Origin: Strix aluco
Taxonomy: Eukaryota; Chordata; Aves; Strigiformes; Strigidae
Assembly: GCF_031877795.1 (NCBI RefSeq)
Contig: NC_133970.1
Coordinates: 46,131,287-46,195,286, forward strand
DNA length: 64,000 nucleotides
Direction of reading: 5' to 3'
Below are positions 1 to 64,000 of the stretch, one piece after another. Each line of letters starts with the position of its first letter. Position 1 is the stretch's first letter. A program made the position numbers and the translations under genes. Under the pieces are notes generated by a model, which saw only the letters and a program-made list of their open reading frames with translations, searched no databases and had not been told where the DNA came from.

Positions 1-2057
1 GGCACCAGCCCACTCAGTATGGTCATTTCTGTGTCCCAGATAAAGAACTGAAATTTATTTCCTTTCTTTTACTCTTTATCTTTGTGTGTGTGTGATAGAG
101 AAAGGAACAAATAAAAGAGAGAAAAAATCCACTATTTTTAATGTTTTTAGATTTCAAAACAGAACAAGCAAAACATCTGAGATGGGAATCTTAATGGTGG
201 TAGAGATCAAAAATAATCTTCCAGCTGTAGTATTTATGGTTTCAGTTTTAGTTTCAGTAGATAGGAAATTTGTTCCAGCGTCATAAGCTTACTTCCATTT
301 ATTGCCTGTTGCAAATGCTGGCACATACTTTTAGTGTGAATATTGTGGATACAGTCTGCGAATACATGTTGGCACTAGTTCCCTTGAAGCCACAGAAACA
401 CCTGCCTCCAAGCTAATTTATAATCTGCACCTATGGCCATGGGCCACTTAAAGTATATTGAAAAAAGTCTTGACAAACCATATGGGAAAAACTCTGTTCA
501 TTCTATTCCTATTCCACGTGACGTAAGTTTAGCATTAACAAGTTGCATTTTTATATTCAACTTTATAGATTGTTAATAATATTTAAAGATATTTGATATG
601 TAAGATCATGGGTCAAATATTTCTCACTCTACTCCTGTGAGTAGTCCCACAAACTTTATTTATACAACTAGTCTGAGGGAGAGTCATGCTTTACCTTCTC
701 TGTAAAATTATTCTGCAGCATTATGAGACAGCTGTCACCATTACTTACAGTATTCTCATTAACTCTGAAGCACAGTGTATGTCCTGTCCTTGAGCTCTTC
801 AGACTAAATCCTGTAAGATGAAGGAGAGTTGTCCACATATAAAAAGAAATCTGATAATGCAATAGGATGCCCTGGTTCTTCTCATATGATTCAGTATAGT
901 AAAATATAACATCCCCTTTATGTTTTCTAGGTTTAATGTATTCCATGTCATTCTACCTAGAAATGATTATGAAAATCCATTCAACCACTATTTCCTTAAC
1001 TATGTTTTTTTCTTTTGTTTATAAATGACTGTCAAGAACAGGTCTGTAAATGAGTCATTGCTTTTGACTCTAGTGTATCCAGCTGGCATTCTATATCTTG
1101 GCTCTGAACTAGACCTAGATGGTTTGGTTTTGTATAATTGTCATGTAAGTAATCAGGAAGTGGAATCTCCTGGGATGCTTATAAATATCATGAAGACTCA
1201 TTATTAAAAGTACCAGGAACAATTCTGTAGAAGATACATACATGGTGTGGAAAGCACAGAGAAGTTCAGGCTGTAGTAGTTTTTCTCCACTAACTTGCAC
1301 AGAAATGAAAAGCACTCCATAAACTACAGAGCAACATAAACAACTCATTCTGATTCAAATCTGGATCCAAGCTGGAATCTCCTTGGGTTTAGCATTTAGC
1401 ACTGAGCCCATTTCAACACAGAAAAAACAGCATAAAGTTTCCACAGAATTTGCAGTTTTATTGGAAATCAGCAGATGGTGCTTCCACAAGACCCTTTACA
1501 AGTTCTGCTTAATGGAATATATAGGTGGCTAGGTCGTGCCAAAATGTTAATTTTAACTGTCACGCCTGGCTGTGTATTGCACCTGTAAGGTCTGTTAATC
1601 GTCCAAGTTTCTTGCATTTTTTAAATTGCTGACCTACCCATAAAATGGGTGAATTATGTCAGAAGATTCACTGCTACACCTCTACAAATAACATAGTAGG
1701 TACTCAGATTCTGTCATTCTACATCCCCAAAGCTTGAATGAGTGATAAGAACAAACTGCATAGCTACTTCGCAAGGTTTCCTTGAAATCTAAAAATACTG
1801 GCTTACTTAAGTTAGACTGCAGGACAAAGTCCTGTGCAATTCTGGAATAAGTATCCCACCTGAAGAGGAAAAAGAGTTGCGGGGATCAAACAGCAGGCTT
1901 GGGACAGATAATAAATGGTGCTAGCACTGATGTGTTTAGGGCAAAAGTATCAAAAGCAGAGATGCAGCTGTTTGCACAGCTACCATCTATCTTGATTTCA
2001 GGAATAGCAAGGGAAGTTACTCCATGCCTCCACTTATTTGGCTTGTACCCTCACCTA
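1..2057. other. No gene or repeat recognised
   Basis: This stretch is AT-rich, unique-looking DNA. The open frames in it are short (112 codons at most), have no recognisable domain and lack splice-bounded coding character. I see no RNA gene and no LTR or LINE remnant that I can name. Confidence 0.5.
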
Positions 2058-2063
2058 CACAGA

Positions 2064-2467
2064 TGCTGCGGGAGGATATTGGACCTGCACAACTCTATGA
2101 GAGTTATAACAAGCAAAGCCGTTTATTTTTCCAATAGTACATACTTATGCTCTCGCCAAAGCTCTTACTTCATAATTAGCAAATCAGCAATCAGACAGCT
2201 ATCAACCTTTTCTCCTATCAGCATCAGACCACTCTAACACGCGCTGTGCAGACCAATCACCCTCTCGTTCACGCGCTGTTCACGCGGCGGTAACTTCTCA
2301 CAGTTCAGTACTTCGCCACAGCTCAGTGTTGCAGCTGGCCGCTGTTTTTCCCTGCCACCTTGGCACAGCTCAGCAGTTTCTGATCTTTCTCCCAAGGCCT
2401 GTTTCTCATCAAAGCCCTGCTGTTGATTCAGAGGCTGTGCAGGGCTGACAGGCCCATGTCTCCCACA
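2064..2467 (-). repeat. 3' LTR of the class II provirus
   Basis: This 404-bp repeat has TG...CA ends and aligns end to end with 8096-8499. Read on the minus strand it carries an AATAAA signal (complement near 2125-2130) shortly before the LTR end, as expected for the R region. It lies next to the polypurine tract, which identifies it as the 3' copy. The CACAGA duplication abuts it at 2058-2063. Confidence 0.93.
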
Positions 2468-2486
2468 TCTCCCCCTTCTTTGTTTT
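2468..2486 (-). promoter_or_regulatory. Polypurine tract of the class II provirus
   Basis: On the minus strand the bases just before the 3' LTR read AAAACAAAGAAGGGGGAGA, a typical purine-rich primer for plus-strand DNA synthesis. A 17-base copy of most of it occurs again at 7431-7447 inside the gag region. Confidence 0.8.
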
Positions 2487-2609
2487 ATAGCTGCACCTGC
2501 AAGACTTGTTTCAGAGCTTTATCAATTAAGCTTTAGACAAACTTCAAAAAACACAGCATACCTAAAACAATTCTACAAAAGGCTAAAAATAAAACAGCAG
2601 TTACAGTCA

Positions 2610-2876
2610 CTAGTTGAAAAGAGTAGGACAGTCTTTTTCACCATCACATTTCCAGGACACTGGGATACACTGGGTTGACTGAGGACCACAGCTGATTTCA
2701 TTTACCCGGCATGTTCTCATATGGCACAGTTCAGCACTCTCGTCAGACCCACCCTCGCAGTCCGGATCCCCATCACACTGCCATCTGTTAGGCACACACT
2801 GACCACTGATGCACACAAAATCAGATTCAGCACACGTCTTCTTCACACAAGCACGCTCATCACTGCCATAAAGCAT
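2610..2876 (-). CDS. VLDLR-like LDL-receptor class A frame captured in the provirus
   Basis: This is an open frame of 88 codons from ATG (2876-2874) to TAG (2612-2610) on the minus strand. It starts in the end of one LDL-A module ([12 protein letters not shown]). It then contains a complete module with six cysteines and the acidic calcium-binding pattern CDGDPDC...SDES, and then a second module ([10 protein letters not shown]...CIPVSWKC...CDGEKDC) that stops before its sixth cysteine. From memory the closest family member is VLDLR modules 1 to 3; LRP8 (ApoER2) is second. In host genes of this family successive LDL-A modules are normally on separate exons, so the intronless run suggests cDNA-type capture. 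It lies between integrase and the 3' LTR, where env belongs. There is no signal peptide or membrane segment in frame, so whether it was ever translated is unknown. Solo LTR 2892-3501 sits just upstream of the ATG. Confidence 0.8.
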
Positions 2877-2891
2877 ATGACTAAGTGCTAC

Positions 2892-3501
2892 TGTACTGGG
2901 TGTGGCTGAGCCGGAATTGGTTTTCCCCTGTAGCAGCCCCCATGGTGCTGTGTTTGATGTTGGGAGCTGGCAGGGTGTTGATAGCACACTGGTGCAGTGG
3001 CTACTGCTGAGTGGTGCTTACACAGCACCAAGGCTCTTTCCGACATTTCCCCCCCTCCCACAGTGGGACGGGGTGGGCAAGATCTTGGGAGGGGACACAA
3101 CCAGGACAGCTGACCCCAACTGACCAAAGGGATATTCCAGACCATCTGACGGCTGCTCAGTATAAAGCTGGGAGAAAGGAGGAAGGGGGTGGGGTCACCC
3201 TTGGCCCTCCGAGGCAACCCCTCCGCGTATGGGAGCCCTGCTTCCTGAGAAGGCCCGACATCGCCTGTTCATGGGAAGGAGAGAATAAATCTGTTTGCTT
3301 TTTTTTTGCTTCCGCACGAGGACCTTTGCTTCGCTTTGCTTATATTAAAACTGCTTTTGTTTTACCCACAAGGGTTGGTTTTTTTTCCCTATCTTATTTT
3401 CTTTCCCCTCTTTGCCCTGTTGAGAAAAAAGGGGAACAGTGGGGAAGTGATAGAGCGACTTGGTGGGTACCTGGCATTTAGCAAAGGTCAAACCCCCCAC
3501 A
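2892..3501 (+). mobile_element. Solo LTR (ERV-L-like family) nested in the provirus
   Basis: This is a 610-bp LTR with TGTACTGGG...CCCACA ends and an exact 5-bp duplication GCTAC (2887-2891 and 3502-3506). It is an inverted, diverged copy of the LTRs of the provirus at 13618-20013. It has a TATA-like element (CAGTATAAAGC near 3160) and AATAAA near 3284, both in + orientation. No internal region remains, so it arose by recombination between two LTRs. Confidence 0.92.
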
Positions 3502-3506
3502 GCTAC

Positions 3507-4354
3507 AAAATAAGGAAGATACAGAATAGCACACTTACTTAATGGGGTACTAACATTCAGATCCGCAATTGCTGGGGAACCCTGGCCGGAAATCCTACGC
3601 GATGCGTCCATCCGTAGGTGAGGCATCCAACATCGCTGCAAGCAGGTCCAGCCTCATATATCTAAATCAGCAGGCCAAAATAACTGGCAACTTTCTTTGA
3701 GCAGAAACATCTGCTCTCATCCTCCTGTTGGGTTCCACCCAGAGCCTGGCCACCACTCAAGGGGAAAACCAAGGGAGTTTCTAATAAGGTTAAACACTTG
3801 AGTTCTTAATTCTTAATATTGCTAAACAAAGTTGAATACACACATTCTTATAGCATTTCATCCTTATTAATAACTACATTTTGTCTAAGCTACATCTTTC
3901 ACTAGTGACTAGTAAGCCTATATATGTCATCAAGGAGTTGCAACTACTGTTAGCGTTTTCTCTGAAAAGAATTGGCAACTGCAGTGTGATTAAGGACCGA
4001 GATAGTGTATTTGGTCCTATTGCAGCAGCAAGCATTACCCATCCATTCTGCTTAAATGATCAGTCGAAGAGACCGCAAACTGTCGGCACAGGGGCATCCA
4101 CAGCACCCACAGCCGGCTCCTGAGTGTCCACCAAAAGCTGCCTCTCACGCCTCGGGTGTGGTCGCACACACCTTGCCGGTAACCACCGGGGACCGTGACC
4201 TGTGGAGACACAAGCATAACCTCTTCCCCAGGTTATTAAAGGATCTGCTCCTGCCCAGTTACCACTCTCCAGGTTTTTGCTAACACTTGAGCCTTGCCCT
4301 GGACTTCTTGTTGATCTGGTATCTGCGACAAGAAGTGATGCAATATTGATGGCA
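3507..4354 (-). pseudogene. Region between integrase and the LDL-A frame of the class II provirus
   Basis: The upper end (about 4138-4250, minus strand) reads as a retroviral integrase C-terminal domain with the recognisable motif TWGRGYACVSTG followed by RWLPARCVRPH. Below that the reading frames break and I do not recognise an env surface or transmembrane protein. Near the lower end the minus strand has a pyrimidine-rich stretch ending in TTGTAG, like a splice acceptor, directly before the site where the solo LTR inserted. Confidence 0.6.
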
Positions 4355-4360
4355 CCTGTG

Positions 4361-4693
4361 TGTCGGGGGAGGCAGCGGGTCTGCCTCTAGTCTAACTGAA
4401 GAAGAATTTAACCTTGACGAGATTCCAGTGTATCCATGAGAGGCCAGAAAGTCCCGAGAAGTGCCATGGAAACAAGATTAGAGAACTAAGATAAGAAGAA
4501 CTGTCCTGGCGATTCAGGCGAGAAACTATCACCCAATCGTGAACTATTAGTTACTAAAGTAAACCAATCCTGTATGAACACCTACTTTGAAGAAGGTTAT
4601 AAAAAGGCTTGTTAGAACAATAAAGGGGCTTTTGTAGCCATTTTGGTCATTTCACACAATCTGATGTTTGTCGTGTCTGTCTCTACTGCGCCA
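4361..4693 (+). mobile_element. Solo LTR, class II type, nested in integrase
   Basis: This 333-bp LTR has ends TGTCGGGGGAGG...CTGCGCCA and an exact 6-bp duplication CCTGTG (4355-4360 and 4694-4699). It has a TATA box (TTATAAAAAGG near 4600) and AATAAA about 20 bp further (near 4619), so it is in + orientation, opposite to the host provirus. It splits the integrase region between the catalytic core and the C-terminal domain. Confidence 0.9.
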
Positions 4694-4698
4694 CCTGT

Positions 4699-5498
4699 GA
4701 GTCAGGGGAAATGTTTAAAAAGTTCATGACATATAATACCTTATTTAGCCTTTCGTGAGGTGTAGATTGATCCCCTCCATCTCCCCCTTTTTGTTGTTGC
4801 AATAGATGCTTTAGCGTGCCATGCGTACGCTCCACAATGGCCTGTCCGGTCGGTGAGTGGGGAATGCCGGGCAGATGCTTGACTCCCCACTGTATGGCAG
4901 GACACAAACACTGCTCCAGAAAAGGTATCAACAGACACATGTACACATTTTAACGATCCAAATGCAGCGAAGTGAGTGACGCCAGATTGCCATAATTCTG
5001 AGGAGGTGAGTCCCCGAGGGTTGACACCACTAGCTGTTGAAGAGAGGGAGTCCTCTGGCATTCAGGGCAAGTGGCAATGATGTCTTTAGACTGACACCTT
5101 GATAAAGAAAACTGGTTTTGTATTGCCCTGGTGTTTTGGTGGAAAAATGCATGTGAAAGCTGAGCTTGCTCAAAGACATTTGTATTAGCCACTGTAACAT
5201 GTGCATAGTAACCGGAACAATGATACACACAGGTTCCTGACCAGCACTGCCTACCTTTCATGATCAGTCTGGCAAACATTTCTGGATGAGTAGTGACCGT
5301 CTTGTGCATTTGGTGTGACAATAAAATCCATTTAAGAATAACAAGAGGGTCACTAAGTGTTTCATCCCACTGAAACAGCAGAGCATAGGGCTGCCCTGGA
5401 GGGTTAAATAATATCAGTTGATAGGGATGGCCGGGCACACATCGGGATGCTTGTGTTTCTGACATGGCGTTAGCCACACGGTGGAGATCTTGTTTCAC
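4699..5498 (-). pseudogene. RT connection and integrase remnant (class II pol)
   Basis: On the minus strand, 5498 to about 5300 reads like the thumb/connection part of retroviral RT (YQLILFNPPGQPYALLFQWD region). It passes with almost no gap into an integrase zinc-binding domain (FHQNTRAIQ followed by CPEC). The catalytic core is split over two frames: an aspartate region near VSVDTFSG (about 4930) and the GQAIVERTHGTLK region with its glutamate near 4830. The roughly 120-residue RNase H domain expected between connection and integrase is missing, and at least one frame change is present. It cannot encode a working enzyme as it stands. Confidence 0.78.
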
Positions 5499-5753
5499 TT
5501 TCTCTGTAAGTACTCTGGGTGATGTCAGTGAAGGATCTCCTCACAAAATATCAAACAAGCTATGCAGATCATCATTAGTTAGGCCCAACAACAGCTGTAT
5601 CCAATTTATGGCTCCCAACAGTTTCTGTCAATCATTTAAAGTCTTAACATCAGTTTTAAGTTCAACCTGTTGTGGGACAATGGTCTGTTCACAAATTCTC
5701 CACCCCAGGTAGTGCCACGGTGATGACCTCTGTACCTTTTCAGGTGCTATTTG

Positions 5754-6428
5754 TCACCCCATTTGAGATACTGAGTCTTTGGGTAAAGCAAGAGCCTTTT
5801 CCATGATCTCCTGTGTTTCTGCTGCTATAAGGATGTCATCCATATAATGATAGATAACAGCCTGGGGGACCTGCATTCTAACAGGGCTCAAAGCCTTTGC
5901 AACAAACCACTGACACATCGTGGGGCTGTTTTTCATGCCTTGTGGCAAAACAACCCAGTGGTACCATCTTGCAGGTTCACTGACATTAATACTGGGAACA
6001 GAGAAGGAAAATTTAGGTGCATCATCCAGATGCAATGGAATGGTAAAAACCCAATCCTTTAGATCAATTATTACAAGATGCCAGTTTCAGGGAATCATTG
6101 TTGGGGAGGGCATTCCTGGCTGTAACGTACCCATATCCTCCATGGCATCATGAATGTGTCGGAGATCATGTAAAAGTCACCATTTACCACTTTTCTTAAA
6201 AATAACAAACACCGGGGAGTTCCAAGGACTGGTGGTGGGTACGAGATGTCCTGCACTTAATTGTTCCTGAACTAAATCATTAAGGTGGCACAACTGTTCC
6301 CTTGGCAAGGGCCACTGACCCACCCACACAGGTGATTCTGTTTTCCAGGTTAGTTTCAGGGTGGGTTTAGGGGTGGGCTGTGCTGCAGTGGCAATTAAGA
6401 CAAATTTGATCCAATTTGAGTTCCCCAT
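5754..6428 (-). pseudogene. Reverse transcriptase remnant (class II pol)
   Basis: Two minus-strand open frames (6428-6177 and 6035-5754) are consecutive parts of a retroviral RT. The first has the fingers motif [13 protein letters not shown]. The second has LPQGMKNSPTMCQ and the catalytic box YHYMDDILIA. Tyrosine-methionine-Asp-Asp fits class II retroviruses. About 140 bp between them is disrupted by stops. It follows the dUTPase/protease piece in the expected order. Confidence 0.85.
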
Positions 6429-6440
6429 CGAGCCATACAG

Positions 6441-6911
6441 TCACGACCCCATGATGTAATAGGGGTTTCCAATATAAATGGAGGAATATTTGCTACCCGG
6501 TTCTCTGGGCCCCTTACATGAATGAGATCTTTGCTTTGAAACGTTACAGCATGACCACCAACCCTGAAAAGCACTCGAGTTACCGAAGCTCACAGATATT
6601 ACAGTCACATCCGCGCCAGTATGTAATATGCCTGTCAGTTCAACAGATTCTTCTGCTTTGGTGAGGGCACATTTTACCAGAGGTCGACCTTGTGTCGCTG
6701 TCTGAGCCCAAAATATTTGAGGAGTACCTGCTGATCCAAATCCTGAGTCACCCCGGCTTCTCGGCATACTGTTAGGGGGAGCTGCAGTCAAATAAACAAG
6801 CTGAGCAATTTTTGACCCTTTTGTTACTGAACACGGGGGTACCGGGGTCCAGGCCATAATTCTGATTTCCCCTTCATAATCGGCATCTATGACCCCTGGT
6901 AAAACGAACAA
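6441..6911 (-). pseudogene. dUTPase and protease remnant of the class II provirus
   Basis: The minus-strand frame opens with a dUTPase substrate-binding pattern (PGVIDADYEGEI) and its KGSKIAQLV motif. It continues into an aspartic protease with an altered active site (HTGADVTVIS, where D-T/S-G is usual). Fusion of dUTPase to protease just before RT is typical of betaretrovirus-like elements. The His in place of the catalytic Asp would inactivate the protease. Upstream in-frame sequence (to about 6970) continues the dUTPase but contains a stop. Confidence 0.8.
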
Positions 6912-6959
6912 CCCCTGTAAGGTTGTAGATGATCTTCTGACAATATCCCCTCAGGCAGA

Positions 6960-7670
6960 TGGTACAAGGGTGCACTCTCCCCACAGAGTACGCACCTAAA
7001 TTCAAGACAACAATGAACACAGAGTTACTGCCTCCCGCTAGAGGAGATATTTCACCTGTGACACTTCAAACACTGAGCCCGAACAAACAGGCAGCACCAG
7101 TGACCCAGCGGGCGGGCACTAGGGCGCTCTGTACTAAGGAATGTTCCCTCGTCCTGCACTACCCCCCCACTGGTACAGAGTCTGCCCTGCGCTTCGTTCC
7201 TCTGCGGCCGCTTCCCTCGCGGGATAACGGAACTGCGGGTCAGAGAACTCCGCACTCCGCAGCTGCAGCTGGGCTGCGCCTCACACCCGCAGAACAGTCC
7301 CACACCCACACAAAGGGGCCCTTACACTTATTACTCACACAACATCAAATGACAAATACTACAAACATCAAAACACCATTAAGAATATATAAAGCCCTTG
7401 CTTGTTGATTATGTGGTGCGTCCAGAAAATTCCCCCTTCTTTGTTTTTAAATCAAGGCCTTTAGTGTACTGACCATCAGAGAGGTTTAAAGTTAGTCCTT
7501 TTAGAATGGACAAGGGACGCCGCATCCCAGTGTCAGCACCTTCTGTAAAAACTGCCGCTTTTGGTGTTCGGGGGAGGCGGGACGGACGATCGCGCGGTGC
7601 TAGATGGCCGCAGGCAGTCGCTCCGTGGCGGGGGGGCTTGAGGAGGCCCCAGGCCGCCGCCACCAACTCC
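6960..7670 (-). other. Unassigned segment between gag matrix and dUTPase
   Basis: Capsid and nucleocapsid should lie here, but I find neither a major-homology region nor a Cys-His zinc knuckle in any minus-strand frame. The segment is GC-rich in part and includes a second copy of the polypurine-tract sequence (7431-7447). It probably reflects a deletion or rearrangement. Confidence 0.45.
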
Positions 7671-7675
7671 GCGCT

Positions 7676-7942
7676 TTAAGTGTCCGAAACCAACTTCCAA
7701 GTGGTCGCGAGCTCACTGGCATGCTGATCCCCCTTGGAAATAGCTTCCCACAACTGTTCACCTCTTTCAGCCCATTTTGCTGGTTCAAAGGCTGTGAGGG
7801 TATCGGCAGGATGGCCGTGGTTTCTGCACCATTTAAGTAACCTTCGTACAGAAGTTTCATTATAAGTTATCCCTCTCTTAGAGAGTATATGCAGCAGGAG
7901 TCTGACAGTGGCCGTCTCCTCTGCGGACATGTTCTGCCCCAT
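7676..7942 (-). pseudogene. gag matrix remnant of the class II provirus
   Basis: An 88-codon minus-strand frame begins MGQNMSAEETATV, about 150 bp downstream of the primer-binding site, as a gag start should. Met-Gly at positions 1-2 would allow N-myristoylation. The helical text that follows (LLKWCRNHGHPADTL) resembles alpha/betaretroviral matrix proteins. The frame closes after 88 codons and no capsid follows. Confidence 0.7.
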
Positions 7943-8075
7943 GCTGCCCCCGACTGATCACCTGTCCCGGGTGATTTTCCGTCGATCGACTGTTTTCCAT
8001 CCTCCCTGTCACACCCCGCTGCAGACAGTACCTCCAATCGGGGATCCTCCCGCGGCATCTTCTGGGCTCCATCCT

Positions 8076-8093
8076 GGGACATCGGGGTCACCA
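8076..8093 (-). promoter_or_regulatory. Primer-binding site, tRNA-Trp-like
   Basis: On the minus strand, two bases after the 5' LTR, the sequence reads TGGTGACCCCGATGTCCC. The first 12 bases match the site used by avian alpharetroviruses for tRNA-Trp; the last six do not. The assignment rests on my memory of that site. Confidence 0.6.
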
Positions 8094-8095
8094 TT

Positions 8096-8499
8096 TGTTG
8101 CGGGAGGATATCGGACTTGCACAACTCTATGAGAGTTATAACAAGCAAAGCCGTTTATTCTTCCAATAGTACATACTTATGCTCTCGCCAAAGCTCTTAC
8201 TTCATAATTAGCAAATCAGCAATCAGACAGCTATCAACCTTTTCTCCTATCAGCATCAGACCTCTCTAACACGCGCTGTGCAGACCAATCACCCTCTCAT
8301 TCACGCGCTGTTCACGCGGCGGTAACTTCTCACAGTTCAGTACTTTGCCACAGCTCAGTGTTGCAGCTGGCCGTTGTTTTTCCCTGCCACCTTGGCACAG
8401 CTCAGCAGTCTCTTCTCTTTCTCCCAAGGCCTGTTTCTCATCAAAGCCTGGCTGTTGATTCAGAGGCTGTGCAGGGCTGACAGGCCGATGACTCCCACA
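8096..8499 (-). repeat. 5' LTR of the class II provirus
   Basis: This 404-bp copy is colinear with 2064-2467, with about 14 differences counted by eye. It is flanked on its outer side by CACAGA (8500-8505) and on its inner side by the primer-binding site, which makes it the 5' copy of a minus-strand element. Confidence 0.93.
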
Positions 8500-8505
8500 C
8501 ACAGA

Positions 8506-11077
8506 TACCTGTCCTTCTCCCCTTCCCTTCTGCCCCACAGTTGGCAAATAGCAGAGGGAAACAGTCACAAGGCAGAAGCCTTTTGTGTCCTCTTTCAGCA
8601 TGTGCCACCAGAACTCTTAGCATGTAACAGAAGAGATCATATGCTGTCAAGGGACAGTATGTTCCTCCCGTCCCTAGAGGCAGGCTCCCTTTCCACCTCC
8701 AGTGCAGCACGCAGGTGGGTTCTCCCTCATATGGGTTATCAGACAGACAATCCAAGCACTGGTGACTGCATTATCCCTACACTACCTGGTGCACATTCTG
8801 TATTTGACAGCAGAGCTTCAAAATAGTCCAGGACCAAATATTTCATTCATAATTGCACTCATATTACAACATGCAGACATAATAGCATTACCATAAATTT
8901 ATAGTGACCTAGGACAAAAAAAATTAAATTAGTTTCTCAGAATGATACAAGAAAGACCAGTGGGGATTTTTCAACCACTATGTTCTATTTTAACCCCAAA
9001 TCCATCTTTCTCCTTTGCAAATTAACCTTACCAGTACAATGTCAGTCCATTTATATCCAATACCTTATTCCTTAGCAGTGGATTCCTGAAGGTATTCTTG
9101 CAAAATGCTTAATAGCCTAAGGCCTGGGAGAAATAAAAACTGTTTCTTTGTTTCCCAGCTATTTCTGATGGGATGAATAATCCCTTTAAATCTGACAGCA
9201 GCTAATATACCCAGTGAGTGGCAACAATTATTTCCTGAAAGCAACTGATCTGTGTACCTCTAATTCCACCTTTCCTTAGAGATACTTGGCGAAATGAGGC
9301 TACTCCAGGAACAAAATAAGATGTCATGATAGTTTGAAAAGGTCATCTGGTGAAACTCATGGAGAAGGGAGTCAAAGAAGTAGCTACTGACAATTTGAAT
9401 TTAAAAGGAATCAGTTTCATGATCCTGAAGATGTCCCTCCACCCATCTCCCTAAACAAACCCTAAAGTTTCCATTTTACTTTCACCTTGGGATCTCTGCA
9501 ACTTATTTTTATTTACTTACTTTACAATGTATTCAGATTAATACAAGTTTACTATTTTCCGTTTTCTCCACAAAAGGAGAATGGCCACCAAAGCTCAGAA
9601 ACCATCAGCAAAACAGGTGAGGCTTCATGAGGGAATCTAAAGCAACCACGTGTAAACCTTGATGTGACATGAAATAACTGTGCAGAGACAGGACAGCCGA
9701 GAAGGTGGCACACCTTGTAGACCTTAGACCATGGGGTTCCCATGGACTTGGTGGGAACACTCCTCAAGGAACACAGCAGAAATGCCCCTCTGGACAGCTG
9801 CACGCTAAACATCTGTCTTTCATTATGGCCTTTCAGATCATCAGAGCTCAGGTGCGATCAGAGTGGTCTCAGGGGGAGCATCCTTTGTGGCACGTTGTTT
9901 GAAAGACACTGGAGACATTCCCCACATGCAACTGAAATCCCGTCCTGTTCCACTAGAGGGTTATGCCTAAAGGATAAGCCTAAGCAGCGGCAGTAACAGG
10001 CAGGCCAGTGTGTTCTGCCTCAGTATAGTGCTAATTTTCACTTTCCAAATACAGCAGTACAGCTTCTACTTTACACCACTAGTTTTTCTTGCAGGAACAA
10101 TTTATGAAGTATTAAAAACCCCTAAATGTTGTCCTTTTCCCCAGTCAGTGTCTCTGAGCCTTCAAAGCTCCCCCTACAAATCTTTCTTAGTCTTATTTTG
10201 CTGCCTATGGAGCAAGAAAACTTATGTGATCATAACACATTAAGACAAAATAAGATGCTAAATGATATGTAAGTTCTGCCATACAAAAGATCTACTTTTT
10301 TAATGACAAAGCATGTTTACAGCATAAAAAAATGAATTTTTGCAGAAGAATTTGGCTGAAATAACAGGCCACGCATAATAACCACGTAACTGAGAAAGTG
10401 ATGGATCCTGGTCTAATTACAGGCATCACCTCTACCTGTATATCTTGTCTGAACAGGAATGCTCAAAACAGAAAGATCAGATTTGAAGATAATGTTAATT
10501 CTGCCCCTAAAAGGACATTGCTGTAATTGAATCACAAACATCCTATCACTTTAAGCAAAATATAAAAATATTAAAGAAAAAAAATTAATTGCAAATAAAC
10601 CCCTACTATCTACCTTCTCTCCCCACATCCAGACATACTTTTATCTGTAACCATTCATCTTTGTGTCAAGTTGTTACGTTTTTAACTTGCGGCTGGAACC
10701 TGTCCAGGATTTGACCTCCCTTTTCCATGAAAATAATATGATTTTATTTCTGAGAATCTCAAAGTACATTTTGGAGTTTTTCTCTTTTTTTAACTAAGGT
10801 TAATAAAATCAATGCCCTCATACCGCAATCTTATTAGAATATCCTAGAAAATGACAAAAATTGCCTGCATCTGTCCTGCCTGCAGGATAACAATGATGAG
10901 CATGTGCTAACAAAGTTTTTAGGAGGCTTAAAGAAGATCTTAAAATTATGTGCATCTTTAAACAAGGCAGGGTAAAAATACTGCTTTTATTTCATTTTTA
11001 AGTAGTTCCAGGTATTGCAAGTTACACTGTTGGTATGCTGTTATTCTCCTCAAAAGAGTCAGTTACTTCACTTGCAG
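8506..11077. other. No gene or repeat recognised
   Basis: This is AT-rich intergenic sequence. Open frames are short and featureless. I see no LTR pair, LINE end or RNA gene here. Confidence 0.45.
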
Positions 11078-11084
11078 TATTGAA

Positions 11085-11524
11085 TGAGGTAAAAACAAAG
11101 TTAGACAGGGCAAGCATGACCACCGACTCAATTGGACAAGGGGTGGTGCACCCCATTTCCCCTTAGTGTATGTGCAGAACCCATGCTCCACCTTTTTCCT
11201 CATCTCTCATGGAAATGAGTTCGTGGAATACCTGCCTCTCTTTGTCTGGTATGCTAATCAGCTCATAAGATGAGCTTAAAAGACTACAGAGAACTTTGCT
11301 GTGTGTGCACCCACCACTGAAGAACTGAAGACTGAGGACCAACGGGATGCTGCTGGATCCATGGTGGTGACTATTCTTGCAACTCTATTCTGGATGCTTG
11401 CTTGATTTCTGTCTTTTCCTTCCATTCTGTCCTATCGCTACCCCTCTTCACTTTTAATAATAAAAACTGTTTCGGGTGTACAGCATTTGACCTCGTTTGT
11501 GTCTTAATCTCGCTCTTGGGATCA
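11085..11524 (+). mobile_element. Probable solo LTR
   Basis: A 440-bp unit begins TGAGGTAAAAAC and ends CTTGGGATCA. It is flanked by the same seven bases TATTGAA on both sides (11078-11084 and 11525-11531). It contains a TTAAAAG box near 11276 and AATAAA near 11459 in + orientation, with the usual promoter-to-poly(A) spacing of an LTR. A duplication of seven is longer than the usual four to six, so the true ends may be a base or two inside. Confidence 0.65.
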
Positions 11525-11531
11525 TATTGAA

Positions 11532-13190
11532 ACCTCCCTCAACATTGGATTGGGACAGTCAGTTCAGAGAGGTTAATATTTTAAATCAATATATTTTCAG
11601 ATTTTCAAGTTCTTCCTCAAAACCTTCTTTACTATCTATTTAATGCTAATATCCCTTTCTAATATTTTTTTTTCTGCCAAAATACTGTGAATACCAATGG
11701 AAAGCTAATAGCACAAGTTTGTTTTGATTCTCTACTTTACATTCCTCTCTGGAGGTTCTAATTATTCAATTATTTATCCCTACACTTTCCTTTCCCTTCC
11801 CTCTCCCCTGCCTCTCCACCAAAAGTTCTTGAGTTTCTGTAAATTAATATGAAGAAAAGTGTCTTTCTCTGACAATCATATTTCCATAAAGTAGGTCACT
11901 TTTGCTATTCTGCTTTCACATCTTTCAAGACCATCATGTCCCCATACCTTGCAGGCCTAAATTTCCTAGCTGGAAATTCTAGTGTTTCTATCAAAGATAT
12001 ATTTTATGTTCTTCTTAAAACACTAGCTACTGGAATCCAGACCACATATAAGAATCTCAGCTTTATTTTTTTTAAAAATTGCTTGCAAACTGTCATTGTT
12101 CTGCAGAAAGACCTGAAAACATGATTGTCATCTCAGAAACCAGAAAGTAGGAAAGAAGGAGAACTCAATTAAAAACTACTTATTTAAGCTCACTTGTTTG
12201 AGTCAAACCTCACGATACGCATACATTCAGGACACTTGACCTTGGCCATACTGCAGTTCACTGTGGCAAGCAGCCATTAAAAGCAAAGGCTCATGAGAAC
12301 CTCTGGTGAGAGGAGTGAGACCTAAGGCACCCTTTGGTTAACCATTACTGCTATCACTATAGAGAAACAGGGGCCTGCCAAGGCACTCTCAGATTTGCTG
12401 ATTTTGCTCATATATAGTGGATAGCACTATTACAGCATTCAGTTTAGGAGTTTGAATGATCTAATGAATCGATTTTGGACTATACTTTGTCTTTTCCCAT
12501 TTGCAGAGATGGCCTCCTTTATACACAAAGCTGTCTTATCACAGCTGGAAAGGAGACTACAACACCTTCTCACCATCACCACCACAGAATTTTATCTTCC
12601 TTTTGAATCCTATGAAGGATGCTCAAACAGTTCAATGAGCTCAGCAAGATATGACCAATGAGTGTGATGAGGGACCAGAAACAGATCAAGTTTAGACTTG
12701 GAAAGAGGGACTTTCAAGTTTGTGCAATTAAGGTGGAACTATGAGGCTAGAAATAAGGAATAAATGGACCCTGGGCCACACTACTGTTACCTTCTATTCC
12801 CATAATGGAAGTGGCACAAACTTGATGAGTGAACCTCAGATAATTCTTTTGGGTCTGCAAGGTTATTGAAGCACCTGCATGCAAGCCTTTAGAAAAAGTG
12901 ATTCAATAGTAAATGTAATAGATATAGATAAAAGACAGCCACCTAATACAGACCAAATCCTGAATGTCAGGATTTTATGATGCATTCATGAAACAATTTT
13001 TCTTTAATAATCAACTTTTCTTTATCATTTCACATTTTTAAGCATGGGACCAATCCAAGGCTTTTTGCATGTATAAATGAGATAAAGTAACACAGCAGCA
13101 AGAAAGGATGGCCAGTAGAGACAGATTTAGTTGGGATTTGGGGTTTCTCCCTGCTGTTCCACAGCCTATCCATATGCCTTTGGGCACATC
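11532..13190. other. No gene recognised
   Basis: This is unique-looking AT-rich DNA. No open frame above 70 codons has any recognisable motif. Confidence 0.45.
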
Positions 13191-13195
13191 ACTTT

Positions 13196-13617
13196 GTGCT
13201 TGATTTGGATCCTAAACAAAGACATTTAATTCCATTTGATGATACCAAACTGAGTGGAGAAGTGGACACTTTGGAAGGGAGAGCCACCCTGCAGGAAGAC
13301 CTGGATAGGCTGGAAGAGTGGGCTAACAAGAATCTTATGAAGTTCAACAAGGAAAAGTCTTGCACCTGGGAAAACATAATCCAGGAGTGCAGCACAGGCT
13401 GGGATCTACCTGGCTGGGGAGCAGCTCTGTGGAAAGGGACCTGGGGGTCCTGGTGGACAACAAGCTCAACATGAGTGACCAGTGTGCTGCTGTGGCCAAC
13501 GGGATGCTGGGTTGCATCAACAAGGGCATCACCAGCAGAGATAAAGAAGTCATTATCCCACTCTACTCAGCACTTCTCAGGCCACACCTGGAATACTGTG
13601 TTCAGTTTTGGTCCTTG
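13196..13617 (+). repeat. CR1 LINE fragment, left part (split by a provirus)
   Basis: Translation over two frames gives the C-terminal part of CR1 reverse transcriptase: FDDTKLSGEVDTLEG, then LERDLGVLVDNKLNMSDQC-like text, then the conserved end IPLYSALLRPHLEYCVQFW. The copy is 5'-truncated, as most CR1 copies are, and has a frame change near 13370. It is interrupted at CCTTG (13613-13617) by the provirus at 13618-20013 and resumes at 20019. Confidence 0.9.
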
Positions 13618-14221
13618 TGTGGTGGTTTGACCTTGGCTAAATGCCAGGTACCCACCAAGTCGCTCTATCACTTCCCCCCCCTTCCCCTTTTTTTCTCAAT
13701 AGGGCAAAGAAGGGAAAGAAAATAAGATAGGAAAACAAAACAACCCTTGTGGGTAAAACAACAGCAGTTTTAATATAAGCAAAGTGAAGCAAAGGTCCGC
13801 GTGCGGAAGCAAAAAAAAGAAAACAGATTTATTCTCTACTTCCCATTAACAGGCGATGTCGGGCCTTCTCAGGAAGCAGGGCTCTGATATGCGTAGCGGT
13901 TGCCTCGGAGGACCAAGGGTGACCCCCCCCCTTCCTCCTTTCTCCCAGCTTTATACTGAGCAGACGTCATATGGTATGGAATATCCCTTTGGTCAGTTCG
14001 GGTCAGCTGTCCTGGTTGTGTCCCCTCCCAAGATCTTGCCCACCCCGTCCCACTGTGGGGGGGGAAATGTCAGAAAGAGCCTTGGTGCTGTGTAAGCACC
14101 ACTCAGCAGTAGCCACACCACCAGTGTGCTATCAACACCCTGCCAGCTCCCAGCATAAAACACAGCACCATGGGGGCTGCTACAGGGGAAAACCAATTCT
14201 GGCTCAGCCAGACCCGGTACA
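13618..14221 (-). repeat. 3' LTR of the young provirus
   Basis: This 604-bp LTR is nearly identical to 19409-20013. On the minus strand it starts TGTACCGGG, has ACGTC plus TATAAAG before the start of R, carries AATAAATCTG near 13827-13836, and ends CCACCACA. A purine-rich tract (AAGGGGTGGAGAC) lies directly upstream at about 14222-14234. Confidence 0.95.
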
Positions 14222-14489
14222 GTCTCCACCCCTTATTCCATACCATTTACGTCATGCCCAGGTCCCACATAACACTCATTTATCCATTCCGTAAGCTTTC
14301 TTCACTCCTCTAGATGTTCAGTGACTTGGCTGCCATCTGTCAAGGTGGATGTTCAGGACAGGAGCAGTATGTTTGACTGTTGGACTCCAGCACCGGCTAG
14401 GTTTGGGTCATCATCGCATGTATCTGGTTCACTCTTCGTCGTTCCTACTTCCTCCATCACTTCCTGCAACATACAACTCAGCTCACAGA

Positions 14490-17400
14490 TTATTTCCCCC
14501 CCAAGGTTAAATCTCCTTGAGGCACACACTGAGTAGCCCCATTCTCCCGCATTACCCACCAAGTACATCCAGGTCCCTGAGCAAAAACAATCCCACGAGT
14601 GGGCTTGCCTTTTCCCAAGGGAGGAGCAATCCACACTGCCTTCCCCAGCCATTGCCCTGTGTGTACTACAGGGACCTTATCTCCTCCCACAGTATGAAGG
14701 GGTTTTGTTTGGGCAGGACCAGGACGGTTAACAGATCCTCTGGTATTAATTAGCCAAGTGGCTTCTGCTAAATTTATATCCCAGTGTTTCCATCCCCCAT
14801 TGTCCAATGCTCTCAACATAGTCTTCAACAGTCCATTGTATCTTTCAATCTTTCCAGACGCTTGTGGGTAATAAGGGATGTGATACACCCACTCAATGCC
14901 ATGTTTCTTTGCCCAGGAGTTTATGAGATTATTTCGAAAATGGGTTCCATTGTCTGATTCGATTCTTTCAGGAGTACCATGTCGCCATAAAATTTGCCTT
15001 TCAAGACCTAAGATGGTATTTCGGGCAGTGGCATGATTTACAGGGTACGTCTCAAGCCAACCAGTAGTTGCTTCCACCATAGTGAGTATGTAGCGCTTGC
15101 CTTGGCGTGTTCGTGGCAATGGTCCAATATAGTCAATTTGCCAGGCCTCGCCATATCGAAAACTCAGCCATCGCCCTCTGTTCCAGGGAGACTTTACTCG
15201 TGTGGCTCGCTTGATTGCAGCACATGTTTCGCATTCATGAGTGACCTGTGAGATGGCCTCCATGGTCAGGTCCACCCCTCGATCACGAGCCCATCTGTAC
15301 GTTGCATCTCTCCCGAGATGCCCGGATGTTTCATGGGCCCATCGAGCTACAAATAGCTCACCCTTGCGCTCCCAGTCCAGGTCCAGCTGAGCTACTTCAA
15401 TTTTAGCAGCCTTGTCTACTTGCTCATTGTTTTGATGTTCTTCGGTGGCACGGCTTTTGGGCACGTGGGCATCTACATGACGTACCTTTAGAGCCACGTT
15501 TTCCACTCGGGCAGCGATGTCCTGCCACAGTGCAGCAGCCCAGATGGGTTTACCTCTGCGCTGCCAATTGGTCTTCTTCCACTCCTGTAGCCACCCCCAC
15601 AGGGCATTAGCCACCATCCAGGAGTCAGTGTAGAGATACAGTACTGGCCACTTTTCTCGTTCAGCAATCTTTAGGGCTAGTTGGATCGCTTTTACTTCTG
15701 CAAACTGACTTGACTCGCCCTCTCCTTCAGTGGCCTCAACGACTTGTCTTGTGGGGCTCCACACAGCAGCTTTCCACTTTCGATGGTTTCCTACCACACG
15801 ACAGGATCCATCAGTAAACAGAGCATACCGCCTTTCATCTTCTGGTAACTCGTTATATGGTGGTGCTTCTTGGGCACGAGCCACCTCCTCAGGCAGTGCT
15901 CCAAAATCTCTACCTTCTGGCCAGTCCATGATCTCTTCCAGGATTCCTGGACAGTTGGGTTTTCCCAGTCGAGCTCGTTGCGTGATTAAGGCTACCCATT
16001 TACTCCAGGTAGCACTGGTTGCATGGTGTGTAGAAGGGATGTTTCCTTTGAACATCCAATGTAATACAGGCACTTGCGGTGCCAAGAGGAGCTGTGCTTC
16101 TGTACCAACAACTTCGGAAGCGGCTCGAATCCCCTCATCTGCTGCTAGTATCTCCTTTTCAGTCGGAGTGTAGTGGGCTTCTGATCCTCGATATCCCCGG
16201 CTCCAAAATCCTAATGGTTGACCCCGAGTTTCACCTGGTATCTTCTGCCAGAGGCTCCATGTGAGGCCATGCTCCCCAGTTGATGTGTAAAGTACATTTT
16301 GCACAGCTGGTCCTGTCCGAACAGGCCCAAGAGCTACCGCCCGAGCTATCTCCTGTTTGATGTGCTCAAAGGCTTGTTGTTGCTCAAGACCCCACTCAAA
16401 ATGGTTCTTCTTTCGGGTTACTTGATAGAGAGGGCTCACCAGCTGACTGTAACCTGGAATGTGCATCCTCCAAAATCCCACAAGTCCTAAGAAAGCTTGT
16501 GTTTCCTTCTTGTTGGTCGGTGGAGACATAGCTGCTATCTTGTTGACAACCTCCATAGGCACATGGCGGCGTCCATCTTGCCATTTTATTCCCAAGAACT
16601 GAATCTCCTGTGCTGGTCCCTTGACCTTGCTTTTCTTTATGGCAAACCCAGCTCTCAGAAGAATCTCAATTACTTTTTGTCCTTTCTTGAACACTTCTTC
16701 TGCCTTGTTGCCCCACACAATGATGTCATCGATGTACTGTAGATGTTCAGGGGCATCACCCTTTTCCAGTGCAGTTTGAATTAGTCCATGACAAATAGTG
16801 GGGCTGTGCTTCCACCCCTGGGGTAGTCGATTCCAGGTATATTGGACACCCCTCCACGTGAAAGCAAACTGTGGCCTGCACTCTTCTGCCAAAGGAATTG
16901 AAAAGAATGCATTGGCGATGTCGATTGTGGCGTACCACTTGGCTGCCTTTGACTCTAGCTCATACTGGAGCTCTAACATATCTGGTACAGCAGCACTCAG
17001 TGGTGGCGTCACTTCGTTCAGGCCACGATAGTCTACTGTCAACCTCCACCCTCCGTCAGACTTTCGCACTGGCCATATTGGGCTATTAAAAGGCGAATGT
17101 GTCTTACTGATGACACCTTGGGTCTCCAGTTGACGGATCAGTTCTTGGATGGGAGCCAGAGAGTCTCGGTTCGTGCGATACTGCCGTCGGTGCACGGTCC
17201 TCATGGCAATTGGCACCTGTTGTTCTTTAACTCGCAACAGTCCTACAACAAAAGGATCTCCTGAGAGGCCAGGCAGATTAGACAACTGTTTGACCTTCTC
17301 TGTGTTCACACTGGCCACACCAAAAGCCCATCGGTATCCTTTTGGGTCTTTGAAATACCCCCTCTTGAGGTAGTCAATGCCCAAGATACAAGGGGCTTCT

Positions 17401-17627
17401 GGGCCAGTTACAATGGGATGTTTTTCCCACTTATCCCCGGTCAAGCTAACCTCGGCCTCCAGTACTGACAGTTCTTGACATCCGCCTGTCACTCCTGAGA
17501 TCCAGATAGGTTCTGCCCCTCTATAACTTGATGGCATTAATGTACACTGTGCCCCGGTATCGATTAAAGCCTGGTACTTCTGTGGATTTGATGTGCCAGG
17601 CCATCGAATCCACACTGTCCAATACAC
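14490..17627 (-). CDS. pol: Pol polyprotein (protease, RT, RNase H, integrase), ERV-L-like
   Basis: An open frame of 1045 codons. The aspartic protease has DTGA at residues 23-26. RT has the first catalytic Asp in TIDIANAFF (about 236) and YIDD at 298-301. RNase H shows FTDGSC at about 604-609. Integrase has an HH-CC zinc site (HETSGH ... CETC, about 750-790), then catalytic residues in QIDYI, ESDNGTHF and SGKIE. There is no ATG before the protease active site; the frame is continuous with gag except for one UAG, so expression is expected by stop-codon readthrough as a Gag-Pol fusion. No stop or frameshift interrupts it. The enzymes would copy the element RNA into DNA and insert it. Confidence 0.93.
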   Translation of the reverse strand: MYWTVWIRWPGTSNPQKYQALIDTGAQCTLMPSSYRGAEPIWISGVTGGCQELSVLEAEVSLTGDKWEKHPIVTGPEAPCILGIDYLKRGYFKDPKGYRWAFGVASVNTEKVKQLSNLPGLSGDPFVVGLLRVKEQQVPIAMRTVHRRQYRTNRDSLAPIQELIRQLETQGVISKTHSPFNSPIWPVRKSDGGWRLTVDYRGLNEVTPPLSAAVPDMLELQYELESKAAKWYATIDIANAFFSIPLAEECRPQFAFTWRGVQYTWNRLPQGWKHSPTICHGLIQTALEKGDAPEHLQYIDDIIVWGNKAEEVFKKGQKVIEILLRAGFAIKKSKVKGPAQEIQFLGIKWQDGRRHVPMEVVNKIAAMSPPTNKKETQAFLGLVGFWRMHIPGYSQLVSPLYQVTRKKNHFEWGLEQQQAFEHIKQEIARAVALGPVRTGPAVQNVLYTSTGEHGLTWSLWQKIPGETRGQPLGFWSRGYRGSEAHYTPTEKEILAADEGIRAASEVVGTEAQLLLAPQVPVLHWMFKGNIPSTHHATSATWSKWVALITQRARLGKPNCPGILEEIMDWPEGRDFGALPEEVARAQEAPPYNELPEDERRYALFTDGSCRVVGNHRKWKAAVWSPTRQVVEATEGEGESSQFAEVKAIQLALKIAEREKWPVLYLYTDSWMVANALWGWLQEWKKTNWQRRGKPIWAAALWQDIAARVENVALKVRHVDAHVPKSRATEEHQNNEQVDKAAKIEVAQLDLDWERKGELFVARWAHETSGHLGRDATYRWARDRGVDLTMEAISQVTHECETCAAIKRATRVKSPWNRGRWLSFRYGEAWQIDYIGPLPRTRQGKRYILTMVEATTGWLETYPVNHATARNTILGLERQILWRHGTPERIESDNGTHFRNNLINSWAKKHGIEWVYHIPYYPQASGKIERYNGLLKTMLRALDNGGWKHWDINLAEATWLINTRGSVNRPGPAQTKPLHTVGGDKVPVVHTGQWLGKAVWIAPPLGKGKPTRGIVFAQGPGCTWWVMRENGATQCVPQGDLTLGGK

Positions 17628-17669
17628 CCGATCATCCCTTTCCTCCTCCTGGCTGGAGGCAGGGGCCCT

Positions 17670-19259
17670 CTATTCCTGTTCTTGGTCAGAGTATTCACTG
17701 TCTGACCCTTGCTGTGCCAGGCCGGAAACTCCTTCATCAGGGCCAAGGGAAGTGATCTCATTCTTCCTGTATCTGGGAGATCGCTGATTACTTTCTTGCG
17801 GTTTCACACCAGCTACATTAACAACCTTCTTGGATGTTGTCTTCTTGGCAGGGGTCTTTCCTCGCAATTCATGTACACGAGCTTCCAATTTGAAGGTGGG
17901 TTGACCATCCCACTTCCTCATGTCCTCCCCCTGGTCACGCAGGAAGAACCAAAGTTCGCCACGTGTCATGCGCCTAGGTTTCCCTTTCCCTCTGACTGGG
18001 GTGGAAGAGAACCGATTTCTTGGGGTGCTCCTGACATCTAAGGCACTCGCCCGTAGAGATGAGGAGGTTCCAAGACTCTCTTCAAAGTTCTGAAGCCAGG
18101 AAGAGACTGCCTCCACAGTTGGCGTACATCTTAGTCCTTCTCCCATATCCATTTCTGGATAGTACATCGCAGCCAAGCCCGCAGAATACGAGGATGGTGC
18201 ACCTTTAATCACCTTCCTCCACATGGCCCGTGTGCACAGGACATCCTCTGGATTTTTAGGGGCTTCATCATTATTTGGATCACTATAGATGACTTCCAGC
18301 ACTGCTAGTTCTCTCAGGTACTGGACACCTTCATCCGCAGTAGCCCACTTCCCTGGGGAGTTATCCGTAAGATCTTCCTTGAAAGGATATCTTGCTTTAA
18401 CACTTGAAAGGAGCCGTCTCCACAGACTGCAAATTCCTGTTTCTTTTCCAATTCCCCTTTCAATTCCTCGATCTCTAGCAAGGGAACCCAGCTGTTGGGC
18501 TTCCTTACCTTCCAGCTGCTGAGCATCAGCCCCATTATCCCAGCATCGAAGCAGCCAGGCAGCAATCCGCTCACCCGGCTGGCGGCGATAGTCTTTCCGC
18601 AGATCTCGCAGTTCTGATGACGTCAGGGACCGGGTAGTTTCTGCCTCCTGTTTGAGTTCTGTTATTCCCTCTTCTGACCCCTTTGCTGAAGGACCCGCTT
18701 CTTCCTCCTCTTTTTCGTCCCTTATTAATCGAGGGTATGGACCTGTTGTTCTCCTTGTCCACTGTTTCTTTTTTACTACTGGGGCAATCTCTGCTGTTAT
18801 TGTTTTTGTTTGAGTTCCCATCTCCACCACAGTCCTTTGAGAGCACTGAACTGCAGCTCGATAAGCACAGGCCAGGCCCCAGTACAGCGCTGGGAGTTGC
18901 TGATTTTCATCGGGATAGACAAGGCACCCTTCTATCAGGTGTTGTGTCAGTTTTGCGGGGTTGCTTGCCTGTTCAGGGGTAAGATCCCAGGCTACAGAAG
19001 GTGATAACCGTCCTAGGAATCTGCCCAAATCCTTCCACTCCCCCTGCCACCCAGGGACAGGCCGCCTCAGGGCACATTTTGGTATTCTCTCACCCAAAAT
19101 TTGCTTTCTCTTACACCAAAAACCTAACGAGCTCCACACAGCCCACAATAGGCGAATAGCATTAATGAACAGTATCAAAGAGCTAACATAAGGATTAATA
19201 AGTACTTCGGGAGCTTGCAGAATAAAACCACTCATGATGTTCCCAATTTCTTCCAGCAT
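17670..19259 (-). CDS. gag: Gag polyprotein, ERV-L-like, with N-terminal hydrophobic segment
   Basis: An open frame of 529 codons from ATG at 19259 to UAG at 17672-17670. Residues about 22-49 form one strong hydrophobic segment (VSSLILFINAIRLLWAVW). Residues about 180-200 are acidic. A capsid-like block begins near 210 (SELRDLRKDYRRQPGE ... WLLRCWDNGA ... LEGKEAQQLGSLA), a pattern shared with the second provirus here and with ERV-L-type Gag. The tail has a conserved LWFFLRDQGEDM-W-GQPT block and is Lys/Arg-rich. I see no Cys-His zinc knuckle. Gag should assemble the particle; the hydrophobic start suggests membrane or ER targeting. An overlapping hydrophobic frame lies just upstream (19262-19400). 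Confidence 0.88.
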   Translation of the reverse strand: MLEEIGNIMSGFILQAPEVLINPYVSSLILFINAIRLLWAVWSSLGFWCKRKQILGERIPKCALRRPVPGWQGEWKDLGRFLGRLSPSVAWDLTPEQASNPAKLTQHLIEGCLVYPDENQQLPALYWGLACAYRAAVQCSQRTVVEMGTQTKTITAEIAPVVKKKQWTRRTTGPYPRLIRDEKEEEEAGPSAKGSEEGITELKQEAETTRSLTSSELRDLRKDYRRQPGERIAAWLLRCWDNGADAQQLEGKEAQQLGSLARDRGIERGIGKETGICSLWRRLLSSVKARYPFKEDLTDNSPGKWATADEGVQYLRELAVLEVIYSDPNNDEAPKNPEDVLCTRAMWRKVIKGAPSSYSAGLAAMYYPEMDMGEGLRCTPTVEAVSSWLQNFEESLGTSSSLRASALDVRSTPRNRFSSTPVRGKGKPRRMTRGELWFFLRDQGEDMRKWDGQPTFKLEARVHELRGKTPAKKTTSKKVVNVAGVKPQESNQRSPRYRKNEITSLGPDEGVSGLAQQGSDSEYSDQEQE

Positions 19260-19382
19260 GTTCCCGAGCTTAGCAAAATAAAGATAAGCAGAGCAATAAA
19301 CAAACCCGTGACCAGCACAAGAGCTTGTCGCTTACTAACTGCTATAGCTATAGCACAATTAATATAAAACTGCCGTTGTCCC

Positions 19383-19400
19383 GCCCCACGTTGGGCGCCA
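19383..19400 (-). promoter_or_regulatory. Primer-binding site, tRNA-Lys1,2 type
   Basis: The minus strand reads TGGCGCCCAACGTGGGGC, eight bases downstream of the 5' LTR. This is the complement of the 3' end of tRNA-Lys1,2 as used by several betaretroviruses and foamy viruses. ERV-L elements take their name from tRNA-Leu, so the Lys site is worth noting. Confidence 0.88.
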
Positions 19401-19408
19401 AAATAGAC

Positions 19409-20013
19409 TGTGGTGGTTTGACCTTGGCTAAATGCCAGGTACCCACCAAGTCGCTCTATCACTTCCCCCCCCTTCCCCTTTTTTTCTCAATAGGGCAAAG
19501 AAGGGAAAGAAAATAAGATAGGAAAACAAAACAACCCTTGTGGGTAAAACAACAGCAGTTTTAATATAAGCAAAGTGAAGCAAAGGTCCGCGCGCGGAAG
19601 CAAAAAAAAGAAAACAGATTTATTCTCTACTTCCCATTAACAGGCGATGTCGGGCCTTCTCAGGAAGCAGGGCTCTGATATGCGTAGCGGTTGCCTCGGA
19701 GGACCAAGGGTGACCCCACCCCCTTCCTCCTTTCTCCCAGCTTTATACTGAGCAGACGTCATATGGTATGGAATATCCCTTTGGTCAGTTCGGGTCAGCT
19801 GTCCTGGTTGTGTCCCCTCCCAAGATCTTGCCCACCCCGTCCCACTGTGGGGGGGGAAATGTCAGAAAGAGCCTTGGTGCTGTGTAAGCACTACTCAGCA
19901 GTAGCCACAACACCAGTGTGCTATCAACACCCTGCCAGCTCCCAGCATAAAACACAGCACCATGAGGGCTGCTACAGGGGAAAACCAATTCTGGCTCAGC
20001 CAGACCCAATACA
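19409..20013 (-). repeat. 5' LTR of the young provirus
   Basis: This 605-bp copy pairs with 13618-14221 and is flanked outside by CCTTG (20014-20018). It carries the same ACGTC-TATAAAG promoter block (complement near 19740-19765), so it should drive transcription on the minus strand. Confidence 0.95.
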
Positions 20014-20018
20014 CCTTG

Positions 20019-20495
20019 CTATACAAAAAAGATGGGGGCAGGCTGGAAGATGGTCCAGAGGAGGGCCAGGAAGATGATCAAAGGACCGGGAAGCCTGCCA
20101 TGTGAGGAAAGGCTGAGAGAACTGGGTTTGTTCAGCCCTGGGAAGAGAAGGCTTAGGGGAGACCTTATTACCATGTTCTGATATTTAAAGGGTGGCTATA
20201 AAGAAGATGGAGACTCCCTTTTTACAAGGAGTCACATGGAAAAGACATGGGGTAATGGGTACAAGTTACTCCTGGGACTATTCTGATTGGACACAAGAGG
20301 AAAATTTTTCGCAATGAGAACAATCAGCCGCTGGAATAATGTCCCCAGGGAAGTGATGGATTCCCCAACATTGGACACTATTAAGATTCAGCTGGACAGG
20401 GTGCTGGGCCATCTTGTCTAGACTGTGCTTTTGCCAGAAAGGTTGCACCAGATGATCCTTGAGGTCCCTTCCAACCTGGTATTCTATGATTTGTA
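20019..20495 (+). repeat. CR1 LINE fragment, right part
   Basis: This is the 3' end of the CR1 copy begun at 13196. It includes text such as GGAGGGCCAGGAAGATGATC, GCTGAGAGAACTGGG and CTTGAGGTCCCTTCCAACC, and ends near TTCTATGATTT, the usual CR1 tail. Removing the provirus and one CCTTG copy makes the two parts colinear. Confidence 0.92.
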
Positions 20496-21257
20496 ATAAT
20501 CTAGTATACCCAGGTTATTCATACAAGGCTAGCAGATGTGATGCCACATCTGTGCAAGACACACACTTCTGGAGCAGCAGCTGGAGTCACATAGGATAGG
20601 CATGTTGTGTGGGAAAATGGCTAAAGCCCTTTTCGTACCTCTACCTCAGCCTCTCTCATCTGAGAATCAGATCATCTCCATGCTTACTCTTCTCATAGCG
20701 GTCCTGTACAATGAAATCATTAAGGATTAGCAGGTTCTCAGAGCTGGAGGCCCTGTAGGTATCAGCCTTGCTCTGATGACCAGAGGAAACCAAGGACTTG
20801 GTTGATCCTTAGAAGAGGTGAGGGCCAGGGCAGAGACAAGAAATCAGAACTTCAAACCCACGCATTCTGGACTGTCCTGCAAACCTGTAACTGAACTGGC
20901 TGCCCTGTGCACAGAAGATGCACTATCTATTCTTTTTCCAGACATTCAAGGAGGAAGGGAACTTACCATACCCTAAGGACTAGCAGTCTGGATATCAGTC
21001 CTCCTATTCAGGACTTCTGGCTCTTCAAGTCACCTCTTGATCAAGTGTAGAAAAAAGCATATGTGAACTAACGAAGTTAGTGGACAGAACAGAAGCCATG
21101 AGGCTCCTTTTAGACCCCCTTCTTGGGAGAGTATTAGGAGAACATAAGCCAGATTTTGTGCTACTGGAGGAAGACAACTCTCACAGCACATACTGTGAAG
21201 CCAACAAACTCTCAAGAGTCCATGCATGGCCTCCACTTCAAAATAATATATGCATTA
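20496..21257. other. No gene recognised
   Basis: This is unique intergenic sequence between the CR1 tail and the second provirus. Open frames are short and without motifs. Confidence 0.45.
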
Positions 21258-21262
21258 GGTTC

Positions 21263-21632
21263 TGTGGTGGTTTAGGCCCTACCGGGGTCCGAGACCACAC
21301 AGCCGCTGCCTCTCCCCCACCCTCCGACCGGATGGGGCAGAGTGAAATACAAACCCCGGGGCTGAGATAAGGAGCGGTTTAATACAACAGTGCAAAAGCA
21401 ACAAAACAAACAACAACGATAACAGTAACAATAACAGTAATAACAATGAACAGAACAAAAAAAATGTACCAATACAGCAGTGAGGAGAGTGACCGCACAA
21501 ACACACGCGTTCACCGATTCTCCCGTGCTTGGGGCGCCCCGAACGTGACGTCAGCATGGTATAGAATAACCCAACTAGAGCTTTCCCCCCACTGCTGGGG
21601 AAACTTAACCCTATCCTGGCTAAACCAGGACA
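21263..21632 (-). repeat. 3' LTR of the second provirus
   Basis: This 370-bp repeat has minus-strand ends TGTCCTGGTTTAG...CCACCACA. It contains an intact palindromic TGACGTCA (near 21546-21553) and an AAC-rich simple-repeat tract (near 21400-21455). A purine tract (AAAGGGGTGGATTA) abuts it at about 21633-21646. Confidence 0.93.
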
Positions 21633-21728
21633 TAATCCACCCCTTTATTCTATACCATCTGCGTCACGTCCAGCTGCCATTTAGCAATTAGCAATACCAA
21701 AGAAAAATTGACAAAAGCACAGTATAAT

Positions 21729-24700
21729 TCACGGTGTGTTTTCACCCACAGTCAAGTCCCCTTGTGGTACGCATCGGACCTCTCCATCCTTCTGCATCAC
21801 CCACCAGGTGCACCCAGGTCCTTGAGCAAAAACAATCCCGTGGATGGGTTTGCCTTTGCCCAGCGCAGGACTAACCCAGACCATTTTTCCCAGCAGGTCC
21901 CTCATGCGCACCACAGGGACTTTATCCCCGTCTACAGCACGTGGAAGTTTTGACTGAGCTGGGCCAGCTTGATTGGCAGATCCTCTTGTGTTGACTAACC
22001 AAGTGGCCTTTGTCAGATGTGTGTCCCAGTGTTTGAAGGTTCCACCCCCCATTGCTCTCAGTGTAGTTTTTAACAGTCCATTGTAGTGCTCGATCTTCCC
22101 GGAGGCTGGTGCATGATAGGGGATGTGGTAGACCCACTCGATGCCGTGTTCTTCTGCCCAGGCATCTATGAGGTTATTTCGGAAGTGAGTCCCATTGTCC
22201 GACTCAATCCTCTCTGGGGTGCCGTGTCGCCACAGGACTCGCTCTTCAAGGCCCAGGATGGTGTTCCGGGCGGTGGCGTGGGACACTGGATAAGTTTCGA
22301 GCCATCCAGTGGTTGCTTCCACCATTGTGAGCACGTGGCGCTTGCCTCGGCAGGTCTGTGGCAGTGTGATGTAGTCGATCTGCCAGGCCTCTCCATATTT
22401 ATATTTCATCCATCGATCTTCATTCCGCTGGGGCTTCACCCGTTTGGCTTGTTTGATTGCAGCACATATCTCACATCCATGGATGATCTCTGCGATGGTG
22501 TCAATGGTGAGGTCCACCCCTCGATCTCGAGCCCACCTGTATGTTGCATCTCTGCCTTGGTGGCCTGAGGTCTCATGGGCCCACCGGGCTATGAACAGTT
22601 CACCTTTACGCTGCCAGTCCAAGTCCACCTGAGCCACTTCGATCTTAGCAGCCTGGTCCGCCTGCTGGTTGTGTTGATGTTCAGCAGTGGCCCGACTCTT
22701 GGGTATATGGGCATCCACATGGCGCACCTTCACAACGAGGTTCTCCACCCGGGCTGCAATATCCTGCCATATTTCAGCGGCCCAGACGGGTCTGCCCTTG
22801 CGTTGCCAGTTGTTCTGTTTCCATTGCTGCAACCACATCCACAGGGCACTTGCCACCACCCACGAGTCAGTGTAGAGATAGAGCCTCGGCCACTTTTCTC
22901 GCTCAGCAATCTCCAAAGCCAATTGGATGGCTTTCACCTCTGCAAACTGGCTCGATTCACCTTGTCCCTCAACAGCTTCAGTGGTTTGTCGTGTGGGATG
23001 CCACACCGCAGCCTTCCATCGTCGATGTTTTCCCACAATGCGACAAGACCCATCAGTGAACAGGGCATATCGCTTCTCCTCCTCTGGCAGCTCGTTATAT
23101 GGTGGGGCCTCCTCAGCACGTTTCACCTCTTGTTCTGGTGACATCCCAGAATCTTTTCTCTCTGGCCAGTTTATGATCATTTCCACTAATCCTGGGGGGT
23201 CGAGGTTCCCTATTCGAGCCCGTTGTGTTATCAACGCAACCCATTTACTCCACGTGGCATCTGTTGCATGATGTGTGGAGGGAGCCTTTCCTTTGAACAT
23301 CCATCCCAGCACCGGCAGTCGGGGTGCCAGGAGGAGCTGTGTCTCAGTGCCGACCACTTCTGAGGCAGCTCGAATTCCTTCGTACGCTGCCAGTATCTCC
23401 TTCTCAGTCAGGGTATAGTTAGCTTCAGAGCCTTTGTATCCCCGGCTCCAAAAGCCTAGAGGTCGGCCTCGGGATTCCCCATCTGCTCTCTGCCAAAGGC
23501 TCCAGGAAGGGCCATTCTCCCCGGCTGCGGTGTAGAGCACGTTCTTAATCTCCTGCCCTGTCCGGACTGGCCCGAGGGCCACTGCCCGGGTAATCTCCTG
23601 CTTAATTTGTTCAAAGGCTTGTTGGTGCTCAGGGCCCCATTTAAAATCGTTCTTCTTGCGGGTTACGTGGTAGAGAGGGCTCACAATCAGGCTGTAGTTT
23701 GGGATGTGCATCCTCCAGAACCCCACAGCACCCAGGAAGGACTGAGTCTCCTTTTTAGTGGTTGGTGGGGCCATGGCTGTTATCTTGTTTATCACCTCCA
23801 TTGGGATGTGGCGATGCCCATCTTGCCATTTTATTCCTGGGAATTGAATCTCCCTTCCAGGCCCCTTAACTTTCTGTTGCTTGATGGCAAACCCAGCCTT
23901 CAGGAGGATTTCAATTATCTTCTTTCCTTTCTCAAAGACTTCCTCAGCTGTGTCCCCCCATACAATGATATCGTCAATGAACTGCAGGTGTTCTGGAGCC
24001 CCACCTTTCTCCAGTGCAGTATGGACCAGTCTATGGCAAATGGTGGAGCTGTGTTTCCACCCCTGGGGCAATCGATTCCAGGTGTACTGGATACCCCTCC
24101 AAGTGAACGCAAACTGTGGCCTGCACTCTGGTGCTATTGGGATGGAGAAGAACACGTTAGCGATGTCAATCGTGGCGTACCACTTGGCTGCCTTCGACTC
24201 CAGCTCATACTGGAGCTCTAGCATGTCCGGCACCGCAGCACTCATCGCTGGCGTAACTTCATTCAGGCCACGGTAGTCCACGGTCAGTCTCCATTCGCCA
24301 TTAGGTTTTCTCACTGGCCATATAGGGCTGTTGAAATGTGAATGAGTCTTGCTGATCACCTTCTGGCTTTCTAGTCGACGGATCAGCTGATGGATGGGGA
24401 CCAGGGAATCTCGGTTAGTGCGGTACTGCCGCCGGTGCACCATCTTGGTGGCAATTGGCACTCGCTGCTCTTCAACTTTAAGCAACCCCACCACCGAGGG
24501 GTCCTCTGAGAGGCTGGGTAAGGTGGACAATTGCTCAACCTCCTCCGGGGCAGCTATACCAAAGGCCCACCGGCACCCTTTTGGGTCTTTAAAGTACCCT
24601 CTCCTGAGGTAGTCTATACCTAGGATGCACGGGGCATCTGGGCCAGTCACAATGGGGTGCTTATGCCAGTCCTTCCCCGTTAAGCTTACTTCAGCTTCTA

Positions 24701-24887
24701 ATAGGGTCAGCTGTTGGGACCCCCCTGTCATTCCGGAGATGCAGATGGGGTCAACCCCACTGTGGCTTGATGGCATCAGGGTGCACTGTGCGCCAGTGTC
24801 TACCAAGGCCTTATATTCTTGTGGGTCTGATGTGCCAGGCCATCGGATCCACACCTTCCAGTAAATCCGATTATCCCTTTCCTCCAC
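21729..24887 (-). CDS. pol: Pol polyprotein (protease, RT, RNase H, integrase), ERV-L-like
   Basis: An open frame of 1052 codons, colinear with the pol at 14490-17627. Protease has DTGAQ near residue 30. The RT box reads FIDD in place of YIDD. RNase H has FTDGSC. Integrase keeps the HETSGH-CEIC zinc site and the three acidic catalytic positions. It also shows changes at normally firm positions: a residue lost after QIDYI, APAS in place of PQAS, and FPGIKW for FLGIKW. These suggest the enzyme may be impaired although the frame is open. It is in frame with gag, 24 bases past its UAG, with no early ATG. Confidence 0.92.
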   Translation of the reverse strand: MEERDNRIYWKVWIRWPGTSDPQEYKALVDTGAQCTLMPSSHSGVDPICISGMTGGSQQLTLLEAEVSLTGKDWHKHPIVTGPDAPCILGIDYLRRGYFKDPKGCRWAFGIAAPEEVEQLSTLPSLSEDPSVVGLLKVEEQRVPIATKMVHRRQYRTNRDSLVPIHQLIRRLESQKVISKTHSHFNSPIWPVRKPNGEWRLTVDYRGLNEVTPAMSAAVPDMLELQYELESKAAKWYATIDIANVFFSIPIAPECRPQFAFTWRGIQYTWNRLPQGWKHSSTICHRLVHTALEKGGAPEHLQFIDDIIVWGDTAEEVFEKGKKIIEILLKAGFAIKQQKVKGPGREIQFPGIKWQDGHRHIPMEVINKITAMAPPTTKKETQSFLGAVGFWRMHIPNYSLIVSPLYHVTRKKNDFKWGPEHQQAFEQIKQEITRAVALGPVRTGQEIKNVLYTAAGENGPSWSLWQRADGESRGRPLGFWSRGYKGSEANYTLTEKEILAAYEGIRAASEVVGTETQLLLAPRLPVLGWMFKGKAPSTHHATDATWSKWVALITQRARIGNLDPPGLVEMIINWPERKDSGMSPEQEVKRAEEAPPYNELPEEEKRYALFTDGSCRIVGKHRRWKAAVWHPTRQTTEAVEGQGESSQFAEVKAIQLALEIAEREKWPRLYLYTDSWVVASALWMWLQQWKQNNWQRKGRPVWAAEIWQDIAARVENLVVKVRHVDAHIPKSRATAEHQHNQQADQAAKIEVAQVDLDWQRKGELFIARWAHETSGHQGRDATYRWARDRGVDLTIDTIAEIIHGCEICAAIKQAKRVKPQRNEDRWMKYKYGEAWQIDYITLPQTCRGKRHVLTMVEATTGWLETYPVSHATARNTILGLEERVLWRHGTPERIESDNGTHFRNNLIDAWAEEHGIEWVYHIPYHAPASGKIEHYNGLLKTTLRAMGGGTFKHWDTHLTKATWLVNTRGSANQAGPAQSKLPRAVDGDKVPVVRMRDLLGKMVWVSPALGKGKPIHGIVFAQGPGCTWWVMQKDGEVRCVPQGDLTVGENTP

Positions 24888-24908
24888 CTGGCTGGAGGCA
24901 GGGCCCCT

Positions 24909-26765
24909 CTAATCCTGCTCACCATCACTCACTTGATCTAAGGGTGACTCCTGCAGGAATGATTTCCTGGTCCCCTCAAGAGGGTCAAGCATAACGTTGG
25001 CCATTCTATTCTGTGGGGGGGATTTCCGACTAGACACTGGAGCTGCGTCTCTCTTGGAAGACTCCCCTTTCATGGTGGTCTTCCCTTTCAGCTGCTGTAC
25101 TCGTGCAGCTAGGGCGGAAGTGGGCTGTCCATGCCACCTCTTCATGTTTTCCCCATGGTCGCGGAGGAAGAACCACAGGGTGCCCTGTGGTGTGTGTCGT
25201 CCACTGCCCTTCTCTTGGGTGGGGAAGCGCCTGCTTCTAATAGCTGAGACATCGGCCTGTGCAGGTGGAACGTAGGACATGTCCTCTTCCACTTTCTGGA
25301 GCCTCTGAGACAGTTCCTCTACAGCTGAAACCAAAGCATGTTGGGAGGAAGGGAGATTTCCCTCATACTGCCGGAGCTGGATAATCACTTCGTCCACTGT
25401 TTGAGTCTGGGTGTCTCGCCACCAGGACGCTACTGCTAATGCTTTGGAATGTGCCTCTGGTCCACTTTGCAGGAACTTCCGCCACATCGACTGTGTGCAA
25501 GGGGCCTGATCTGGATCCATTGGTGACTGCTCATCATTCAGATCACCATAGATCATGTCAAACATAGACATTTCCCTGAGGTTTTGAATGCCTTTCTCCA
25601 TGTCAGTCCACTTGCCTAACTGACATAGAGCATCATCCTTGTAGGGGTACCTCTCCCTCACAGCGAGCAGGAGTCGCCTCCAAAGGCTGAGGGTTTGAGC
25701 CTGTTTCCCTATTGCCTTGTCAATACCAGCCTGCCTGGCTAAAGATCCCAGCTGCTTGGCCTCTCTCCCCTCCAATTCCAAACCAGCAGCTCCACTATCC
25801 CAGCATCGGAGCAGCCAGGTGCAAATTTGCTCGCCTGGAAGGCGGCCGAAATCCTTCCGCATATCTCGCAACTCACTGAGGGATAGAGATCGGATGGTTA
25901 TCTCCGGCTCTTCCTCCTGCTCTCGTGATGGGCCTGGTTCATTATCACCCTGTGCACTGTGAGGGGTTTTTTTGGTATATTTGGTTTTCTGTATCGGGGC
26001 GACTGATATTGGTACTGCTTGTCCCTCTGGCCCAGTTGCTGTGCTGGTGGAGGCGACTGGTACTGGCACTGCCTGTCCCCCTGGCCCAGCTGCTGTACCA
26101 GTAAGTTCACTTTCAGATCCTGCAGCCCTTTCTCCCCCTTGAGGGCAGTGAACAGTGTTAAAGATGACACGGTAAGCATGGGCAAGGCCCCAGCACATCG
26201 CAACAAGTTGTGTCTCCTGGGGTTTGTCAGATTGGCAGCACACCTTTTCCAAACACTCCACCAGTTTATCAGGACTCTGCACTTGTTCGGGAGTGAAATC
26301 CCAAAGCATTGGGGGTGACCACTGACTCAGGCACTTGCCCATCTTTTCCCACACACCTTGCCATTTATAACTATCTGCCCCCGGGGCAGGTTTCCGGGTG
26401 GTGCTATTGTTGGAGAAGTACCGCATGGCCCAAAACAAGATCTGGCAGACATACAGAAAGCACAGAGCCGCAAGCACACTGGCCTGGGTGCTCCAGGGAT
26501 AGCTGAAACTCTCAAAAACCGAGAGGATCTCTTCCCCTGGCTCACCCACAGAGGGGGTGAGACCCCAAACAAAAGACCAGGCAGCAAACAGGTACCGGTT
26601 CACCCCCACAAGCAGTGATGCAAGCACATTATAAGCAGTCTGCAGCCAATACAGCAAAATAAAACCCTTGACACACTTTCCACTAAGAACAAACACCAGT
26701 ACTAGGAGCACACAGTGGATATAAGGATCAATCCAGCCCCACCACGCAAGCAAATTGGCCAGCAT
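24909..26765 (-). CDS. gag: Gag polyprotein with multi-pass hydrophobic N-terminus
   Basis: An open frame of 618 codons from ATG (26765-26763) to UAG (24911-24909). The first 116 residues hold three or four membrane-like segments (about 14-29, 33-54, 58-69 and 93-116). A linker rich in Gly/Ala/Pro follows (about 190-270). Next come the capsid-like block (LSELRDMRKDFGRLPGE ... WLLRCWDSGA ... LEGREAKQLG) and the tail block LWFFLRDHGENM-W-GQPT. No Cys-His box is visible. It is longer than the gag at 17670-19259, mainly at the N-terminus. A membrane-anchored Gag that buds into the ER, as known for IAP elements, is one reading of this layout. Confidence 0.88.
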   Translation of the reverse strand: MLANLLAWWGWIDPYIHCVLLVLVFVLSGKCVKGFILLYWLQTAYNVLASLLVGVNRYLFAAWSFVWGLTPSVGEPGEEILSVFESFSYPWSTQASVLAALCFLYVCQILFWAMRYFSNNSTTRKPAPGADSYKWQGVWEKMGKCLSQWSPPMLWDFTPEQVQSPDKLVECLEKVCCQSDKPQETQLVAMCWGLAHAYRVIFNTVHCPQGGERAAGSESELTGTAAGPGGQAVPVPVASTSTATGPEGQAVPISVAPIQKTKYTKKTPHSAQGDNEPGPSREQEEEPEITIRSLSLSELRDMRKDFGRLPGEQICTWLLRCWDSGAAGLELEGREAKQLGSLARQAGIDKAIGKQAQTLSLWRRLLLAVRERYPYKDDALCQLGKWTDMEKGIQNLREMSMFDMIYGDLNDEQSPMDPDQAPCTQSMWRKFLQSGPEAHSKALAVASWWRDTQTQTVDEVIIQLRQYEGNLPSSQHALVSAVEELSQRLQKVEEDMSYVPPAQADVSAIRSRRFPTQEKGSGRHTPQGTLWFFLRDHGENMKRWHGQPTSALAARVQQLKGKTTMKGESSKRDAAPVSSRKSPPQNRMANVMLDPLEGTRKSFLQESPLDQVSDGEQD

Positions 26766-26870
26766 GGCAAATGTTCCTTATCAAACAATACAAATAAAAA
26801 CAGAGAAATTACACCTAACAGATTGCTCTAACACACCTTCTCCTTTTGTCCTTATCTCAGCCCTCTCGCT

Positions 26871-26888
26871 GCCCCATGTTGGGCGCCA
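26871..26888 (-). promoter_or_regulatory. Primer-binding site, tRNA-Lys type
   Basis: The minus strand reads TGGCGCCCAACATGGGGC, five bases after the 5' LTR. It differs at one base from the tRNA-Lys1,2 site of the provirus at 13618-20013. Confidence 0.85.
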
Positions 26889-26893
26889 AAATT

Positions 26894-27250
26894 TGTGGTG
26901 GTTTAGTCCCTGCTGGGGTCTGAGGCCACGCGGCCGCTGCCCCTCCCCCACAAAGGGAGTGAAATACAAAGCCCCGGGGCTGAGATAAGGAGAGGTTTAA
27001 TACAACAGTGCAACAGCAACAAAACAAACAACAACAACAACAACAACAATAACAGTAATAACAATAAACAGAAGAAAAAAAAATTTACCAATACAGCAGT
27101 GAGGAGAGTGACCGCACAAACGCACGCGTTCACCGATTCTCCCATGCTTGGGTGCCCGGAGGTGATGTCAGCATGGTATCTGAATAACCCAGCTAGACCT
27201 TCCTCCCCACTGCTGGGGAAACTTAACCCTATCCTAGCTGAACCAGGACA
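26894..27250 (-). repeat. 5' LTR of the second provirus
   Basis: This 357-bp repeat pairs with 21263-21632. It lacks about ten bases present in the other copy (near 26952), has CAA repeats (27029-27048), and has TGATGTCA where the partner has TGACGTCA. Confidence 0.93.
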
Positions 27251-27427
27251 GGTTCCAAAAGAAAGCATAAATGATCTGGGCTTTTCTTCCTTCCCATACT
27301 ATCAGCTAATATTTTCAGTCATATTTAGTCCATAAAAGTCTGACTTCAAAATAAGACTTTAGGAGGTCTACAGATACCACTATTTTGTACTGCAGTAAGA
27401 GAAGTCTACAGATTTACTTGCAGTGCC

Positions 27428-27530
27428 ATTTACTTAATACCTTTAATAATACCTTTAATTTGTACTAAATAATTTAATTTGTACTAAATAATACCTTTAC
27501 ATAATACCTTTAATTTGTACTAAAAAATCA
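27428..27530. repeat. AT-rich short tandem duplication
   Basis: Units containing AATACCTTTAAT and AATTTGTACTAAATAAT recur several times, in an interleaved way, over about 100 bp. This looks like local replication slippage. Confidence 0.75.
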
Positions 27531-27873
27531 TTTTGGAGATTGATTGTTGTTTATGCAATAGCAGAAATGTGCTTTTTAATGAACTAAAAAGAAAATTTTG
27601 ATGACCTATGAAGAGTTGTCATACATGTCTGACACTGTAGCAGATCTTGAAATAAAAATGTTTTAGCACTAAGTGCTTTTTATAAATATATTTCATTACA
27701 AGATAAAAATTTGAAAGAATCAGAATAATAATGAGATACCCCTTTTCTGCTCATAAAAATAAAGCAGCTCATCACAATAGGGAAAAAAGCTTTTCTTTGC
27801 TTCCATCTGTCACAAACTGTTCGTAAACAAGAAGCTGTTTGTAAAGAGGATGTCTCAAACAACTCTAGTGGGA

Positions 27874-28493
27874 TGCCCTGTGGGGGAGAAGCAGAGCAAG
27901 CTCTGCAGAGGTGGGGCAGTGGGCTGTTTCTCTCCCCCTCCCTCCTCCCTCCTGTGGTTGCCCAGAGACAGAACTTGCCTAACTGGGCAGGTACAAGCCA
28001 GAGAAAATGAGAACCTGATGGAACAACCTACTGCTCGTGCCTAAGAAAGACTATATAAAGGCAACACCCCATGTGTGTCTTTGTCGACCCACCACCTACG
28101 GACCAAGCTGGCTACTGTGCGACAATGTGGGATCCAAGGGTGGTGATTCCCCTTTTCCTATCCCCTCCTCTTTTTTCTCTTTCCTCTTTCTGCTCTCTCT
28201 CTCTTTCTTACATATATTCATGTGTATAAGTTTTGTAGGAATTGAATTGCCATCGGTTGTTCATTGACAGGTTATTAGGAAAATAGTCTCATCGCCAAAG
28301 TGCCTTTATTAATTCTCTGGACAGTTATCAGTTGATTGTTGCCAAATTGTCTCCATTCACTTACTAAAGTGGTCAGTTAATAAAGTCACCGACTTGGCTC
28401 GCCCTGCGGCTCTGCCGAGCAGAGACTCGCTCTTCCACTGGCACGCAGGCTCTCGGGGAATTCAAAAGATTCACCCCCCTCGTAACCCATCAC
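27874..28493 (+). mobile_element. Probable solo LTR
   Basis: This unit of about 620 bp is bracketed by an exact GTGGGA (27868-27873 and 28494-28499). It begins TGCCCTGTGGGG, has a TATA box (CTATATAAAGG near 28050) and AATAAA (GTTAATAAAGTC near 28379), all in + orientation. The 3' end reads CATCAC instead of a strict CA, so the last base is uncertain. Confidence 0.65.
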
Positions 28494-28499
28494 GTGGGA

Positions 28500-31400
28500 C
28501 AAGACACCATCATAGCCATGACCTTAACTTCTCTAAAATTTTTTCACAATTAGTCTGGTTTAGATCATTATTTTTGCTGGGGACTCTAATTCATTTCTTT
28601 CCTCACATGCTATATATTCACCAATATGTGCAACACTACTACAAGGTGACATTTAGAGTTTATCACATGTACTATGTAGGATAATTTTGATATTGTCCCG
28701 GTAAGCTGCCACTGACTAAACAGCAGTCTAAAATCCATTTGGTTCCATTAATCTCTGAAAGACAGACATTAAAACTGATTTGCTTCCCTGATGGGCAATA
28801 AAGTAAATACAAACCTCACAATAAGAAGTTAATGATCTGCCCCTAACAAGGCTATAACTTTGACATACTCAAGCACCTACTCTCCAGTACATCACCAGAT
28901 ACGTGCACTGAGCTGGAAATTGTCCATTTGTTACCCTTTTTGCCATGCTATATTGAGCTTGTCGCAGTTAGCTATGGGTATCACTCTTAACAGTGATTTT
29001 TATTCCATTTAAGCTCCGGGCCAGGATCTACAGTCAAATGAAGCTATTTTTGGATTAGAAAATTATGTGACTCCTCATATCCAATGATTCAGATATGCCC
29101 TCCACATTAACTTTAATAGAATCAAACTAACAAGAAGAAAAATAAAGTAATGGCAAAAATTAATTGAATTTTCACAATACTTATTTACAAACTATGTCCA
29201 TCCTCACTTTAATCTTGGTTTTAGTCTCCAATCCTGTTCCAGCTGCAACTGATTGCCAACTGACATGTCTTTTGAAGTCTGTTATACAAAATGTTCCAGA
29301 CCTTAAAAATACAATAACCACACATAACCCCACCATTCCTAAAGCACTATGGTCCTCATCTATAATTTTAACTTAAAAATTTGAAGTTATATCACCAAGT
29401 GTGACATAGCTCCATTTGGCAGAGTTGTGGAAGTAGAAAAGGCAATTTGCCAGTCAGGAAGCCAGGAAGAGCCATTCTGCACTTAGCACATGACTTAAGA
29501 CAGACAAAGGTTATCTGAATGCTGCTCAAGCTGAAAGGGCCTTTCAGGGGCTGTTCTATCTGACAGCTTTGTTCTTTCCATGCTCTCTCCCACTACGCCA
29601 CTTCTTAAGTGGAAATCGGTTGTCTAGAGCTGGTGGTGCTGCCTTTCTGGCATTTAGGCATTCCTTTAAAACAGTAGCATCCTAAATGGATTTTTTGAGC
29701 AGGTTTTCAGCAATAAATACTTTTTTTTTTTTTTTTAAGTTTTCAAAATTTCATTTAGTATCAGTGTCAGAATTCCTGCTGCTATTGACAACATTGCAGT
29801 CCTAACAGGGGGAGAGTCTTTTTTCTGCCCTAGAAATTCTATGGTCTGTGTGTATTTCTAGTTGTTTTCTGTTCTCTGAAATTATACAGAAAAGTATCTA
29901 ATCAATAGATCAGATCAGTAAAGCAATAGATCAGTATACTTTATCATTTTTCTTTTAACTTCCTCAGTTAATGGTTTTAATGCTTTCCTTACAATTTTTT
30001 CCACTCCTATTTTCCACTGGAATTTTGTACTTTTGTCCAGGTTTTCAATAACCTGGAAAGCTTTTGTAACTTGTTTAGCAACCTGTTTTTATTCCACTCA
30101 CGCACCTTGTCTTACCACATCACATCCTATTTGCAATGAGTACTGAATAATAAGGCCTCATGCACTTCCTCAGTGCCGGTTCATGGTATTGCCGACACAA
30201 GAGAAGAAAATGCCTTTGGAGTGTCAAAGACAGCTTGTTGGGGAAAGTATCCACCAAACTGCAGAGCGATACACAGTTCTGTTATTACTCCCAGAATCAC
30301 CAATAAAAGGTAGGAAAGGGGTCAGTTTGACTCATACCACATATATGTCGATTTTATCTGACCTAAAATATGAAGGCCACCTGTCTACGTGCCCTTTCTA
30401 TGGTCTGAACAAAGCCACAAACACACAGAATTGCTAAACCTCCATGGGCTACCAGAAACTTTCTGTATTTAAGACCAGTCACACTGTCCTCCTGTTCTTC
30501 CCGTGAACCACAATGAATCAGGCTAAACATTGAGGGTGCCCTCCAGACAGTCTGAGCATCTATCATAGGGTGGATTATTAAAACTGCAAATTGCTTGCCT
30601 ACAAGAGGACTGCTTGACCATGTTCAATTCCTTCCTTCCACTGAACCACAGGGAGAAGTTTCAAATAGGGTATTTGTTTCCAGCTGTCTTGGTCAAAGAT
30701 GATGACAGGTTTTCAGATGTGACTTGCCAAATATCTACTGATGATAGGTAAGGTAAAATCCCTACTACCTCTTAATTCAATCTATTGTCCACTACCTGAA
30801 AACAAACATCAACTTTTAGGTCAACTTAAAGAAAAAAATAACTGTTCAATGTAGTTGTATTATTCTAGTAAGCACAACACTTACCAATAGCATACAATAT
30901 AAGTTCTATGTTTAACAGTTTCACTTATGTGTAGGAATAATTTCAGTGTAATAGCACACATATCCACTACCTGAAGAACATAATATTAGAATTCAGTTAA
31001 TACATTTTGGAGTTTAGTTTTATCATGAATTGGCTTTCTTGTTTTTCATTAAAAAGTCTTGGCCAAATCAAGAAATGAACCTTTTTAATCCAAATTTTTA
31101 TGCTACTCTATGCTGAGAAACAGCACATGAAATTTCTACAGCAGAAAAGGCTGTTGAAGGCTTGAATTGCCCTATACTGAAGGAAAAAAAAAAAAAGCAA
31201 GCTTATAAAATTGAACAATGAAGTGGTGCTCAGAAAAGTCCTTAAATCTGATATCTAAGATGTGAAAGAGGGGAACCTTTGTAAAAGTGCAGTTTTCCAG
31301 AAACAGGCCCTTCTTTTTGTGATAATCAGGACAATTAGGTGAGAGTAAAGGAGGCTCACAAGTTTTCTCTGCTACCAGAAGAGGACGTTCTACCTTTGAG

Positions 31401-32590
31401 TACTTGCTCTGTGGGAGAAGCCAGTTGTATGAGAAACTACATTGGATGATACATGCATCCAGGACCACAGGAGGGTGTTTGAGTCTTTTTCCTCTCCCTT
31501 GAATGTTAGATTGGGAAATGCCAGGATAGGCCTTCACATTTTCTCTTGCCCAAAATCCAGATCCCTTCCAAATAATCAGCTTTTGCTTGGAGTCCTATCC
31601 ACATCCTCAAAAAACTTTATGCAGACATGCTCCTTATTGAAGAGAGGGTCCTGAGGTGGTCCATTCTTGATACAGACAACCATTCCTCTGTTGAGAAGCA
31701 GCACATTGAGGGGAAAAGAGTAAAAGGAAATACATTATACTAGTACAATGAATACTGACTTCTCACAAAATAAATATTCCCCATATGTATATATGTTAAT
31801 ATCACGTCACACAAGGTTACACTTGGGGATTGTTTTTCCTCCTGATCAGTATTTTGCTGCAATTTTTCATCAGAGACCAGCTACTTAATATTTTGGATTA
31901 TGGACCCTGTTGTAGCTACTATTAGAGATAGGACAAAGACACACATTCTATGTACATTGAGAGCTAAATCTGAACTTTCTGAAAGTTTAAGATGTTAGTA
32001 TATACAGGTTTTTTAAAAGGTTTTATTATCCCAAGATTAGGGCCAGCCGCAAAGATTGGATTCACATCCAAAAACATATATTAAAATGCATACGCTGCTT
32101 GGTAGAAAGAAGTCTTAAAACCTGTCAGGCTGAGAACAACACTCTTTGTGTTCTGCCTAATGATTTAGTTACAGATCGATCCTATTGTTTTTTGGGTAAT
32201 TTAAATGTGATTGTTGGCAAAGCAGAAAGGGGTGGGGGAGTTGTACAGGGAGGCACAGCAGTGAAAAAGAAGAAAGCATTTTTTATTATACACTATATCC
32301 CTGACATGTTGTTACACACAAACCCAATATTTAGCATTTTAAAAAGAAGAAAAAAAAATAAAAGAAACAGCAGCTGTTTCTATGTGATGTCAGAGAACAG
32401 GTGTGATACAAATCTCCATACCAGTGCAATCATATTGATCTTCTGATGATACACACATGAAGCACATGTGCAAACGTTATCGACCCATCCGGCATCTCAT
32501 TTCCAGGAATACGGCCTGAAAATGCCTCTCTATAATTGAAAACATTATCAGGATAAACACCTTATTGGACAATTATTAAAAAAACACAAA
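28500..32590. other. No gene recognised
   Basis: This is AT-rich intergenic sequence upstream of FST. It contains a T tract near 29720 and an A tract near 31183. No open frame exceeds 121 codons and none carries a recognisable domain. Conserved regulatory DNA may be present but cannot be seen from one sequence. Confidence 0.45.
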
Positions 32591-32597
32591 AAAAACT

Positions 32598-32615
32598 GGG
32601 GGGGGGGGGGGGGGG
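32598..32615 (+). repeat. G18 homopolymer
   Basis: Eighteen consecutive G residues mark the sharp upstream edge of the GC-rich region before FST. The run can form G-quadruplex structure and is prone to assembly error. Confidence 0.9.
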
Positions 32616-32619
32616 AAGA

Positions 32620-34640
32620 AAGAAAAGGTGAGCCTGCCCCCGCAGCATACCCCGGTATCGCGGGCGGATGGTGCCTCCTCGCTCGGGAGCAGCCGGGACA
32701 GCCGCCTGCACTCCCTGCACTATCGCCGGGACCCCTCCGGGCCACCCGCGCTTGGGTGAGAGGCAGCTCGGCCCCAGCGCTGCCTCCGGGGGGGAGGCAA
32801 GATGCTTCAGGTGTGCAGCGGCTGTGCGACGCCGCACCCGGCCGTGGCAGGGAGCCCCGTAGGACGAGTCGGAGGGGGACCCGGGAGAGGGGCGCCCGGG
32901 AGGGGACGGCGATGGCAGCCAGGTCTCCGACCCCCCGCCTCGGCGGGCTCCGCGCTGTTTCCTACGCGCCCCGCGACGGGCCGAGCCCAGCCCCCTGCCC
33001 CCGCCAGGCAGGGGCAGCCCCGCGCCTCCCGGCTGAGCCGTGCCCGGGGAGGAGGAGGGCCAAGGGGGACCGGCCCCCTCGGGGCACCCTGCGCCCAGGA
33101 TCCGTCCCCGAGCAGAGAGGAGAGGCAGCTTTTGAAAACCGGCCCTTTATTTGCGTTTTGCTATTAATGTCATCTGCCATTAGAGGGCACTAAGCAGCTC
33201 TGCATTAAACGCTGCTCCGGCAAGCGAGGAGGGAGAGGCAGGGGGAAAGAGACAGTGGCACCAATTTGGGAAAAGATTAAAAAGGATGTGGAGTCCCGGA
33301 GCTTCTGAAGTGCTCAAAATGCCCGGGCGCTGCTCAGGACGATGATGATAATAATAACAAAACAAATGCAGCGAGGTCAATCATTTACCAGTCTGCTTCT
33401 TAATGAGCGTGACCGCAGGTGGTACCGAGGGACATTGTGATTCATTCCCACTTTCAAAGCGGGACCAGGGCCCGGTCTGAGGCACCCAAACAACTGTCTT
33501 CTAATATTAGCACGGCTGTATTTCTGGATCTATTATGGTCTGTCCGGACAGATCCCATTGTAATGGGATCTTTTATTAAAAGATTAGCACTATCTCCTGC
33601 AGTTGGTGGAAAAAAATCTGTTATCACTGAGTTATTTGCAGTTGTGGGGAGGGGGCGGGCAGTGGGGGGAGCCGGAGGGCGGGAGCGGGGAGGAGGGGTG
33701 CGGGGAGGGCCGGGCGGAGGGCGCGGGCTGCCGCGGTGCACCGGCCCCTGACCCGGCACTGTCCGGGCATTCCTGTCTGCATACTTCGCAGTCTGTTGTG
33801 CTTTGGTGGCTCAGAAAAGAGAAAGAATCTAAATTAAAAAGGCAGCTTTTGAATAAGCAATACAGTTTCCCGTTAAGGAAATTGTTTTGTAGAAAAGGAA
33901 ATATCACCTACTTAGTTTCATTCAGCTGTGCCAAAAATGTTATAAATGAGAGTCTGCCAACTTTTCTAAGGGGAGAATAATGCCAGACTGTGCTTAATAA
34001 TCTAGTACTTTAGAAGTTCATTATCGATGTTGCAATCTTTTCTGATTCTGAAAGGAGATTGCCTATGTCGCCCCCATTCCAGTCTTGTCCTCCCGGGCTC
34101 CCAGTGAAAAGGCTGTCACTTGGGCACAGCCCTAGGTATTAAACTTTTATTTGGTTCTTGTTTGTTTATTTGTTTGAGGTTGGTCGGTTGGTTGGGGTTC
34201 TTTTGGGCTGAGTACCGCCGAGTGAGCTGTGTGCACGCCACCCGCCTCCCACCCGTCGAAGGTGCGGGGAGTGGGATTTATTCTTAGCAGCCACTTCGCG
34301 CGGGGACGGCAGCGCCCGCAGCTGCGGAGCCGACCCCGGGCGGGCAGGCGCTGCTCCGCGCCCCGGCAGCCTCCGCACCTCCGCGCACCCGCCCGCGCCG
34401 TCGGGGGGACAGAGGCGCCCTTCGCGCCGCGGCGACCCCCGTGGATCGTCTGCCCCCGCGGCGCGTGCGCAGCTCGCCGCGCGCCTCCCAGCTTGCGCGG
34501 GCGCGGCGGCCGGAGCTTGCGCTGCCTCCCGCTACTGCGCGAACAGCTCCGGCGTCTCCGCCGCGCAGGGCTGGCGTGGGGCTGCGCGGGTGCGCGCCTG
34601 TGTGTGCGTGCACCTAGAGCAGATCACTGGAGAGGGTTTC
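32620..34640. promoter_or_regulatory. GC-rich, CpG-rich region upstream of FST
   Basis: Base composition changes sharply from AT-rich to GC-rich with many CG dinucleotides (densest at 32640-33130, 33640-33770 and 34230-34600). This is typical of the CpG island of a developmental gene. The long open frames here on both strands are a by-product of low stop-codon density. An AT-rich, conserved-looking block with palindromes lies between the GC-rich parts (33370-33620). Runs of GGG (33640-33735) could form G-quadruplexes. Confidence 0.75.
33539..33584. promoter_or_regulatory. Three overlapping palindromes upstream of FST
   Basis: Three inverted repeats follow one another: TCTGTCCGGACAGA (33539-33552, perfect), GATCCCATTGTAATGGGATC (33551-33570, 9-bp arms) and ATCTTTTATTAAAAGAT (33568-33584, 8-bp arms around one T). 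They lie about 1.3 kb before the FST start codon, inside the CpG-rich region. They look like sites for dimeric DNA-binding proteins, but I do not know which. Confidence 0.6.
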
Positions 34641-34753
34641 CAGAAGGTGGAAAATGTCACCTGATTCACACTGAACTTTTTAAATCTCCCCACCCCCGAG
34701 CAGACACACACACACATTAGGAGACCGCCCACCGCAGACAGCTAGGACCCCCG

Positions 34754-34765
34754 TATAGATTTAAA
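34754..34765 (+). promoter_or_regulatory. Candidate TATA-like element of FST
   Basis: TATAGATTTAAA lies about 124-135 bp before the start codon at 34889. If used, transcription would begin near 34785-34795 and give a 5' leader of about 100 bases. This is a position-based guess. Confidence 0.35.
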
Positions 34766-34888
34766 GAGAGACTGCATTCACAGCCTATTCAATAGAGCGA
34801 TCATAAGCAGGCTGGCTAGTGCTCGCTCCCTCTCCCTACTCCCCCTCACGCCGTTTCTGTGTCTCTCTCACTCCCTGCTATGCTGAGG

Positions 34889-34970
34889 ATGTTAAATCAG
34901 AGAATCCACCCGGGCGTGCTCTTACTCCTGATGTTTCTGTGCCACTTCATGGAAGATCACACAGTGCAGG
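34889..34970 (+). CDS. FST: FST exon 1 coding part (signal peptide)
   Basis: It encodes MLNQRIHPG followed by a Leu-rich hydrophobic core ([12 protein letters not shown]) and ends in a split codon (phase 1) before donor GGTAAGA at 34971. An alternative in-frame ATG at 34880-34882 would add three residues. Confidence 0.95.
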
Positions 34971-37900
34971 GTAAGACCAGATTGTTTATTCGCGGATGCT
35001 TCTTTATTATTACTATTGTTTTCTGTCTTTCGGGCACGGTTTAGTTTGCTGCAGTGGTAAACACCTCTCTCCAAGGTCCAACCGGACAGAAGTTAACTGT
35101 GGGCATGGGATTGCTTTGTACCGAGGTGCAGAGGTTTCATTTAGATTCCTTTTTGATCAGATCTTCGCACTGCTCTGCATAGGCACAGAGGACAGATGAG
35201 GATGTTTCTTGGTATTTATTGCTATTATGCAGCATGAATGAAGAGCAGCATCGCGAGGGAACTTTCCCAGTCTCGGCTCCCGAATGAATGCTCAAAGTTT
35301 GTTGGTAATTTAGCTCAGATTTTTATCTTGCCTGCCTGATGGAAGGAGAGGTGATGATGGGGAGCCCCACGATTACAGATGACATTTTTAGAAACCAATA
35401 AGTGGTCATTTTCCGGACATTCCTTTAATATTAGGATTTCCTCCTCCCCCCCCCCTTTTTTTTTTTAGTGAATAAATATTAGTGTTGTAAATTCTCCTGC
35501 ACTGAACAGTATGCTTAAATAAGTTGGTTATTTTTTTCCATGCGAACAAAACAAACCCGAACCTGATATTGACAACTCTTAAGAGCCCTCTTTCGACACA
35601 AGGGAATATTGATTTTTAGTTTTGGGGCTTTTTTCCCTTATCTTGACTGTGTTCCAACCACAACCTGGATGTCTTAACATTGCTTGGTTTATATTTTTTT
35701 TCCTTTCTTTTTTCTTTTCTCCCCCACTACCGAGATAGAGCATAAATTAATCTAATGTAGGCAACTGTAAGACGCAAAACTTTTTTTTTGTTTTGGTTTT
35801 TTTTTTGTTAAGGGCCTTGCTTGTTCAATGATTCTTAGCGGGGGGGGGGAATCTTCCCCGGCGCCCAGCAACATGTCGGCTGGCCGACCCTGACCCCTCG
35901 CTGCGGTACATTCCCATTGGAGTAAAGAGGCAGGATCGAGCCGTGGCTGGATTAGCACCAGAATCAATTGGTATTGAATTGCGGGAGAAGTTACATTGGT
36001 CATTCACGAGAGACTCATTCCAACCAAAACTCTCCAGCTAAAAAAGGGGGAGTTGCTTGGACTGATGTCCTTGGCTTGACTCCACAAATAACAGGGATAC
36101 TAGTAAAAAAAAAAAAAGAGAGGAAAAAACCCCCAAACCAACAAAACCCACTCTATCCGGTTTAAGGACAGTGTACTTTCCTCTGAAATGCTTGCGGGAG
36201 AGATGGCACCTATAACTTTTCCATCTTTATCAATTTTTAAAACTCTGTAAGGACCTCCTACTCGATGTGCCCTTGTATTTTATGTACTTTGCTCGCTTTT
36301 TTGGAGCTCTGCTGACTTATTTTAGTGAAGGAAAGACATTTGTTAATAGAAGCAGCAAAATGTGGAGATTTCGAAAGACTTTGCTAACAGCAAATGTTCC
36401 CAGTTCGTGCAGATTGCAAAATGGGCTGGGGCTGAAACTGTGCAGCACTAAAACAATGCTGCTGTGCAGCCGCGGTGAGGAGAAGGCAGGGGGAGGAGGA
36501 AGGAATTTGCAAGCGCGATTTTCTTTTTATTCCCTTTTAAATGCACATCTTTTTCAAGCCTCTGTCACGTGCCGGCAGTGCTCCTTCTGCTCTACATATG
36601 GAATAAATACCTCCGAAAACTGCCTCGTCCTGTTTTGATAGGATTTTTTTCTTTCTTTCTGTTTGGGTTTTTTTTTTTTTTTTGGTGTTCGGTTTTTTGT
36701 TGTTGGTTTTGGTTTTTTTTAACTGCGTTCCCAAATGGGCCGGAGTAGCTGCGGGTTATTAAATGAGACAAATAAAAGTAAACAGTCTAGTAAAGTCATT
36801 GCAAGGCGCACTTGTTGTGTTTGGGTCACTGGCGACTGCCACTGATCCGGCTGGGTGTCCCCCCGTCGTCGTCCCCCTCCCCCCCCCCCCCCCCCCCCGC
36901 AGCTGGGAACTGCTGGCTCCGGCAGGCGCGGAACGGCCGCTGCCAGGTCCTCTACAAAACCGACCTCAGCAAGGAGGAGTGCTGCAAGACCGGCCGCCTG
37001 ACAACTTCGTGGACGGAAGAGGACGTCAACGACAACACGCTTTTTAAGTGGATGATTTTTAATGGGGGAGCCCCAAACTGCATCCCGTGCAAAGGTGAGG
37101 GGGGTGCTGGCGAGCTACTCCTTGCTGAGGAGCGGTTCAGGCAGGGACTGGGCTGGAGGAGGAGGAGTGGGGAAGGAGCTGGAGGGGGGACAGCGCGATC
37201 CTCCCACATCCTACCTTGGTGGGGCTTTGAGGGGCGTCTCGTACCAGCCCCGGGATCAGTGAGATGACCCTCATTTCTGCCCGGCCGCCATGCACATCGC
37301 CGCGAGGAGGAGGGGAGCGACCTCCCCCCCCCCCCCCGCCCTCACTGGCGGGGGGAATTTCCTTCGAGTGGTGTTTCCTGGAGGGGGGGGGAAAGGCGTT
37401 TTCTCTTTATGCCCAGGGGCCGCGGTGCGGTGTCTTTTTTTTTTTTTTTTCAAGCAGTTTTGACACCAGATCTGTTCTGCACGCTAGGTGCTAAAGTGGT
37501 GCCTCTTTCCTTCCATCAGAAACGTGCGAGAACGTGGACTGTGGACTGGGGAAGAAATGTAAAATGAACAAGAAGAACAAACCTCGGTGTGTTTGTGCTC
37601 CGGATTGCTCTAATATCACTTGGAAGGGCCCCGTGTGTGGCTTAGATGGGAAAACCTACAGGAACAAGTGTGCCCTTCTCAAAGCCAGATGTAAAGAACA
37701 GCCTGAACTTGAAGTCCAGTATCAGGGCAAATGCAAAAGTAGGTTTGCAAATCTAATCCTATCTCCCTCAAATGCCAAAGGGTGTGTGAGTGTAGGGAGG
37801 AGGAGCTGTTGGACGTACTTTCCCACAGAAACCAGAGTGATGTTCCAAATGCTGGGAGACAGTAACTAAACCACACTCAACAATCAAGGATGTAGCTGGA

Positions 37901-40361
37901 TTGAGAATTCCCCACAGTCTAGTAGCACTTGTGTCCCACCAGCTACCCTGAGATGGGAAGGTTTCCAGCGGCCCTTAAATGAGGAGAGCTGCTGAAGGCT
38001 TTTATCTGATCATTTGTTTCATTGTGTCACCCATTCACTCCTCGATGGGGCTCTGGGATCTCCTATTAATCATTGTGTGTTTCCATCTTTATTTCAGAGA
38101 CCTGTAGGGATGTTTTATGCCCAGGCAGCTCCACATGTGTGGTTGATCAAACTAATAATGCCTACTGTGTGACATGTAATCAAATTTGCCCAGAGCCTAC
38201 CTCCCCTGAACAGTATCTCTGTGGGAATGACGGCATAACTTACACCAGTGCCTGCCACCTGAGGAAAGCTACCTGCCTGGTGGGCAGATCCATTGGATTA
38301 GCCTACGAAGGAAAATGCATCAGTAGGTATCTCGGTCAGAGGGGTAAGGGTGGGGGGAGCTTCCTCAATCAGCTGTTTCAGAATATTGTGTGTGGATTGG
38401 ATGGATGTAGAGAGCGTTGGGGAGGAGGAGAGACTTCCAGCAGCTTGGATTTGTGCTCCCCTCCAGGAAAAGGAGAGCCAGGGTGAGCTTTGCCTCAGAA
38501 AAGATTGCAAAAGGGGTGAGGGAGTAGAGGGCCTGATCCTGCTTCTCTCACTGTCACTGTGGGTGCTGACATTAGTACCCAAGGGGAAGTACCCACCATT
38601 AAATAGATGATGACGTGATTACAGCGTAACAAGGTCTCAATATTCAGTGGATCTGGATTCCTGGAAGCAATTGTCTTCAAGTGGTCTTGGCAAAGCTTGC
38701 GTTAACTTAATTGGAAACATCTGATCACTTTTTCCTCATTAAAAATATTGCAGAGTTTGGAGACAGTTGGTGGGTGAAGATAGGAAAATAATCTCTGTGC
38801 ATCCTGACATTTTGTGTTGTGATTTTCAGAAATGAGTGATAGTGAAGTATGTTACAAGGAAGCACATTCAGGGCAGCCTCTGCTCCCCAAAACTGCTGGG
38901 GGGATTTGGGGGAGTCCCAGGCTGCTTTTAGTTGGCATAGGTTGAGGTGAATTCCCTTTCCAATCTTGCAGACAACTACTCTATGTGGGTTACTTTAAAA
39001 ATAATTTATTTAGAAATGCTGAATGTGTTGGCAAATTCTGCACTTACTGCTAATTTGGGGAGCTGAATTTCCACTGACATCAAACAGAGCAGGAAGGTCA
39101 TGTACAATTAGCAAATGTAATTCTGTATTCCTAGGGCCAAGCTCTGGTGGCACAGCTGTCTTTCTTCCCCCACATATAGACAGGCAATGGTGTCCAAGGG
39201 ACTACTTGCTTTAGTAAAATCAGCAAGTATCATCACATCTACTGCATCTGAGTTTTGTCTATTCACAGTTCATTGGGGGAAAGGAAGTTTGGGGTGGTTT
39301 GTTGCTTTTCTTTTTCCTTTGTCTTTTCACTTACCTCTAGTATCCTGTGTATATTTTTAGAAGCCAAATCCTGTGAAGACATTCAGTGCAATGCTGGGAA
39401 GAAATGCTTGTGGGATTTTAAGGTTGGCAGAGGTCGGTGTGCCCTCTGTGATGAGCCATGCCCTGAAAGCAAGTCAGATGAGGTAGTCTGTGCCAGCAAT
39501 AACACAACTTACCCAAGCGAGTGTGCCATGAAAGAGGCAGCCTGCTCCATGGGTGTGCTTCTAGAAGTAAAGCACTCCGGATCTTGCAACTGTAAGTGAG
39601 ATTTTTAACTCTGAAGGCAATCCCTAGGTAATGAAGACTTACACCTTCAAACATAAGAAAGCTTGATTTAGAGATTCGAGATACGGTACAGGTGCCATAT
39701 AAGTATGTATCTATCATGCACACACTTTGGTTACTGATAAAATGCAATAGATCTCCAACAACCAGTTGGCTTTCAAGTTGGGTTTTGGTGCTATTCTGAG
39801 AACAAGTAATTTTGTCAGAAAGGGGTTGCTCTAGGAGTGTAATTCTAGGGAGTTTTTCCTAATTTGTCTGCTCTCGTGTGCTTTGCCGATTGCTTTATTA
39901 ACACCTGGATAAACTCTGTGTCCAAAAGAAACAAGCACATGGGCACCTGGTTTAGCACAGTTGCCTCTACTAACTCTGAATGAAGGACACAAAGCAGTTA
40001 AACCTAGAACACAAGAGCGCTTTTTATTTGATTTCAGGAATCTGCCAATAAAACCTGAGCCATTGATTCTTCAGAACCTTCTGCAGTTAAGACTTCATAA
40101 ATTATGTATAAAAAACCTTATTGCATAACAGCAGATGCCAAACAGCATCTCACTACAAGTCGCATAAAATACAACTGTATTATGGCTGTTCAGAGGGCTT
40201 TGAAAACATGCACTGAGCTGCTTCTGCGCTGTTGTTGTCCTTATTTAAACAACAGCTCCCCTGTATTCCCCCATCTAGCCATTAATGAAGACCCAGAGGA
40301 AGAAGAGGAAGATGAAGACCAGGACTACAGCTTTCCTATATCTTCCATTCTAGAGTGGTAA
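34889..40361 (+). CDS. FST: Follistatin (six-exon gene)
   Basis: Follistatin is a secreted glycoprotein that binds activins, GDF8/11 and some BMPs and blocks their receptor binding. Joined exons total 1032 bases, for 343 residues: signal peptide, N-terminal domain (about 30-91), follistatin domains 1-3 (about 92-164, 165-239, 240-316), then an acidic tail ending SILEW. Each follistatin domain shows the ten-cysteine pattern with a Kazal-like CGxDGxTY element. The basic heparin-binding stretch [10 protein letters not shown] is in domain 1. All five introns are phase 1 and exons 2-5 are multiples of three, so each encodes one module. The start is MLNQRI as I recall it in chicken; an in-frame ATG lies nine bases upstream at 34880. 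No stop, frameshift or broken splice site was seen. Confidence 0.97.
36903..37094 (+). CDS. FST: FST exon 2 (N-terminal activin-binding domain)
   Basis: These 192 bases encode [17 protein letters not shown] through [11 protein letters not shown]. This domain contacts the type I receptor site of activin and is essential for inhibition. The acceptor GCAG at 36899-36902 is preceded by 20 consecutive C (36879-36898). The donor is AAAGGTGAGG. Confidence 0.97.
37520..37738 (+). CDS. FST: FST exon 3 (follistatin domain 1, heparin-binding)
   Basis: These 219 bases run from ETCENVDCG to YQGKCK. They contain the basic stretch [10 protein letters not shown], which in mammals binds heparan sulfate and holds the short isoform at cell surfaces. 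The text TYRNKCALL has Lys where I recall Glu in other species. The acceptor is TTCCATCAG and the donor GTAGGT. Confidence 0.97.
38098..38322 (+). CDS. FST: FST exon 4 (follistatin domain 2)
   Basis: These 225 bases run from [17 protein letters not shown] to YEGKCI, with the Kazal-like CGNDGITY motif. Domain 2 packs against activin together with domain 1. The acceptor is TTATTTCAG and the donor GTAGGT. Confidence 0.97.
39361..39591 (+). CDS. FST: FST exon 5 (follistatin domain 3)
   Basis: These 231 bases run from AKSCEDIQC to HSGSCN. They include an NNTTY glycosylation-type sequon. The acceptor is TATTTTTAG and the donor TGTAAGTGA. If intron 5 is kept, translation adds only two residues and stops at 39597-39599. 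Confidence 0.97.
39592..39599 (+). promoter_or_regulatory. FST: Intron-5 start and stop codon of the short FST form
   Basis: The donor GTAAGTGA begins here. Retention of the intron gives Asn, then the codons TGT and AAG, then TGA. This matches the known mechanism for the short follistatin isoform that lacks the acidic tail, with two extra residues (Cys-Lys) in this species. Confidence 0.6.
40279..40361 (+). CDS. FST: FST exon 6 (acidic C-terminal tail)
   Basis: These 83 bases encode [18 protein letters not shown] and the end ISSILEW, then TAA at 40359-40361. The acidic tail of the long form masks the heparin-binding site, so the long form circulates. The acceptor is CCCCCATCTAG. Confidence 0.97.
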
Positions 40362-41395
40362 ATCTCCATCACTATTGGAACAGCCATTGGGCACAAAATC
40401 AATGTCCATACTGTAAATAAGTGTATGCTTATTTATTTTGGGAGAAAAAAAGTATACATATAGTTGAGTCTGGTAGACATTTATTTATACTGTGTCATGT
40501 TTTATAATTTATACATAAAATGTCTGGTTGACTGTACACCTTGATTTTTGAAGAAATTTATTCATTAGGGGAAGAACAGTGTTATTTATTGTAAGGTCTC
40601 TTGCTTGTAAAGTTAAGCTTTTCTTTTTTCTTGTAAACTATAAAAGTCCATTCCTTAGAGCTTACCCACATGATCTCATCTCTGTTTCACTGATGTTAAC
40701 TCTTTTCCACTTTAACAAACTTGCATGTCAGTTTCTGTTATGTTTATTTATTGGATTTTTCTGCTTGCTGGTTCTGTACATAAAAGATCCCTCTGGTTTT
40801 TGTTTACAAGGAATCTTGACTGACCAAAAGGCATTGTAACTGACTTAAATATATTTCCAGGGTACAGTGAGGTGATCTTTAAGGAAACCTCTTCCACTTC
40901 ACTTTTCTCTACTTCTGATCATATCATATACTGAAGTGATCTCAATGTGCTGAGCATATATACTGTACTATACACATTCTGGACTCAAAGAAATCAAATT
41001 ATGAAGGTTGTTAATAGCTACAGGGCTAACTGTAATAAGAATAACGGGTTTATTTTATATTATTTTTATTGCTTTCTTTTTTTGCAACGTGTAAATGTTT
41101 TGTCAGATGTTTCCTTTAAGATGGTCTTGCAGTACCACTTTCAAAGTTTTGTTTTCCCAATCAGTGTGTCACTAAAAGTTATATTAAAGCTTTATCAGTT
41201 CAAGTTTCTTGCTTTTCATAATACTTTTTTTCTGATGTAATTTTATATTTTCAAACATGGTGAGTTAAATATAAATTCATTTAAATATATAGTTTTGTAC
41301 TTTTCTACCATGTAAATGTGCAATGTATATAAAAGTTATAATGTGTATTTGTAAATAAATGATGAGTGAAAAAATAAAAAATGGAATTTTCCCTA
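40362..41395 (+). other. FST: FST 3' untranslated region and poly(A) signals
   Basis: About 1 kb of AT-rich sequence follows the stop codon. It has several ATTTA-type elements (near 40428, 40480, 40580 and 40741) that usually shorten mRNA half-life. AATAAA occurs at 41354-41359 and 41373-41378, so cleavage is expected around 41375-41400. Confidence 0.8.
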
Positions 41396-41784
41396 TAGGC
41401 AGTCCTCAGTTTTTGGTTCTAAAGGGTTCTGGACCTCTGGTGCAAGAGAAGACATACTGGTGGTTAGGGTAAAGGAGGCTTGTGCATGATGTAGCAGCAA
41501 AACACACTGGTTAAGGCCAAAGCTTTCAGCTGACATTGATACAAGAAACCCTTTTTTCAGACAGGAACAATGTCTCCAGTTCATTGATATTAATTAATTT
41601 TAAATCTAAGTACACTGATGGAGGAGAAGAGATTTGGCATTTTTGTTTCCCTCACCATCCTCTAAATAAAAAGTCTGTCATTTCTTGGACATACTTAATT
41701 TTCATATTTCTAGGAGGTTTTGAACATGCATTTGAATTTTTGCTAAGCTTCAGATCCATGTTACTGGGGTTGAAGTTGTATCAC

Positions 41785-43360
41785 TGTGTTGGGTTTGTGT
41801 GTGGCAGGGTTTTGGTAGTGGGGAAGGGGCTACAGGGGTAGCTCCTGTGAGAAGCATCTAGAAGCTACCCCGGTTCCACATCAGACCTGCCTATGGCCAA
41901 GACTGAGCCAATTAGCGACAGTGGTTGCACCTCTGTGACAACATATTTAAGAGGGGAAGAACCTGCTGGGCAAGTGGGAAGTGAGATGTGAGAGAAGTAC
42001 TTATGCAGACACCAAGGGCAGTGAAGAAGAAGGAAGGGGAGGTGTGCCAGAGCAGAGATTTTCCTGCAGCCCATGGTGAGATGGCAGGCTGTCCCCCTGA
42101 TGAAAGATTAAAGATTAAACCAAAAAGAAACATTTCACAGGACAAGGCCTTGGGAGGGAATAATAGGCTCAAAGATAGTAGACCCTTACAAAATGAAGAG
42201 AAAAGAACAGATGGAACCTTGAATTGAGGAACAAGGAAACCTCCCTTGGTCATGTGCTCAGATATACCATAAAGACTGCCCAAGTTGTGTCCTTTAGATT
42301 AATTTAGCTCATTATAATGTGAAAACCACACCTCTTGATGAGAAAAAGCCCCCTACTCAGATAAGACCCCCACCCTTTGAGTTTGCGCAGAATAATAAAA
42401 AGACACTAACTTTAAATCGAGGCAAGGCATGTTATTAACCAATGAGGAACAAAGTGATAAGAAATTAACCAGTGGTCATTACATTAAACATATATTCATG
42501 TAGTTTGAAGTGTATAAATATGTCACTTGCCTGTGTGTGGTGTGCTAGCTTTGTGGGCACCTAGCACCCATCTCTGCACAGATATGGATTAAACAAATAT
42601 CTCAACTCTGTGTGTTTTTCAGCTCATTGCACACTGGGTAAAAGAATGCAGATTTTGGGACAACACCCCTGCAGCCCATGGAGGTCACCGGTGGAGCAGA
42701 TGCCCACCTGCAGCCCATGGAGGACCCCATGTCGGAGCAGGGGGCTGTGCCCGAAGAAGGCCGGGACTCTGAGGGCAGCCCACGCTGGAGCAGTCTGTTC
42801 CTGAAGGACTGCATCGCGTGGAAGGGACCCACGCTGGAGCAGTTCGGGAAGGGCTGCAGCCCATGGGAAGGACTCACGTTGGAGGAGTTTGTGGAGGACT
42901 GTCTCCCGTGGGAAGGAGCCCATGCTGGAGCAGGGGAAGAATGTGAGGAGTCCTCCTCCTGAGGAGGAAGGAGTGGCAGAAACAACGTGTGATGAACTGA
43001 CTGCAACCCCCATTCCCTGACTCCCTGCGCTGCTCTGGGGGGAGGAGGTAGAGAAAATCAGGAGTAAATCTGAGCCTGGGAAAAAGGGAGGGGTGGCGGT
43101 AAGTTGTTTTAAGATGTGGTTGTATTTCTCACTATCCTACTCTGATTTGATTGGTAAATTCGTAGTGGTGGTGGTGTTCAAATTAAATTGATGTTTCTTT
43201 CCCAAATCAAGTCTGTCTTTTGCCCATGACCATAATTGGTGAGTGAGCCCTTCCTGTCCTTGTCTTAACCTGAGCCTTTTATATTTTCTCCTCCCTATTC
43301 CACCAGGGTGAGCAAGTGGCTGTGTGGTGTTTAGTTGCCGGCTGGGTCTAAACCATGACA
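41785..43360 (+). mobile_element. Solo LTR (about 1 kb) carrying a nested LTR
   Basis: The outer element begins TGTGTTGGGTTTG and ends CTAAACCATGACA, with an imperfect duplication ATCAC/ATCAT (41780-41784 and 43361-43365). Its right half contains degenerate repeats built on CAGCCCATGGAGG and GGAGCAG units, which give a 94-codon open frame (42678-42962) with no known domain. A TATA-like ACATATTTAAGAGG (near 41940) indicates + orientation. A second LTR is inserted at 42098-42665. Confidence 0.8.
42098..42665 (+). mobile_element. Nested solo LTR, 4-bp duplication
   Basis: This 568-bp unit begins TGATGAAAGATTAAAG and ends TTTTGGGACAACA. CCCC flanks it on both sides (42094-42097 and 42666-42669). 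Removing it restores the run CCCCCTGCAGCCCATGG in the outer LTR. Four-base duplications suit class I (gammaretrovirus-like) elements. TATA-like GTATAAATATG lies near 42510. Confidence 0.75.
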
Positions 43361-43365
43361 ATCAT

Positions 43366-45487
43366 CATTTTAGATGACCCATAGAAAAAGCAAAACATGG
43401 CCTAGTTGCCTAAATGCACAATGTATAATAATTAGCACAAAAGACAAAAAAAACCCCAACCTCAAACCATCAAAGAACACATTATCACTTGGAAATTATT
43501 TGTCCTCAAAAGGAAGGTTAATTCAGAAATTCTTTTTGATGAACCAATATTCAGACTTGACACACTTTTAAGAATGGATACTAATACAGTGAATTGAGGA
43601 AAGGTCACAGCCATAAACACAGCAAGGGTCAAAATGCTACCTGGGTTATGCTGTTCTCCCAAATAAGGCCCCACTTATCAAAATTTCTCTATCATACTGC
43701 ATAAAATTTAAAAATATACTTAAGTACCTTATTCAATAGTGTTTAAGTACTTTGCTGAACTGAGGTTTGAGAGCAGAAGTTGACTTACCCATTTTGTTTA
43801 AATACAGATCATATTTAAAGGCTGTTCCTGCTACAGAGCAAACTCTAATTTGTTGTGGATTGTTTAGCATTATCCAAAGCAAATATAATTTATTCATCTA
43901 TGAATACATAAAAACTACAGTGTGCATTTATAATATTGTATTCAAAATAATAATAAAAAATACTGCCCTTCATCCTCCTGTTGCTTCGTTTAGACAAGTA
44001 GTCTCTTTGGAAGAAAGTGCATGATGAGAGGAGCAAAGGGTTCAGGAGGTCAACAGAACCCAGAATAAAAGAATGGGGGCTGGGAAAACAGAGGGATGGA
44101 AAAAGAACTTATTGGAAAATCTCTTGAGGAACTAATGAACACATGACAATGACATAGAGACAAAATGTTTAATAGATGTGGAGAGTATTGAAGGAGATTC
44201 TTCTCAAATTCAGATAGGTGCCAGCTACTTCATTTCCAACAAAACAGCAACATTAAAAGACTGTTTTTAATTGTAAATATATTTACATGTCTTACAGAGA
44301 TACTGTAGCAGAGCAGGATTTCTAGGTTCTAATTTTGTGCTGGTTCAGAAAATAACTTTGAGAAAGTCACTGACAGCCAAATTCAATAAAGCAACAAAAA
44401 TGCCAAGAAGCTATATTTACACATGTACGTGAAACAGGCACAAAAATCTACATCAGGGTTTTGCTGATAAAATTATCTAAAAGTTCTGCTACTGCATTTC
44501 CCATCACTACTGCTATTTCTATACTGCTGAAAATCTTGAAACCTACCTTGAACCTGCTTGTGATGTACAGATGAGGACACTTCATGAGGTAGGCATCTTC
44601 TGAGCATGCCTAACATACACCAACCTTGGCATGAAGCACAACAGCCCCAGAGACTTTCTCACAGAAACATGTCCAGAGGTTGTGGCAGCACGACTGCCAA
44701 CATTTTACATAATATCACACTTGTAGATAAGGCACTTGTTCATGAAGTGGGAGATGCAGGTTCACTGGCAGTCCTGAGGAGATCATTCCCATATCTCCCA
44801 AGAGTGCATCCACCACCAGCTCAAGGTGAAGCTCAAGCTGGAGAACTGTCTGTCATGCCTACTGAAGCCATACTTCTGTATTGGAGAGGAAGCAAGATTC
44901 ATTGAGAAAGGATAATTTGCAACCCTAATAGGTACTCCTTTTGAAGAGGAAGTCCTGGGTTCTTGCCCCAGGGGCTGCCTACACATTTTGCATTTGTAAT
45001 TGAGTAACATACATAAATAGCGCTTGAAGCAGGGGCCAGAATCCAGGTTGCCTCCCCTTCTCCTTCCCCCAGTAGGTAAGTGCCTCCATCCTTAAGCTAT
45101 GAAATCATATTTAACACCCTGTTTAAATCAAGATTACACCTCTTTCTACACTGAGTCATAGCTACAACAGGAGAGGCTTTACTTTTTTTCTTTCTTCTCT
45201 TCTAGGCTTGTACATGGGGAACTTCCTGGGAAGTGGAAATATTAACTTAATTCTCTCAGTCTAAGGAAGGTACTGAATCAGTTTTTCCTGCTTCCAGTCT
45301 TTTTTTTTGTGTTTTTTGTTTTGGTTTGGTTTTGTTTTGCTTACTCTCTTAATGCACAGAGGTGGTCCATAGACTAAGGGAATGATATCTGTGTATCAAA
45401 GGATGGGAAGGGGAGGTGGTGGTAGTTAATGAGTGTGTATTGGATAGTGTGGGTCCTGAGCATGATGTAAATGATATGAAAAAGGAC
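43366..45487. other. No gene recognised
   Basis: This is AT-rich intergenic sequence downstream of FST. Open frames are at most 99 codons, without motifs. Confidence 0.45.
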
Positions 45488-46089
45488 TGTTGTGGTTTAA
45501 CCCCAGCCAACAAATAAGCCCCACACAGCCACTCGCTCACTCCCCCCTGGTAGGATGGGAGAGAATCAGAAGGGTAAAAGTGAGAAAACCCACGGGTTGA
45601 GATAAAGACAGTTTCATAGGAAAAGCAAAAGCTGCGCACGCAAGCAAAGCAAAACAAGGAATTCAGTCACTCCTTCCCATGGGCAGGCAGGTGCTCAGCC
45701 ATCTCCAGGAAAGCAGGGCTCCATCACACATAAGGGCTACTTGGGGAGACAAGCACCATCACTCCAAACGTCCCCCCTTCCTCCTTCTTCCCCCAGCTTT
45801 ACATGCTGAGTATGATGTCCTATGGCATGAAATATCCCTTTGGTCAGTGGGGGTCAGCTGTCCCAGCTGTGTCTCCTCCCAACTTCTTGTGCACCCCCAG
45901 CCCACTCGCTGGTGGGGTGGGGTGGGGTGGGGTGAGGAGCAGAAAAGGCCTTGACTCTGTGTAAGCGCTGCTCAGCAAGAACTAAAACATCCCTGTATTA
46001 TCAACACTGTTTCCAGCACAAATCCAAAACATAGTCCCATACAAGCTAATATGGAAAAAATTAACTCTATCCCAGTCAAAACCAGCACA
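45488..46089 (-). mobile_element. Solo LTR, ERV-L-like family
   Basis: This LTR of about 600 bp runs on the + strand from TGTTGTGGTTTAACCCC to CAAAACCAGCACA. It is related to the LTRs at 13618 and 19409: it shares blocks such as CAGGAAAGCAGGGCTC and GAAATATCCCTTTGGTCAG. No clear target-site duplication was found, so the ends may be off by a few bases. It contains a GTGGG minisatellite (45910-45935). Confidence 0.8.
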
Positions 46090-46094
46090 ACAGG

Positions 46095-48095
46095 CTATCC
46101 TGGATGTTGTTTAAATGAAGAAACAGAAACGTCTGGATGCCTAAGTACAAGAAGGAGGTTTCCAGCTCTGAAACCATCTTGCACAATCTCCTAAAACCAG
46201 AAAGGAAATACTTTTTCAGAAATATCTTTCTCTTCAGTGTTTTCTATTGTCTGGCATACGTATTCCCCTTGCTGTAAATCACATTTCTGAAACTCCTAGT
46301 TCACCATAGTGTGTACTTGGGTACTGAATCCCAGGCCTGTGAACTCCATTCACAAATGCAGGCACTTAAAAGTCAGGCACAGTAACACAGAGTGGAGTGT
46401 GTATGCTTAAAAACAGAAACCCATATTCTGGCACTTAAGTAAAATCAGCTTAATTCCATGAGACCCAGCTTGAGGCATTTGAATGATAAGAAAAAAAAAA
46501 AAAAAGCCCTGGTTCCCAAATGTATTTGTCTGTGCAGTACATGCAAGTCAGTATACATAATTTTGATCACACTGAAATGCATTCCTGATAGCTGTTCATA
46601 TGACAGACTTAAGAACAGTATAAGGGACCTCTTTTGCACCTTTTATTGCTTTGCTTGCTTTCTGTCTGCTAATATAGCTCAACTAAAACTACATTCCAAG
46701 CCTTTCAGTAAATTTCAAACAGCTGCCATTTCTTTTTTTTATGACATAAAAATGTTTCCTTCTTTCCCTCCAAATGGGAATCAGGTGAAATTAAATTCCA
46801 GTATGCAGTGCTGTTCTCTAAGCAGTGACTTTTTACTATACAATGAATCACCAGCACAGAACCATCTGTAGCATCCCTTTGAAGAACTAGGATTCCATGC
46901 TTCCTGGTGAAGCATAACATTTGTACATAGATCAAGTGGTTCACAAGGTATCAGATTTTAAATTCATAACTCTCTAAAGATAAGGCAATTACGCTTTTTG
47001 TTTGGTATTGCTGTAATTCCAAGGCCTGCCTGACCCATTATGGCAGCATGAATTTTGCAGGTAGTATATGAAAAATAGTACCCACTAGTTAACTCTTTAA
47101 AATATTTTTTTTTCTGATAGACATAAATACATAATGGACCTTAGTGGCTGGATTTTGCTGACACTCACTTGGGATTACCTGTATAATTCACAGCTTCATT
47201 ACTCTTAAACAATGTGGCCAATGAAATTATCACACAGTGGAGAAATATGACATGAAAACAAGGTAAGACCCATAATGTTCAGCTCAAAGACCAATTTGGA
47301 GTTAAAACCATACATATGGCTTGTTTTCCTGTAATTTATAGGTACATTCTTTTGCTCTCTTAATCTTTAAATGGATTTGTTCAACTTCGCCATGGGATTG
47401 AAGAGCACTAATGTGTCAGAAAACTGAGAAGAAAGGAACTTTGGACTTTGATAACAGCTAATCAGACCTACTAGATGCAGTTACAGGATAATGATCTTAC
47501 CAAGGTGGTCCAGTGTAGATTTGAATGTGTAAAGGCCCATGAATTTCCACCAGCGCAACTCAGTAATAGCATCTGAACCTCCCAGTGCTTCAGTGAGGTC
47601 TACAGATACTCAGAACTCCCTAAAATGAAACCACTGCATTCACATTCAAGAAGTAAATTTTAGTCACCCAGTTTTAAAGATTTTTGAAATATTTTAAAAT
47701 GAATGTTGGAACTATTTTTCATAGCATGTTAGAGGTTCACAGCAAAGGCAGCATTATTACCCTGGGTAGCATGATTGTATGCAAAAATATAGTTTTACAT
47801 AAGAACAGTTTTAAAATCTTTCCCAAGATCCCTTAGCAATTTGGAATGCTCTTATTCAGATAACAGTGTTCCTATTGATCTTCTGCTGAGCTTCATGTTA
47901 TGTACTCTTATTTTAAGTTTCAATCACTTCATATTTTAAGAGGCACCTGGAACTACAAAGATGATGTTGATGGGCGGCCGCTGTTAGAAACACTTAGAAG
48001 ATACTAAAATGTGCTACCATTTGATTTCTGAATTAGAAACATTGCTAAAAGAGGTCTCAGGGCAAGATATGTAGATAAACCAGATAGGTAGTTAT
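46095..48095. other. No gene recognised
   Basis: This is unique AT-rich sequence; an A tract lies near 46490. No domain-bearing open frame or RNA gene was seen. Confidence 0.45.
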
Positions 48096-48099
48096 GCAA

Positions 48100-48375
48100 G
48101 TCCTTGGAAAATGTGGCACTGATGACAAGCGAGCCCAGTGGAGGGCCATCAGGATGCTCAGGGGCTGGAACACCTGGCCTGCGAGGGGAGCCCAAGGGAT
48201 GGGGCTGCTTCTGCCTGGAGAAGGGAAGGCTTTGGGGGCACCTCAGAGCAGCCTTCTCCTGCCTACAAGTTCATGCTGGGTATAAGGAATTTTCCCCATG
48301 AGGACAATCCAGCAGATGAGCTCCTGACATCCCTTCCAAGCTGAATTATCCTATGATCCTATGAAGATCCTATGT
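48100..48375 (+). repeat. CR1 LINE 3' fragment
   Basis: The text resembles the CR1 3' end (GGGCCATCAGGATGCTCAGG, then GACATCCCTTCCAAGCTGAAT). It terminates in a short CCTATGATCCTATGAAGATCCTATG-type repeat, the usual CR1 tail, so the copy is in + orientation and strongly 5'-truncated. Confidence 0.75.
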
Positions 48376-51300
48376 CTTTAAGTCTTTTAAGTCTTACAGA
48401 CTCCAAAATCAGAAAGGAATGTCCAGTTAAAAAGAAACAATTCCCTGAAGAAACATTCATGGAACAACCATGTCACAGCTGTTGGATGCAATTGTCATCA
48501 GAGATATAGAGTGTTCCTTCTCTAATATGCCTTTCCCTTACACAATCCTTAAGTGATCCTAAAATTTCCCATAAATGCTATTTTCCCACTGATTTTAGAG
48601 AAACTTTTTGCTGTGCAAAGAATGCAGTATCTATTCACTAGAATATTAATTCTGTGCAGAGTAGAATGCATAGTGGAGAAAATGCAAGTGAATGCACAAA
48701 AGTTTCTGTCTGTATTTTTAAGTGAAAACAAGTAAATAAGATGAAAGAGTAAAGTAGTTAAAACTATTGTATTGTTCAGTTTGCAAATTTTGTTTTAGGA
48801 CTGACAATAATTCTCAAAGTCACAATAACAAGTGCCAGATAGACTGGTCAAGACAGCAAGGAAAGCAAAAAAACCCCAAGGCAAGACACTTAGAAAAATA
48901 ATGGATAATGCCCACTGGAGCAACTAAAAAGAGCCCTGCAGGGATGTTTCCCATAATCTTTTCCCACATACAGATGGTTTAGTCAGAGCAATTCAAATCC
49001 TTGTTTCAAATGGTGACTCCACCAAAACTACAAAGAGCCTAAAATGCTTGGAATAAAAGATATACAAATATTGAGTATTTCCACATTTGGACTCGACCTT
49101 TAGAGAAATGAATTTTCATTCATTTTATGAGAAAGGAAAAAGGGACTGAGTCTATCTCTATAAAGATACAGACCTGGAGCTTCAAATTTATACAGCCCAC
49201 AAACTTGAGAGTTACACTTCCCAACCCAGCATGCCTGGAAGCTGTGACAATTCATTTCTTAATCTCCCTGGCATTCTCCACTTATGGGCTCTGATGGAAC
49301 TTCAGCCTTAATTGAAAGGCACTTGCCACTGTCAGCAACCTAGCAAGCAGCACCACATGCGCTGATGGGGAGAAATCTAGCCAGGGCCCACAGCAGAAGC
49401 CCAGTCAAACCCCTCATTTCCTATCTAGAAGAAAGGCCAGAATCTGAAGTGTTTAGCTGCAGTCTGTGTACAGCAAAGGTAGCATAACATCTAGACTTGA
49501 GGCCATACAGAGTCTTTGGATGTATTTCACAGATATACTGCAAGTTAGCAAATAGCTGCTTACCTCATACTGCAAAAAATACATGGTGAGGCTTAGTATG
49601 GGCTGTTCCTCATATTAATACCATTTCGTCTGTAAATGCAGGTGAATCATTGCAGTGCACTTTTGGAGCCACACATTCAGATACATACTTAGGACCTTAA
49701 AAACATTTGGGAGTAAATCCTACTTACTGCTCACCCCCTCCCAGTTCTCCTCAGTAATGAATCAGTCAGGATCTAGATAACTTTTCTGAAAAAAAGTCAG
49801 TGAGAAATTTCCACTTTATAATTTTTTTTTTTTCTGCCCAAAATGAGAGAAAGCATATGGAAAACTGGGAGAAACAGAGAAGCAACAGAAAAGTGTCATA
49901 GCAAGGAAAATGAAAAAAGGGAAGGGCAGAGTAAAGATCCCAGGAAAAGAGTACAAGACCAAAGAGAAATAAAATTATGCTAAAAGTCATATGTGAAGAA
50001 CTACACACAAGAAACCCATTTTTATCAGCTCCTCAGATGTATAAGCAATGCTATGAACTCTGAAGTGCCATCTACTGGTATATCTTGTGTTAACTAACCA
50101 TGTTGCTTGGAGTCCACCATGGGACACATGAAAACTGGAGATTTATCTTTTCCTCTGCCAATGACTTTTTGGTGACTGTGAGTAACAGACCTTGCCAGAA
50201 CAGTGTGCTAATCTCCCCACTGTAAAATTAAGATATTAAGATTTCGTAACCTGTGTACTCTCACAACCTGTGCAAAGCAATTTGAGATCTATTGCTAAAA
50301 AGTTCTGCAAGAGAAGTAGGAACTTTTGCAGCAGCATCTCTGTGCCCAAACATGGCACTCCGGAGGTTAAAAAATGAAGTGGGAGATACAGAAGAACAGA
50401 AGACAACGGAGGAAGAAGAAGGGAGAAGAGGGTAAAAACCAGTAGGAGTTAAGGAGGAGGAGAGTTGATAGAATACAGTGTGATTAATTGCTAAGGACAA
50501 TACAATTCACACTGCAGTTTTAGCAGATGTGTATGTGTTGCTCCAGCTGTGGGAACAGCAGTTTCCAGATTTTGTTTCTGACACACAATAACTGTGAACT
50601 CTATAATGTGCAAATAATAAATCTAAGCAGCACCTCAACATATGAATGAGAAAGAAAAAGAGGCTCATATTTTCAGAAGTGTTAGCACATATTTGTCAAC
50701 ACCAAACTTAGCTAAATAGCACAAAGAAAGACTACAAGACAATGGTAACACATACCCAAAGCAGTATGTGAGCTTGCAAGTAGATACATGGTTTTGAAAA
50801 ACTGACCCATGTTTAATAGGTAAGGCCTTCAGGGATGGCAGACTATGCAAGGTCTTGGGTAGACTGGATGGGTTTGTTTTGCTGATATATTTACTGGATG
50901 GTATGTTAATTTTTTCAATATATATATATATAAATATATAGAGAGCAGTTTGCAAGTTAGGGTCGTGACCCCACTTGGGGCCTGCAAGCCTAGAAGTGAA
51001 AATGAAAGTGGGGTTGTGACCCTGGAAGTAGGGTTGCTAAGGGAAAACTTTGGGAAGCATTGATGTTGTGCTACTAGGTGAGACACCTACGTGGATGGTG
51101 ATTTTAATCACTGCTGAGGGATAAAGTTTTTAGCAGTGTCTATATTTCTCAGAGACTTAAGTCTTATTTCTGACTGATTTACTGCCAGATTCAAGTAAAG
51201 GTCTCGGGTACATAAAGAGAGATTTGAGAATTAAATTCAGGATTGTGTGTACTACATCTTGAAAAGATCAGACCCATCATGTAGTGAAGACAGATCCACC

Positions 51301-54300
51301 ATTTTCTTTAAAATATCCATTGGTAGCTGCAGTCTACGCACTCACCTCTGCCATTTTTCAGGAGGGTGATCTTACAACCAAGGCATCATCGTGAGATGTA
51401 GCCAAGTTTATGGGTTTTGCTCAACTCTTCCATGTTACCAGGGGAGGTGGGGGTTGCCCCATACCACCTGCATGATCTTTGGGCAAGGAAAGAATATGTT
51501 TGATTAAGGAAAGAGTCAGTATGTTGAGGAAGCATACTGAATAGAAAGTGATAGCCACTCTGAAGAAAAGACTAAGTCTTACTCAGTTCTTTAGAAGAAG
51601 TGGCACAGATACCTTCTTCAAGAACAGATTCTAAGCTTGAATTCAGCGTGGATTTTGAAGGTTTAAGGTTCAGTTGCTAGTACACACTCACCAAGTGGCA
51701 CTTCCGGCACCCTAGGATATCCTGGTTCGTCTCCAGCTGCTGTTCCCAAAGGACACAATTCTTCCATAGCTCCTGTGTCATATTTGACAGCCCCATGAGG
51801 AAGCTTGTGATATCCTAATGAGTTTTAAATGGAACAAGATCCCTATGTGTGGACAAGTGAATTGAGCCCTTAGGCTCCTAAATCATGTAAGTACTTCTGA
51901 ATACAGTCATGAAAAGTAGACTTAAAGAGTTGTACCTCCTTATTTCTCATGCTTTATGCACATTTAATTCAATCTCAAATTATACTGTGCTATGACTGCA
52001 GCATTCACGGTAGAGCTGGAGAATATTCCTGACTTTCACCTAGAGAAATATTTTGTAGTTAGTAAAAGAACATTTGTGATATGTAGCATGCCATTTCAGT
52101 AAGTGAAGAGGCATTAACAGCTGATTTTTAGCAGTGACATATCTCTGTTTCTCATTTATTAGTAATTTATATTGATTTATACCAGGATTAATTACCGATG
52201 CAAATATTTCACCCATATTTTTCTGTCACATGCAGGGAAAAAATGCATAGCTGTGAATAATCCATACAATGGTTTATGAAGCCCAAATTCCTCAGAGAGT
52301 ATCAGATATCCACCTGGTGTCCCCGAGTGTTGTATTTCGCATTCAGATCTCTGAATTAACAGATGTGTACAGTCACATACAGGCAAAAAGCTCCTTCTTG
52401 ATACTACATCTGAGGAGGCTCATGGGCACTGTTTATTTTAACAAAATCATGGGTTATGTTGTGCTTGTGAAATTTGTTCTAAATCTACTTGTTTCAGAAT
52501 GTTAATAACCAGTATTCTGCATAGAGCTCAACTTTTAAGTTTTAGTTCATAAAGCACATCTAAAAAAGATAAGTGTACCTACTGCAATATGTTTCCAAAA
52601 ACAAAATAGCCATGATTTTGAGCAGAAGGCTCTGAATCTCAAAAACATACTTTTCTAATGTATGCAATCTTATTAAAAAGTAAATCTTATTATGCATTTT
52701 AGCCCAAACATTTCAGCACATGAGATCCAACACATTTAAAATCAGCTCAGGCAAATAAAATTTATAGAAGTTGTTATTATCAAAACTATAGTGTTAAAAA
52801 AGGGGAAGTCTCAGAAAGAAGGAACTTGATTTAAAACTTACAATATTTTAAAATACTGCACATTTCAGATCCTTCTATTTGCTGTGTTAAAATCTTTTTC
52901 TCCACAACTATGAAGGCTAGAAAGATGGTCTAATATGAAGCACAGACTTCTATGCATTCATGTTATGCAAGAACTTGAGCATTTTAAGAAACAAAACAAA
53001 AATAAATATTGAAAAACATGATAAAGTTGTAAGTCAGCAGGCCTGACTGCCAAGCAGAGAGGACTTTATTCAGAACTGTTCTGTGTCTATGAAACTGAAG
53101 CTTTTTCTGCAATTAAGAACATATCTTTTCATTAGTCCCACATAGGGCAATCATTCCCCTCATCTAGAAATGGTAATTCTAGTTTAAACATGTTTTAAAG
53201 GTATATCCTACTTCTGGTCAGTGAAGCAAGAGTCATATCTTCAGCAAGAGCATCAGCATACCTACATCTGCAGTAGGGCAGTGTGAAGCACAGTTATGAT
53301 GATGAAAAAAATTTGCATTGCTAGCAAACATAATCATGCCAATAAAACTTATTAAGTATAGACCAGACTTGAATACACTATTTTCTGAAGAACCACAGAA
53401 ACCAAGCTGATATTTGGGATTTGCTTTTTCACAGGAGCAAGTAGCCACAGCTGCTTATAAAGTTTTAATAGATGTGTTTTTTACTACAGTAGTAAATCAT
53501 ATAAAAACATAGCAAATAAGCTTTTATTATAGTCTTGTAAAAATAGTCAACAGCATGCATCAAGCCCAGAACCTACGTTCTGATGATGTTAATAAAGAAA
53601 AAAATATATTTTTTTATATATCTCATCTAGAGAAGAGGAAGAGTTTAATATGTCTGTCATTGTGAAATCCTCATCTTTTCTAATGAAAAGCAAAATATTT
53701 AAGGTCAATTTTTCAACAACTCATGGAAAAAAGCTTGCACACACTATTTGCATATTCAGACCAAATAATTGTCATTACTTGCACATACAGTCACTTGATG
53801 TACTGTCTGTCTCAAGCAGATTGGCTGCAGTCATGTGCACAGAATTCTCAAAGCTTCCTCAGGTTTCACAGAAACTGAAAATCATAGATGATATCTTTGT
53901 TTAAAGCCTCCATGGGGGGATGGTGGCTCAACAAAGTAGAGGGAGTGTAACAACTGTTGCTTATTTTCATGAGGGAGGTTAGACAGTCCCACCATTACAT
54001 GCATTCTTTCTTCCCTCTCCCCAAATTATGGAGCAGCACTGCTGCCAATAAATAAACATAGGCTGAGGAAGGAGGTGGATTTTTTTTCCCTTCCACCCCT
54101 TCCGTGAAGGCAAGTAGCCCTAAGCCACTGGGTTCAGTATGGAGAGCTGTGCTGGGGCTTAGGTTACTGAGCTAGAAAGGGACCCTGAATGGTATCCTGA
54201 GGAAGGCAGGGATACAATGAAATCTTCTGATAACACTGCACTGATAAGCTCAGCAGGACCACGGCACGGGTGTGCAACTGTAGCCTGAAATTGTTATCAA

Positions 54301-54846
54301 AGTTCCTGGCATATTTTTGGCTCGGACCAACTACTTCTCCCACAATTCAGTCATATTTCAGGGTTTTGCACAGGCCAAGGATCATCCCCAATAAGAATAC
54401 AGTTAATATAGTCAGAAGGGCAAAAGAGCTAGCCATATGGACTTGCCATCCCAGTTAGCTTCAGGACCAAAGAACATTCCTTAGTCCATTTTACTTACTA
54501 ATACAGACACAGTCTTCAAGTCAGATTTATATGCTGTATGTGTGAAACCCCTTATTTATATGGTTTAGGAATTGCTTGTATAACTTGCAAGTGATGGAAT
54601 GACATAAGACAAAGCCACAAATGAGCTGTGCATGATACTCATCTTAATTCTCTAGCAAAGGCACACATGTATCAACCTGTCTATGTTCCTTACTCCTTTA
54701 AATGTACTACAGAGATTTTTCTTGAAGAATCAGGAGAGACAGCAGGTAAGTTGATATACTCAATATCTTAATATGCAAACAGTGCACAAATAATACACTA
54801 ATAACACAAAATGTGCTTGCTATTAAAATACTTACGGAAAAAAAAT
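48376..54846. other. No gene recognised
   Basis: More than 6 kb of AT-rich intergenic DNA. It holds a TA microsatellite near 50920-50940 and homopolymer tracts, but no open frame above 96 codons. I see no NDUFS4 exon, although that gene neighbours FST in mammals. Confidence 0.45.
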
Positions 54847-54980
54847 GATTGATTTGAATAACTCAAGTGAACTTCACAATCTGTGTTTCTGAATAGGAGA
54901 AATGCCAGATTTGGAATCTTGGCGTTTTCTCCTGCTCAGAAATGCAAACTGTGAAGTTCAACTGAGCTATGCAAATCATC
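54847..54980. repeat. Long imperfect hairpin (palindromic element)
   Basis: The left arm (54847 to about 54910) and right arm (about 54918-54980) are near-perfect inverted copies. Matching blocks include ATTTG, GAACTTCACA, TTTCTGA, AGGAGAAA and GCCA-GATT, with a loop of only a few bases. Arms of about 60 bp with scattered mismatches fit either a MITE-like palindromic transposon or a small-RNA precursor. Confidence 0.75.
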
Positions 54981-57815
54981 TTGTCTTATGCTTCTTTTAT
55001 TAGGCAATTCTGTCTTGATATTCTGAGTAATGAACTACATAATACAGTTTCAATGGTACATGGAATCAACATGTTACTTCAAGAGTGGAGACACTCTATG
55101 TAAATAATTGCGTAGAATTTCTTTCATGCTTAAATTAAAGAGTTGCTGTCTGCACAAATATAGCTAGGCAGACTGAAGCAAGGAATGAGAAGGAATAAAG
55201 CGCTATTGAACACACCTTGTGGGTTCCCAATATCACTAGGAATATCCTAGGTGCATAGCTCAGTCTGAGATGCTATCTAAACTATGGGATGTGGGCAGAT
55301 AATTCACATTTCCTTTCTTGTATGATGTCACTGATCTGTCTGCATAACAAGTTATCTGACCTACTAAACATAAATAGAAAGGATCACAGGAATTTTTACA
55401 ATGTTAAAGCAAATGCCAAAATACATCATTAAAAGACAGAAAAAAAGGAAGAATGCATGACAATAAATCATATTAAAATAGCCAGATAGACTACTAGTCC
55501 TAGTGAGCAAGTAAGAGGAGTTAAATCACAGATGCTTATGTGCCTGTATTTTTATTCCAGAAAGTTGATTTTACAGCAGGTAATTAAAAGCTATTTGCTT
55601 GTAGCATCCCAGTGGAGAGAAAGCACTCTAGTTTTCCAGAAGTCAACGCTATTACCTTCATACTTCAGAGCAGTAAGAGAATTGCCTTGTCTCCATTAGG
55701 ATTTTACAGACTTAGCAGGTACTAGTTGATCCACTGGGGGGAAAAAAATCCAAGAAAAAAAAAGAAAGCAATGAAACCACAGCTTCTGAGCCTTCACTGC
55801 AATGCTAGCTGGAGAAATCTGCACTGAATTTGAGCATCCAGGTTATCCCAGGCCCAGGGAGCCCAGTGCAGTATTACTCCTCCACTCATGAGAGCTGTAC
55901 TCCCTTTAGATGTTCTTCGGAAGATCCCCTTTTATTTCCCCTGCAATAAGATGAGCTGTTCTCTAATTTTTCCATCGGAAGAACTTTCTGTCTTGGGTAG
56001 AACTGTCTGAAGGTAGATAGCCACCAGCACTTTGATGATTTTAGCTTAGATTTTTGCTGCAAAGGAAATGGGCAACCAGCCTCGGTTAAAGTGAAATCCA
56101 GGCTCTAGCAACATAAAGGTAAGCAGTGAGAAAGGCACAAGAAAACTCCTAAAAAAAGTGGCTGTTGCATTTCTGAGGATAATTTTTGCAGTGTGATTTT
56201 CTAAGATTCATTAATTATTCCATCAGACCTAATTGCAACTAAAGACATCTGTCAAAATTCTCCTGATATCATCTGAAAATAAAGTCTTGATCTCACTTAC
56301 TTGGTCCATGCATGGAGGAAGGAAAGACTGTTCTATTTTTCTATCAACATGAGGGTTTGTGGGCCAGTTGCCTTTTTTGACATCTTCTCTACTTCCATCA
56401 AGGTATCTAGACTGCTTGTACACCCTTAAAAGATACAGTCAAGAAGTCCTTTACCAGGGAAGTCACATCCATCCCTAGAAATTATGCTCTTTAAATAAAA
56501 TGTCACCCATATTTTCAAAAATTTATAATTTTTTATCATTATTAAAAATAAGATGAAAAAGATGAAAGTTCTGAAAAATTACTACAACCATCCTGCAAAT
56601 TAACAGGGATCTTTTTTTGTAGTATTTTGCTATCAAAATCCATAAAGCTATGAGGTTTTAGCTGTTGGAAAACAGAAGTAATTAAGTTTTAAGTTTTTTG
56701 AGTTGCTTTTTTTACCAAAAAAAAAGCCCTCTCATATAAGAATCACTGAAAATAAACAAATGGAAATATATTTTCTTCATATATTTTACTGAAAATAAAA
56801 TACATTTTCAGCTATCATGAGACACTTCTGCAAGAGGTCTTCAAGTCATCTTTGGACAGGCTACATGGTAATTGTATTCTAATTCTGGAAACCTATTGTC
56901 AGGAACTGGTGATAGGGACATCAGGTGCCTAGGATACTACAAAGAAATACAACCTTCCTACAAATATTTAGGTAGAATGATACAGAAAGATAAAGGACCT
57001 TCCGTAATTTCTTTCTGTTGACTCCTCTCCACCTACTTTTGCTATAAAAAAAGAGGATGACCTATGCCAGAAAAAAAGCATGACTTGGTGACTTGTCAAA
57101 AAGGGAATGAATAATACAAAAACAAGAATAAAATTGGACTAGGCTAGAATCAACTTCCAATAAAAACATTCCCTAGGAAGTCTGAGTTTGGAGCTTATTT
57201 TTGCATGAAAGTATTTAAACTTTCACTGATATTTACAGTTGCAGACATCCCAATTCTGTCTTTTTCCATTAGTAAGAAAAGCTTAGTTTCTGTCTTACAT
57301 TTCAGCTGGTTGAAATAGCAAATGACAGAAGTGAATGACATTCTGGGAAAACTATAGCTTGTAATTCTTGTTTCTTAAAGATCTGGCACAAAAAGCTTCA
57401 GGTTCCATGAGGCTGCCCTAACAATGTGCAAAAGTTCATAGCAGAAAGAAAGAATAAACGTGGAAAAAAAGGAAGCCAAAAACAGAGAGGTAAAGTGCTA
57501 GATGTAAATTTCAACATACTGACATTGTGTGGTCAGATACTGACATTTGTTGATCATTTTCAGACAAAGGAAATGCAATCCACTTGGGCATCAGCAGAAA
57601 TTGTGTTACAATGCCATAAAGGAAATTCTTAGTTATGCTTGAAGAAGGTGGGGATTACTGGAAGAATGGTAAGGCAGGTAAAAAAATGGACAAAAAGAGG
57701 AAAAAGGAGATGATCACAAGTAGTCCTGAGAAAGGAAGTATCCAACCAGAGTGCTCCTCAAACATCATGTTTAATATATTTGTTAAATTAACCTTGAGAC
57801 AAAATCCAAGCATAC
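54981..57815. other. No gene recognised
   Basis: This is AT-rich intergenic DNA without an identifiable gene or repeat. Confidence 0.45.
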
Positions 57816-57819
57816 ATAT

Positions 57820-58205
57820 GTTGATAACAAAACGTTAGGATACATGGTCAGTACAGATGAAGACACAGATACCACCCACAAAGAACTGGATGACATTAAT
57901 CATTGGTAAGTTACAATAGAAAAAAGAATGAGACTCCAGACTAAGGGACTACTAACAATGATACAAGGCAGTTGTGTGTTATGGACATCCTACAAGTCAA
58001 ACACAATCCCAAGACAGGATAGAAAGAGCAATGAAGTTCTTGAACAGTCTTCCAGAAGAAGCAATGGGGCAAAAATAGCCCAGATCATCTTAAGACGGAA
58101 CTTCATCAATTTATTAAAAAGGCTATATGATATGGTTGCCTGAAATAGGAGGAGACTGGATGAGACAGAAGGTCCCCTTCAGCCTTGGTTAAAAAGACTA
58201 TAACA
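57820..58205 (+). repeat. Possible old CR1-like LINE fragment
   Basis: Segments such as CAGTCTTCCAGAAGAAGCAATGG and GGAGACTGGATGAGACAGAAGGTCCCCTTCAGCC follow the order of CR1 3' untranslated regions, but they are diverged and lack a clear tail. The call is tentative. Confidence 0.4.
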
Positions 58206-59146
58206 CCTTGCCACTATTTCTAAAAACATGACTTACAAGCACAATAACCTTCATTCAACAATTTTCTATTAAACTTTATTTTCTTGTTCCAGTTCTTCAT
58301 GTTAAGAAGCTATCACTGCAAAATCCTTTAAGCATTCAAGAAGGAAAATCCAAATACAGAAATCCAAGTTGCGATCAAAAACTTTTAACCTGATGAGGCA
58401 ACAGACAAACCATAATAAATACAGGAAAGAAACATGGGCTTTGCTTTCTTAGGGAGACCTTTAAGACTGAAGGCTGTGGTGATGGAGAGGGTCATAAAGA
58501 TAATTATTCAAGGCAAAGAACAAAATAATTTGCATAAGAATTCCTGAAATTACCCTTCATTTTGTAGCAAATCAGTAGCAATTAAATAAAGTTGAATATC
58601 AATGTTGAAAATTCTGGGGTTTTTTCTGATTATATAATTTTCCTGCTCACAAATCAAATATTGCTCATTATTTAACTACAGAAGTTGCGAATGTTGCATA
58701 TGGACTTCATAACTTGGATATTTTTCAAGAAATATCCCTAGAAATTGAAAGTCAGAAACATGTAAAAACAAGTTTCAACACTGTTGTTTGTGTTCTTAAA
58801 GACAGAAAAATAACAAAAGGGAAAATGCCTTCTCTATCTTTACTATACTTTATGATTATAGTTGCCCTTCTGAAGTGCAAATTCCAAGTTTGTGAATAAA
58901 GGGAGTATTTCAAGTCACTGCAAAATTTTGCATTTGCTTTATCCAAGCAGAAAATTGTTACAAGCTTACAAGATTTTTATTTTTTGCAGTTCTTTCCTAG
59001 TTATATGAAGATCTCAGTTTTGGTTTACATTTTAGTTCATTGGAATTAGAGGCCTCAGTTCCGCAATGTATTTATGTTCCAAATTTCTTTAGGGGCATGA
59101 ATTTCTCCATTGAACGCACAAAGGACTCTAAATTATATGAATGTGA
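58206..59146. other. No gene recognised
   Basis: This is AT-rich sequence with only short open frames. Confidence 0.45.
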
Positions 59147-59151
59147 GAAAT

Positions 59152-59741
59152 TGTCCTGGTTTTGTCTGGGATAGAGTTAATTTTTCTTCTTAGTAGCTAG
59201 ACTAGTGCTGTGTTTTGGATTCAGTATGGGATTTGGTATGAGAAGAATGCTGATAACACACTGATGTTTTCAGTTGTTGCTAAGAGATCAAGGACTCTCC
59301 AACTCCCCATGTCCTGCCCATGCACAGGTGTACAAGAAGCTGGGAGGGAGCAGAGCCAAAGCACCGGACCCAAATTGGCCAATGGAATATTCCATATCAT
59401 GTAACGTCATGCTCAGTATATAAAGGAGGGGCATCCAGGAAGGAGGGGGTTCTCTCTCGCTTCTGGGATTGCGACTGCGGGATCTTGGTATTTCGGGATT
59501 GCTAGCCAGGAACAGGCTGGGTATCAGTGAGCGGGTGGTGAGCAATCGCATTGTGTGTTACGCGTTTGTACTTTCTATTATTGTTATTGTTTTATTTTGT
59601 TACAATTATTAATCTGTTTTTATCTCAACCTACGAGTCTCCCTTTACCCCTCCAATTCATCCACCTCCCATCCTCTGGGCAGGGGAGGGTGAGCGAGCGG
59701 CTGCATGGTGCTTGGCTGCCAGCTGGGTTTAAACCATGACA
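59152..59741 (+). mobile_element. Solo LTR, ERV-L-like, with TATA box
   Basis: This 590-bp LTR runs from TGTCCTGGTTTTG to TTTAAACCATGACA. An exact 5-bp duplication GAAAT flanks it (59147-59151 and 59742-59746). ACGTCATGCTCAGTATATAAAGG (split here as ACGTCA, then TATATAAAGG) near 59404-59425 forms a CRE-like plus TATA promoter on the + strand. The start TGTCCTGGTT matches the LTR start of the provirus at 21263-27250. Confidence 0.93.
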
Positions 59742-59746
59742 GAAAT

Positions 59747-62700
59747 AGAGCTGGGTTTTAAACACATCTGAGGAGACCTTATAAAGTATTTTAGGTTAAA
59801 ATGTGCTCAAAATGCATTTGTTTTTGAATATGCATTTCTAATCAGGTAATATAAATTAGTGGTACATTTAATATCTAAACATGAGGCTATAAAGTTCCCT
59901 TTAAAGTGTCTGAACACCTTAGATGCTACTTATACAGTTGTCACATAGCTTAACAAAAAATAATCTTTGTGAATAGATATAAATTAATTTGCATTTCTAA
60001 TATTAATCAGAATTAGAAAGAAACATGAGGCATAAGATGAAATTTAAAGTTCCAGAAAATGTTGCTAATTTCTTAATTTTTTTCTGTGAGCCTTTGTTCT
60101 CATTCAGAATGCCAGTGATCCTCTCTAGATGACAAAGATTCAATAGAAAACCTTGATCATTATGTCCATTTTGTTCATAAATGTACCCTTCTATTTCATC
60201 TTGTGCTCTCTTTCAGAACAACTACTCCCTTCTGCAAAAAGGAAAACCCTAATAGCACTTTCCTCCAGTGAATTCCAGTAAAAGGGGGCAAGCAATAATA
60301 GAAGTATGGATCCATGGGCATTAAAATGAAACCATATGGAAACATGGGCAGAGGATTTGAGCAGGAAAAGTGCTGTTTAAAAATTAATCTTTATGGCTTA
60401 ATGTGGATTGTTAGGAACACTGCAAAAGTTCTGAAAACTATTAATTCAATGCTGCTACAAAGCAAATGCTCAGAAAAGGCTAAAACAACATTTATTTTGT
60501 CAGACTGGCTCATCAATGACAGCCTGGGAAATACACTTTGTGACCTAAATCTAAACTAACAAAAGACCCCAAAGAATAGTTATTGTATCTGTCATTTTAG
60601 TCACAATTTCTGTGACCACTAACATGTACATGTGTACAGGGAATTTATTACCCTGTTGTAATATTACTACCCTTCACCCCTTCAGAAAGAGGAAGGGTCT
60701 CCAAAGTCTTACATAGCAAATAAAGTACAAAGAAAGAAATATGAGAGCTATAGTAGCATTTAGCCTATTTATGAAAAGGGGGGGAAAATTTAACTTAAAT
60801 TACAGTGTTAGTTTTCTGTCTTTTTCCATTGCATTTCAAGGGTATAAAATGGAAAACATATGAGAAAAGTAGTCTCAAAGAAGGAGTTTTTTATGATACT
60901 TTCCAAATTGATGAGGAGAATATACAGACACAACAGGGATGAAGTCTCTCTCATTCAAACCTGCTTCTGCTTTCTTCATGGAATGAGATAATCTCTCCAA
61001 AATGAATTTAAAAAAAAAAAAATACTCAAAGAAAGGTAATTGCTAATGTAAGGCTTAGAAGTCAGGACAAATGTGGGAAGAGAGGTAAGGAGAGGAATAA
61101 TAAATATATAGATAAAATTAGAAAAGGGCCAAGATGAGGTAATTTCACAAGCCAATTAATCTAGCAAATGCTTAACTGTTTCACTGAAGAGCAGGAAGAG
61201 AAAAAGTAATGATCATACGGCCTTTTCTATGAAAGAGCTTTGCTTACACAACACATGGATGAGTTAGATCCTCATTGATTTCATCTTGACATGTTAATAT
61301 CTGAGTCAAAAGGCACAAGTTTTAATAACTTTACTATTTGTATTAGCTAAAATTAAACTCACCAGGAATATCGAAGTGGGTGGAAAAGACCTATTTGTGT
61401 CTAACGGTTTCTGTTTCAGATGAAGTATAAATTTCTTTCTGTGTTTTCTTTGTTGTGCTGCAATACAACTGCCTTTGGTGAAAACTAAATCTGATACAAA
61501 ACCAAAACGACAACAATTTAGTCAAGAAAATGTCATAGAAAATGAAATAAAAAGTGACCCCAAAATAAAAAAGGTCTTCATGAACTATTTTCTATTATTA
61601 TTATACTTATAAATTTAGGGAATTATTTTAAATTCAATGATTTATTGCAGAATAATAGTTCATTTTCATTTGATAGGGAATTAATGTCACTTTTGCTTTG
61701 CCACTTTCCTGTTGGATATAAGTCATCTGTTTCTCAGTATGACAGTGTCCTGCACCTGAATGGCTGATAGTGGCAAGCATATTAATATGCTAAGCTTTTT
61801 AAGTGGCATAGGATAGAACCATCCTGTTCTCCCCAGATATTGAAACAGGCCTACAACTTATCATTTAATTTTAAGACTCTGAAGTTTGACTTGGTGACAC
61901 ATCAAGCTATAGTCTCCAAAATTAAGAACATAACTATTTCTTGTAAGTAGAAATCTTGTGGCATTTGTAGTCCTAATGTTATCATTAGATGATGCAATAT
62001 TACCTTAAATAGAAAAAAATGGAGTGAAATAACTAATTTATAGTGCCTTTTTAAATCATCAAGACAAATTATGCAATAGAAATTGCATGACTATCAGAAT
62101 GATAATCCCATAATTAACTGTGTACACTACCAGTGACAAAGTAGAGCTCAGGCCTTTAAAACAAAACTATACTGAGAAACACAGGTAACTAGATGACCTT
62201 TTACAGAACTTCATTTTTGTGATTAGTTTTATACAGGCTATAGTATCTTAGCAAGTGGAAAAATAATGTGCATCACTGGTGTCACTGTGATTTAATCAGT
62301 AAAAAAAGATTTTATAGAAAGCCATTTAAAGAAAAGAGAAAAATCAATAGTGAATAAGCAATCGGGTGCCTTAATTTATAAACCAGCACATTTTGTGAAA
62401 GGTGTGGTGGGCAAGCTAAAGCTGCCATTGCCAAGCATTTGTAACAGCACATAACCTGACTGGGGGTTATTTTGAGGAGGGCATAGTGTTCCTTCACCAG
62501 TGTATTCAGTAAAACCAGGGAATTCTTCAATATCTTCTCTTATAAATGAGTCAGAAAGATTTTTTTCTGCAAAGTTTCTAAATATTCTATTTAGAAAATA
62601 TTCTGTCTATATATATTTTGGTAATTTACTTTCTTGAAAACAGAATCATCAATCCTTAAGAATTTCAACAGCTGCTTTACAGAAATCGTATTATTTTCCT

Positions 62701-63750
62701 GGCACCACAATCATTTTGTAGAAAATTGTGTCACCAAAACCAACATTCCTGGTGCAGTTAATACAGTGATGGTCACAATCAAATTTTAAAGTACTATACA
62801 GCAGACTGCAATTTAGTAGATTTTGATGACTTGCATCCAAATACAGAAGGTACAGAAATGCATGTGTGGCCTTTTCCAGATTCAGCATGCCAGTGCATAA
62901 GGCAGACAGATACAGAACTTATAATTCCTTATCCAAAGTACTCGGAGCCAAAGCAAGCATAACCCAATTGGGATATTGCCTTCCTTTTTGCAATCTTTTG
63001 ATTTCAGATTCCAGTTGCTATAGGGACATCCATCTTTCATTTCTATATGGACAGTCACAGATATTGCAGACTTTTTAGCAGCTCTTGTGAATCTTAGACT
63101 CTCAAGCTGTGCACTTAAGAGAAAACTTAATTTTCATTTTACAACAAAGATCCAAAATAATGTTCATGGTTCTGTAGGATAATTTGAATATACAAACTGA
63201 GTAAATCAAAAGGGCCCAAAAGTCTGGAGGCAACCCATGTTTTTATTAATTAAACATTTTTTTTTTAAACAAACTCATGACATTTTGGACCCAACTTCTC
63301 ATTTCTGAACAGATGGGGTTTGCTAGGTCTGGGACAGATAAATCAGTCCTCACACAAGGTATACTACAGTCAGCCTTTTGACCAGATGGGGACCTGGGGA
63401 TTTCCACAGGAGGGGAATCCCAAAACTGCATAGAGCTGAATAAACACTGTCCTTTCCCAGAACATGCTAGACACAGGAGCTGGTTGGGGTATGCTGGTAG
63501 CATGAGAGCCTGCATACCAGTGTGCTCAGAGCAACACACAAACTCCTGCAAACAGCAGAAAGAGAGCTAGAAGTCTGGTCAAGAAAACAGGAGCATAATG
63601 GCAAATCGCATATAGATTGTTATAGCCAAAAGAAAAAGCAAAAGCACTCCTTAAAACCTCTTGCAAATTTTACAACACAGCAGTTAGATACTGTCTTTTC
63701 TGTGATTCTGAACTGCAGAAGCCTGGGATCCAGTTCTTGCTTCTGTTCCT
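59747..63750. other. No gene recognised
   Basis: This is AT-rich intergenic sequence. Open frames reach about 100 codons at most and show no domain. Confidence 0.45.
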
Positions 63751-63751
63751 C

Positions 63752-64000
63752 TGTGTGATGGGTTGACCCTGTCTGGACACCAGGTGCCCACCAAGCTGCT
63801 CTATCACTCCCCCTCCTCAGCTGGACAGGGGGAGAAAAAATACGACGAAAGGCTCATGGGTCAAGATAAGGACAGAGAGATCACTCACCAATTACCATCA
63901 CAGCCAAACAGACTTGACTTGGGGAAATTAATTTAATTTATTACCAATCAAATCAGGGTAGGGCAATAAGAAATAAAATAAAATCTTAAAACACCTTCCC
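63752..64000 (-). mobile_element. LTR cut by the window end (ERV-L-like)
   Basis: It begins TGTGATGGGTTGACC and continues with ACCAGGTGCCCACCAAGCTGCTCTATCACT-like text (key blocks CCAGGT, CCCACCAAG and CTCTATCACT). These match the first 60 bases of the + strand view of the LTRs at 13618 and 19409. Its other end lies beyond the window, so it may be a solo LTR or the edge of a provirus. Confidence 0.8.

Follow-up and report, generated by a model that had tools for sequence, protein, structure and literature searches.

A provirus in the window (the whole 64,000-nucleotide stretch of Strix aluco DNA analysed here) carries an intronless fragment of the host VLDLR gene, and the arrangement recurs in a multi-copy family with alternative states of the cassette, a finding that adds to an earlier note made on this DNA from its letters. 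Intronless VLDLR exons, shared junctions and the absence of the four host introns searched for from all 62 loci of the two cassette-bearing states argue, with a probability that we put at nearly nine in ten, for retroviral transduction of spliced host VLDLR mRNA followed by amplification, deletion and recombination, with the cassette most likely a passenger.

The cassette lies in an open frame of 88 codons plus stop on the minus strand (2610–2876), the product of which takes in, from VLDLR, the end of LDL-A module 1, the complete module 2 and the larger part of module 3. The LDL-receptor class A family of Pfam (PF00057) matches the frame in two stretches (E 5.4e-22), and among solved structures residues 34–114 of the VLDLR chain 8ufb_V correspond to residues 4–84 of the frame, nearly end to end, with an E value for the whole chain of 2.8e-72; the four structure entries scoring above it are LRP2 chains, each summed over 18–21 matched stretches. 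Searched against its own genome, the frame gave at least 136 matches at E ≤ 0.001 among the best 150 of 266 candidates scored, including host VLDLR exons and other LDL-A genes. These Pfam, structure and own-genome matches rule out a chance LDL-A-like frame, and the Pfam match and translation bear out the reading of the earlier note, which had described one complete module between parts of two others.

VLDLR-derived DNA is confined to 2628–2869 on the minus strand, the bordering parts of the frame (2610–2627 and 2870–2876) being retroviral and base 2869 fitting either source. Read against the host exon map, the cassette joins the last 24 nt of exon 2 (2846–2869, the end of module 1; one difference from the host), the 123 nt of exon 3 (2723–2845, all of module 2; one difference) and 95 nt of exon 4 up to GACTGT (2628–2722, a truncated module 3; no difference), after which the retroviral tail at 2610–2627, also on the minus strand, contributes PTLFN and the stop codon. 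This identity at 240 of 242 positions to exons of the same assembly makes VLDLR the source of the cassette and turns what had been a guess at the gene into an assignment. The VLDLR receptor has a signal peptide, eight LDL-A modules, EGF and propeller parts and a membrane anchor; the cassette, by comparison, keeps parts of modules 1–3 only and lacks the signal peptide, most LDL-A modules, EGF, propeller and anchor. The frame has an ATG, and by eye no signal peptide was seen after it.

The window lies on contig C40 of the 1.41 Gb assembly and the host VLDLR gene on contig C41, at ~29.667–29.672 Mb. Two introns of the host gene, 961 and 846 bp long and each bounded by GT-AG, are missing from the cassette at the exact splice sites, and host introns 2, 3, 5 and 6 match none of the 62 loci, which rules out insertion of genomic VLDLR with its introns. 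The earlier note had taken the uninterrupted exon run to point to capture of a spliced host mRNA, and had named a match to intron sequence as one finding that would speak against it; exon borders that map exactly onto host VLDLR, exact intron removal and the many loci instead support the capture.

The provirus around the cassette (2064–8499, minus strand) is broken and carries later insertions. Its 3′ LTR (2064–2467) and 5′ LTR (8096–8499) are 96.3% identical (15 differences in 404 positions, K80 0.038) and are flanked by a 6-bp target-site duplication, TCTGTG, at 2058–2063 and 8500–8505. Between them lie, all on the minus strand, a dUTPase fragment (6441–6950; PF00692, E 1.2e-11), a reverse transcriptase fragment (5754–6086; PF00078, E 1.1e-21; best PDB chain 7sr6, E 9.4e-31), a pol fragment with the integrase zinc-binding domain (4950–5540; PF02022, E 3.7e-10; best PDB rows 5cz2, a Pol polyprotein, and 3jca and 7usf, both Integrase) and a C-terminal integrase fragment (4060–4386; PF00552, integrase DNA-binding domain, E 1.3e-10), the frame of which ends at 4060. 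We take 7sr6 to be from HERV-K and 5cz2 and 3jca from MMTV. The dUTPase and the nearest reverse transcriptase and integrase structures agree with the class II assignment made before, and by sequence the element is probably betaretrovirus-like.

The cassette sits between pol and the 3′ LTR, in the position of env as first proposed, and the ORFs run against Pfam from the end of integrase to the 3′ LTR, a subset of the frames there, gave no env family. Three ORFs that overlap or lie near the interval separating integrase from the solo LTR described below (3502–4059, minus strand, aligned to other copies) match no Pfam family at E ≤ 1, and a hydrophobic stretch in another frame of the remaining 3′ internal sequence (2468–2609, minus strand) may be a transmembrane remnant. 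Copies read without the cassette are just as short over this span, and the provirus family is apparently env-less.

The provirus also contains a solo LTR that belongs to a different element (2892–3501, minus strand), which the earlier note did not mention. With ends TG..CA and GTAGC on both sides (2887–2891 and 3502–3506), this LTR sits immediately upstream of the cassette and, being inserted in the provirus, is later than it; it is absent at this place from seven other copies compared, and repeats 93% identical to it lie in opposite orientation at 13616–14223 and 19408–20013. Some 320 bp at ~4370–4692 of the window copy, with a short repeat at the ends, are missing from one other copy (L002) and are perhaps another insertion.

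Across the assembly the cassette occurs in two states and is lost in a third. State A, to which the window copy belongs (exons 2–4), was found at no fewer than 55 places, 40 of them on contig C40, which makes up 3.5% of the assembly; state B, read at 7 loci, has the 5′ junction of A followed by other exons (2–3 joined to 5–7); and state C, at 32 places, has no cassette and a 9-nt sequence, AAAGACTGT, in its stead (a reversed control gave 0). This sequence looks like a VLDLR scar, and could instead be native to the ERV. Most A and C places are on C40, which is probably the W chromosome.

Junction words, scored with up to 2 mismatches over the 55 A and 7 B loci, do not occur in host VLDLR gene DNA. 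Exon 3|exon 4 is present in all 55 A loci and exon 4|ERV in 54, the latter word also matching 2 of 5 C loci because the scar resembles it; exon 3|exon 5 and exon 5|exon 6 are each present in all 7 B loci, and exon 6|exon 7 in 4. The ERV|exon 2 junction was recovered in 45 A and 6 B loci and exon 2|exon 3 in 47 A and 4 B loci; in some of the 10 A loci in which the 5′ junction is missing (L026, L027) the upstream sequence is rearranged. The scar is the joining point in each of the five loci read that lack the cassette, in two of them in diverged form. The same virus–host 5′ junction therefore stands at independent insertions, a few places being near-identical duplicates, and its absence from other copies, which the earlier note had held would undermine a capture, is not what we see. 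We also weighed a splice acceptor upstream of the cassette, and since the TTTTGTAG form occurs in at most 11 of 46 loci tallied, we make no splice claim. At four places on contigs C10 and C202 (L020, L065, L066, L067) cassette and flanks are identical in opposite orientations, reflecting segmental duplication or an assembly haplotig.

The consensus of 42 clean A copies agrees with the host at each of the 241 positions compared, individual copies differing at 1–12. The 7 B copies share three differences from the host inside captured exons 5–7 (a fourth position lies past the captured part), shift frame inside the cassette and, in the six that could be compared, differ from the host by 4.7–7.5%, L011 being left out as a deletion upsets its alignment. 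In three of them (L010, L012, L014) exon 3 contains a short additional repeat of the exon 2 tail, which points to renewed slippage of the template. On a tree built from upstream-flank sequence (58 rows: 48 of 54 A, 5 of 7 B and 5 of 5 C, the C rows picked by similarity to the window; 34 of 52 inner branches weak), the labels A, B and C were no more clustered than shuffled labels, as expected if recombination exchanged cassette states.

We propose that VLDLR mRNA would have been packaged together with viral RNA, and that reverse transcriptase would have switched template into the spliced VLDLR sequence and later switched back; close to the junction, VLDLR exon 2 shares the motif GCAGTGA with the ERV sequence that follows the B cassette. 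The first product may have extended to exon 7, with states A and B arising from it through internal deletions or another round of exchange with VLDLR mRNA, state C by deletion of the A cassette with AAAGACTGT left behind, and the states then being amplified and recombined. Such a full exon 2–7 ancestor is inferred, since no locus with the complete capture was found: among the best 150 of 316 candidates scored, the first modules of exon 5 match closely only the host gene. VLDLR mRNA is abundant in oocytes, and our guess is that VLDLR was captured for this reason.

That A and B descend from two captures of VLDLR mRNA, B first and A later through exchange between B RNA and fresh VLDLR mRNA, is possible but doubtful. 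The lack of any fixed difference from the host in the 241 nt of A, set against the three shared by the B copies and their greater divergence, would fit such a sequence of events, as would the presence of exon 4 in A and its absence from B; however, the A and B comparisons rest on different exons, and a single capture with two deletions accounts equally well for the shared 5′ junction. We consider it unlikely that state C is ancestral, with AAAGACTGT native to the ERV and providing the homology for the jump: C is numerous, at its 32 places, but two B loci (L015 and L011) have other sequence between the 5′ flank and CTACTC, so that C as ancestor needs extra steps. In these same two loci ~38 nt of the ERV sequence that precedes the cassette reappear behind it. 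A later insertion with its own target duplication, which the earlier note had weighed against capture, finds only a faint echo in this repeat, which is better explained as what a jump back upstream in reverse transcription would leave.

If transduction of spliced mRNA is the origin, the cassette might still have been kept for a function. Selection was assessed on the 42 clean A copies, after removal of L026, L027 and L058 (first 54 nt not homologous), 6 near-identical duplicates (L017, which occupies the site of L002, among them) and 5 copies that had diverged or were poorly covered. Pairwise dN/dS was 0.68 (bootstrap CI 0.45–1.05), against 0.66 in a 45-copy set that includes the three misaligned copies. 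Private variants (60 nonsynonymous, 17 synonymous, 6 stops) and shared variants (38, 13 and 0) both have nonsynonymous-to-synonymous ratios that fit the neutral expectation and do not differ from each other (Fisher P 0.67), and codon positions 1, 2 and 3 vary equally (4.5, 4.9 and 4.3%; 21 well-aligned copies). Cysteine codons changed about as often as others (2.2 versus 2.4 changes per codon in the 45 copies with the three misaligned ones). Stop-free copies number 38 of 42, versus 33.4 ± 2.5 expected by random placement (nominal P 0.04; 41 of 45, P 0.012, with the misaligned copies), and copies differ less in the cassette (4.5%) than in the upstream (6.6%) or downstream flank (9.2%; 21 copies); neither result is clean, as relatedness of the copies, flank subtypes and the choice of loci by protein search could lie behind both.

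The cassette is most likely a passenger, because its drift is close to neutral and cassette-free copies spread as well; weak constraint is still conceivable given the slight stop deficit and the lower divergence than the flanks. It is very unlikely that the LDL-A frame is made as a protein, be it a secreted decoy, a receptor block or a retroviral chimera, and was selected during virus replication. The frame is open in most strong matches and in many copies runs on upstream into retroviral sequence (134 aa), and the stop deficit and low cassette divergence point the same way, but dN/dS, the neutral ratio shared by both classes of variant, the evenness of codon positions and the unspared cysteine codons do not; moreover, the last part of module 3 is missing, a signal peptide is not seen by eye, the B copies shift frame within the cassette and the C copies have lost it and spread. 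The suggestion in the earlier note of a product that blocks receptors or ligands accordingly receives no support from the selection tests.

A LINE-made processed VLDLR pseudogene, picked up by the retrovirus or inserted into the provirus, is most improbable: it would yield an intronless, partial sequence, and the ~38-nt repeat flanking the cassette in two B loci could be its target duplication, but 38 nt is long for a LINE target duplication, inspection by eye of the junctions of 7 B and 5 A loci showed neither a poly(A) tract nor any exon past exon 7, and both cassette ends lie inside coding exons joined to ERV sequence in the 12 loci read. Capture from a retrocopy instead of mRNA would be compatible with the sequence.

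LTR–LTR distances of six copies range from 0.034 to 0.064, the pairs being two LTRs found in one stretch, with the target duplication checked in the window copy only. At an avian substitution rate of ~2e-9 per site and year this gives, as a rough guide, insertion ages of roughly 9–16 million years. Protein matches of the cassette include two proteins of the snowy owl (Bubo scandiacus) and one of Otus sunia; in P0002, a snowy owl protein, and P0008 the match list has sequences that extend across the junction into its retroviral side. No match was found in viral contigs or phage records, two sets that may omit records near the source genome. Short VLDLR-like models from waterfowl and metagenomes (P0019, P0020, P0024, P0030, P0032, P0004, P0029), several of them, duck models included, with modules 4 and 5 fused, are perhaps another VLDLR retrocopy in birds; the metagenome protein P0004 stays in a single frame across exon borders, and its modules are partly deleted. 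It is quite unlikely, though conceivable, that bird retroelements took up VLDLR more than once, in the present lineage and perhaps in waterfowl, because oocytes, in which W-linked retroviruses are expressed, are rich in its mRNA, and that the LDL-A fragment aided the element in the female germ line before decaying.

In acute transforming retroviruses, recombination in the course of reverse transcription puts host oncogene cDNA in the place of viral genes; these viruses are exogenous and selected for their effect on growth, whereas the present family has no clear sign of function. Here the source gene, the splice junctions, two deletion states, a scarred loss state and dozens of copies are found in one assembly, so that the steps of capture, rearrangement and loss can each be followed directly. 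The avian W has been proposed as a refuge for retroviruses, and, as far as the available portion of that report goes, the enrichment on contig C40, probably the W, fits this proposal (PMC8310711). Host-mRNA capture by retroviruses has been called relatively uncommon (PMC4299795), and a VLDLR-carrying retrovirus was not reported among the literature matches listed, which comprised titles and abstract beginnings and covered few subscription journals. Crocodilian ERVs, as described in the accessible part of one report, captured KIT-ligand and nectin3 mRNA (PMC4299795). CrocERV29 resembles the present case in having taken up a host mRNA after pol, but its KIT-ligand insert lies between pol and env with no significant viral loss and keeps a soluble-form ORF under purifying selection (PMC4299795). 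CrocERV31 is likewise a multi-copy lineage with a host mRNA, nectin3, in place of env, for which spread by retrotransposition was inferred; its predicted protein, however, spans the gene and is reported to be under purifying selection (PMC4299795), whereas here a 242-nt internal fragment drifts near neutrality. The VLDLR family is thus a further case of a known kind, set apart from the crocodilian ones by how small the captured fragment is, by drift close to neutrality and by alternative cassette states alongside cassette loss.
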